From an uncultured Candidatus Melainabacteria bacterium (GTDB taxonomy: Bacteria; Cyanobacteriota; Vampirovibrionia; Gastranaerophilales; Gastranaerophilaceae), in assembly GCA_949398305.1 (NCBI GenBank), contig CASLVD010000010.1, positions 1-41,367 of the forward strand: a stretch of DNA of 41,367 nt, read 5' to 3'. Below are positions 1-41,367 of this stretch, piece by piece. Every line of letters starts with the position of its first letter. Position 1 is the first letter of the stretch. The position numbers and the translations under genes were made by a program. The notes under the pieces were generated by a model. That model saw only the letters and a program-made list of their open reading frames with translations, ran no database searches and had not been told where the DNA came from.

Positions 1-1177
1 CTTCGATTTTTGCTTTATCTTCCTTAAAATCTTTGTTTAACTGTCGTCTTACACTAGTTAAATGTGTAGATTTTAAAGCTTCTTTATGTAAATTTGCCAA
101 TCTTAAACGCAGTCCATTGAAATAACCTTCAAACAAATTGATGTCTTCAGGCGAAAACTCAATAATTACTTTATCAGGGATATCTGCAAAATCTTTGTTT
201 TTACCATTAAGGAAAAGCTTTTGAGAAACCTTACCCCTGAACATTTGTTTCACAAGATCAATATAACGTTCAAATTTTCCGGCATTTGATTTCACAGAAG
301 AAGCGCCGGATGTATCAACATGGAGCTCATCCAGTTTTCTCAAAAAATCATAAATATATTTTGATTCATCATGTTTTGCTTTACTGTAATTCGGTCCAAA
401 GAGAATAATTAATTCGTGCTGCACAGGATTTTTCTTTTTATCAAAATCTCTTACAAAACGCATTTGAATATCTTCATAACCGGATTTTTGCGGTTTACCT
501 ATACTGTAACGTAATTCGGGATCTAATTTTGTTACCTGTTCGGAAACATCTTCAAGCCTTATATCTAAATCAGGAACAGTTTTTTTTAATTTATTAATCA
601 ATTCAATTTCTTCCTGATCTGTTGAATAATCATGAGATTTCAATCTTTCTAATAATTTTATTTCATCATCAGTTGGAAGATAACCGCGTTTCATTAAGTC
701 CTGAACACTCATTTTTGTGTCAGCTAATACATAACCGCGCTGTTTCATCATTGGGAGAAGTTCATCATTCAATTTAGTTAAATCATAAGGGTCATTACAG
801 TACAATGTTGCCCGAATGGTATCCGGAACTTTCATACTTCCTGAACGCACAATTTTACTGGTCCTTGCCTCAGGTGATTTTACCGGATGCATTTCACAGT
901 ATACTCTGTCAAAAGAAAATCCTTTTTCTTTCAATTTAAAAGCAACAGATTCCAATACATCAAGATAAGTTGTTGCAATACGTATTAATCTCGGATTTTC
1001 TGCGATAAATTGAGATTCCAGAAATTCGTATACTTTTGCTCCTCCATTCCCGCTGAAAGAGATAGTATCTGCCTTCAAAGGTGAAAGCTTTGAAGGCATT
1101 ACAGGGTTACTGTAATGCGAATTTTGAGTGTTTTGAACACCGGTTGAAAATTTTGGTGATAAAAAATTTACATTCAT
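1..1177 (-). CDS. Unrecognised protein, C-terminus cut by window edge; possible RelA/SpoT-like domain
   Basis: An open frame runs from an ATG at 1175-1177 to the window edge, giving 392 codons without a stop. AGAAGG lies about 8 nt upstream and supports this start. There is no signal peptide or membrane segment. The first 45 residues are low in complexity and contain TISFSGNG. Further in, VKSPEARTSK, then PDTIRATLYC, then GKPQKSGYEDIQMRFV, then HELIILFGPNY occur in an order that recalls the RelA/SpoT nucleotidyltransferase core (K/R-S, D..R, GY..h, E-h-Q). The match is by eye only. The Asp is two residues from the Arg rather than the usual five, so synthetase activity should not be assumed. 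It is divergent from the PFOR gene. Confidence 0.75.
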   Translation of the reverse strand, partial: MNVNFLSPKFSTGVQNTQNSHYSNPVMPSKLSPLKADTISFSGNGGAKVYEFLESQFIAENPRLIRIATTYLDVLESVAFKLKEKGFSFDRVYCEMHPVKSPEARTSKIVRSGSMKVPDTIRATLYCNDPYDLTKLNDELLPMMKQRGYVLADTKMSVQDLMKRGYLPTDDEIKLLERLKSHDYSTDQEEIELINKLKKTVPDLDIRLEDVSEQVTKLDPELRYSIGKPQKSGYEDIQMRFVRDFDKKKNPVQHELIILFGPNYSKAKHDESKYIYDFLRKLDELHVDTSGASSVKSNAGKFERYIDLVKQMFRGKVSQKLFLNGKNKDFADIPDKVIIEFSPEDINLFEGYFNGLRLRLANLHKEALKSTHLTSVRRQLNKDFKEDKAKIE

Positions 1178-1297
1178 AATTTAACCTTCTGCTACTATGT
1201 ATTAAACGTTTAAAGGTTTTCAAATTTTACTAAGAAATTTATTAAAATGAAAAATTGTAACATTAATTTACAACAGAAAGTTAAAAAGTGTTAAAAC

Positions 1298-1326
1298 TTG
1301 GTCAAAAGATATGTTTGTATTATCAT
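1298..1326 (+). promoter_or_regulatory. Predicted promoter of the PFOR gene
   Basis: TTGGTC (1298-1303), a 17-nt spacer and TATCAT (1321-1326) precede the PFOR start by 55 nt. The -10 runs on into GTAGTAGT, a string also found after the -10 of speD. AAAAAGTGTTAAAA (1283-1296) sits immediately upstream and recurs upstream of the HU gene. Confidence 0.55.
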
Positions 1327-1381
1327 GTAGTAGTACAGTTGTAATTAAGTTATAGCATAGAAATAAGGAGGGTTAATAATC

Positions 1382-4300
1382 ATGCCTGGAAAAACAATTA
1401 CAGTTGATGGCAATTACGCTGCCGCTCATGTCGCTTATGCATTAAGTGAAGTGTCAGCAATTTACCCAATCACACCTTCATCTACTATGGGTGAATGGAT
1501 TGATGAATGGGCTTCTCAAGGAAAGAAAAACATTTGGGGCAAAGAAGTAAAAGTTGCAGAAATGCAATCAGAAGCAGGGGCAGCAGGTGCTGTTCACGGT
1601 TCTTTGGCTGCAGGTTCTTTGACTTCTACCTATACTGCATCTCAAGGTTTACTATTGATGATTCCTGTAATGCACAAAGTCGCAGGGGAAATGCTTCCTC
1701 ACGTAATCCACGTATCTGCTCGTGCATTAGCAGCTCAATCATTAGCAATTTTCGGTGATCATACTGACGTTATGGGATGCCGTAACACAGGGTACGCAAT
1801 GCTTGCTGCTAACTCTGTTCAAGAAGAAATGGATATGGCTTTAGTTGCACACTTAGCAACATATAAAGCTAAAGTTCCGTTCTTACAATTCTTTGACGGA
1901 TTCAGAACATCTCACGAAATTCACAAAATCGAAGAAATCGATTACGCTGATATCGCAAAATTAGTTGAACCTAAATATATTGAAGAATTCAGAAAACGCG
2001 CATTGCGTCCTGAAGCTCCTGTATGTAAAGTTGGTGCACAAAACACTGACGTTTACTTCCAGGGTCGTGAAACAGTTAACAAATACTACGATGCAGTTCC
2101 TGATATCGTTCAGGAATATATGGATAAAGTTGCCGCTGTAACAGGCAGACAATATCATCCATTCGATTACGTTGGTGCACCTGATGCTACTGACGTTATC
2201 GTTGCGATCGGTTCTTCTTGCGAAACTATTGAAGAAACAATCGAATACTTAAACGCTAACCGCGGTACTAAATACGGTTTAATTAAAGTAAGATTATACA
2301 GACCGTTCGATGTTAAACGTTTCAACGAAGCTTTACCTAAATCAGTTAAACGTATTGCAGTTCTAGACAGAACAAAAGAACCTGGTTCAATCGGTGAACC
2401 GTTATACTTAGATGTTGTTGCAGCTTTAGAAAACAAAGACATCAGAGTAATCGGCGGCCGTTACGGTTTATCTTCTAAAGAATTTACACCATCAATGGTT
2501 CTTGCAATTTACAAACACTCAGAAAACAATGGTTTCCACGGATTCACAGTTGGTATTGAAGATGACGTTACTAACAAATCTTTAAAAATTGACGAACACA
2601 TCGTTACAGAACCGGTTGGTACTACAAATTGTATGTTCTGGGGATTGGGTTCAGATGGTACAGTTGGTGCTAACAAAAACTCAATCAAAATTATCGGACA
2701 ATACACAGAAAAAGATGCTCAAGCATACTTTGCTTATGACTCTAAAAAATCTTTCGGTGTTACAGTTTCTCACTTACGTTTCGGTGACAAACCAATTAAA
2801 TCAACATATTTAATTACAGCACCTGATTTTGTATCTTGCTCAGCTCATGCTTACGTTGGCAGATACGACCTGTTAAAAGGTATTAAAGAAGGCGGAACAT
2901 TCTTATTGAATTCTCCATACTCTAAAGATGAAGCATTTGCTCATTTAACAAGAGACCTTCAAAAAACTATCATTGAAAAGAAAATCAAATTCTACAACGT
3001 AGATGCCGAAAAACTTATCAAAGAACAACCTGGTCTTAGAGGAAAAGGTGCTAATACAGTTATGATGGTTGCATACTTCAAAGTATCAGGAATCATTCCG
3101 TTTGAACAAGCTCTTGAAGGTATGAAAGCCATGACAACCAAAACATTCAAGAAAAAAGGTGATGATGTTGTTAATATGAACTTAGCATTAATCGATGCTG
3201 CTGTTAACGCAACAGAAGAAGTTCCTGTTCCTGCTTCATTAGACGGCGTTGGATGTGTTGATGATGTTAAATTAATTTCTGACGATGCTTCAGAATTTGC
3301 TAAGAAAATCATCGAACCTTCAATGAGACAAAAAGGTGATGATATCCCTGTTTCAGCTATGTCATCTGACGGTGTAATCCCGACAGGTACTGCTTGCCTT
3401 GAAAAACGCGGTATCGCACCTCGTGTTCCTCATTGGAATCCTGAAAATTGCTTACAATGCGGTATCTGCGCATCAGCTTGTCCGCATGCTGCAATCAGAA
3501 CAAAACTTGTTGAAGCTGATAATCTTAAAGATGCTCCTGCTTCATTCAAAACAATTGACGCCAGACCAAACGCTAACGGTGAAAAATTCAAAGTTCAAGT
3601 ATACTGCGAAGATTGTACCGGCTGCGGAGTTTGTTTAGATCAATGTCCTACATTAAGAAATCCGGACAAGTCAAAACACGCTCTAACATGGTCAACTATT
3701 GAAAAAGAAGTTGAAGCTTGCGAACTTGTTAACGAAAAATTCTTTGACGAATTACCTGATAACGTTATGGGTAAAAACACTACAAAAACAATTAAAGGCG
3801 CTATGCTTAGAAAACCTTTATTTGAATTCTCAGGCGCTTGCGCCGGATGCGGTGAAACACCTTATGTAAAATTAGTTTCACAATTGTTCGGTGAAAACGC
3901 AATTGTAGCTAACGCAACAGGTTGTTCTTCAATCTACTCAGGTACATTCCCTACAATTCCTTACACAACTAATAAAGAAGGCAGAGGACCGGCTTGGGCT
4001 AACTCATTATTTGAAGATAATGCTGAATTCGGTTTCGGTATGAGACTTGCAGTAGATCAAAACAGAGATACTTTGAAAACTTATGTTGAAAAAGTTCTTG
4101 AAAACGAAAAAACACCGGCAGATCTTAAAGAAGCTTTAGAAGGTGCTATGGCTCACTTCGAAAATTCAAAAACAGAAGAAGCTGTTGCTGCTCAAAATAA
4201 AGCTAAAGAAGTTCTTGCAAAATACTCAGACTGTGAATGCGCAGATTTAGCTAAAGTTAGAGAACTTCAAGACTACTTCACAGATAAATCAGTTTGGATT

Positions 4301-4921
4301 ATCGGTGGTGACGGTTGGGCAAACGATATCGGATACGGCGGTATTGACCACGTACTTGCTCAAAACCAAAACGTTAATATTTTGGTTCTTGATACAGAAG
4401 TTTACTCAAATACCGGCGGTCAAGCTTCTAAATCAACTCCGACAGGTGCTGTTGCAAAATTCGCTACAGGCGGTAAACGTACATATAAGAAAAACATGGG
4501 CTTAATGAGTATGTCTTATGGTTATGTTTATGTAGCTTCAGTTGCTCTAGGTGCAGACAGAGGTCAAACTCTAAAAGCATTCCAGGAAGCAGAAGCTTAT
4601 AACGGACCATCAATCATATTTGCATACGCACCATGTATCGCTCACGGTATCGATATGAGTAAAACTCAAACCGAACAAAAACGTGCAGTAGAAGCTGGTT
4701 ACTTCCCGCTATACAGATACAACCCAATGAATGAAGTTCCATTCACTTGGGATGCAAAAGATCCAAGCGGAAGCTACCAAGACTTTATCAGATCTGAAGG
4801 ACGTTATAAGTCACTACTTAAAACAAACCCTGAAGCTGCTGAAGACTTATATTCTCAAGCTGAAAAAGATGCTGCTCAGAGAATGGCTGTTTACAAAGCA
4901 GTTGGCGAATTGATGAAGTAA
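1382..4921 (+). CDS. nifJ: Pyruvate:ferredoxin (flavodoxin) oxidoreductase, single chain
   Basis: Oxidatively decarboxylates pyruvate to acetyl-CoA and CO2 and reduces ferredoxin or flavodoxin; a cytosolic core enzyme of anaerobic metabolism. At 1179 residues it is the usual length for the homodimeric form. In order: N-terminal pyruvate-binding domain with YPITPSSTMGE (about 24-34), central gamma/CoA domains, two 4Fe-4S clusters (CLQCGICASACP and CTGCGVCLDQCP, about 685-760), an additional cysteine in CAGCGETPY, and the thiamine diphosphate site with GGDGWANDIGYGG and the downstream NTGG. AAGGAGGG lies 9 nt before the ATG. It is monocistronic, ending at a strong terminator, and its many AAC/TTC codons suggest high expression. 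Function is certain. Confidence 0.97.
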   Translation: MPGKTITVDGNYAAAHVAYALSEVSAIYPITPSSTMGEWIDEWASQGKKNIWGKEVKVAEMQSEAGAAGAVHGSLAAGSLTSTYTASQGLLLMIPVMHKVAGEMLPHVIHVSARALAAQSLAIFGDHTDVMGCRNTGYAMLAANSVQEEMDMALVAHLATYKAKVPFLQFFDGFRTSHEIHKIEEIDYADIAKLVEPKYIEEFRKRALRPEAPVCKVGAQNTDVYFQGRETVNKYYDAVPDIVQEYMDKVAAVTGRQYHPFDYVGAPDATDVIVAIGSSCETIEETIEYLNANRGTKYGLIKVRLYRPFDVKRFNEALPKSVKRIAVLDRTKEPGSIGEPLYLDVVAALENKDIRVIGGRYGLSSKEFTPSMVLAIYKHSENNGFHGFTVGIEDDVTNKSLKIDEHIVTEPVGTTNCMFWGLGSDGTVGANKNSIKIIGQYTEKDAQAYFAYDSKKSFGVTVSHLRFGDKPIKSTYLITAPDFVSCSAHAYVGRYDLLKGIKEGGTFLLNSPYSKDEAFAHLTRDLQKTIIEKKIKFYNVDAEKLIKEQPGLRGKGANTVMMVAYFKVSGIIPFEQALEGMKAMTTKTFKKKGDDVVNMNLALIDAAVNATEEVPVPASLDGVGCVDDVKLISDDASEFAKKIIEPSMRQKGDDIPVSAMSSDGVIPTGTACLEKRGIAPRVPHWNPENCLQCGICASACPHAAIRTKLVEADNLKDAPASFKTIDARPNANGEKFKVQVYCEDCTGCGVCLDQCPTLRNPDKSKHALTWSTIEKEVEACELVNEKFFDELPDNVMGKNTTKTIKGAMLRKPLFEFSGACAGCGETPYVKLVSQLFGENAIVANATGCSSIYSGTFPTIPYTTNKEGRGPAWANSLFEDNAEFGFGMRLAVDQNRDTLKTYVEKVLENEKTPADLKEALEGAMAHFENSKTEEAVAAQNKAKEVLAKYSDCECADLAKVRELQDYFTDKSVWIIGGDGWANDIGYGGIDHVLAQNQNVNILVLDTEVYSNTGGQASKSTPTGAVAKFATGGKRTYKKNMGLMSMSYGYVYVASVALGADRGQTLKAFQEAEAYNGPSIIFAYAPCIAHGIDMSKTQTEQKRAVEAGYFPLYRYNPMNEVPFTWDAKDPSGSYQDFIRSEGRYKSLLKTNPEAAEDLYSQAEKDAAQRMAVYKAVGELMK

Positions 4922-4938
4922 ACCTAAAATAATAAAAG

Positions 4939-4971
4939 AAACAGGCACCTGAAAACGGTGTCTGTTTTTTT
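4939..4971 (+). terminator. Intrinsic terminator of the PFOR gene
   Basis: An 11-bp stem (AAACAGGCACC with GGTGTCTGTTT, one G:T pair) with a 7-nt loop is followed by a T run. The downstream tatD promoter begins right after it. Confidence 0.9.
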
Positions 4972-4975
4972 ATTG

Positions 4976-4981
4976 TATAAT
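4976..4981 (+). promoter_or_regulatory. -10 element of tatD; possible leaderless start
   Basis: A consensus TATAAT ends 6 nt before the ATG at 4988 and there is no Shine-Dalgarno sequence. Transcription would start at or next to the A of the ATG. No convincing -35 is visible, because that region is the terminator hairpin. Confidence 0.45.
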
Positions 4982-4987
4982 CAAATT

Positions 4988-5767
4988 ATGAAAGACACGT
5001 ACATTATTAACACTCATTCTCACGCTAACATGCTTCGCCAGGCAAATATTGACGAAGCCATAAAAAATGCGCAAAATAAAAAAATAATAACAATTGTCCC
5101 GTCAAGTACGGCAGAAGATATTTTTGAAGTAGATAAATTTATTCAAAAATACGATGACGTGTATGGTTATGTTGGAGTTTTTCCTGAAGAAGTAAAAACA
5201 TTTACTGACAAAACTCTTTCAGATATGGAAAATATTATCCGTACAAATAAAAAAATTATAGGAATAGGCGAAATAGGTTTGGATTATTATTGGGATAAGT
5301 CTTTCAAAGAACTTCAAAAAGAAATCTTTATAAAACAAATTGAATTTGCTAATCAGATGAATTTACCGCTCAATATCCATTCACGCGAAGCTCATCTTGA
5401 CACACTTGAAATCCTAAAAAAATATAATAAAAATTCAACAGCAATACTGCACTGTTTTTCAGGCAGTTTAGAATTTGCAAAAGAATGTATAAAAGAAGGG
5501 ATTTATATAGCTTTAGGCGGTGTTGTAACATTTAAAAACGCAGTTAAAGCAAAAGAAGTTGCAGCAGGAATTCCGCTTGAATATCTGTTACTCGAAACTG
5601 ATGACCCTTATCTTGCGCCTGTTCCGTTCAGAGGCAAAGAAAACCAGCCAATGTATGTAAAATATGTTGCAGAAGAAATAGCAAAACTTCGCAATACCAC
5701 AACAGATGAAATTGCTAAAGCTACAACTCAAAATGCTGAAAGGATTTTTAACTTCAATGCAAAATAA
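4988..5767 (+). CDS. tatD: TatD-family metal-dependent DNase
   Basis: A TIM-barrel hydrolase of the TatD/YcfH type: a 3'-5' deoxyribonuclease in characterised members. The 259 residues match the family length. Visible motifs are HSH near the N-terminus (about 9-11), GIGEIGLDYY, the metal ligands in NIHSREAH and ILHCFSG, and LLLETDDPYL. The residue before THSH is Asn (family usually Asp, as in DTHCH), a minor deviation. I place the start at the ATG at 4988; a GTG 30 nt earlier lies inside the PFOR terminator. It overlaps tlyA by 11 nt, so the pair is probably co-transcribed and translationally coupled. Confidence 0.93.
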   Translation: MKDTYIINTHSHANMLRQANIDEAIKNAQNKKIITIVPSSTAEDIFEVDKFIQKYDDVYGYVGVFPEEVKTFTDKTLSDMENIIRTNKKIIGIGEIGLDYYWDKSFKELQKEIFIKQIEFANQMNLPLNIHSREAHLDTLEILKKYNKNSTAILHCFSGSLEFAKECIKEGIYIALGGVVTFKNAVKAKEVAAGIPLEYLLLETDDPYLAPVPFRGKENQPMYVKYVAEEIAKLRNTTTDEIAKATTQNAERIFNFNAK

Positions 5768-6569
5768 AGAAAGACTGGATAAATATTTAACAGATTTAGG
5801 CTACTTTGAAACAAAAAGCAAAGCAGCATCCGCAATTCTTGCAGGCAATGTTAAAATTAATGATGAATATATTACAAAAGCCGGCTTTCAAATAAATTTA
5901 AACAAGGAATACAATATTCAGGTAAAATCAATGCCTTACGTATCGCGAGGCGGATTTAAGCTCAAAAAAGCAATCGATACATTTAAGCCGCAAATTGAAA
6001 ATCGTATTTGTTTTGATGCCGGAGCTTCAACCGGCGGATTTACAGATTGTCTTTTACAAAACGGGGCAAAGTTTGTATACGCAGTTGATGTCGGATATGG
6101 TCAGTTAGACTGGAAAATTCGTTCTGACAACAGGGTTAAGACAATTGAAAAAACAAACCTGAAAATCTGTGACATTTCAGATATATATTCTGATGGAGAG
6201 CTTTTAGCAGACCTTCTGGTAAGCGATTTGTCTTTTATTTCATTAACAAAAGTTTTAGAGAACCTAAAAAAACTTTTAGCTCCCGAGTTTCACGAAATGA
6301 TTTGTCTTATCAAACCTCAGTTTGAAGCCGGAAAGGATAAAGTTGAAAAAGGCGGCGTTGTAAGAGATCCAAAAACACATATTGAAGTTATAGATAACGT
6401 AATAAATTATGCGAAAAACTTAAATTACTCAATAAAAGGTCTGACATATTCCTCAATCAAAGGCCCTGCAGGCAATATTGAATACCTTGTATGGCTTACA
6501 ACAGAAAACATTGGTAACAACTATGATATCAAAGAAATTGTCGCAAGCGCATTTGAGAATCTAGTTTAA
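5757..6569 (+). CDS. tlyA: TlyA-family rRNA 2'-O-methyltransferase (S4 plus FtsJ domains)
   Basis: Probable ribose methyltransferase of 16S/23S rRNA, named after Mycobacterium TlyA. The 270-residue product begins with an S4 RNA-binding domain (ERLDKYLTDLGYFETKSKA, about 4-62) and continues into an FtsJ/RrmJ methyltransferase with the SAM loop FDAGASTGGFTDCLL. The catalytic K-D-K-E set is present: RGGFKLKKA, SDLSFISL, IKPQFEAGKDKV and GNIEYLVWL. I chose the ATG at 5757 because TlyA proteins begin just before the S4 domain; a longer frame from 5706 adds 17 unlikely residues. AAAGGA is about 11 nt upstream, inside tatD. Its 3' end overlaps the convergent gene below by 9 nt. Confidence 0.92.
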   Translation: MQNKERLDKYLTDLGYFETKSKAASAILAGNVKINDEYITKAGFQINLNKEYNIQVKSMPYVSRGGFKLKKAIDTFKPQIENRICFDAGASTGGFTDCLLQNGAKFVYAVDVGYGQLDWKIRSDNRVKTIEKTNLKICDISDIYSDGELLADLLVSDLSFISLTKVLENLKKLLAPEFHEMICLIKPQFEAGKDKVEKGGVVRDPKTHIEVIDNVINYAKNLNYSIKGLTYSSIKGPAGNIEYLVWLTTENIGNNYDIKEIVASAFENLV

Positions 6570-6977
6570 GTTAATATATTCAGGCTTTTTAGACAAATTC
6601 AATTCGATGTATTTAAAAATATTTAAAATAATACCCGGTTGAAAATAATAATTATTATCTGCAGGTGTAATTCTTAGCATTCCCTGATTAGTATTTACAT
6701 TTGAAACTGATGCCAAAAACTGTTTATTTACAGCTGTAAACAAAATGTATCCGGATTTTGACTGAATCTCATCAATATTAAAACGGTTTGCATTAATTGC
6801 CGCAATTGTCAGATGAAACAACGAAACATTATCGGTATTGAAAACTTTATAACAGTTTTCAAAATGCACATTCTGAGCGGTAATTAACGTACTTAAGCTC
6901 ATCTGTTCTCCTGCTGCCATAACCGGAGAACAAGTTAGTAAACATAAGCATAAAATAAGTTTAGCTATTCTTTCCAT
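6561..6977 (-). CDS. Small exported protein of unknown function
   Basis: 138 residues with a clear signal peptide: positive start (MERIAK), hydrophobic stretch LILCLCLLTCSPV and a cleavable MAAG. The mature part of about 115 residues has no motif I recognise. It is rich in Asn and alternating hydrophobics, which would suit a small beta-rich periplasmic domain. The ATG lies within the last codons of polA (13-nt overlap), so expression is probably coupled to polA translation. The 3' end overlaps tlyA. Confidence 0.75.
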   Translation of the reverse strand: MERIAKLILCLCLLTCSPVMAAGEQMSLSTLITAQNVHFENCYKVFNTDNVSLFHLTIAAINANRFNIDEIQSKSGYILFTAVNKQFLASVSNVNTNQGMLRITPADNNYYFQPGIILNIFKYIELNLSKKPEYINLN

Positions 6978-9838
6978 GATTCACCTGCATTCACATCAAT
7001 TAGAAGCGGAACTTTTAGCGGCTGCTTTAATTCCATTGATTCTAAAATTAATTTCTTGACGATATCAAGTTCATCAATCGCTGTTTCAACAACCAGCTCA
7101 TCGTGAACCTGTATTATCAAACGGGATTTTAAATTATTATCTTTTATAGCTTTTGCAAAATCAATCATTGCAATTTTAATAAGGTCAGATGCTGAGCCTT
7201 GCATCGGATGATTAATTGCCGCACGCTTAGCAAATTCTCTAATCATAGCATTCGGACTATTAATTTCATTTTCCAGATATCTGCGTCTGCCAAAAATAGT
7301 TTCTACATACCCCTGTTTTTCAACAAGTTCAACCATATTGTGCATGTAATCCTTTATACCCGGATATGTTTCAAAGTATTTGTTAATAAAGTTATCAGCT
7401 TCTGCAGCAGTTATTTTTAACCCCTTTGCAAGACCGTATTTACTTTGTCCGTATACAATTCCAAAATTGACAGCTTTTGCTTTATAGCGCATTTCTTTTG
7501 TTACTTCATCAATCGGAACTTCAAAAACCTTAGATGCTGTTATTGTATGAACATCAATACCTGAATTAAACGCATTTATAAGATTTTTATCGCCTGAAAC
7601 ATGTGCTAATATTCTTAACTCAACCTGCGAATAATCAGCAGATAAAATTAAATAATTATTTTTATCTTTCGGAACAAAAGCCTGACGAATCTTGTTACCT
7701 TCTTCTGTTCTTATCGGAATATTTTGCAAATTAGGGTTAGAAGAAGACAAACGGCCGGTAGTCGTAACAGTTTGATTATAAGAAGTATGAATTCTGTTAT
7801 CTTTCGGGTCAATAAGCGCAGGAAGCGAATCCGTATAAGTCGATTTTAGTTTTGCATATTTACGGTATTCCAAAATCAACCGCGCGATTTCATAGTCCTC
7901 AGCCAAAATATTTAATACCTCAGCACTTGTTGAGTTTTTAGACTTACCGCGTTTTTTTGTTGTTTTTAACTGCATTTTATCAAACAAAATATGAGCAATT
8001 TGTTTTGGAGAATTCAGATTAAACCCTTCTCCTGAGAGATTAAATATTTTCTTTTCAATACCGCTGATCTTAAAATCAAACTCATTGGTTAAAATCTTTA
8101 AATAAGCTGTATCAACTGAAACACCCGTAATCTCCATTCCTGCAAGAACATGAGCTAAAGGAATTTCTATATCTGTCATAATATTATATTCTTTTTCATC
8201 AAGTTTATCTGACCAGCATTTAGTAAGTTCAAAAAGACTTGATATAACATCGCCGGCATAATCCTTCATAACAGACATATTATTATCTGCGACCGATGTT
8301 TTTTTTGTATCAGAAACTATTGTCGGCAAAATATGATCTATTTGCTCCATACACTGAATATCAAAATCCGTATTAGCATTTGAATCTTTGATATATGAAG
8401 CAAGCATTGTATCAAAAACAACACCTTCTAAATCAATTCCTAAAGATTTCAATATACAATCTTCGATTTTTACATCGTGCGAAACCTTTTTAACCTTTGA
8501 ACTTTCAAATACAGGTTTTAACTTAGATACAACATAATCTAATTTTAACTGGTTATCAATATTATGAGAAACCGGAATATAAAAAGTTTCTGTAATTTCA
8601 GAAGCGTCACTTATATCGACTTTACCGTCTTGATATCCGTAATTTTTAGAATAACCGATACCAATACCATAAACTTTAGAATTTATCGCATTCTTAAAAT
8701 CCGCAAAAATTTTAAATGCTATAACAGCCTTATTTGAAAGATTTTCAACAAGTGAATCTAAATCCGAAGAATCAGTAATTACTTTTGAATTATAATTTAA
8801 ATCTTCTTTATTAACTTCAGACTGAACAGCTTGCGCAAATAGCCCCAGCTGCCCGTTAGCAGTAGAAACTTTTATTACAGGCTGAATTTCCATCGGCTCT
8901 TTGATTTCATCCTTTACTTCAATTGCAAAAGGCTGTGCATTTTTATCAAAAAGCTTCAAAATAAATTCAATATTTTTTAAAAAACTGTAAAACTGCATTG
9001 AACGTAAGAATTCTGTAACAGCAGCAATATCAGGCAGCTCAATTTTTGTTTTATCAAAATCGAATTCAATATCGACATCCTGAACAATTGTTGCTAAAAA
9101 CTTACTAAGTTTAGCATCTTCAACACCGGTTTCAATTTTCTCTTTAACCTTACCTGTAAGCTTATCAGTATTAGCCAGAACATTATCAACTGTTTTATAT
9201 TCACTCAACAGCTTAACCGCAGTTTTTTCACCAATCCCGCGAATTCCGGGGATATTATCAGATGTATCTCCGCGAAGCGCCTTATAATCAATTACCTGAT
9301 TTGGATAAACTCCTAACTTTTCATGAACTTTATTCCAATCATATTCGGTTAATTCACCTTTTGATGGGATAATTACAGTCACACATCCGTTTTCGCGAAT
9401 AAGCTGAAAAGAATCCTGATCACCTGTTAAAATATAAACCTTATGTCCAAGATCACACGCACGTTTTGAAATAGTACCGATAACATCATCAGCCTCAAAT
9501 CCTTCTTTGGTGTAAATTGGAATGTTAAACGCTTTTAAACCTTCATAAATCAGACCCATTTGAATCCTCATAGGATCAGGCATTGCGACACGATTAGCTT
9601 TGTATTCATCATACTGTTCGGTTCTGAATGTATGGTGGGAAACATCAAACGCAACCCCGATTGCATCAGGCTTTAAATCTTCGTTTTTCAATAAATCGAA
9701 AACCGCTTTAAAAAAGCCATAGACAGCCCAGGTTGGAGTTCCGTCTTTTGTTTTCATATTAGTACGTTCAAGTGCATAATATTGACGAAATGCAAGCGCA
9801 TGACCATCAATTAAAATTAATGTTTTAGACTCTCCCAT
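6965..9838 (-). CDS. polA: DNA polymerase I
   Basis: Replication and repair polymerase with 5'-3' exonuclease activity, 957 residues. The N-terminal FEN domain (about 1-290) shows EADDVIGTI, LTGDQDSFQL and LRGDTSDNIPGIRGIG. The polymerase domain shows motif A (SADYSQVELRILAHVSG), the O-helix RYKAKAVNFGIVYG and motif C (QVHDELVVE, about 909). The middle 3'-5' exonuclease-like domain lacks the first DxE acidic pair (AFKIFAD in that place), so proofreading is probably absent, as in Taq and Bacillus Pol I. The start is the ATG at 9838, with AAAGGGAG 8-9 nt upstream; an ATG 33 nt earlier lacks such a site and adds 11 residues not typical of the family. It follows the XRE gene by 58 nt. Confidence 0.96.
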   Translation of the reverse strand: MGESKTLILIDGHALAFRQYYALERTNMKTKDGTPTWAVYGFFKAVFDLLKNEDLKPDAIGVAFDVSHHTFRTEQYDEYKANRVAMPDPMRIQMGLIYEGLKAFNIPIYTKEGFEADDVIGTISKRACDLGHKVYILTGDQDSFQLIRENGCVTVIIPSKGELTEYDWNKVHEKLGVYPNQVIDYKALRGDTSDNIPGIRGIGEKTAVKLLSEYKTVDNVLANTDKLTGKVKEKIETGVEDAKLSKFLATIVQDVDIEFDFDKTKIELPDIAAVTEFLRSMQFYSFLKNIEFILKLFDKNAQPFAIEVKDEIKEPMEIQPVIKVSTANGQLGLFAQAVQSEVNKEDLNYNSKVITDSSDLDSLVENLSNKAVIAFKIFADFKNAINSKVYGIGIGYSKNYGYQDGKVDISDASEITETFYIPVSHNIDNQLKLDYVVSKLKPVFESSKVKKVSHDVKIEDCILKSLGIDLEGVVFDTMLASYIKDSNANTDFDIQCMEQIDHILPTIVSDTKKTSVADNNMSVMKDYAGDVISSLFELTKCWSDKLDEKEYNIMTDIEIPLAHVLAGMEITGVSVDTAYLKILTNEFDFKISGIEKKIFNLSGEGFNLNSPKQIAHILFDKMQLKTTKKRGKSKNSTSAEVLNILAEDYEIARLILEYRKYAKLKSTYTDSLPALIDPKDNRIHTSYNQTVTTTGRLSSSNPNLQNIPIRTEEGNKIRQAFVPKDKNNYLILSADYSQVELRILAHVSGDKNLINAFNSGIDVHTITASKVFEVPIDEVTKEMRYKAKAVNFGIVYGQSKYGLAKGLKITAAEADNFINKYFETYPGIKDYMHNMVELVEKQGYVETIFGRRRYLENEINSPNAMIREFAKRAAINHPMQGSASDLIKIAMIDFAKAIKDNNLKSRLIIQVHDELVVETAIDELDIVKKLILESMELKQPLKVPLLIDVNAGESWKE

Positions 9839-9896
9839 CCACAATTCTCCCTTTTTACAAAATTTTCGCATAAAAATAAGCTTTTGGCAATTTAAA

Positions 9897-10223
9897 TTAT
9901 ACAGAAGTAATTGCTTTTAAAATTTTATAAATTTCTTCTATTTTGTCTCTATCATCTTTAACACTATCAACAATCATATGAATATCAGCCAGCAATTCAT
10001 TTGCCGGTTTCAAGTGTTCAGCATTAAACAACTCTTCAACCGTAACCCCTAAACATTCAATAATCTTTTCCATTGTTTGGGCTGTCATAAAGTTTTTACC
10101 GGTTTCAATACCAATCAGCGTATAAGTAGATATATTTATTTTTTCCGCAAATTTTTCCTGAGTAAGACCTTTTTTATGCCTTAATCGTTTTATTTTACTG
10201 CCGATTTCTCTTTTTATATCCAT
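9897..10223 (-). CDS. XRE-family transcriptional regulator
   Basis: 108 residues. The helix-turn-helix occupies about 6-62: IGSKIKRLRHKKGLTQEKFA, then INISTYTLIGIETGKNF and a third helix region ending CLGVTVEELF. The remaining 40 residues are charged and predicted helical, perhaps a dimerisation segment. No ligand domain is seen. It reads divergently from the orphan gene at 10491, and the 267-nt gap holds two 6-bp dyads that could be its operators. There is no Shine-Dalgarno sequence. TAAAAT lies exactly 6 nt before the ATG (10230-10235), which suggests a leaderless mRNA. It may lead into polA. Confidence 0.88.
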   Translation of the reverse strand: MDIKREIGSKIKRLRHKKGLTQEKFAEKINISTYTLIGIETGKNFMTAQTMEKIIECLGVTVEELFNAEHLKPANELLADIHMIVDSVKDDRDKIEEIYKILKAITSV

Positions 10224-10389
10224 TTTTATATTTTACATTGTATTTAAAAATTTTAGAATAAGACTACATTATAACTTTTTACTTTTTTATGGTATTTTAT
10301 ATCACTATATATTAAGAAATATTAAGTTGAGATGTATTGTTATTACTGTATTTCCTAAAAAAGTGTAATTAAATATTCTATTTTTTATC

Positions 10390-10437
10390 AATTTCATGAA
10401 CTCGAAATTTTTTATATAGAAGTAAGGGGAAACTTCT
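10390..10437. promoter_or_regulatory. Two short dyads upstream of the orphan gene
   Basis: AATTTC-8-GAAATT (10390-10409) and AGAAGT-8-ACTTCT (10418-10437) are perfect 6-bp inverted repeats with the same 8-nt spacing and centres 28 bp apart. They lie in the XRE/orphan divergent region. They could be operators, or hairpins in a leader RNA; the arms differ in sequence, so a single binding protein is not implied. Confidence 0.35.
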
Positions 10438-10490
10438 AAAAGGTAAAAGATAAATTAGAAAGTAAGAAAGAAAAAGAAAGGGGAATTCTT

Positions 10491-10943
10491 ATGACATCAT
10501 TTTCAACACAAGCAGTATGCGGACCGGTTATCGGATCATTAGTTGCAAAGGACAAAGGAGATGCATCAAACAGAACAAAATGCGCAGGAGCACAACTTGT
10601 TAACAATGCAAAAACAATGGCACAAACAGCATTAGTGGGTGGCGGCGTATACGGAGCAGCAAGAGCATTTATAAAACATCCAAATACAATAGTCGTACAA
10701 ACAGGTGCAAAATTTTTCGATAAAATTATTAACGTAACAAAGTTACCAAAAAGTAACAAATTTGTTGATAAGTTACTAAAAATGCCGGGCAAAGCAAAAG
10801 CATTTGTACTAATCGCACTTCCTGCATTACTGGCAGTTGATTATATCAGAAGTAAACACTTATACAAAATGGGACAAATTGATCAAAAATATACAGATCA
10901 AGCCAAAATCGAAGAAAATACTAAGAAAAATATTTTAGGATAA
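10491..10943 (+). CDS. Orphan protein with one likely membrane segment
   Basis: 150 residues, not recognised. The N-terminus is polar and carries two cysteines (AVCGPVIG, KCAGAQL). A Gly/Ala-rich stretch follows (TALVGGGVYGAARAF), then a Lys-rich middle, a probable membrane helix AFVLIALPALLAVDYI (about 105-120), and a charged C-terminus. It lacks a normal signal peptide. The start has AAAGGGG 7 nt upstream. Codon choice is strikingly A-ending (GCA, ACA), unlike nifJ. It is monocistronic, with a 14-bp terminator directly after the stop, implying a separately regulated and possibly abundant product. Confidence 0.75.
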   Translation: MTSFSTQAVCGPVIGSLVAKDKGDASNRTKCAGAQLVNNAKTMAQTALVGGGVYGAARAFIKHPNTIVVQTGAKFFDKIINVTKLPKSNKFVDKLLKMPGKAKAFVLIALPALLAVDYIRSKHLYKMGQIDQKYTDQAKIEENTKKNILG

Positions 10944-10945
10944 CA

Positions 10946-10979
10946 AAAAGGCGACACCTGTCTTAAGGTGTCGCCTTTT
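10946..10979. terminator. Bidirectional intrinsic terminator (orphan gene and clpX)
   Basis: A perfect 14-bp stem, AAAAGGCGACACCT and AGGTGTCGCCTTTT, with a 6-nt loop. It has A and T runs on either side, so it can end both the plus-strand orphan gene and the minus-strand clpX transcript. Confidence 0.9.
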
Positions 10980-10998
10980 ATATTTATATTATAAAAAC

Positions 10999-12303
<1,305 letters not shown>

Positions 12304-12326
12304 TTAATTAAATCTCCAAATTTCTA

Positions 12327-12917
12327 TTATTTAACAATATCACGGGAAATAACTTTATCAATCATACCGTATTCTAAAGCTTCCTGAGGTGTCATGATAT
12401 AGTCTCTATCTGTATCCTTTTCAATCTTTTTAACAGGCTGACCGGTATTTGAAGCCAAAATTTCATTCAATGACTTTTTAATTCTGATAATTTCTGCAGC
12501 TTGGATTTCAATATCAGTAGCCTGACCTTGAGCTCCGCCTAAAGGTTGGTGAATTAACACTCTTGAATGAGGTAATGCCATTCTTTTACCTTTAGTACCT
12601 GAAGATAAAAGGAAAGCACCCATAGAAGCAGCCTGACCTAAACAAATTGTAGATACGTCTGCTCTGATGTGCTGGATAGTATCATAAATTGCGAAACCTG
12701 CAGTTACGCTTCCGCCCGGACTGTTAATATATAACATAATATCTTTTTCAGGATTTTCACTATCTAATAACAATAACTGTGCAACAACTAAGTTAGCAAC
12801 CATATCGTCAATAGCAGTTCCCAAGAAGATAATTCTTTCTCTTAACAATCTTGAAAAGATATCGAATGATCTTTCACCTCTGCTTGATTGTTCAACAACT
12901 ACAGGTACAAAACTCAT
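12327..12917 (-). CDS. clpP: ATP-dependent Clp protease proteolytic subunit ClpP
   Basis: Serine peptidase that forms the tetradecameric degradation chamber. 196 residues. The catalytic triad is visible: Ser in [11 protein letters not shown], His in [13 protein letters not shown] and Asp in DTDRDYIM. The oxyanion segment SPGGSVTAG is present. It is 42 nt after tig and 23 nt before clpX, the classic tig-clpP-clpX operon that couples nascent-chain folding with protein turnover. Confidence 0.97.
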
Positions 12918-12959
12918 GATTTAATTCCCTTTCTTATTTATAATTATAACTACGTTTTT

Positions 12960-14273
12960 TTAAGCTTCAACTTTTTCTTTAACTTCAACATATTCAATGT
13001 TATTGTTAGCAAGCAAGTAATCTCTAACTTTATCGTTAACGATTTGTTGAGATAAAGAAGACAAGAAGTCAGGGTTTTGACCAAATTGTTTCAATAAATC
13101 TTGAGGTCCTACACCATAAGCTCCTGCCATTTGTGCAATTTTAGTTTGGAAATCAGCTTGTTCAACCTTAATATCAGCTTCTTTTGAAATTTTATCAATA
13201 ATTAAAGAATTTTTAATTCTTGTCATAGCATCTTCTGCTAAAGTTTTTTCAAATTCATCGCCTTGAGATTTTACAAAATCTTCCCAATTAATTCCTTGAT
13301 AAGATAATCTTTGTTGATAATCAGCTTTTAAAGATTCAACTTCTCTATTTATCATACCTTGAGGAATTTCAACAGATGCTGATTCAACAATTGATTTAAA
13401 TACTGCATTTTCTGCATTAACTTTTTTGATATTTTCTCTTTGATTATCAACATAATCTTTGATATCAGCTTTTAATTCATCAACTGTAGAGAATCTGCTT
13501 GATTTTTTAACGAATTCATCTGTTAATTCAGGTAAAATTCTTTGTTTAATTTCATTGATTTTAATAGCAAATGTAGCCGGCTGACCTTTTAATTTTTCAT
13601 CATGATATTCTTCAGGGAAAGTAACTTGAATATCAAATTCATCTTTAATATTGTGACCGACTAACTGTTCTGCAAACCCAGGAATAAAGTTTGAATGAGC
13701 TAAATCTAAAGCATAACCTTTAGCTGCTCCGCCTTGAATAGGTTCACCGTTACAAGTTCCTTCAAAATCGAATACAACAGTATCAGTTTCATTTGAAGGT
13801 CTATCAAGAACAAGTTCCATAGAAGCATGTTGAGCCAAGAAACCTTCCAAAGCTTTATCAAACGCATTATTATCAGCTGCAGGAACTTCAACTTTCACAT
13901 CAATTCCTTTATAAGAGCCTAAAGAAACTTCCGGTCTTGTTTCAACTTCAAAAGTAATCTCGACATCTTTGCCTGTTTCAAACTTGTAATCTGTAATTGC
14001 AGGCTGTGTGATAATATCTAATTTGTTATCATAAACAGCTTGACCTAAATATTTAGGCAATAAAATTTCTAAAGCTTCCTGACGGATTCTGTCAACACCA
14101 ACGTGTCTTTCAACAACAGCACGTGGAGCTTTACCTTTTCTAAAACCGTCTACATTGATATATTGTGAAATCTTTGAAGCTGCAGTATTATAAGCACTTG
14201 TTGCTTCAGCTGCAGGAATTGTCATACTAATACTTACTACATTGTCTTTTAATTTTGTTAACTTTGTTTCCAT
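12960..14273 (-). CDS. tig: Trigger factor
   Basis: Ribosome-associated chaperone and peptidyl-prolyl isomerase. 437 residues, the usual length. The N-terminal ribosome-binding domain carries GFRKGKAPRAVVERHVG (family signature GFRxGKxP). The FKBP-like isomerase domain (about 150-240) includes DTVVFDFEG and FPEEYHDEKLKGQPATF. The rest is the helical substrate-binding domain. Its start has AAAGGA about 9 nt upstream. It is first gene of the tig-clpP-clpX operon, divergent from rpsP. Confidence 0.96.
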   Translation of the reverse strand: METKLTKLKDNVVSISMTIPAAEATSAYNTAASKISQYINVDGFRKGKAPRAVVERHVGVDRIRQEALEILLPKYLGQAVYDNKLDIITQPAITDYKFETGKDVEITFEVETRPEVSLGSYKGIDVKVEVPAADNNAFDKALEGFLAQHASMELVLDRPSNETDTVVFDFEGTCNGEPIQGGAAKGYALDLAHSNFIPGFAEQLVGHNIKDEFDIQVTFPEEYHDEKLKGQPATFAIKINEIKQRILPELTDEFVKKSSRFSTVDELKADIKDYVDNQRENIKKVNAENAVFKSIVESASVEIPQGMINREVESLKADYQQRLSYQGINWEDFVKSQGDEFEKTLAEDAMTRIKNSLIIDKISKEADIKVEQADFQTKIAQMAGAYGVGPQDLLKQFGQNPDFLSSLSQQIVNDKVRDYLLANNNIEYVEVKEKVEA

Positions 14274-14312
14274 TTTTCTAATATCCTTTTTTATTTACAT
14301 GTATCTTGTTAA

Positions 14313-14340
14313 ATTTTACCGCAAAAAATAATAAAATCAA
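14313..14340 (-). promoter_or_regulatory. Predicted promoter of tig-clpP-clpX
   Basis: On the minus strand TTGATT (14340-14335), a 16-nt spacer and TAAAAT (14318-14313) lie about 40 nt before the tig start. Confidence 0.5.
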
Positions 14341-14411
14341 CTCATATAAACGAATTATATCCTTTATTATAGCCTTTCCCGCACAATTATTTACAAATAC
14401 TTGCAACCTGA

Positions 14412-14440
14412 TTGTCTTTGTGCTTCAATCAGAATATAAT
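14412..14440 (+). promoter_or_regulatory. Predicted promoter of rpsP
   Basis: TTGTCT (14412-14417), a 17-nt spacer and a perfect TATAAT (14435-14440). It predicts an untranslated leader of about 84 nt before rpsP. Confidence 0.65.
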
Positions 14441-14446
14441 CAGGTG

Positions 14447-14530
14447 ATTCCTCTTCAACCCGGTTAAGGAAATCAGGCAAGCGGCGGCCGGATTACCGCT
14501 AGTGACAAAGAAAAAGAAGGAAAACAACAA
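14447..14530 (+). promoter_or_regulatory. GC-rich structured leader of rpsP
   Basis: Between the promoter and rpsP is an island of unusually GC-rich sequence (about 14457-14500) in an AT-rich intergenic region. AGCGG (14480-14484) can pair with CCGCT (14496-14500), and CCGG occurs twice and could pair with itself as an alternative fold. Such an island with competing pairings fits an autoregulatory ribosomal-protein leader. I do not recognise it as a known riboswitch class. The ribosome binding site AAGAAGG follows. Confidence 0.4.
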
Positions 14531-14911
14531 ATGTTAAAAATCAGATTAAAAAGATTGGGTGCTAAGAAAAACCCTACATACAGAGTTATCGTAATCAACT
14601 CAACTACAAAAAGAGAAGGTAGACCTATTCAAGAATTAGGTCACTACAACCCTAAAACTAAAGAAATGAAATTAAATAAAGAAGCTGCTTTAGAATGGAT
14701 TTCTAAAGGTGCTCAACCAACAGAAACTGTTGCATACTTAATCAAAAACTGCAACGAAGACGGTACTTTAAACTATGTAAAAAAAGAAACAGTTAAACTT
14801 TCTAAAAAAGCATTAGCTAAAAAACAAGCTGAAGAAGAAGCAGCAAAAGCAGCCGCTGAAGCAGCAGCACAAGAAGCTGAAGCTCCTGCAGAAGAAGTTG
14901 CTGAAGCATAA
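14531..14911 (+). CDS. rpsP: 30S ribosomal protein S16 with a long acidic tail
   Basis: Small-subunit ribosomal protein. The first 80 or so residues are canonical S16: MLKIRLKRLGAKKNPTYRV, then REGRPIQELGHYNPKTKE and AYLIKN. At 126 residues it is longer than the usual 80-90 because of a tail rich in Ala, Glu and Lys (about 97-126). It stands alone, without the rimM/trmD/rplS neighbours seen in many bacteria. A 15-bp terminator follows. Confidence 0.96.
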   Translation: MLKIRLKRLGAKKNPTYRVIVINSTTKREGRPIQELGHYNPKTKEMKLNKEAALEWISKGAQPTETVAYLIKNCNEDGTLNYVKKETVKLSKKALAKKQAEEEAAKAAAEAAAQEAEAPAEEVAEA

Positions 14912-14931
14912 TTTTCATAAAAACTTATGAT

Positions 14932-14965
14932 AAAAAAAGAGCTCTTATTAAAGAGCTCTTTTTTT
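14932..14965. terminator. Bidirectional terminator between rpsP and the response regulator
   Basis: A perfect 15-bp stem, AAAAAAAGAGCTCTT and AAGAGCTCTTTTTTT, around an ATTA loop. It is near-symmetrical, so it works for rpsP (plus) and for the convergent regulator (minus), whose stop codon it touches. Confidence 0.92.
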
Positions 14966-15662
14966 AAACACTTAATTTATAACCACCGCCATAAATCGTT
15001 TCTATATATTTTTTGCCATCTGCAATTTTATCAATTTTGCTTCTCAAGTGCCTGATATGAACACGTATTGTTTCTATATCATCATCCGGAGAATATCCCC
15101 AGATATCTTTCAAAAGCTTGGCTGAAGACACCATATTCCCATGGTTTTGAAATAAAAGATTAAAAATGTCGAATTCTATAGGTGTTAATTTTACTTGCTT
15201 ATCTCCGATTTTAACACTATAAAGCTCCGGCAATAAAGTGATTTCGCCTAATGTAAGTAAATCTCTCACAGAAGCAGATTCCGGAATATGATTAGTACGT
15301 TTTAAAAGAGCACGCACCCTCACCAGAAGTTCCTCTATTTCAAACGGCTTTACAAGATAATCATCCACCCCGATATTAAAACCGTTCACTTTATCATTAA
15401 GCTGAGATAATGCTGTCAACATAATAATTGGGATATTTTTTGTTTCTTCATTTTGCCTTATTCTTTTAGCTACAGTAAAACCGTCAACCTCAGGCATCAT
15501 TACATCCAATACAACAAGCCACGGGAGCTCCTGCTTGACAAGCGCAAAACCTTTAACACCGTCATATGCCTGAATAACATTATAACCGGCTAATTCTAAA
15601 TTAACCTTAATAAGTTCATTTATTGCAATATCATCATCTATAACTAATATCTTATTATTCAT
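14964..15662 (-). CDS. rpaA: OmpR-family response regulator, RpaA-like
   Basis: Two-component DNA-binding regulator, 232 residues. The receiver domain (1-120) has the acidic pair in IDDDIAINEL, phospho-acceptor Asp in VVLDVMMPEVDGF, Thr in MLTALSQ and Lys in YLVKPFEIEELL. A winged-helix domain (about 135-232) ends with DIETIRVHIRHLRSK and YIETIYGGGYKL. From memory it matches cyanobacterial RpaA, the clock output regulator, over both domains, including ALSQxxDKVxGFN and DDDIETIRVHIRHLR. No histidine kinase is adjacent. There is no Shine-Dalgarno sequence; TAGAAT lies exactly 6 nt before the ATG. The family is certain; the RpaA assignment is likely, and the broader RpaA/RpaB (ycf27) group is the alternative. 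Confidence 0.9.
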   Translation of the reverse strand: MNNKILVIDDDIAINELIKVNLELAGYNVIQAYDGVKGFALVKQELPWLVVLDVMMPEVDGFTVAKRIRQNEETKNIPIIMLTALSQLNDKVNGFNIGVDDYLVKPFEIEELLVRVRALLKRTNHIPESASVRDLLTLGEITLLPELYSVKIGDKQVKLTPIEFDIFNLLFQNHGNMVSSAKLLKDIWGYSPDDDIETIRVHIRHLRSKIDKIADGKKYIETIYGGGYKLSV

Positions 15663-15668
15663 ACAAAA

Positions 15669-15697
15669 ATTCTAATACAAAGGAGTAGTTTTTAAAA
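15669..15697 (-). promoter_or_regulatory. Predicted promoter of the rpaA-like gene, leaderless
   Basis: Minus strand: TTTTAA (15697-15692), 17-nt spacer, TAGAAT (15674-15669), then 6 nt to the ATG at 15662. The predicted start of transcription coincides with the start codon. Confidence 0.45.
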
Positions 15698-15736
15698 TAC
15701 CATTCATAAAACTTAACATATCCAAATATCAAAAAA

Positions 15737-15769
15737 TGAACATATAAGTGTCTTTATGACATTTGTTCA
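15737..15769. promoter_or_regulatory. Nested dyad between rpaA-like gene and speD
   Basis: Outer arms TGAACA (15737-15742) and TGTTCA (15764-15769) enclose inner arms TGTC (15749-15752) and GACA (15758-15761). It lies in the 212-nt divergent region and could be a binding site for a dimeric regulator, perhaps the RpaA-like protein itself. No T-run follows, so it is not a terminator. Confidence 0.35.
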
Positions 15770-15822
15770 AAAGTTAATGAAAGAATTTAACCCGAAAACT
15801 AACAAATTTTTATTTTTTATTA

Positions 15823-15836
15823 TATTATGTAGTAGT
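15823..15836 (+). promoter_or_regulatory. -10 region of speD
   Basis: TATTATGTAGTAGT matches TATCATGTAGTAGT at the PFOR promoter in 13 of 14 positions. No good -35 is visible 16-18 nt upstream. Confidence 0.4.
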
Positions 15837-15874
15837 GTGAAAATATACATTTATTTAATAAGGAGAAACGCAAA

Positions 15875-16327
15875 TTGACAGATACACCTTTAGAAATGTT
15901 TCAAGCAACAGAACAACATGAAAGACACTTAGGCCAGCATGTTCTTGCTGAATTTTTTGAATGTGATCCAAATACATTGAATAGCTTAGATAAAGTTGAA
16001 AAATACATGATAGATTCTGCTTTAGAATGCGGAGCAACTATCGTTCAAAAATGTTTCCATATGTTTAACCCGTATGGAGTTTCAGGGGTAGTAATTATCG
16101 CAGAAAGCCACCTTGCAATCCACACTTGGCCTGAACTTGGCTATGCGGCTGTTGATTTATTCACATGCGGTTCAAAATGCGACCCTAAAGTTGCTTATGA
16201 ATTTTTGAAAAAGAAATTCAGTTCTAAAAGAGCTAGCTTTACCGAATTAAAAAGAGGTATTATTTCAGATGAAACAATGAAAGTCGTTGAAAAACCTTTT
16301 GAAATTATGGAACAAATCGAAAGCTAA
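15875..16327 (+). CDS. speD: S-adenosylmethionine decarboxylase proenzyme
   Basis: Makes decarboxylated SAM, the aminopropyl donor for spermidine synthesis. 150 residues. The autocleavage site that creates the pyruvoyl group is the Glu-Ser of IIAESHLAIHTWPE; the processing His and Cys are in this motif and in LFTCGSKC. The start is a TTG at 15875: AGGAG lies 9 nt upstream, no in-frame ATG fits as well, and the protein N-terminus is then sensible. No spermidine synthase is in the window, but an Orn/Lys/Arg decarboxylase-like gene lies at 28107. Monocistronic. Confidence 0.93.
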   Translation: MTDTPLEMFQATEQHERHLGQHVLAEFFECDPNTLNSLDKVEKYMIDSALECGATIVQKCFHMFNPYGVSGVVIIAESHLAIHTWPELGYAAVDLFTCGSKCDPKVAYEFLKKKFSSKRASFTELKRGIISDETMKVVEKPFEIMEQIES

Positions 16328-16347
16328 TAATAGATTTAATAGAAACT

Positions 16348-16384
16348 AAAAAATCCGGTTTATTTAATTAAATCGGATTTTTTT
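16348..16384 (+). terminator. Terminator of speD
   Basis: AAAAAATCCG (16348-16357) pairs with CGGATTTTTT (16374-16383), and the loop region holds the palindrome ATTTAATTAAAT. It overlaps the last codons of the convergent nnrD. Confidence 0.8.
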
Positions 16385-17184
16385 ATGGCTTCCGGTATAA
16401 AATTAATTAAATCTTGTGCCATAACAGAATAAGCAGTTAAATTTTCTGCCGCGATATCACCACAAAGTCCGTGTAAATAGACTCCAAGAGCTGATGCTTC
16501 AAATAAATCCATACCTTGAGCGGCAAGCCCTGCAATCATGCCAGTTAAAACATCACCTGAACCGGCTTTTGCCATAGAATTATTGCCTGTTGTATTTAAA
16601 TATTTTCTACCGTCAGGCGCTATAACTACTGTTTTATGGGTTTTTAGAACAGTTACAGCATTATAAATCTTAGAAATCTTTTCTGCGGCTTTTCCCGTAT
16701 CATTTAAAACCTCATCTAATGCACAATCCAAAAGTCTTGCGGCTTCTTTCGGGTGAGGGGTAAACATAACATTTAAAAGCTTTTTAGATGTAAAAAACTC
16801 AGGCATTTTTGATAAAATATTTAACCCGTCAGCATCAATTATCAGTGGTAAATTTTGAGGTAAATTATTTATCACTGTTTGAAAAAGTTCAACTGCTTCA
16901 CGATTTTGCGATAACCCACAGCCTATTTCAACAACATCCGAACCCGATAAATGCAGTAATACTTCTTTCCTTGGTAAAAATACAAGATTTGACGTTTGAG
17001 CTGCAACCGCATCAATTACACGCTCGGTTGAAGCTAAAAAACAATACCCGCACCCGACTTTAAGCGCAGAAACGCTTGATAAATAAGCAGCTCCCGGCAT
17101 GTAATCAGAACCTGCTATATTTAAAACTTTACCGTAAGTTCCCTTATTAGAATTTTCAATACGCTTTGGAAGCTTATAATCCAT
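16360..17184 (-). CDS. nnrD: ADP-dependent NAD(P)H-hydrate dehydratase
   Basis: Repairs hydrated NAD(P)H. 274 residues of the YjeF C-terminal (ribokinase-like) fold. Motifs: KGTYGKVLNIAGS, PLIIDADGLNIL, FTPHPKEAARLL and the catalytic/anion-hole loop KAGSGDVLTGMIAG. Many bacteria fuse this to the NnrE epimerase; here the epimerase half is absent and no nnrE is seen in the window. The start overlaps trmL by 11 nt. Last gene of the eight-gene minus-strand operon. Confidence 0.93.
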   Translation of the reverse strand: MDYKLPKRIENSNKGTYGKVLNIAGSDYMPGAAYLSSVSALKVGCGYCFLASTERVIDAVAAQTSNLVFLPRKEVLLHLSGSDVVEIGCGLSQNREAVELFQTVINNLPQNLPLIIDADGLNILSKMPEFFTSKKLLNVMFTPHPKEAARLLDCALDEVLNDTGKAAEKISKIYNAVTVLKTHKTVVIAPDGRKYLNTTGNNSMAKAGSGDVLTGMIAGLAAQGMDLFEASALGVYLHGLCGDIAAENLTAYSVMAQDLINFIPEAIKKSDLIK

Positions 17185-17629
17185 TCTGCCTTATTGCCTC
17201 ATAAGCTACAATTGCAACAGAATTTGATAGATTAAGACTTCTTTGCCCCTCCATCATCGGAATAGTTCTGGCATGAGAATCTTTTACGTATTTATCAGGC
17301 AAACCTCTTGTTTCAGGTCCGAATACAATAAAATCACCGTCTTTAAAATCAATATCTGTATACAATTTATCGGTTTTTGTTGTCAAATAATAAAACGTAC
17401 CGTCAGGAAATTCATCGTACAACTGTTCCATTGTGTCAACTTTATGTAAATCCACACTTTCCCAATAATCAAGCCCTGCACGCTTTGTATATTTACTTGA
17501 AAGCGAAAAACCAAGCTTTCCTACCAAATATAAACTTGCCCCGCAACAAGCGCAAAGTCTTGCGATATTTCCGGTATTTTGCGGAATTTCAGGTTCATAT
17601 AAGACAATATTTAACTTACTCTTTGTCAT
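17174..17629 (-). CDS. trmL: tRNA (cytidine/uridine-34 2'-O) methyltransferase TrmL
   Basis: SPOUT-class enzyme that methylates the wobble ribose of tRNA-Leu in E. coli. 151 residues. The three SPOUT motifs are clear: EPEIPQNTGNIARLC, VFGPETRGLP and the knot segment IPM...RSLNLSNSVAIVAYEA. It overlaps pgsA by 14 nt upstream and nnrD by 11 nt downstream, so all three are translationally linked. Confidence 0.93.
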   Translation of the reverse strand: MTKSKLNIVLYEPEIPQNTGNIARLCACCGASLYLVGKLGFSLSSKYTKRAGLDYWESVDLHKVDTMEQLYDEFPDGTFYYLTTKTDKLYTDIDFKDGDFIVFGPETRGLPDKYVKDSHARTIPMMEGQRSLNLSNSVAIVAYEAIRQNGL

Positions 17630-18206
17630 TCAAAACAGCCTTTGCTTCGATTACAACAGGTAATCCTCGAACTACACAAAAAACAATCGCAATAACAGCA
17701 AGCCAATATCCCACTTGGAATACTACATCCGCATGCGGTAAATTAGGAATTTTAGATGCCACAATAACAATAAATGCAAGTACTTTTGCAACTGCATAAC
17801 TTATTCTCATAAATTTTGAACCGGTTATAAATTTACAAACAGGATTTTGCTGCATACCAAATGGGGTATAACCTTTCTCCATAGCTGCACTTCTGATTGT
17901 ATCAGTCACGAACCCTCTAGTTATGGCAATAAGCGGGAATAAAATAGAAAGCCATCCTTGAACAGCAAACAAAATCCAATAGGTATTTTCAACAATTCTA
18001 TCACCCATGATATCAAGTAATGCACCTAATTTAGAAACTTCGTTAAATTTTCTTGCTACCCATCCGTCAACACCATCCAAAGCAAATGCTAAAATAGTCA
18101 ATACCAGTGCCCAAATATAAGCACATACACTTTGTGGCATCGCTAATATTAAATAAACTGCAACAAACATTAAGAATATTCTAAATATTGATATAAAATT
18201 TGCCAT
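17616..18206 (-). CDS. pgsA: CDP-alcohol phosphatidyltransferase, probably PgsA-type
   Basis: Membrane enzyme that transfers a phosphatidyl group from CDP-diacylglycerol to an alcohol. 196 residues and about five or six membrane helices. The family signature DGx2ARx8Gx3Dx3D is intact in DGVDGWVARKFNEVSK and the following GALLDIMGD. Substrate cannot be read from the sequence; glycerol-3-phosphate (PgsA) is the usual one, with phosphatidylinositol-type enzymes as alternatives. It sits in an envelope-biogenesis operon. Confidence 0.85.
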   Translation of the reverse strand: MANFISIFRIFLMFVAVYLILAMPQSVCAYIWALVLTILAFALDGVDGWVARKFNEVSKLGALLDIMGDRIVENTYWILFAVQGWLSILFPLIAITRGFVTDTIRSAAMEKGYTPFGMQQNPVCKFITGSKFMRISYAVAKVLAFIVIVASKIPNLPHADVVFQVGYWLAVIAIVFCVVRGLPVVIEAKAVLNDKE

Positions 18207-18225
18207 AACATCCTCTTATACTAAA

Positions 18226-19227
18226 CTATAACTTTTTTGATCTTGAAAGTGCCCAATCAAAATTATCAAGATTTTTAGCTCTATCACCAAGCATAATTTT
18301 TTCAGCTTCTTCTAAAATACTAACAACAATAAATCCGTTTTCACCGTCTGAACGAGCTTTTTTACCGGATTCACAGCAGCTGATAAAGTGCTGGCATTCA
18401 AGTTTTAAAGGTTCAATTTCAAGGACATCAGGCTGAATAACTTCACTGCTGCCTGCTTTGAAATTATCATAAATTGTCAATTTATGATCAGGTACTGTAT
18501 CATCTAAAATTGCAGTTTTCTTTGTACCGCGAACCAGTAATTGAACGTGTTTTTTAGGTGTAATCCAGCTATCCGCAATCTGCCCTATCATACCGCCTTC
18601 AAACTCAATTGAGATATGTGTAATATCCATAATATCATTTCTATCTGAAGAAGCACCGACCGCTGAAATAACTCTTACAGGGTCTTTGCCTGTCACATAA
18701 CTCATCATAGAAACATCATGAGGTGCTAAATCCCACATTACACTTCTATCATTTTTAAAATAATTAATATTTAATCTATCACTTTGAGCGTATACAATAT
18801 CACCCAAAACACCTTCATCAATAAGCATTTTCAAACGATTTACCGCAGGATGATATAATAATAAGTGACCAACCATAAGAATAAGCCCTTTGCTGTCTGC
18901 TAAATCAGTCAAATCTCTAGCTTCCTGTGCTACAGTTGAAATAGGTTTTTCTACATATACGTGTTTACCGGCTTCAAGCATTGCTTTTACAAACTTATAG
19001 TGAGTATGAGAAGGTGTGACTACAACAACTCCTGTTATCTCATCACTATTTAAAATATCATTAAAATCTTTTGTAGTTTTAACATCCGGATATTGCTCTT
19101 TAACTTTTGCCAGATTTTCATCATCCAGGTCGCAAACCATTCCTAAAGCATTTAAGTTATAAAAATTTCGGACAATATTTCTGCCCCATAAGCCGCAACC
19201 TAACACTGCAATTTTTTGTTCACTCAT
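18226..19227 (-). CDS. Gfo/Idh/MocA-family oxidoreductase
   Basis: NAD(P)-dependent sugar oxidoreductase, 333 residues. Rossmann motif GCGLWGRN at the N-terminus, the conserved EKP in YVEKPIS (about 94), GHLLLYHPAVNRLK, and the catalytic segment WDLAPHDVSMM. The latter two resemble the WlbA/WbpB group, which oxidises UDP-N-acetyl-hexuronic acid at C3 for surface polysaccharides. That substrate is inference; the neighbouring glycosyltransferase fits it. AGGG lies just upstream of the ATG. 77 nt separate it from the GT2 gene, room for an extra promoter. Confidence 0.87.
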   Translation of the reverse strand: MSEQKIAVLGCGLWGRNIVRNFYNLNALGMVCDLDDENLAKVKEQYPDVKTTKDFNDILNSDEITGVVVVTPSHTHYKFVKAMLEAGKHVYVEKPISTVAQEARDLTDLADSKGLILMVGHLLLYHPAVNRLKMLIDEGVLGDIVYAQSDRLNINYFKNDRSVMWDLAPHDVSMMSYVTGKDPVRVISAVGASSDRNDIMDITHISIEFEGGMIGQIADSWITPKKHVQLLVRGTKKTAILDDTVPDHKLTIYDNFKAGSSEVIQPDVLEIEPLKLECQHFISCCESGKKARSDGENGFIVVSILEEAEKIMLGDRAKNLDNFDWALSRSKKL

Positions 19228-19304
19228 ATTTCCCTAACCTTCTTATATTTAACTATTCTTATTTTAATTATAAACTTGAAAAGATATTTTGCAAATACTT
19301 TACA

Positions 19305-20186
19305 TTAGTATCTGTTTCGTCTTTCCTGCTCTCTTAAAGCGCGTGCATTTTCTACACGCATGTTATACATTTGTTCATAACGTTCAAAAAACAGATCTCT
19401 ATATTCATCAGGAAATATATTTGCAAGCTTATCAAGCAACGGTCTTGGTATTTCAGAAAGATTAACCATTCTGTCAAGCTGTTCATTTGTTAAAGGATAA
19501 AGAGGTTTGTAATTTTTATAAAATATATGATTACATTCCGCTTCAACCTGTGATGAATACTTAGAAACCTGTTTACCAAGCTTATATGTTACAATATTTT
19601 TATCATATAAAATTCCGTTATAACCGCCCATAACAAGTCTTATAATTAAATCATAATCAGCAAGAAGTTTAAATTTCTCATCAAATCCGCGAAGCTCGCT
19701 TAATACTGATTTTTTGAAAAACAATGCCTGTCTGGCGCAAGGCGAAACCTGAAAAGTATTTAATATTGCAGGCGTAAATTCAAAAACATACCCGTCAGGC
19801 GGACAACAATAAGCAGGAAAATAACAAAAATCAGCCTCGTTTTCTTCCATAGCCTCAACAATTCCTGCAATTGCTGTTATATCCTGATAAAAATCATCAC
19901 AACTTAAAAATGCGACATACTTACCTTTTGCTCTAAGTAAACCCTTATTCATAGCATCAAACTTTCCTCTATCAGGCTCTGAGAAAAATGATATAAATCC
20001 TGAATTTTTATACTCTTTTAATAAAATTTCTGTCCCGTCAGATGAGGCATTATCAATAATAATATGCTCAATTTGCGGATAAGTTTGTTTATCAAGCAGA
20101 TTTATTAGCAGGGTAAAATCATCAGCCTGCTCGTTTTCTACGATATTTGAAGTTGGTGTAATTATGGTCACATCAGGTTCATACAT
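19305..20186 (-). CDS. Family 2 glycosyltransferase
   Basis: Inverting GT-A enzyme, 293 residues. It has DVTIITPTSN at the start, IIDNASSDGT, EPDRGKFDAMNKGL and a metal-site segment FLSCDDFY; LLADYDLIIRL supplies the acceptor-side Asp. There are no membrane helices, so it is cytoplasmic or peripheral. The last 60 residues are charged and predicted helical (ERYEQMYNMRVENARA). The sugar and acceptor are unknown. It is 18 nt upstream of nothing but the Gfo/Idh gap and 18 nt downstream of dacB; the context implies envelope polysaccharide. Confidence 0.88.
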   Translation of the reverse strand: MYEPDVTIITPTSNIVENEQADDFTLLINLLDKQTYPQIEHIIIDNASSDGTEILLKEYKNSGFISFFSEPDRGKFDAMNKGLLRAKGKYVAFLSCDDFYQDITAIAGIVEAMEENEADFCYFPAYCCPPDGYVFEFTPAILNTFQVSPCARQALFFKKSVLSELRGFDEKFKLLADYDLIIRLVMGGYNGILYDKNIVTYKLGKQVSKYSSQVEAECNHIFYKNYKPLYPLTNEQLDRMVNLSEIPRPLLDKLANIFPDEYRDLFFERYEQMYNMRVENARALREQERRNRY

Positions 20187-20204
20187 AATTTTTATTCCTT
20201 ATAT

Positions 20205-21554
20205 TTAGTAATTCAAATAAACATTGCGAAGAATTTGTTCTTCTATATTTTTCTTATCAGCAGGAGAGGTTTTTGCATCATTTATCATAATATCAAATGC
20301 GTAAACTTTTCCTCTTCTTGTAGTTATATATCCGGCAATAGCACTGGTATCAGATAATGTACCGGTTTTTGCTCTTAAACTATCTTTAAAATAAAGCATT
20401 CTGTTTTTCAAAGTTCCTTCACCCGGTTTTGGAAGATATTGTTTAAAGCTTTCAAAATCTTCATTTGAAGCTTTATAAACAAGAAAATCTGTCATAAAAT
20501 CAGATGTCATAAGGTTATTTTTTGAAACACCACTGCCATCTACTATTTTTATATCATCAGAATTCAAGTTCACTCTTTTCAAATACTCATCAAGCATTGC
20601 AAGAGAATTTGAAAGACTGCCTTGTGAAGAGCTCCAGACAGCACCTGCGTATTTAAACAAGCTTTCTGCCGCCAAATTGTTGCTGTTTTTCAAGATTGGT
20701 GTAAGAACTGTTCCAAAATCATGTTCTATTGTATCAACGTGATAAACATTATTTTCCGGAAGTTTTGCATTTTTAATCTGTGCAAAGTACTCAAATTTCT
20801 TACTCCTTATGGCATCTTCAAGACGCAATATAAAATTCATCTTAGGATTTGCAACAGGAAGCATTACAGATGAAATTTTTGAGACACTTCCTGATACATT
20901 AAGCATATTTGCTGCAATTGTTGTATTTTTTTCGACTTTAATATTTGTAGGTACTGTCAAATCAGTAACAACAAGATTCATAAAAGTCAAAGGGTAAAAC
21001 GGTTTGACGGTAAGTTTTGCAGCAACATTATTACCTGTCGGAGTGACATCAATTTTTATAAGGTTTTTATTTATGTTGTACGCACTGAATTTTGGCATTA
21101 AAGGATTCATATCATCATCCCACTGCCATCCTTCACCCCATTCGACATTATCGAATATACTTTCATCAACATAGAAAGTTTTTGGTGCAATGTTTTTACT
21201 TTTTGCAGTTTCGATAAGCTTTTCCAAATCTGATGTTGCAAGAAGCGGGTCACCGGAAAGTTTTAGATATAAATCATTATTTGTACTTTTATATAACGAG
21301 GTTTTAAAAGTATAATCCGCACCAAGCATATCAACAGCAGCAGAAGAAGTCACAAGCTTTAGAGTTGAAGCAGGCTGTCTTGGCACTCTTTCATTAAGTG
21401 AAAATACAGAATTTTTTGATGCGGTATCTTTCACAGAAACAGAAATTGCACTGTTATTTATACCTAAAGATTTTATTGTTTTGGTTAAAGATTCAGCGCT
21501 TACCGTTGACATTGTAAAAATAAAACTTAAAAACAAACCGATTATTTTTCGCAT
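20205..21554 (-). CDS. dacB: D-alanyl-D-alanine carboxypeptidase/endopeptidase (PBP4 type)
   Basis: Periplasmic peptidoglycan hydrolase of the S13 family, 449 residues. Signal peptide IIGLFLSFIFTMSTVSAES. The catalytic SxxK is in RQPASTLKLVTSSA, SxN in NSNNLAAESLF and KTG in LRAKTGTLSDTSAIAGY. The large insert between SxxK and SxN is typical of PBP4. The start codon lies inside the nitrilase gene (13-nt overlap) with GAGG upstream. Confidence 0.93.
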   Translation of the reverse strand: MRKIIGLFLSFIFTMSTVSAESLTKTIKSLGINNSAISVSVKDTASKNSVFSLNERVPRQPASTLKLVTSSAAVDMLGADYTFKTSLYKSTNNDLYLKLSGDPLLATSDLEKLIETAKSKNIAPKTFYVDESIFDNVEWGEGWQWDDDMNPLMPKFSAYNINKNLIKIDVTPTGNNVAAKLTVKPFYPLTFMNLVVTDLTVPTNIKVEKNTTIAANMLNVSGSVSKISSVMLPVANPKMNFILRLEDAIRSKKFEYFAQIKNAKLPENNVYHVDTIEHDFGTVLTPILKNSNNLAAESLFKYAGAVWSSSQGSLSNSLAMLDEYLKRVNLNSDDIKIVDGSGVSKNNLMTSDFMTDFLVYKASNEDFESFKQYLPKPGEGTLKNRMLYFKDSLRAKTGTLSDTSAIAGYITTRRGKVYAFDIMINDAKTSPADKKNIEEQILRNVYLNY

Positions 21555-22366
21555 AATACTTTTACCTCATAATTATTTTTTATATCATTTAATACCGGAT
21601 TTTTTGTTCGAAATTCATACATTTCATCGATTTTGAGCTCCGCTGAGACAATTCCTTCGCCGCTCATAATAGACACAAGTTCTTCGCCTTTATAATCTAT
21701 TATACGGGATTCTCCAAGATTATATTCTCCGTTTTCTATATATCCTGACTGAGTTAAGGCAATCATATAGCACTGATTTTCAATTGCACGTGACTTTGTC
21801 ATCATCTCCCAAGGTATAGGCTTTTTAGAACCCCATGCCGCACAATTAACCAAAACATCAGCACCTGATTTAGCATACGCTCTGTAGATTTCAGGAAATC
21901 TTATATCATAACAAACTGTTAAACCGAAATTTACCCCGTCAAGATTTACCATAACAGGCGAATCGCCCGGTGTAATATATTTCCCCTCGTCACAACCGTA
22001 ATACGAATACAGATGATTTTTAGAGTATGATGTCAAAAGCCTTCCGCATCTGTCAAAAACAGGACAGGTATTATAATATTTTCCGTTTAATTCTGTTATA
22101 TAACTGCCCCCGATAATATTTATCGAATACTTTTTAGCAAGTTCGGATAAGAATTTTGAAACATCACCATTCTGTAAATTCTGAGCTGTTTTTATAAAAT
22201 TAGAACAAGACCATCCGACAGTCCAAACCTCAGGTAAAACAAGCACATCCGTATCAAGCGGAAGTTCATTTTCAACCAGAGATTGAACTTTTTTTATATT
22301 AGCCTCAACATCACCTATGGCAGATGACATCTGAAGCATTGAAATTTTTATTTTCTTTTGTTCCAT
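21542..22366 (-). CDS. Carbon-nitrogen hydrolase (nitrilase superfamily)
   Basis: 274 residues with the Glu-Lys-Cys triad: VLPEVW, YSKNHLY and LTVCYDIRFPE. The closest relatives by motif are omega-amidase/YafV-like enzymes, which deaminate alpha-keto acid amides; substrate assignment is tentative. No signal peptide, so cytosolic. It overlaps the acyltransferase gene by 19 nt upstream and dacB by 13 nt downstream. Confidence 0.87.
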   Translation of the reverse strand: MEQKKIKISMLQMSSAIGDVEANIKKVQSLVENELPLDTDVLVLPEVWTVGWSCSNFIKTAQNLQNGDVSKFLSELAKKYSINIIGGSYITELNGKYYNTCPVFDRCGRLLTSYSKNHLYSYYGCDEGKYITPGDSPVMVNLDGVNFGLTVCYDIRFPEIYRAYAKSGADVLVNCAAWGSKKPIPWEMMTKSRAIENQCYMIALTQSGYIENGEYNLGESRIIDYKGEELVSIMSGEGIVSAELKIDEMYEFRTKNPVLNDIKNNYEVKVLCEK

Positions 22367-23016
22367 AATTTAAGCTTTCTCGCTTCTTGATATTTTTCCG
22401 GTGCAGATTTTTCAAGTGCAAGCAATGAATTCCTAACCTCTTCTGCAACCTGTTCATCGGTTTTATCATCTGTATAAATAGGTTCACCATATATATTTAA
22501 AAGCCGGCAAGGACCGATAGGGGAAGTCATTTTATCCCATGACGGAAACCGTACAAATGTGAAATCCGGCGAATACCAGTGAACAGGAATAATAGGAACA
22601 TTAGCTTCTCTTGCAAGAACAATAGCTCCTGATTTAACCTTATGAACAGGACCGCGCGGACCATCAACCATAATCGCGATATTTTCACCGTTTTTTAATT
22701 TTGAAATCATTTTTAAAGTACCGGAAACCGAGCCTTTACGATTAGAAGAACCGCGGCAAAGCTGGAATCCCCATTTATCACAGACTCTTGCAATAATTTC
22801 ACCATCTAATGAGTTACTAATTAAAATATTAACATTACCTCTATCAGGAAGACCGTGCACACAAAACTGGTTTTCATGCCACATAGCATAAATACACGGA
22901 GTAATTTGAGGATTGTTATATTCTCTGATATACGTAAAAAATTCCTGAACCTTCATAATCCTATATGCAAGATTCGAAACCTGATCCATGTTTTTTCTAT
23001 TAATAAGCCTAACCAT
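22348..23016 (-). CDS. DUF374 lysophospholipid acyltransferase-like protein
   Basis: Members of this family acylate lipid A or glycerolipids (LPLAT fold). Motifs: MWHENQF (catalytic His region), SNSLDGEIIARV, RGSSNRKGSVSG and VDGPRGPVHKVKSGA. I start at the ATG at 23016 (222 residues); a GTG 21 nt earlier is possible. There is no Shine-Dalgarno sequence before the ATG, and TACAAT lies 9 nt upstream on the minus strand, so the mRNA may be nearly leaderless. First gene of the eight-gene envelope operon. Confidence 0.85.
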   Translation of the reverse strand: MVRLINRKNMDQVSNLAYRIMKVQEFFTYIREYNNPQITPCIYAMWHENQFCVHGLPDRGNVNILISNSLDGEIIARVCDKWGFQLCRGSSNRKGSVSGTLKMISKLKNGENIAIMVDGPRGPVHKVKSGAIVLAREANVPIIPVHWYSPDFTFVRFPSWDKMTSPIGPCRLLNIYGEPIYTDDKTDEQVAEEVRNSLLALEKSAPEKYQEARKLKLWNKRK

Positions 23017-23096
23017 AGTATAATAATTGTACCACACAAAAAGCTAAAAGACAGATTATTAAATTTGTAACTTATAAAATAAAGCAAAAAAAGTTC

Positions 23097-23125
23097 TTGA
23101 CAGAAAAAAATGTTTAGCATAGAAT
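23097..23125 (+). promoter_or_regulatory. Strong promoter of tRNA-Pro
   Basis: TTGACA (23097-23102), exactly 17 nt, TAGAAT (23120-23125). The -35 is a perfect consensus. Transcription would begin about 10 nt before the tRNA. Confidence 0.8.
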
Positions 23126-23142
23126 CATAAATGTGGTTACAC

Positions 23143-23219
23143 CGGGATGTGGCGCAGCTTGGTAGCGCACCTCGCTTGGGACGAGGGGGCCGCACGTTCA
23201 AATCGTGTCATCCCGACCA
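23143..23219 (+). tRNA. tRNA-Pro (anticodon TGG)
   Basis: The acceptor arm CGGGATG pairs with CATCCCG, followed by discriminator A and an encoded CCA. The D arm is GCGC-AGCTTGGTA-GCGC. The anticodon arm CCTCG-CTTGGGA-CGAGG shows TGG. The T arm contains GTTCAAATC. All four stems form, 77 nt in total. Confidence 0.97.
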
Positions 23220-23224
23220 TTTTC

Positions 23225-23257
23225 AAAAGGCCGTTTCTTAAAAACGGTCTTTTTTAG
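23225..23257 (+). terminator. Terminator after tRNA-Pro
   Basis: AAAAGGCCGTTT and AAACGGTCTTTT pair (one G:T) with a 5-nt loop and a T run, beginning 5 nt after the tRNA. Confidence 0.9.
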
Positions 23258-23286
23258 TAAATAGACAAAGATGAGGGATAAGAAAA

Positions 23287-24366
23287 GTGGATTTTATTTC
23301 ATTAACAATAAAGTTTTTAACTCTGTTAGCTGATTTTGTCGGCAATTACGGTTTGGCAATCATTTTATTAACAATTATAGTTAGAGGAGCAATGTGGCAT
23401 TTGAATGTTCAGCAGCAGCGTTCTATGAAGATGATGCAGACCCTTCAGCCAAAAATGAAAGCTATTCAGGACAGATACCAGAGCAACCCGCAGGTTATGC
23501 AGCAAAAAATGATGGAGTTCTACAAAGAACACAAATTTAACCCGATGGGCGGATGCTTACCGCTTTTAATCCAAATGCCGATATTTATCCTGTTATATTC
23601 AGCATTAATAAGCCCTCAATTCATTCAAGTCGCAGGCGATCAGCACTTTTTATTTGTTAAAAGTTTAGCTACAACAATGAGAGCAACCGCAGGAATCTCT
23701 GAAAACGGAGTTTTGGGTGCTGCTAAAGGTGATAAATTTATCCTTGGCAACACTGCAACAGTTTATCTTCCGGGTGAAGAAATCAAAGGTGTAAAAGTTG
23801 CAGATCCTGCTACTGCTGTTGAAATTCAAGGAGAACTTGAACCTGGTAAAGATGTAGATTTAGCAGTAAGTCTTGACCACATCAAATTAAAATTCAGCCA
23901 GCAGGATAAAATTGAAAAAGCTGATTTAACTGTAACTAACAGCAATATCCGTGAAAACGAAACAATTACATTTGTCAGAGATGGCGGTGTTTTAAAAGCC
24001 ACAGTTCCGACTGTTGCCGTTGCAAAAAAACTTCACTGGGATGTTTTATTGCTAATCGCGTTATTTGCAATTACAATGTTGATTTCACAAAAAATTATGA
24101 TGGCAATGAACAAAAACGATTCTGCTGATCCTACTCAGCAAGCATTGCAAAAATCAATGGGAACATTTATGCCGCTTATGATTATCGCAACATTTGTGAT
24201 TATTCCGATTCCGGCAGGGGTATTATTGTACTTGATTACAAGTAACATTATCCAAATCCTTCAAACAATTATCATAAACAAACAAATTGACGCTGAACAA
24301 GCTAAGAAAAAAGAAGCTGTTAATGATGATGAACTAAAAAATGCAAAAAAAATAAACGAAAAATAA
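23287..24366 (+). CDS. yidC: Membrane protein insertase YidC/Oxa1/Alb3
   Basis: Inserts and folds inner-membrane proteins. 359 residues with the Oxa1 core: TM1 around YGLAIILLTIIVRGAMW, a cytoplasmic helical hairpin (KMKAIQDRYQSNPQVMQQK), TM2 around GGCLPLLIQMPIFILLYSAL, then TM3-TM5 at the C-terminus (including IPAGVLLYLITSNIIQ). Between TM2 and TM3, about residues 115-245, is an extracytoplasmic beta-rich insert; cyanobacterial YidC carries an insert at the same place, whereas E. coli has its large domain between other helices. The start is a GTG with AGGG 9 nt upstream. No rpmH/rnpA neighbours. Confidence 0.95.
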   Translation: MDFISLTIKFLTLLADFVGNYGLAIILLTIIVRGAMWHLNVQQQRSMKMMQTLQPKMKAIQDRYQSNPQVMQQKMMEFYKEHKFNPMGGCLPLLIQMPIFILLYSALISPQFIQVAGDQHFLFVKSLATTMRATAGISENGVLGAAKGDKFILGNTATVYLPGEEIKGVKVADPATAVEIQGELEPGKDVDLAVSLDHIKLKFSQQDKIEKADLTVTNSNIRENETITFVRDGGVLKATVPTVAVAKKLHWDVLLLIALFAITMLISQKIMMAMNKNDSADPTQQALQKSMGTFMPLMIIATFVIIPIPAGVLLYLITSNIIQILQTIIINKQIDAEQAKKKEAVNDDELKNAKKINEK

Positions 24367-24379
24367 TTAAACAAATATA

Positions 24380-24414
24380 AAAACAGCTCCAATTCATACT
24401 ATTGGGGCTGTTTT
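24380..24414 (+). terminator. Terminator of yidC
   Basis: AAAACAGCTCCAAT and ATTGGGGCTGTTTT form a 14-bp stem with one T:G pair and a 7-nt loop, ending in a T run. Confidence 0.88.
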
Positions 24415-24431
24415 ATTTACAAAGGAAGATT

Positions 24432-25478
<1,047 letters not shown>

Positions 25479-25494
25479 TAACTATTTCAAATTT

Positions 25495-25728
25495 TTATTT
25501 ACCCTTTTCGCGAAAAATAATCTCATATCCTAAAGTTTCTGCAATATCAGCAACTTCTGAAAACTTTATTGTTTCTTTTTTTAACTTTGCATAAAAATTT
25601 GAATAGCAATCGCTGGTATTTTTACTTTGTGCAATACGACTTACGAGTTTTCTTAACGATAGCCCTTTATAAATAGTCAAAGTTTTTATAAAATCAATAA
25701 TTTTAATATTGTCAAATTTGTATTCCAT
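25495..25728 (-). CDS. Small XRE-like DNA-binding protein
   Basis: 77 residues with the layout of short single-domain helix-turn-helix proteins: IYKGLSLRKLVSRIAQ (helices 1-2), NFYAKLKKETIKFSEV and IAETLGYEIIF. The sequence is compact and soluble. It is divergent from the pilin-like gene at 25853, whose promoter is only about 40 nt from its start, so it could act on that promoter. Its ribosome binding site is weak. Identification is by pattern only. Confidence 0.65.
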   Translation of the reverse strand: MEYKFDNIKIIDFIKTLTIYKGLSLRKLVSRIAQSKNTSDCYSNFYAKLKKETIKFSEVADIAETLGYEIIFREKGK

Positions 25729-25768
25729 TTTTCTATGTTATACTTTGCGCCAAATAAAAACAAACCAA

Positions 25769-25797
25769 TTGACATATTATAGTTGTACACATATAAT
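25769..25797 (+). promoter_or_regulatory. Consensus promoter of the first pilin-like gene
   Basis: TTGACA (25769-25774), a 17-nt spacer and TATAAT (25792-25797): a perfect sigma-70 type promoter, predicting a leader of about 49 nt. Confidence 0.8.
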
Positions 25798-25852
25798 TAT
25801 TAATTACATGACTATAATTTATTTGATTTTAACGACAGAAAGGTGTGTAAAA

Positions 25853-26530
25853 ATGAAAAATATGTATTTAAAATTTGGTTTTACTTTAGCTGAGGTACTT
25901 ATAACTCTTGGGATAATAGGAATAGTTGCAGCGATTACTATTCCCGGACTAATAAACACTAACAAGGCACATAAATTACACGCACAATTTTTGAAAACAT
26001 TTTCTACACTCCAACAAGCATTTAAATTAATGGAAAACGATGATATTTCAATGGATCCAAATACATATGGAAGACGAGAATTTTGCGATAATATATTAAG
26101 CAAATATTTAACCGGCGCAACAATATGCGGAAATTCAAATTCAGCACCCTGCTATAAGATAAACGGCGGTAAACCGTATAAAACATTATCAGGTAAAAAC
26201 ATATCAACAATATATCTGGATGATGGGCAAGTATTATTAAAAGATGGCACCTTATTAATGTGTGAATCTTCAGGACATGCCTGGGAAACCTGGATTAGTG
26301 CGGACATAAACGGATACAACACACCTCCAAATATATGGGGTTATGACTTATTTACTTTTCATTTTGTTGACGGAGAACTTCGAACTATGGGTGATTTAAA
26401 AACTCAATACCAAGCCGAAAAAGATTCCTTATGTGACTTAAATGGAAAATCTGCCCTAAATGGAATAACTTGTGCATTAAAGGCAAAAAATGATCCTGAA
26501 TATTTTAAACGAATTGTTAAAATGCACTAA
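25853..26530 (+). CDS. Type IV pilin-like protein (prepilin)
   Basis: 225 residues. A short positive leader ends in the prepilin peptidase site Gly/Phe, GFTLAEVLITLGIIGIVAAI, with Glu at mature position 5 and an N-terminal methylation-type helix. The body carries several cysteines (EFCDN, TICG, APCYK, LMCES, SLCDL, ITCAL), which suggests disulfides, and a GYDLFTFHFVDGE segment like that in the second pilin. The start is the ATG at 25853 with AAAGG 8 nt upstream. It is probably a minor pilin or pseudopilin of a type IV pilus or type II secretion system; the machinery itself is not in the window. Confidence 0.9.
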   Translation: MKNMYLKFGFTLAEVLITLGIIGIVAAITIPGLINTNKAHKLHAQFLKTFSTLQQAFKLMENDDISMDPNTYGRREFCDNILSKYLTGATICGNSNSAPCYKINGGKPYKTLSGKNISTIYLDDGQVLLKDGTLLMCESSGHAWETWISADINGYNTPPNIWGYDLFTFHFVDGELRTMGDLKTQYQAEKDSLCDLNGKSALNGITCALKAKNDPEYFKRIVKMH

Positions 26531-26568
26531 TTTGACTTTTTATTTCTCTCCATTAAACCATATGATGG

Positions 26569-26604
26569 ATACATTATTTTTTGATATTGAGTAAAATAAT
26601 GTAT
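26569..26604 (+). promoter_or_regulatory. Perfect 12-bp inverted repeat before the transglycosylase
   Basis: ATACATTATTTT (26569-26580) and AAAATAATGTAT (26593-26604) flank a 12-nt spacer and end directly before the ribosome binding site GGGAGG. There is no T tract after it, so it is not an intrinsic terminator. It could be an operator or an mRNA hairpin at the ribosome binding site. TATGAT (26561-26566) just upstream could be the -10. Confidence 0.55.
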
Positions 26605-26622
26605 GGGAGGTAGTATAAGAGC

Positions 26623-27363
26623 ATGTTCTCAGAAATGATTCAAGGTTTACTAAATTCAGGCGGACGTGGTGCAGCAATGCAACGAGCATCACAGTTAAAT
26701 AATTATGTCAAAAACGCTTCAAAGACAGTCAACCCGCAGCAAAGCATGGCAAATTCGCTTGATGCAATTTACCCGCCATCAGCTGATAATGTTCAATCTT
26801 TTGAAAAAATTCTTGCAAATACTACCCAGTCAAATTTCGGTTCTCTTCTTCTTAATCCAAAATCTTTGAATGTCAGCGGAAGTATTTATGATGATGATAT
26901 TGATACATCAGGAATTACTGATGCAAATTTAAGGAGAGCTATTCAGGAAGTTAACGATGCATCAAGAAAATATCATCCTGAATCCAATAAAACACAACTT
27001 TTAGGCATGATAAATAAAGTTGCACAACGTCACGGTATAGATGAAAAACTTGTACAAGCCGTAATTAAACAAGAATCAGGCTTTAATCCTAATGCGACAT
27101 CAAGAACAGGGGCTATGGGATTGATGCAATTAATGCCTTCAACCGCAAAATCTTTAGGTGTAAACGATCCTTATAATGCGGCTCAAAATGTTGATGGCGG
27201 CGTAAGATATTTAAAATCAATGTTAAACAAATATAATGGGAATATAATTTTAGCACTTGCGGCATATAATGCCGGCCCTGGAGCTGTAGACAAATATTCC
27301 GGGGTTCCACCTTATAAGGAAACCCAGAATTATGTCAAAAATATTTTGTCTAATTACCTGTAA
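26623..27363 (+). CDS. Lytic transglycosylase (SLT domain)
   Basis: Cleaves peptidoglycan glycan strands. 246 residues: a low-complexity N-terminal half (about 1-125) without a signal peptide, then an SLT domain with the catalytic Glu in [15 protein letters not shown], followed by [13 protein letters not shown] and [15 protein letters not shown]. The lack of a signal peptide is shared with FlgJ-like and pilus-associated transglycosylases exported by other routes, or it may need a partner. Placement between two pilin genes suggests opening the wall for a surface fibre. Its stop codon abuts the stop codon of the convergent pilin gene with no gap. Confidence 0.9.
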
Positions 27364-28088
27364 TTAGTGTAAATAATTCATATTTTGATTATGCAAAACC
27401 TGCCATGCACATCCCCAGCCATCACCGTTTTTATTACATCTATTTTCATCTGGACCTCCTACAGGAACAATTGAACCATTACTGTAATAAAAATCAAATA
27501 AGTCTTTTCCTATAGTATTTGGCTGAGATTTTCCATTTACATCTATATAACAAACTATATACGAGCCACTACGATAATTACTATCGCCTCGACACCATAT
27601 TCCGGCACCATTTAACAATAAAAACTTATAATAATTTCCTATAGCATGATTACCGCCATAAGTCTGTCCGTTTAACATTTTATAATTTTTCGGATACATA
27701 CACCTACCTTTGCTATCATCAAGACCGCACTCTAATGCTACTTTTAAAAAAGGTTTAATATTATTAAATATGAGACTGGCAGATTTGGCATCTAGTCCGG
27801 TAATGCCCCAGCCCGGGACTTCTCCGTATTCTTCTTCAGCCATTTTTATAGCTTGAGTTAAGATAGATTGGGTTTCCCGAAGCTTAACAACAGTTTGCCG
27901 TTCAAAATTCTTTTGAATAAGATTTGGAATCGTAATCGCCGCAACAACACCGATGATACCAAGGGTTATGAGAACTTCGGCTAAAGTGAAGCCGGTGTTA
28001 AACTTGAAAGGAGATAACTGAAACGCGCCTAAATTAAACTTTAAGCAATTACCCCCCCCCGTTTTTCTAATTTCTTGTTAAATTTCAT
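27364..28088 (-). CDS. Type IV pilin-like gene, out of frame at a G9 tract (probably phase-variable, OFF here)
   Basis: The ATG at 28088 has AGGAG 7-8 nt upstream. Reading starts MKFNKKLEKRGG, then enters nine consecutive G and stops after 15 codons (28043-28041). In the other frame the sequence is open from the G run to 27364 and encodes NTGFTLAEVLITLGIIG, a full prepilin helix, and a cysteine-containing body (CYIDVNGKSQPNTIGKDLFDF). Adding one G (or removing two) joins them into 241 residues. No ATG, GTG or TTG precedes the helix in that frame, so the prepilin cannot otherwise be made. It is 18 nt after the decarboxylase-like gene and probably in its operon. An assembly error in the homopolymer is the main alternative. 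Confidence 0.85.
28052..28060. repeat. Mononucleotide tract C9 (G9 on the coding strand)
   Basis: A run of nine C in an AT-rich region, located 13 codons into a pilin-like gene. Lengths of 7, 10 or 13 would give an intact gene; 8 or 9 give stops. Confidence 0.95.
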
Positions 28089-28106
28089 AATTTTTCTCCT
28101 TTTTAT

Positions 28107-29144
28107 TTATAATTTTGACAATACATGCTGTAATTTATCTAACTTTTTATTATCAGTTCCAATACCGCATAAAAGCATTGTAGATTTTTCATTAGTCTTT
28201 TCATCTTCAACATTAAAATCTTCATAAAGCATTTCAGAAAGTTCATATCCTGAAATTCCCGGAACTTTTATTAAAACTTTTGTCGGATCATCTCCAAAGA
28301 ATTCACATCCTCGGCATTTTTCTCTAATTTTATCAAGTCTTGTTACAAGATTATCTATTTCTTTTCTGCCTTCACGCGAATTCAAGTACGCAATATTATC
28401 CTCGATTGATGCCAAAAGCGGATATGACGGTGATGTTGTTGTAAACATGCTTAAAGCCGGTTTCACATCAATTTCGCAGTTACAGTGAAGAAGTGCAGTA
28501 GGATTCAAGCCGCCTGCGGTTTTGTGAAGTGATTGAACCGTAAAATCTGCGATATTAACAGCAGATAACGGTAAAAGTTCTGAAAAAGGATATAACGCCC
28601 CATGAGCTTCATCAACAATTAAAAATGCTCCATGACGTTCACAAATTGCTTTTATTTCTTCAATATCAGAAATTATACCCTCATAAGAAGGGGATGTAAT
28701 AATAACAGTTCTAATACTATATCTGCTTAAATAATAATCAATAACTTCCGGCTTAACTTCAAGCGGTACACCCCATTCTTCATCAATTTCAAGGTCATAA
28801 GTTAAAGCTCTTGCGCCGGCAAGTTTAACAGCATTAAAATGACACGGGTGAGAATTTGAAGCTATTAAAACTTTATCACCAACCTGTGTACAAGATAATA
28901 CAGCCGCAATAATACCACTTGTTGAACCGTTAGTCAAAAATGTAGTTGAATATGTATGATAAATAGAACGTGCTGCTAGCTGTGCCATTTCCAAAGCTTC
29001 CTGCGGGTCATGACATTCTGTTTCAGAAATATCCAGTTTGTACATTTCCTTTAAGGGTTCATAAATAAAACATCTCTGTCCGTGAGATGGGGTTGTATAT
29101 AATATCTTATCAGTCTTTTTACCTAATAATCGAACTAAACTCAT
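28107..29144 (-). CDS. Orn/Lys/Arg decarboxylase-family PLP protein, short form
   Basis: Fold type I aminotransferase/decarboxylase domain, 345 residues. It has TPSHGQRCF, LTNGSTSGIIAAVLSC (cofactor phosphate), VDEAHGALYPF (Asp binding the pyridine nitrogen) and the PLP lysine in QSLHKTAGGLNP. Full-length bacterial members are about 480 residues; here the C-terminal domain is missing or very reduced, though the frame ends naturally. With speD in the window it may supply polyamine precursor, but the substrate (arginine, ornithine, lysine) cannot be read. It is 7 nt after the PilZ gene. Confidence 0.82.
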   Translation of the reverse strand: MSLVRLLGKKTDKILYTTPSHGQRCFIYEPLKEMYKLDISETECHDPQEALEMAQLAARSIYHTYSTTFLTNGSTSGIIAAVLSCTQVGDKVLIASNSHPCHFNAVKLAGARALTYDLEIDEEWGVPLEVKPEVIDYYLSRYSIRTVIITSPSYEGIISDIEEIKAICERHGAFLIVDEAHGALYPFSELLPLSAVNIADFTVQSLHKTAGGLNPTALLHCNCEIDVKPALSMFTTTSPSYPLLASIEDNIAYLNSREGRKEIDNLVTRLDKIREKCRGCEFFGDDPTKVLIKVPGISGYELSEMLYEDFNVEDEKTNEKSTMLLCGIGTDNKKLDKLQHVLSKL

Positions 29145-29151
29145 CGTATTC

Positions 29152-29742
29152 CTATTTATTCTTAATCTCTACACTGCGTTTTGCACAAAACTGGGTTAAA
29201 ACCATTTTGTCATGACTTGATTCATATACAAACTGTCCGGATACTGTATATCCGCCTTCACTACGCTTTTCAATACGGATAGGCTGGAATGTACAATTCA
29301 AACTAACAGTATCAGATAACGGAAGTGTAACATTATATGAGCCTTCAATATTAAGATTTTCATTTGTTTTCAATTTCATACCGCCTGCTGAAATATCAAG
29401 TGTTGAAATTTTATAGCAATTGCCATCCATTAATAATTCAAGTTCGTTCATATATTTAATACGGGTATATTGACGTCTTTGTAAGAATTTATGTTTTGCA
29501 GGGCTTGCAATAATCAGGGTCTTGCCATTAATTTCTTTTGCATAAGAGTCAAAATAAAGCTTTCCATGACTTGTTTGGGTATAAAATTCGCAATAAGTAT
29601 CAATCAATACGCCTTCAGGCTCATACTCAAGTTCTAATGTAAAATCTCCTGCCCGAACAGCTGTAACTTTGCCTCTGTTTGCAAATTTAAAATTTTGCGG
29701 AATCATTAATATTTCCTGATTTTCAACAACTAATTCTCTCAT
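29152..29742 (-). CDS. PilZ-domain protein (YcgR-like, probable c-di-GMP receptor)
   Basis: 196 residues. An N-terminal beta-rich domain (about 1-90) of the YcgR-N type is followed by a PilZ domain with both binding motifs: RxxxR in RRQYTR and DxSxxG in DISAGGMKL. Cytosolic. The start is the ATG at 29742 with AAAGGG 5 nt upstream; an upstream in-frame ATG would lie in the predicted promoter palindrome and is rejected. First gene of an operon with the decarboxylase-like gene and the phase-variable pilin, linking c-di-GMP signalling to the pilus by position. Confidence 0.87.
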   Translation of the reverse strand: MRELVVENQEILMIPQNFKFANRGKVTAVRAGDFTLELEYEPEGVLIDTYCEFYTQTSHGKLYFDSYAKEINGKTLIIASPAKHKFLQRRQYTRIKYMNELELLMDGNCYKISTLDISAGGMKLKTNENLNIEGSYNVTLPLSDTVSLNCTFQPIRIEKRSEGGYTVSGQFVYESSHDKMVLTQFCAKRSVEIKNK

Positions 29743-29768
29743 CTTTACCCTTTCTAAATATACCTTTA

Positions 29769-29786
29769 TAGTGTAATTATACACTA
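29769..29786 (-). promoter_or_regulatory. Palindrome overlapping the -10 of the PilZ operon
   Basis: TAGTGTA and TACACTA (7-bp arms, 4-nt centre) span a minus-strand TATAAT at 29781-29776. A repressor bound here would block the promoter. The -35 is not obvious. Confidence 0.5.
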
Positions 29787-29810
29787 ATTTGATAACAATG
29801 GCATAATGTT

Positions 29811-29844
29811 AAGAAAAGAAAAGCCCCTCTTAAAAAAGAGAGGC
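29811..29844 (-). terminator. Minus-strand hairpin with U-rich tail, no gene upstream
   Basis: On the minus strand GCCTCTCTT pairs with AAGAGGGGC (one T:G) with a TTTT loop, followed by TTTTCTTTTCTT. It looks like an intrinsic terminator although no minus-strand gene precedes it, so it may end a small RNA or attenuate read-through into the PilZ operon. The remaining gap to 30020 shows no gene; CTGA-GCAA-TCAG (plus strand, about 29848-29859) could form a small hairpin. Confidence 0.4.
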
Positions 29845-30020
29845 AAGCTGAGCAATCAGAAGAGTTGAGGATTTACATGATTATAATAAGAGTATTTCAG
29901 TCGTATTTCATTAGCTAAAATATCAATCAATCGTTAAAAAATATTAGCTTAAAGTAGTGAATAATTGTAATTTATATATACATATGATAAAATACCGTTA
30001 TTAGAAAATAGGAGTAACAT

Positions 30021-30374
30021 ATGAAAAAGATACTATTTACAAGTTTAATTGCAGGGATTTTTTGTTTAGGACAAGCAGTTATGGCAAATTCTCCATACGG
30101 CTACTTAGGACCGCAAAATGAAGGAAACAGAAATTTTGCAACATTAAAGCAGCACCAGTTTGAAAAAGAAGAAGCATTGGATTTTGTTAATAATCCTGAA
30201 CAATACAAAGATAAAAGAGAAAAAAAAGAAAAATTTTTAGACTATCAGGCAGGTAAAGTTGATGTAGGAAACCGCCAGACCCAAATAAATTTGCAAAATA
30301 CCAGACCAAATTCAGCAGGCATGCAATTTATAAAAGGTGAGGACGGTAAAATAAAAATTCAAGGAGTTCAATAG
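30021..30374 (+). CDS. Small exported protein of unknown function
   Basis: 117 residues. Signal peptide MKKILFTSLIAGIFCLG with likely cleavage at VMA/NS. The mature part is hydrophilic, begins NSPYGYLGPQNEG, has a charged middle (KREKKEKFLDYQAG) and ends with FIKGEDGKIKIQGVQ. No cysteines or known motif. AGGAG precedes the ATG. Monocistronic; no clear terminator follows. Confidence 0.75.
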   Translation: MKKILFTSLIAGIFCLGQAVMANSPYGYLGPQNEGNRNFATLKQHQFEKEEALDFVNNPEQYKDKREKKEKFLDYQAGKVDVGNRQTQINLQNTRPNSAGMQFIKGEDGKIKIQGVQ

Positions 30375-30500
30375 GGGTAAATAATTGCTATCAATTGTTT
30401 AAAAATCATCCCAATTGTTCAGCTTGGCAGTGTTTTTACACTCATTATCCACCATAAAGAGGTTTTTTCGAATAAAAAGTGTTAAAATTCGTTAAAATAC

Positions 30501-30528
30501 TTGCATTGATTAAAATTTTTTATATAAT
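30501..30528 (+). promoter_or_regulatory. Promoter of the HU gene
   Basis: TTGCAT (30501-30506), 16-nt spacer, TATAAT (30523-30528). Upstream GTTAAAAT occurs twice with a 10-nt period (30481-30498), and AAAAAGTGTTAAAA (30474-30487) matches the sequence before the PFOR promoter. Confidence 0.7.
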
Positions 30529-30560
30529 GAGAAAGTACACAAGAAGAAGGAGTTTTATTT

Positions 30561-30839
30561 ATGAACAAAGAAGAATTAGTACAAGAAATTTCTAAAAAAG
30601 CTAACGTTACTCAAAAAGAAGCAGCTGAAGTTTTATCTTCATTAGTAGATACAATCCAAAAAACAGTTGCTAAAGGTAAAAAAGTTACTTTAGTAGGTTT
30701 CGGTACTTTCGAACCTCGCAAAAGAGCTGCTAGAACTGGCAGAAACCCTCAAACCGGTAAAGAATTAAAAATTCCTGCAAAAACAGTTCCTGCATTCTCA
30801 GCTGGTAAAAAATTCAAAACTATCGTTAACGGAAAATAG
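30561..30839 (+). CDS. hup: HU-family DNA-binding protein
   Basis: Nucleoid-associated histone-like protein, 92 residues, normal length. It starts MNKEELVQEISKKANVTQ, has VGFGTFEPRKRAAR, the beta-arm signature GRNPQTGKELKIPA and AFSAGKKFK. AGAAGGAG is upstream of the ATG, and codon choice suggests high expression. It is monocistronic with its own promoter and terminator. Confidence 0.97.
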   Translation: MNKEELVQEISKKANVTQKEAAEVLSSLVDTIQKTVAKGKKVTLVGFGTFEPRKRAARTGRNPQTGKELKIPAKTVPAFSAGKKFKTIVNGK

Positions 30840-30865
30840 TTTCTATAACGATATTAAAGATATCG

Positions 30866-30896
30866 GAGCTCTCGTTTCTGACGGGAGCTCTTTTTT
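30866..30896 (+). terminator. Terminator of the HU gene
   Basis: GAGCTCTCG and CGGGAGCTC (one T:G) with a 7-nt loop and TTTTTT. A second small hairpin, CGATAT-5-ATATCG, lies just before it. Confidence 0.88.
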
Positions 30897-30936
30897 ATGG
30901 TATGATTAAATAAATAATAATTAGGGAGAAGATAAA

Positions 30937-31557
30937 ATGCTTGATACAATATTAGCAGGCTTAATCAGCTGGATAGAAAGTGTTATTACAGCCATGGGAC
31001 CTTCAGGAATTGCACTTTTAATGGCAATCGAGTCATGCAATATTCCATTACCAAGTGAAGCTGTATTACCGTTTGCAGGTTATCTGGTTTCAAAAGGAGA
31101 AATGGGATTTCATGCTGCAGCAATTGCAGGTGCTATCGGATGTGTATTAGGCTCAATTCCATCATATTATCTGGGTTACTTTGGCGGAAGAAAATTCTTT
31201 GAAAAATACGGCAAATACATGCTTGTATCTAAAAAAGACCTTGATGATGCTGATAAATGGGTTGAAAAATACGGAGACTGGGCATTTTTCATTTGCAGAA
31301 TGCTGCCTGTAATAAGAACATTTATCTCACTTCCGGCAGGTATTTTAAAAGCTAAAAAACGTACTTTTTTCACACTTACATTTTTAGGTTCACTAATCTG
31401 GAGTTACTTACTTGTTTATGTAGGCGTAAAACTTGGCGAGCACTTAGATAAACTAAAAGATATATGGCATAAATTCGACATAGTAATAATCCTTGCCATC
31501 ATTATTCTAGGCGGAATCTATATATGGAAACACATTAAACATTTAAAAGAAGATTAA
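30937..31557 (+). CDS. DedA-family membrane protein
   Basis: Polytopic inner-membrane protein of the DedA/SNARE-associated family, 206 residues; some members are undecaprenyl-phosphate or phospholipid flippases. Visible: the re-entrant helix motif IESCNIPLPSEAVLPFAGY, GSIPSYYLGYFGGRKFF, and FFICRMLPVIRTFISLPAG with the two conserved arginines. The C-terminal helix ends in a basic tail (WKHIKHLKED). AGGGAGAAG precedes the ATG. Confidence 0.92.
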   Translation: MLDTILAGLISWIESVITAMGPSGIALLMAIESCNIPLPSEAVLPFAGYLVSKGEMGFHAAAIAGAIGCVLGSIPSYYLGYFGGRKFFEKYGKYMLVSKKDLDDADKWVEKYGDWAFFICRMLPVIRTFISLPAGILKAKKRTFFTLTFLGSLIWSYLLVYVGVKLGEHLDKLKDIWHKFDIVIILAIIILGGIYIWKHIKHLKED

Positions 31558-31594
31558 TCTTCAAAAATAAATAATTTATAAATTTATAAAAACA

Positions 31595-32224
31595 TCAAAT
31601 AAATTCACTGTGGCAATCTGTGCCGCCGGTTTTGATAAGCCCGTATTTGTCTGCGATTTTAGCAACTTGCTCAGGATTTGAAAATTTAATATACTTGCGC
31701 CATCTTGGATACGGATAAAAAACTTCAACACCGTCAAGCCCCAAGTCTTTTAAATCTTTTATAAAAGTTTCCAAAGATAAAGCCCAGCAACAGCAAGGAT
31801 GAGCAAGTACTGCAATTCCACCGGCTTCATGTATAGCTTCTATAAGCTCTGTTATATTTCGTTTTGCAAAAAATCTTACTATATCGGCTTCTGTACCACG
31901 TTTGTCTTTAGAGTAAAACTTTTGCATTTTTTCATTATGAACATCTATTCCATAAGCCAAAAGGTGAAGAAAAATATACTTATACCACACATCAAATTCA
32001 ACACCGGGTATAGCCTTTGTTTCAGGATGATCAATATAACCTTGAACAGTATTATGATCAGTTATTGAAAAATGTTTATATCTTTTTATTTGAACAGCCT
32101 GTTTTTCAATTTCCTCAAACGAAGCTAAACCATCTGAATAATTTGAATGAATATGCAAATTAATCCGATTTGCTTTGTAATCTTTAAATGACATCTGTTT
32201 GATTAAATCTTTGTAATTTTTCAT
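31595..32224 (-). CDS. PHP-domain phosphoesterase
   Basis: 209 residues with metal-binding motifs of the PHP family: NLHIHSNYSDG, SITDHNTVQGY, IPGVEFDV, VLAHPCCCW and GGTDCHSE. The layout resembles the TrpH/YciV group (5'-3' RNase AM, nucleoside 3',5'-bisphosphate phosphatase), though it is shorter than the usual 270-290 residues. HPCCCW is an unusual triple cysteine. No ribosome binding site of note. Cytosolic, monocistronic, on the opposite strand to its neighbours. Confidence 0.87.
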   Translation of the reverse strand: MKNYKDLIKQMSFKDYKANRINLHIHSNYSDGLASFEEIEKQAVQIKRYKHFSITDHNTVQGYIDHPETKAIPGVEFDVWYKYIFLHLLAYGIDVHNEKMQKFYSKDKRGTEADIVRFFAKRNITELIEAIHEAGGIAVLAHPCCCWALSLETFIKDLKDLGLDGVEVFYPYPRWRKYIKFSNPEQVAKIADKYGLIKTGGTDCHSEFI

Positions 32225-32276
32225 TGTTTTTCTAAACCTATTTGTAATAAAATTATACTACAATAAAGGAGAGTTT

Positions 32277-33230
32277 ATGTCCAAATTAAAAATAAAGAAT
32301 AGCATATGGTTTGTTTTAGCTGAAGGTATTAAAATTTATTTTTCAAACATTGATAAGTTTTTTATGTATATGTTATTTCCGGTTTTCGGACAGATAATCG
32401 GTATATCATTAGCTTTTGGTTTATCTTTAGGTTTTGCAGATACAATAACAGCCAAAGCAGCAAGTATTGGAAGTGCGTTGTTATTTGTAATCCTTTTGGC
32501 TTTACCGGGACTTTTGATTTTTGTAAAAGCATTTTGGGATTTTATGGTTGCCTATGTTGCACTAAACTCAATGACTGAAGGTGCTTTAAATACAGGTAAA
32601 GTTTACGATTTCCAATCGCATAACGAAGTTGCAACCCGCAGAACTTTCCAATATGTATTGCTTTTATTATCAATAGGAATTTTAAGTTCAATAGGTTCAA
32701 GCATATTTTTTATAATTCCTGCATTTGTACTCTGGATTTATTTTATCCTTGTTTATCAAGTGTTCACATTTGAACCTGACCTTGAGATACCTGAATACTT
32801 TAAACGAAGTTTCCAACTTATTAAAGGAAATTGGCTAAGAACATTTTTACTTATGGCGATTTTGGGCTTCTTTTCAATATATATAATAACAGAAGGCATT
32901 AGTGTAGTATTAGACTATCTGAATCTGACAGATAAAATCTGTACACTGTTCAACTTTATTACAAATACAATTCCGCTGGATTTTACAAATAAAGTACTGA
33001 CACACCTCAAGCAGCCAATAATTACACCTGAAATGATATCCAGAACAATTTTATTTTCAATACTTTCATTTATCGTAACAGGTATGACACTTCCTATCAG
33101 AAGCATTTGCTGGACATTATGGTATGCTAATCTTCTGGAACAAAATAACCAATCACAAACAAAAAGAGTTAGAAAATCACAAACAAAAAGAGTTAGAAAA
33201 TCAAAACGCGAAAAACTTGAGGAAGAATAA
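32277..33230 (+). CDS. Polytopic membrane protein of unknown function
   Basis: 317 residues with about six hydrophobic segments, for example FVILLALPGLLIFVKAFW, YVLLLLSIGILSSIGSSI and TFLLMAILGFFSIYIITE. The C-terminal 35 residues are cytoplasmic-looking, highly basic and contain a duplicated SQTKRVRK encoded by two identical 24-bp units. Not recognised; the alternation of helices and QLIKGNWLRTF recalls glycerophosphoryl-diester-phosphodiesterase membrane-domain or DUF4013-type proteins, without certainty. AAGGAG precedes the ATG. 3 nt separate it from the next gene. Confidence 0.8.
   Translation: MSKLKIKNSIWFVLAEGIKIYFSNIDKFFMYMLFPVFGQIIGISLAFGLSLGFADTITAKAASIGSALLFVILLALPGLLIFVKAFWDFMVAYVALNSMTEGALNTGKVYDFQSHNEVATRRTFQYVLLLLSIGILSSIGSSIFFIIPAFVLWIYFILVYQVFTFEPDLEIPEYFKRSFQLIKGNWLRTFLLMAILGFFSIYIITEGISVVLDYLNLTDKICTLFNFITNTIPLDFTNKVLTHLKQPIITPEMISRTILFSILSFIVTGMTLPIRSICWTLWYANLLEQNNQSQTKRVRKSQTKRVRKSKREKLEEE
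33153..33200 (+). repeat. 24-bp perfect tandem repeat, two copies
   Basis: Two identical adjacent 24-bp units (33153-33176, 33177-33200) followed by the first bases of a third. The length keeps the frame and duplicates eight residues, so copy number could vary without a frameshift. Confidence 0.9.
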
Positions 33231-33233
33231 CAA

Positions 33234-33461
33234 ATGTTTATCTGCAAGAACTGTAAATCAATTGATAAATTTGAACTAATGTTTTCTCCCGATTACACGG
33301 GTGACAAAAATTTTTCGCAAAAAACAAACGAAAAAGGCGAAATTGAGATTACAGTTGACGGTTATATTTTTGTACCGGATTTACAGTTTATGAATCAGCA
33401 TGCAGTTTGCAGATACTGCGGACAGATTTATATGTGGGATTATTCAAACGAGCTAAAATAA
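33234..33461 (+). CDS. Small zinc-ribbon-like protein
   Basis: 75 residues with CKNC near the N-terminus and CRYCGQIYMWD near the C-terminus: two CxxC knuckles about 54 residues apart, suited to one Zn site. The segment between is beta-rich (GEIEITVDGYIFVPDLQ). Function unknown. It lies 3 nt after the membrane protein gene and 10 nt before rph, so it is co-transcribed with both. Confidence 0.75.
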   Translation: MFICKNCKSIDKFELMFSPDYTGDKNFSQKTNEKGEIEITVDGYIFVPDLQFMNQHAVCRYCGQIYMWDYSNELK

Positions 33462-33471
33462 AGGAGAATAT

Positions 33472-34167
33472 ATGAGATTAGAAAACAGAAAAAACAATGA
33501 AACACGTGAAATTAAATTTACCAAAAATTATACAAAACATGCTTTAGGTTCAGTGCTTGTAGAATTTGGCGATACAAAAGTTATCACAACAGCCTCTGTT
33601 GAAACAGGGAAACCAAAATGGATGGCAAAAGATGACCCGCGCGGATGGCTTACAGCAGAATACTCACTACTTCCGTCATCAACTTCAACAAGATGCCAGA
33701 GAGAAAGAACAAAAATTTCAGGAAGAACTCAGGAAATCCAAAGACTAATAGGTAGAAGTTTAAGAGCCTGTGTTGATTTAGAAAAGATGCCTGATTTAAC
33801 AATAACAATTGATGCTGATGTAATTCAAGCAGACGGCGGCACAAGAACAGCAAGTATTTGCGGCGGATACGCTGCTTTAGCTGATGCGGTTGAAAAACTG
33901 CTTGCTGACGGAACACTAAAAGAAAGCCCGATTATTGAACCTGTTGCGGCAATTTCTGCCGGTATTGTAGACGGAGAAGTACGACTTGACCTGAACTACG
34001 AAGAAGATTCTCACGCTCAGGTGGATTCTAATATTGTACTGACAAAAAGCGGTAAAATTATTGAGTTTCAAACAACTGCAGAAGGCGAACCGTACGACTT
34101 TGAACAAATGATTGAAATATTTGAAACCGCAAAAAAAGGTATTAACGAAATTATTGCAAAATACTAG
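33472..34167 (+). CDS. rph: Ribonuclease PH
   Basis: Phosphorolytic 3'-5' exoribonuclease that trims tRNA 3' ends. 231 residues. Signature segments: RGWLTAEYSLLPSSTSTR, SGRTQEIQRLIGRSLRA, the active-site DADVIQADGGTRTAS and DLNYEEDSHAQVD. AAAGGAG precedes the ATG. No rdgB is fused or adjacent. The downstream gene's promoter lies inside its last codons. Confidence 0.96.
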   Translation: MRLENRKNNETREIKFTKNYTKHALGSVLVEFGDTKVITTASVETGKPKWMAKDDPRGWLTAEYSLLPSSTSTRCQRERTKISGRTQEIQRLIGRSLRACVDLEKMPDLTITIDADVIQADGGTRTASICGGYAALADAVEKLLADGTLKESPIIEPVAAISAGIVDGEVRLDLNYEEDSHAQVDSNIVLTKSGKIIEFQTTAEGEPYDFEQMIEIFETAKKGINEIIAKY

Positions 34168-34182
34168 TTTTTAAGATATGCT
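34154..34182 (+). promoter_or_regulatory. Promoter inside the rph 3' end, leaderless start
   Basis: TTGCAA (34154-34159), 17 nt, TATGCT (34177-34182), then 6 nt to the ATG at 34189. No Shine-Dalgarno sequence is present. Confidence 0.55.
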
Positions 34183-34188
34183 TTTGCT

Positions 34189-34527
34189 ATGTTTAAAATG
34201 ATTTTGTGTTTATTAGTTTTGTTAGGAATAGGGTTTAATATGCCTGATTGCAGTGCAAAAGATTCTGAACCTGTTCAGTCTACTCAAGGAATTGAACTTG
34301 ATAACAGCATCGAAAAATCAAAACCGACACCCGAACAAAAAAATGAACAAAAACAAATCAAAAATCGTTCTAAAAAATATATAAAGTATAAAAAGAATCT
34401 TAAAAAGCAAGATTTTAAACGTACAAAAAAACAACAAGAGTTAGAATATTTAGAAAAAAGGTTAGAAGTAAAGAAAAACAAGCTAAATTCTTTAACTTCC
34501 GATCAGGAAAAAGGAGAAGTAGAATGA
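34189..34527 (+). CDS. Exported, lysine-rich coiled-coil protein
   Basis: 112 residues. Signal peptide MFKMILCLLVLLGIGF with probable cleavage at CSA/KD. The mature part is hydrophilic and strongly basic, with predicted helix LEYLEKRLEVKKNKLNSL near the end. No known domain. Its TGA overlaps the ATG of the next gene (ATGA), so the two exported helical proteins are translationally coupled and may be partners. Confidence 0.75.
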   Translation: MFKMILCLLVLLGIGFNMPDCSAKDSEPVQSTQGIELDNSIEKSKPTPEQKNEQKQIKNRSKKYIKYKKNLKKQDFKRTKKQQELEYLEKRLEVKKNKLNSLTSDQEKGEVE

Positions 34528-34922
34528 AAAAATTATTAGTTTCATTGATGGCATTATCAGTATTATCAGTTGGTTCATCTGCTATGGCAGGACAATTATC
34601 TAATGCCCTAAACAACGCAGCTAACAAAGTTAACAAAGCTGAAAGCAACATGACCCAAGCTCAAAAAGATGCAGCTAAACGTCAGGAAGAAAGACAAAAA
34701 GCTGCAGAAAAACAAAAACAAGAATGGCAGAAAAAACAAGAACAAGCAAAAAAAGACGCTGAAGCAAGACAAAAAGCTAACCAAAAAGCCGCAGAACAAA
34801 GAAAAAAAGAGTGGCAAAAACAAAAAGAACAAGCTCAAAAAGATGCTCAAGCAAGACAAAATGCAAGAAATAAAGAAATCCAAAAGAAAAAAGATGCCTG
34901 GAACACATTACTAGGTAAATAA
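34524..34922 (+). CDS. Exported repeat coiled-coil protein
   Basis: 132 residues. Signal peptide MKKLLVSLMALSVLSVGSSA with cleavage at AMA/GQ. The mature protein is one long charged helix made of two 29-residue repeats (about 54-111) that share QKAAE(K/Q), EWQK, EQA and KDA at the same positions. Lys, Gln, Ala and Glu dominate. GAGAAG lies before the ATG. Function unknown; the shape suggests a periplasmic rod or spacer. A strong terminator follows. Confidence 0.8.
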   Translation: MKKLLVSLMALSVLSVGSSAMAGQLSNALNNAANKVNKAESNMTQAQKDAAKRQEERQKAAEKQKQEWQKKQEQAKKDAEARQKANQKAAEQRKKEWQKQKEQAQKDAQARQNARNKEIQKKKDAWNTLLGK

Positions 34923-34929
34923 TTCTTTT

Positions 34930-34958
34930 AAAAAGCTCCTTATTAAAGGAGCTTTTTT
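34930..34958 (+). terminator. Terminator of the coiled-coil pair
   Basis: AAAAAGCTCCTT and AAGGAGCTTTTT form a perfect 12-bp stem around ATTA, the same loop as at the rpsP terminator. Confidence 0.9.
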
Positions 34959-34984
34959 AGTATTGTAAAAATCCGGCTTATAAA

Positions 34985-35013
34985 TTGCCCTTAAAAAATG
35001 TCCGTGTTATGAT
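34985..35013 (+). promoter_or_regulatory. Promoter of the acetolactate synthase gene
   Basis: TTGCCC (34985-34990), 17 nt, TATGAT (35008-35013). Transcription from about 35020 excludes the longest reading frame start at 34985 and favours the ATG at 35045. Confidence 0.6.
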
Positions 35014-35044
35014 AGTAAAAGTCAGACAAGGGATACATTTATTC

Positions 35045-36676
35045 ATGCTAATTAAAGAAAATACAAAAATAATGAAAGGTTCAAAAATATTGTTTGAAAC
35101 ACTTAAATCTTTAGGTGTTGATACTATTTTCGGGTATCCCGGCGGAGTTGTATTAGATATTTATAACGAATTATATAACCAGACTGACATCAAACATATT
35201 TTAACCAGACACGAACAGGCGGCAGTACACGCCGCAGAAGGTTATGCCCGCGAAAGCGGCAAATGCGGAGTTGTACTTGTAACATCCGGACCGGGCGCAA
35301 CAAATACAGTATCAGGAATCGTTAACGCTTACCTTGACGGATTTCCGCTTATTGTTTTAACAGGTCAGGTATTTAAAAATCTTCTTGGTAAGAATGCATT
35401 TCAAGAAGCCAATATCTGCGATATTACAAAATCCTGTACTAAAAAAGTCTTTCAAATCACATCAGCATCTCAAATTCAATCTGTACTTACAGATGCAGTA
35501 AACACAGCTATGGAAGGTAAAAAAGGCCCTGTTGTTATTGATCTGGTAAAAGACATTTTTACTCAAGAAGCTCAATTTGAACAAATAAAACCAAATAAAT
35601 CAGAATTGCCGTTTTTTGGCAGTCCGCTGACAAAAATATCAGAAAGAATTCAAAACTCACAAAGACCTGTAATCGCAGCCGGAGGCGGAGTTCTTCATTC
35701 AAAAGCAGAAAATGAATTATATGATTTTGCAAAAAGATTTAATATTCCTGTTGTTGATACAATGATGGGACTTGGGACTTATCCGCAGGATGATATCAAT
35801 TACTTCGGTATGATTGGAATATTTGGCGATAAAGCCGCAAACGAAATTATTAAAGAATCTGATTTAATTATTTCGCTTGGTGCAAGATTTAACGACAGAA
35901 TAACCTGTATGTTCAAAGATATCGACCTGTCTGAAAAATTTATTCAGGTAGATTTGAATAAAAACGAGATTTCAAACTTTATTAAAGCTTCAGATTTTGT
36001 AATAGCTGATATTAAACAGTTTTTAACAGAGTTAAGTGAACTGGCAAAAAACTCTTCAATGAATTTTTCTAAATGGGCAGATTCAGCACAAGCCTATAAA
36101 TCCCAAAACGTAATCCGTGAGCGCAAAACAAACCTTATGCACTCATTTGAAGTTATAAGAAAAATCGAAGAATTTACCAAAAATAAAAATATAACCTTTA
36201 CATCAGAAGTCGGACAACACCAATTATGGGCTGTTCAGAATCTGAAATTTAACAAAGAACGTAAAATATTTGTTTCAGGAGGTTCGGGAACTATGGGATT
36301 CGGATTTCCTGCGGCAATCGGTGCAGCTATTGCTTCACCTGATAAAGAAGTTGTTTGTATAACGGGTGACGGCTCTTTCCAAATGAGTCTGCCGGAACTT
36401 GCAACATGCGCTGATTATAATTTAAATATAAAAATTATAATTTTAAATAACGGATATCTGGGTATGGTTCGTCAGCTACAGGAAAAACTCTGTAACAGCC
36501 GTTACTCGGAAACAAAAATATCCAACCCTGATTTTGTTACACTTGCTAAAAGTTACAATATAAATGCCCTAAGAGTAACAAAAACAGATGAAATTACCCC
36601 GGCTTTAGAAAAAGCATTTTCTACTAAAGAAACTTTTGTACTCGATTTTACAGTAGAACCAATGGAAATTTTATAA
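35045..36676 (+). CDS. ilvB: Acetolactate synthase, large (catalytic) subunit
   Basis: ThDP enzyme that joins two pyruvates, or pyruvate and 2-oxobutyrate, for branched-chain amino acids. About 543 residues. N-terminal FGYPGGVVLDIYN, catalytic Glu in RHEQAAVHAAEGYAR, SGPGATNTVSGI, and the ThDP site GDGSFQMSLPEL with NNGYLGMV about 25 residues on. The start at 35045 has AAGGGA 11 nt upstream; ATG 35072 is an alternative. No ilvN regulatory subunit follows, so it may be encoded elsewhere or the enzyme may be catabolic (AlsS-like). Confidence 0.92.
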   Translation: MLIKENTKIMKGSKILFETLKSLGVDTIFGYPGGVVLDIYNELYNQTDIKHILTRHEQAAVHAAEGYARESGKCGVVLVTSGPGATNTVSGIVNAYLDGFPLIVLTGQVFKNLLGKNAFQEANICDITKSCTKKVFQITSASQIQSVLTDAVNTAMEGKKGPVVIDLVKDIFTQEAQFEQIKPNKSELPFFGSPLTKISERIQNSQRPVIAAGGGVLHSKAENELYDFAKRFNIPVVDTMMGLGTYPQDDINYFGMIGIFGDKAANEIIKESDLIISLGARFNDRITCMFKDIDLSEKFIQVDLNKNEISNFIKASDFVIADIKQFLTELSELAKNSSMNFSKWADSAQAYKSQNVIRERKTNLMHSFEVIRKIEEFTKNKNITFTSEVGQHQLWAVQNLKFNKERKIFVSGGSGTMGFGFPAAIGAAIASPDKEVVCITGDGSFQMSLPELATCADYNLNIKIIILNNGYLGMVRQLQEKLCNSRYSETKISNPDFVTLAKSYNINALRVTKTDEITPALEKAFSTKETFVLDFTVEPMEIL

Positions 36677-36730
36677 AACAAATAGTTATTACCCCGCGTA
36701 TATAGTGAATTAAGAGGCTTGAACAATAAT

Positions 36731-36913
36731 ATGAATGAAACAGTAATAAAAGAAATTAAATCAATATACTCCGCACGCATAAAATCAGACAATCCGGCTG
36801 CAATTACTCCGGAAATCCAAACAATTAAACCTGAAAAGAAAGCTAATAAATCTTTTTTCAACGGCGTAATTGATAAATTAAACATTATCGTATCAAAAGA
36901 CAAAAAGGACTAA
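36731..36913 (+). CDS. Small hypothetical protein
   Basis: 60 residues from the ATG at 36731 (TTG at 36719 possible): NETVIKEIKSIYSARIKSDN, then a Pro/Lys linker and SFFNGVIDKLNIIVSKDK. Composition is protein-like, with an amphipathic end. AAGAGG is 13 nt upstream, a rather long spacing. It lies 54 nt after the acetolactate synthase gene and overlaps the convergent gene by 4 nt. It is not an IlvN-type ACT protein. Coding status is uncertain. Confidence 0.45.
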   Translation: MNETVIKEIKSIYSARIKSDNPAAITPEIQTIKPEKKANKSFFNGVIDKLNIIVSKDKKD

Positions 36914-37428
36914 TGACATCCTCCACAGCCACCGCAATTTCCCCCGCAAGAGGATTTAAAAAGATCTGTAAAATCAAAAACCTTGTCATTTAATACAGCC
37001 TCAATCACAACAGGATAGAGTTTCTTGCTAACTGCAAAAAGTTCTTGTGCAAATTCATCAATATGAGTAGTATTTCCGATTAAAACAGGATATTGCGCTA
37101 ATATTTTACCATAAAATTTATCAGTTTCAACAACATGAACAGTAACCCCGCTTACTTTTACACCTGCTAAAAACGCATCTTTAACAGGTTCACCGCCTTT
37201 AAAAGCGGGAAGAATTGAGGGGTAAAGATTTAAAATAGAACAGTTTGTATTTATTTTAAATTCTGATTCAAAACCTGTCAATACAACTAAATCAAATTTT
37301 TCATCAAGCTGATTCACAACCTGAATTTCAACATCTTTACATTCAAAATATTTTTCAATTGCGGCAATAATTTCCTTATTATCTGAATCAATAATTGCAA
37401 GTTTTTTAGTCATTATCCGATTTTCCAT
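36910..37428 (-). CDS. Degenerate formyltransferase-fold protein with Cys-rich tail
   Basis: 172 residues. The middle matches glycinamide-ribonucleotide formyltransferase (PurN-like): LNLYPSILPAFKGG, VSGVTVHVVET and the C-terminal helix LYPVVIEAVL. The catalytic Asn is kept, but the His of NxHPS is Tyr (NLYPS), and the Asp of the DGGPV loop appears as FYGKI, so formyl transfer is unlikely. The N-terminus is shorter than PurN. It ends in SSCGGNCGGCGGCH, four Cys and a His that could bind metal or a cluster. The start may instead be the ATG at 37413. Confidence 0.75.
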   Translation of the reverse strand: MENRIMTKKLAIIDSDNKEIIAAIEKYFECKDVEIQVVNQLDEKFDLVVLTGFESEFKINTNCSILNLYPSILPAFKGGEPVKDAFLAGVKVSGVTVHVVETDKFYGKILAQYPVLIGNTTHIDEFAQELFAVSKKLYPVVIEAVLNDKVFDFTDLFKSSCGGNCGGCGGCH

Positions 37429-37509
37429 TGTTTTTTATTAAATTTTATTACAAAAATATCAAAAAATATATTCAGATGTTTTACAATAAAAACACTAAAA
37501 GGAGAAAGA

Positions 37510-37935
37510 ATGCAAATACACACTAATTATTCATATCGAAACAATCCGTATTTTGGAATAAAAGTTCCAACAATCACAGCTCTTGAAGCCGCTTCCGGAT
37601 GCTTTTTAAATAACTGTAAACTATCAAACAAAAGACAATCAAGATTATTATTTGATTTAACCGGTCTCGATCCGGTAAGAACAAATAAATATCCGATAGG
37701 AGATATTTATCGTCTTATGAAACATCAAATAATAAAACAGCATCCTGAACTGGGAGAAGCAGCAGATCGTATACACGCAAAACTTGCAGGGACTCTCAGA
37801 ACATTTTTACCGGAAGATGAAATTATATTTAAAAGTCAATTAAAAAAAGCCATACAAGAAGAAATGAAAAAATTAGGCACGCGAAAAGTAGAACTTGAGC
37901 CATTTAACGTAAAAGAATTATACGAAAGATATTAA
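37510..37935 (+). CDS. Hypothetical protein with an NPYFG N-terminus
   Basis: 141 residues, not recognised. A disordered N-terminus (NYSYRNNPYFGIKVPT) leads into a compact helical domain with LFDLTGLDPVRTNKYP, MKHQIIKQHPELGEAADRIHAKL and a basic C-terminus. No signal peptide or membrane segment. AAAGGAG lies 6 nt before the ATG. Monocistronic with its own terminator. The N-terminal F-G motif after a polar stretch resembles that of the gene at 1-1177 (TISFSGNG). Confidence 0.75.
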   Translation: MQIHTNYSYRNNPYFGIKVPTITALEAASGCFLNNCKLSNKRQSRLLFDLTGLDPVRTNKYPIGDIYRLMKHQIIKQHPELGEAADRIHAKLAGTLRTFLPEDEIIFKSQLKKAIQEEMKKLGTRKVELEPFNVKELYERY

Positions 37936-37938
37936 TAA

Positions 37939-37970
37939 AAAACAGGTGTGCATTAAAGTACACCTGTTTT
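37939..37970. terminator. Bidirectional terminator (37510 gene and oadB)
   Basis: AAAACAGGTGT and ACACCTGTTTT, an 11-bp perfect stem with a 10-nt loop and A/T runs on both sides, between convergent genes. Confidence 0.9.
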
Positions 37971-37997
37971 AATTTTAAGAGAATTTTACCATATATC

Positions 37998-39203
37998 TTA
38001 GTGACAAAGTGCAAGCAATACACCTGCTGCAACAGCAGATCCAATTACACCAGCAACGTTTGGTCCCATAGCGTGCATTAGCAAGTAGTTTTGAGAATTG
38101 TATTCTAAGCCTACTTTATTTGATACACGAGCCGCCATCGGAACAGCTGAAACACCTGCAGATCCAATTAACGGATTGATTAATTTAGGTTCAACCCCTT
38201 TGATTTTTGCACTAATTTTAATACAAACATTCATTAACTTAGCCATCAATACACCTGCTGCTGTCGCAAAGCTGAATGCTATAATACCCAACAGCAAGAT
38301 GAATAATGTTTGAACAGTTAAAAATTGTTCTGCTGATAATTTTGAACCAACTGATAATCCTAAGAAAATAGTAACGATGTTAATCAAAGCGTTTTGCATT
38401 GTATCAGATAATCTGTCAACAACGCCGCATTCTTTACAAAGGTTACCGAATGTCAACGCACCAACTAACGGACAAGCATCAGGTAAGAAAATTATACATA
38501 ACCCTAATACTACAAGAGGGAAAATGATTTTTTCTCTTTTTGATACAGAACGAAGTTGATCCATTTGGATTTGACGTTCTTTATCGTTAGTTAACAATTT
38601 CATAATAGGCGGCTGAATAACAGGAACTAACGCCATATAAGAGTATGCAGCAACTGCAATTGCACCTAAAAGTTCAGGAGCAAGTTTTGAAGTTACATAG
38701 ATTGATGTTGGACCATCAGCGCCGCCGATGATACCGATTGCACCTGATTGAGGAAGTGTAAAGCCAAAACAGCAAAGAGCTAAAAGTAAAGCACCAAAAA
38801 TACCGAATTGAGCCGCACCGCCTAAAAGTGCAGTTTTAGGATTCGCAATCAACGGACCAAAGTCAGTCATAGCACCAACACCCATAAAGATAATCAAAGG
38901 GAACAAACCTTTATGAATACCTGCTTCATAAATAATTCCCAAGAATCCTGTAGGCTCAGCAATACCTGCCATCGGAATATTTGACAACAAGCCGCCGAAT
39001 GCGATAGGTACTAATAACAACGGTTCATATTGTTTTTTAATACCTAACCATAATAAGAACAAACAGATAATTAGCATTATCGGATGTCCAAACTGATGCA
39101 AAAACTGTTCCACACCGCTTGTAATAGCAGGATCAGCTTTTTCAATCATGTTATAAATCCCTGTAGAGTGCCACAGTTCTAATAAACCTTCTGATAATAT
39201 CAT
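37998..39203 (-). CDS. oadB: Na+-pumping oxaloacetate decarboxylase, beta subunit
   Basis: Integral membrane subunit that decarboxylates carboxybiotin and pumps Na+ outwards. 401 residues with about nine membrane helices. Family motifs: [16 protein letters not shown] (the essential Asp), [24 protein letters not shown] and [14 protein letters not shown]. Related GcdB/MmdB subunits look alike; the alpha subunit here decides for oxaloacetate. 18 nt after oadA. Confidence 0.94.
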
Positions 39204-39221
39204 CTTGTATTTACCCCCCGC

Positions 39222-41012
39222 TTAACCTACAGTTACCAATACTTGACCTGTTTGAACTTTGTTACCGACTTCGATTTCAACAGATTTTACAGTACCTGAC
39301 ACCGGTGATTTAATTTCTGTTTCCATTTTCATAGCTTCAACAACTGCGATTACATCACCTTCTGCGATTGAATCACCTTCTGTAACCAATACTTTTAATA
39401 CATTACCAGGTAAAGCGGCTTTAACAGGAGTTCCTTCACCGGCATCTGCTGCTTTTGCTTCAATACCTTCTTTAACGCTGAAGTCGAATAATTTACCGTT
39501 AACAGTAGCTTTTCCGCCTTCTAATGCAACTGCATATTTTTTACCGTTGATTGTTACAGTGTAACCGTTTCCGGCAGGTTCACAAGATGATGGAGTTTCT
39601 GATTTAACTTCGTTTTTACGAACACCGATTGTACCTTTACCTTGTAAGAACAAGATACCTTTTTCTTTACAAGCAGCTGAGATAAATAAGTTTTCATCAT
39701 TAACTTCAAGACCAGCATCTTCAAGACGTTTTTGAGCGGCTTTAAGTCCTTTTGTTTCGTCTTTATCGTTAATATCAACAACAGTTTCTGTTGTAGGCTG
39801 TAAACCTAATTGTTCTTCTGCAATTTTAACAACTTCAGGATCCGGAGCACAAGGAGTTTTTCCAAAATATCCAAGTACCATTTTACCGTAACCTTCAGCA
39901 ATTTTCTTCCAGGAACCGAACATTACATTGTTAAATGCTTGTTGGAAATAGAATTGTGAAACAGGAGTTACAGATGTTCCGAAACCGCCTTTTTCTACAA
40001 CTTCTTTCATTGCCGCAACAACTTGAGGATATTTATCCATTAAGTTGTTATCACGTAACATTTGAGTGTTAGCTGTCAAAGCTCCGCCTGGAAGCGGTGA
40101 TTGAATAATCATAGGATTAACTGCAAGCGCTTCAGGAGGCAAGAAGTAATCTTTCATACATTCTTTAAAGATTTCTTCTGTTTCAAGAATTTTTTCTACA
40201 TCAATACCCAAATCGTATTCTGTACCTTTTAAAGCGTGCCACATTGAAACGATATCCGGTTGAGCTGTTCCGCCTGAAACAGGTTTCATAGATAAGTCGA
40301 TACAATTAGCTCCGCCTTCTAATGCTGCTAAGTAAGCTGACAAGCCTGTACCTGCTGTTTCGTGAGAGTGGAATCTGATATCAGCATCAGCACCAAGAAT
40401 TTCACGAGTTCTTTTAATTGTTTCAAATACTTTTCTAGGTGAAGATGTACCTGAAGCATCTTTAAATGCAAGAGAATCAAATTCAATACCTGCATCTAAG
40501 ATTGATCTAAGTACTCTTTCATAGAAATCAACATCATGAGCACCTGTACAACCGATAGGTAATTCCATCATTGTGATTGTAACTTCGTGTTTCAAACCGT
40601 GTTTTTTAATACATTGGCTTGAATATAACAAGTTGTTAACATCATTTAAAGCATCAAAGTTTCTGATAGTAGTTACACCGTGTTTTGCAAACATTTTAGC
40701 GTGTAAATCAATAACGTCACGAGGTTGAGAATCCAAACCAACAACGTTAACACCACGTGCTAAAGATTGTAAATTGATATCAGGACCAACTGCTGCTCTG
40801 ATTTTATCCATTGTTTCAAAAGCATTTTCGTTACAGTAAAAAATCGGAGATTGGAATCTTGCACCACCTGCAACTTCAAAGTGTCTGATACCGGCATCTA
40901 CTGCTGATTTTAAAGCAGGTAGGAAGTCATCAACAAAAACTCTTGCCCCGTAAACTGATTGGAAACCATCTCTAAAAGATGTGTCCATAACTTTAATAAG
41001 TTTTTTTCCCAT
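39222..41012 (-). CDS. oadA: Oxaloacetate decarboxylase, alpha subunit with biotin domain
   Basis: Cytosolic carboxyltransferase that moves CO2 from oxaloacetate to biotin. 596 residues. The TIM barrel starts MDTSFRDGFQS and has the carbamylated Lys region LAFKDASGTSSP and metal-ligand RFHSHETAGTG; a conserved PYC_OADA domain follows (LPGGALTANT, GTSVTPVSQF). The C-terminal biotinyl domain (about 525-596) has VVEAMKMETEI with the biotinylated Lys between the two Met. An Asp/Glu-rich linker precedes it. Good ribosome binding site. Methylmalonyl-CoA and pyruvate carboxylase B subunits are related, but the oadG-oadA-oadB order supports this role. Confidence 0.95.
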   Translation of the reverse strand: MGKKLIKVMDTSFRDGFQSVYGARVFVDDFLPALKSAVDAGIRHFEVAGGARFQSPIFYCNENAFETMDKIRAAVGPDINLQSLARGVNVVGLDSQPRDVIDLHAKMFAKHGVTTIRNFDALNDVNNLLYSSQCIKKHGLKHEVTITMMELPIGCTGAHDVDFYERVLRSILDAGIEFDSLAFKDASGTSSPRKVFETIKRTREILGADADIRFHSHETAGTGLSAYLAALEGGANCIDLSMKPVSGGTAQPDIVSMWHALKGTEYDLGIDVEKILETEEIFKECMKDYFLPPEALAVNPMIIQSPLPGGALTANTQMLRDNNLMDKYPQVVAAMKEVVEKGGFGTSVTPVSQFYFQQAFNNVMFGSWKKIAEGYGKMVLGYFGKTPCAPDPEVVKIAEEQLGLQPTTETVVDINDKDETKGLKAAQKRLEDAGLEVNDENLFISAACKEKGILFLQGKGTIGVRKNEVKSETPSSCEPAGNGYTVTINGKKYAVALEGGKATVNGKLFDFSVKEGIEAKAADAGEGTPVKAALPGNVLKVLVTEGDSIAEGDVIAVVEAMKMETEIKSPVSGTVKSVEIEVGNKVQTGQVLVTVG

Positions 41013-41042
41013 TTTATTTTCCTTTCGTTTATTAAACTAAAA

Positions 41043-41282
41043 TTAATTTCCTCTTTTTGCCATAATAGCAGCAATTGCAACAGCAATTGCTTCATCTACA
41101 TTTGCAGCTGTTTTTTTCACTGTTGTTTTAACTTCTTCAACAGCTTCAGGGAATAACTTGTTCAAATATTGAACAACGTTTTTCAAAATAAACATTGCAA
41201 AAATTAAAATTGTCAAAAAGCATAGTACAAAACCCATGCCCATACCGAGTAATACTAACCCGTTTGAAAGTGTTCCACTCAT
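41043..41282 (-). CDS. oadG: Oxaloacetate decarboxylase, gamma subunit
   Basis: 79 residues: one N-terminal membrane helix (LVLLGMGMGFVLCFLTILIF), then a charged Ala-rich linker and a short C-terminus. This subunit anchors the alpha and beta subunits. Size, single helix and operon position support the call; sequence alone is not decisive. Its ATG overlaps the stop codon of the upstream gene (ATGA). Confidence 0.85.
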   Translation of the reverse strand: MSGTLSNGLVLLGMGMGFVLCFLTILIFAMFILKNVVQYLNKLFPEAVEEVKTTVKKTAANVDEAIAVAIAAIMAKRGN

Positions 41283-41367
41283 AAAATATCTCCTATTGTA
41301 AGTACTAATTCTTTCTCATTTTGAGTTTGCAAAACAAGAGCTCCGTTAGCATCAACACTCTTAGCAA
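41279..41367 (-). CDS. birA: C-terminal end of a probable biotin-protein ligase (partial)
   Basis: The 28 residues to the window edge read AKSVDANGALVLQTQ and then ELVLTIGDIL before a TGA at 41281-41279. This pattern (D-x-x-GAL-V, then the G-D/E ending) is that of the small C-terminal domain of BirA-type biotin ligases. The TGA overlaps the oadG ATG by 4 nt. Placing biotin ligase directly before its likely substrate, OadA, fits. The call rests on a short stretch. Confidence 0.6.
   Translation of the reverse strand, partial: AKSVDANGALVLQTQNEKELVLTIGDIL

Follow-up and report, generated by a model that had tools for sequence, protein, structure and literature searches.

Poly-G switching has been studied mainly in a few pathogens. 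In Neisseria, the type IV pilus genes pilC1 and pilC2 carry a poly-G/C tract (G9-20) in the reading frame, the length of which turns the gene ON or OFF (PMC5953494), whereas the opa family consists of many dispersed paralogous surface adhesins, each with its own pentamer repeat switch (PMC3745409). The pilE/pilS system of antigenic variation draws on a large pilin repertoire, in which the pilS copies are silent donors and repeats were found in 23 of 607 pilS alleles. In the Campylobacter jejuni phasome, G8-G11 tracts lie in ORFs and are held mainly at G9 and G10 (PMC8355987). For Gastranaerophilales or Vampirovibrionia, we found no description of phase variation in the papers searched, which did not include most subscription journals; pilus genes of the group are mentioned without switching (PMC5877343). 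Here, we describe an arrangement in one family of this lineage of common, uncultured gut bacteria with few known surface functions, in which runs of 8-13 Gs lie in the leaders of tens of type IV prepilin genes and most assembled alleles are out of frame.

The window, i.e., the whole stretch of DNA analysed, comprises 41,367 nucleotides of an uncultured Candidatus Melainabacteria bacterium (Gastranaerophilaceae; assembly GCA_949398305.1, contig CASLVD010000010.1, positions 1 to 41,367). On the minus strand, an AAGGAG is followed after 7 nt by an ATG, 25 more nt and a run of nine Gs, which continues into TAATTGCTTAA. The ATG frame reads MKFNKKLEKRGGVIA and then stops, whereas the other frame, which carries GFTLAEVLITLGIIGVVAAITIPNLI, encodes a complete prepilin but has no ATG, GTG or TTG between the upstream stop and the helix. 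One more G gives 241 residues, and two fewer would also be in frame. The initial annotation, which had proposed a phase-variable pilin with a G9 tract near its start, is right in its coordinates and counts. The locus and its surroundings contain the following features:

28096-28101, minus strand: Shine-Dalgarno sequence AAGGAG, 7 nt before the ATG, with the same layout in the other copies of the genome
28061-28088, minus strand: start codon (28088-28086) and pre-tract leader (ATGAAATTTAACAAGAAATTAGAAAAAC), shared with about 27 other loci of the genome
28052-28060, minus strand: G9 tract, the proposed length switch, OFF in the assembled allele
28041-28088, minus strand: OFF-frame mini-ORF of 15 codons and stop
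27364-28051, minus strand: intact prepilin reading frame downstream of the tract, with post-tract leader, helix, 200-residue head and stop
27931-27996, minus strand: prepilin cleavage/methylation motif and hydrophobic helix (PF07963)
28107-29144, minus strand: Orn/Lys/Arg decarboxylase-like gene (PF01276), the upstream flank of the slot, present with or without the pilin in relatives
29152-29784, minus strand: PilZ-domain protein (PF07238, 9.7e-11), first gene of the same-strand cluster
26623-27363, plus strand: SLT transglycosylase gene (PF01464), the convergent downstream flank of the slot
25709-26530, plus strand: second prepilin of the window, without a G tract, which served as an internal comparison

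The product of the downstream frame is a type IV pilin by motif and helix, matching PF07963 N_methyl (4.7e-5; 23.2 bits, cut-off 21.2) and TIGR02532 (23.3 bits, cut-off 16.3). Sequence profiles hit solved pilins over the N-terminal helix. An AlphaFold2 model built on 63 family members (mean pLDDT 90.6) predicts a helix at residues 23-75 at high pLDDT and a mainly beta head. However, the whole model has no significant PDB match, and the head fold remains unassigned.

The tract is one case of a much larger system. G9 is the longest homopolymer in the window, where A and T reach 8. The window's own genome (hereafter G000; 1.92 Mb in 109 contigs) contains 36 G-runs of 8 or more, whereas 4.8 are expected from dinucleotide frequencies, and 34 runs of 9 or more, against 0.9 expected over both strands. 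Of the 36 runs, 26 sit between the start codon and the helix of a prepilin gene, 4 of them with the start codon cut off by a contig end, and 2 more lie in the same leader cut before the helix; all 28 are on the coding strand. The copies share a layout consisting of the SD, the ATG, about 25 nt, G8-G12, a post-tract segment, and the helix at 28-280 nt. Four contigs begin or end in a tract, as reported for phase-variable poly-G genes (PMC10327513). A profile search found 105 PF07963 sites in G000, but at least 4 tract-bearing prepilin genes (C14:28682, C25:11915, C28:2272 and C80:983, given as contig:position) were not among these hits; the genome has at least 105 prepilin-type genes. In many of the pilins (e.g., loci L034, L038, L044 and L095), a repeated block (THVAMPPV..., EHRRSxIDV...PTPAEEGFTLAEVLITL) lies between a first partial FTLAE motif and the real helix, like an inserted or duplicated leader, and several contigs start inside it. 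The long leaders of L037, L070, L111, L121 and L124 contain, in translation, VILNLIQDLLSNRFRLGGRND-like text reminiscent of dispersed palindromic repeats read through as coding sequence. Other G-runs of the genome include G10, G9 and G11 runs at the 3' ends of surface-glycan-like genes (C2:32611, C2:35093 and C11:13230; weak MptE-like, CTP_transf_3 and Acyl_transf_3 matches), which are possible further phase-variable or C-terminus-switching genes. G-runs were also noted inside two related long ORFs, one of which (C29:16972) is broken at G10 and open for at least 599 codons with one base fewer, while the other (C3:3727) is open.

A search with a frame-neutral motif showed that the arrangement recurs in 74 of 383 genomes of the order, all in the window's family, with the reversed-pattern control at 0 throughout. 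Among 244 genomes of the phylum, 43 match, again only in that family, and none of about 140 other cyanobacterial genomes does. A looser architecture search gave a few hits in one other family of the order (genomes G043 and G053). In the relative G022, 31 of 32 tracts lie on the plus strand of the contigs, across 10 contigs, whereas other genomes are mixed.

Over 224 unambiguous tracts in 56 genomes, only 21 are in frame (9%, against 33% by chance), whereas 115 need +1 and 88 need -1 (p = 5e-17 under a neutral three-state model, although copies within a genome are not independent). OFF is the majority state in 49 genomes and ON in 1. In G000, 22 tracts can be scored, of which 15 are G9 needing one more base, 3 are G10 and in frame, and 4 are other out-of-frame cases. 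All 192 OFF copies examined end within 11-33 residues, and in 153 of them, including that of the window, there is no ATG, GTG or TTG in the pilin frame between the tract and the helix. The remaining 39 have one, so leaky expression is possible in a minority, but an alternative start or re-initiation does not account for the pattern. Tract length is characteristic of the genome, with G9 in the relative G068 (12 of 12 scored), G8 in G022 (22 of 25) and G11 in G006 (18 of 27). Sequencing or assembly error, whereby the true tract would be one base different and all copies in frame, deserves mention, given that G-homopolymers are error-prone and one assembly per species was used. Nevertheless, the error would have to be -1 in some genomes and +1 in others, yet consistent within each, an assembler cannot favor OFF, and contig names suggest short-read assemblers (SPAdes- or MEGAHIT-style) for several genomes. 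We therefore regard error as very unlikely.

Although the assembled frames are broken, 180 of 182 complete OFF ORFs are intact, with at least 100 codons after the helix. The window pilin and its G068 orthologue are both G9 and OFF, yet dN/dS is 0.069/0.438 = 0.16. Other well-aligned orthologous pairs, mostly OFF/OFF, give 0.23, 0.10, 0.25, 0.07, 0.14 and 0.16; more distant pairs have saturated dS and were not used, and same-contig pairs at 100% identity, which are overlapping flanks of tandem genes, were likewise excluded. Moreover, orthologous or near-identical copies differ in tract length or state. The G000 copy on contig C31 is G10 and ON, against G9 and OFF in G068; that on C28 is G11, against G9 in G068, with the upstream flank and leader 96% identical; a G12 OFF copy in CALVBD faces a G11 ON copy in CALVBB; and 2 copies in G034 that are 95-97% identical are G10 ON and G11 OFF. 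The genes are therefore kept as proteins although the assembled alleles cannot make them, and the tract is where they change. The possibility that homologues lack the run and this copy is simply decayed is contradicted by these results, because the break is at the homopolymer and the run sits in the same place in 25 other prepilin genes of this genome and in over 200 in relatives.

Collectively, these results support the interpretation in the initial annotation, and we consider, with reasonably good confidence, that the locus is a poly-G contingency switch, one of about 26-28 in this genome, and that the system is best explained as default-OFF slipped-strand phase variation of a dispersed pilin repertoire. 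Presumably, strand slippage during replication gains or loses a G, so that a small fraction of cells makes any given pilin while most keep it off, although in the absence of read data reversible switching remains an inference. Each cell would then display one or a few pilins of a large repertoire, and the set would drift between lineages, possibly contributing to adhesion diversity and to phage or immune escape. The model predicts large cell-to-cell surface diversity and explains why these genes look broken or missing in annotation. The main difficulty is that the excess of OFF alleles and the uniform tract length within genomes are not what a freely running two-state switch predicts. Selection against the ON state, rare slippage under working mismatch repair, or slippage at the RNA level could each account for them. 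An intact MutS is present, which argues against loss of mismatch repair as the cause, and slippage may thus be slower than in C. jejuni.

The main rival is programmed slippage without DNA change, in which RNA polymerase or the ribosome slips on the G-run, so that the OFF DNA state is the normal one and a fixed fraction of transcripts or ribosomes yields pilin, setting low expression. The OFF majority and the uniform lengths are what a conserved recoding site would show. However, the needed shift is +1 in some genomes and -1 in others, which does not suit a directional ribosomal frameshift, in-frame alleles occur at about 9% of loci, and orthologues differ in length and state. Furthermore, a frameshift survey uses repeats near the shift as a mark of phase variation (PMC3711429). 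We consider this alternative unlikely, though not negligible.

The genomic context indicates that the pilin is a guest at its site. It occupies 27365-28103 between the PF01276 and SLT genes, which adjoin directly in the relatives G009, G005, G002 and G025, whereas in G035, G059 and G022 the slot holds a G-tract pilin with a very different head (dN about 0.65-0.8). The PilZ gene, which the initial annotation noted as part of the operon, is real and lies two genes upstream on the same strand, but its link to the pilin is weak, because the slot is empty in several relatives. A viral or mobile origin was not supported, with no match among viral contigs (viral_contigs). Leaders are more alike within genomes than between them (0.64 against 0.54 in G000, 0.81 against 0.56 in G034), while heads in G000 are not (0.17 and 0.17). 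This suggests that leaders are exchanged or homogenized separately from heads, although in G068 and CAOJDT the leader difference is small, and in G034 the heads are alike too. These observations could also fit a silent reservoir, in which intact pilin genes are held out of frame as donors for recombination into expressed copies and the tract is a lock rather than a switch. Nevertheless, each copy has its own SD and ATG, some copies are in frame, and a homopolymer is a poor lock; this reading therefore appears improbable, although no donor relation was tested. A more far-reaching possibility, which we put forward only tentatively, is a family-wide, default-OFF, few-of-many display system, in which one exchangeable leader cassette, kept alike within each genome and set one base out of frame, fronts tens of unrelated pilin heads that come and go at fixed chromosomal slots, with each cell showing only a few pilins chosen by rare slippage in DNA (or in RNA).

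Comparison with the described systems shows both similarities and differences. As in Neisseria pilC1/pilC2, a poly-G tract sets the frame of a type IV pilus gene, but PilC is a tip/retraction protein with one or two copies, whereas here the tract is in the prepilins themselves, in tens of dispersed genes of a non-photosynthetic cyanobacterial lineage. The opa family likewise comprises many dispersed paralogues with individual repeat switches, but differs in repeat unit, protein class and copy number, and here the OFF state dominates in assemblies. A large pilin repertoire is shared with pilE/pilS, yet the pilS copies are silent donors, whereas the copies described here have their own SD and ATG and a conserved G-tract. 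Finally, the tracts resemble those of the C. jejuni phasome in length and in their position within ORFs, but C. jejuni lacks functional mismatch repair, whereas MutS is present here, and its targets are mainly glycan and other surface enzymes rather than, as here, a pilin family.
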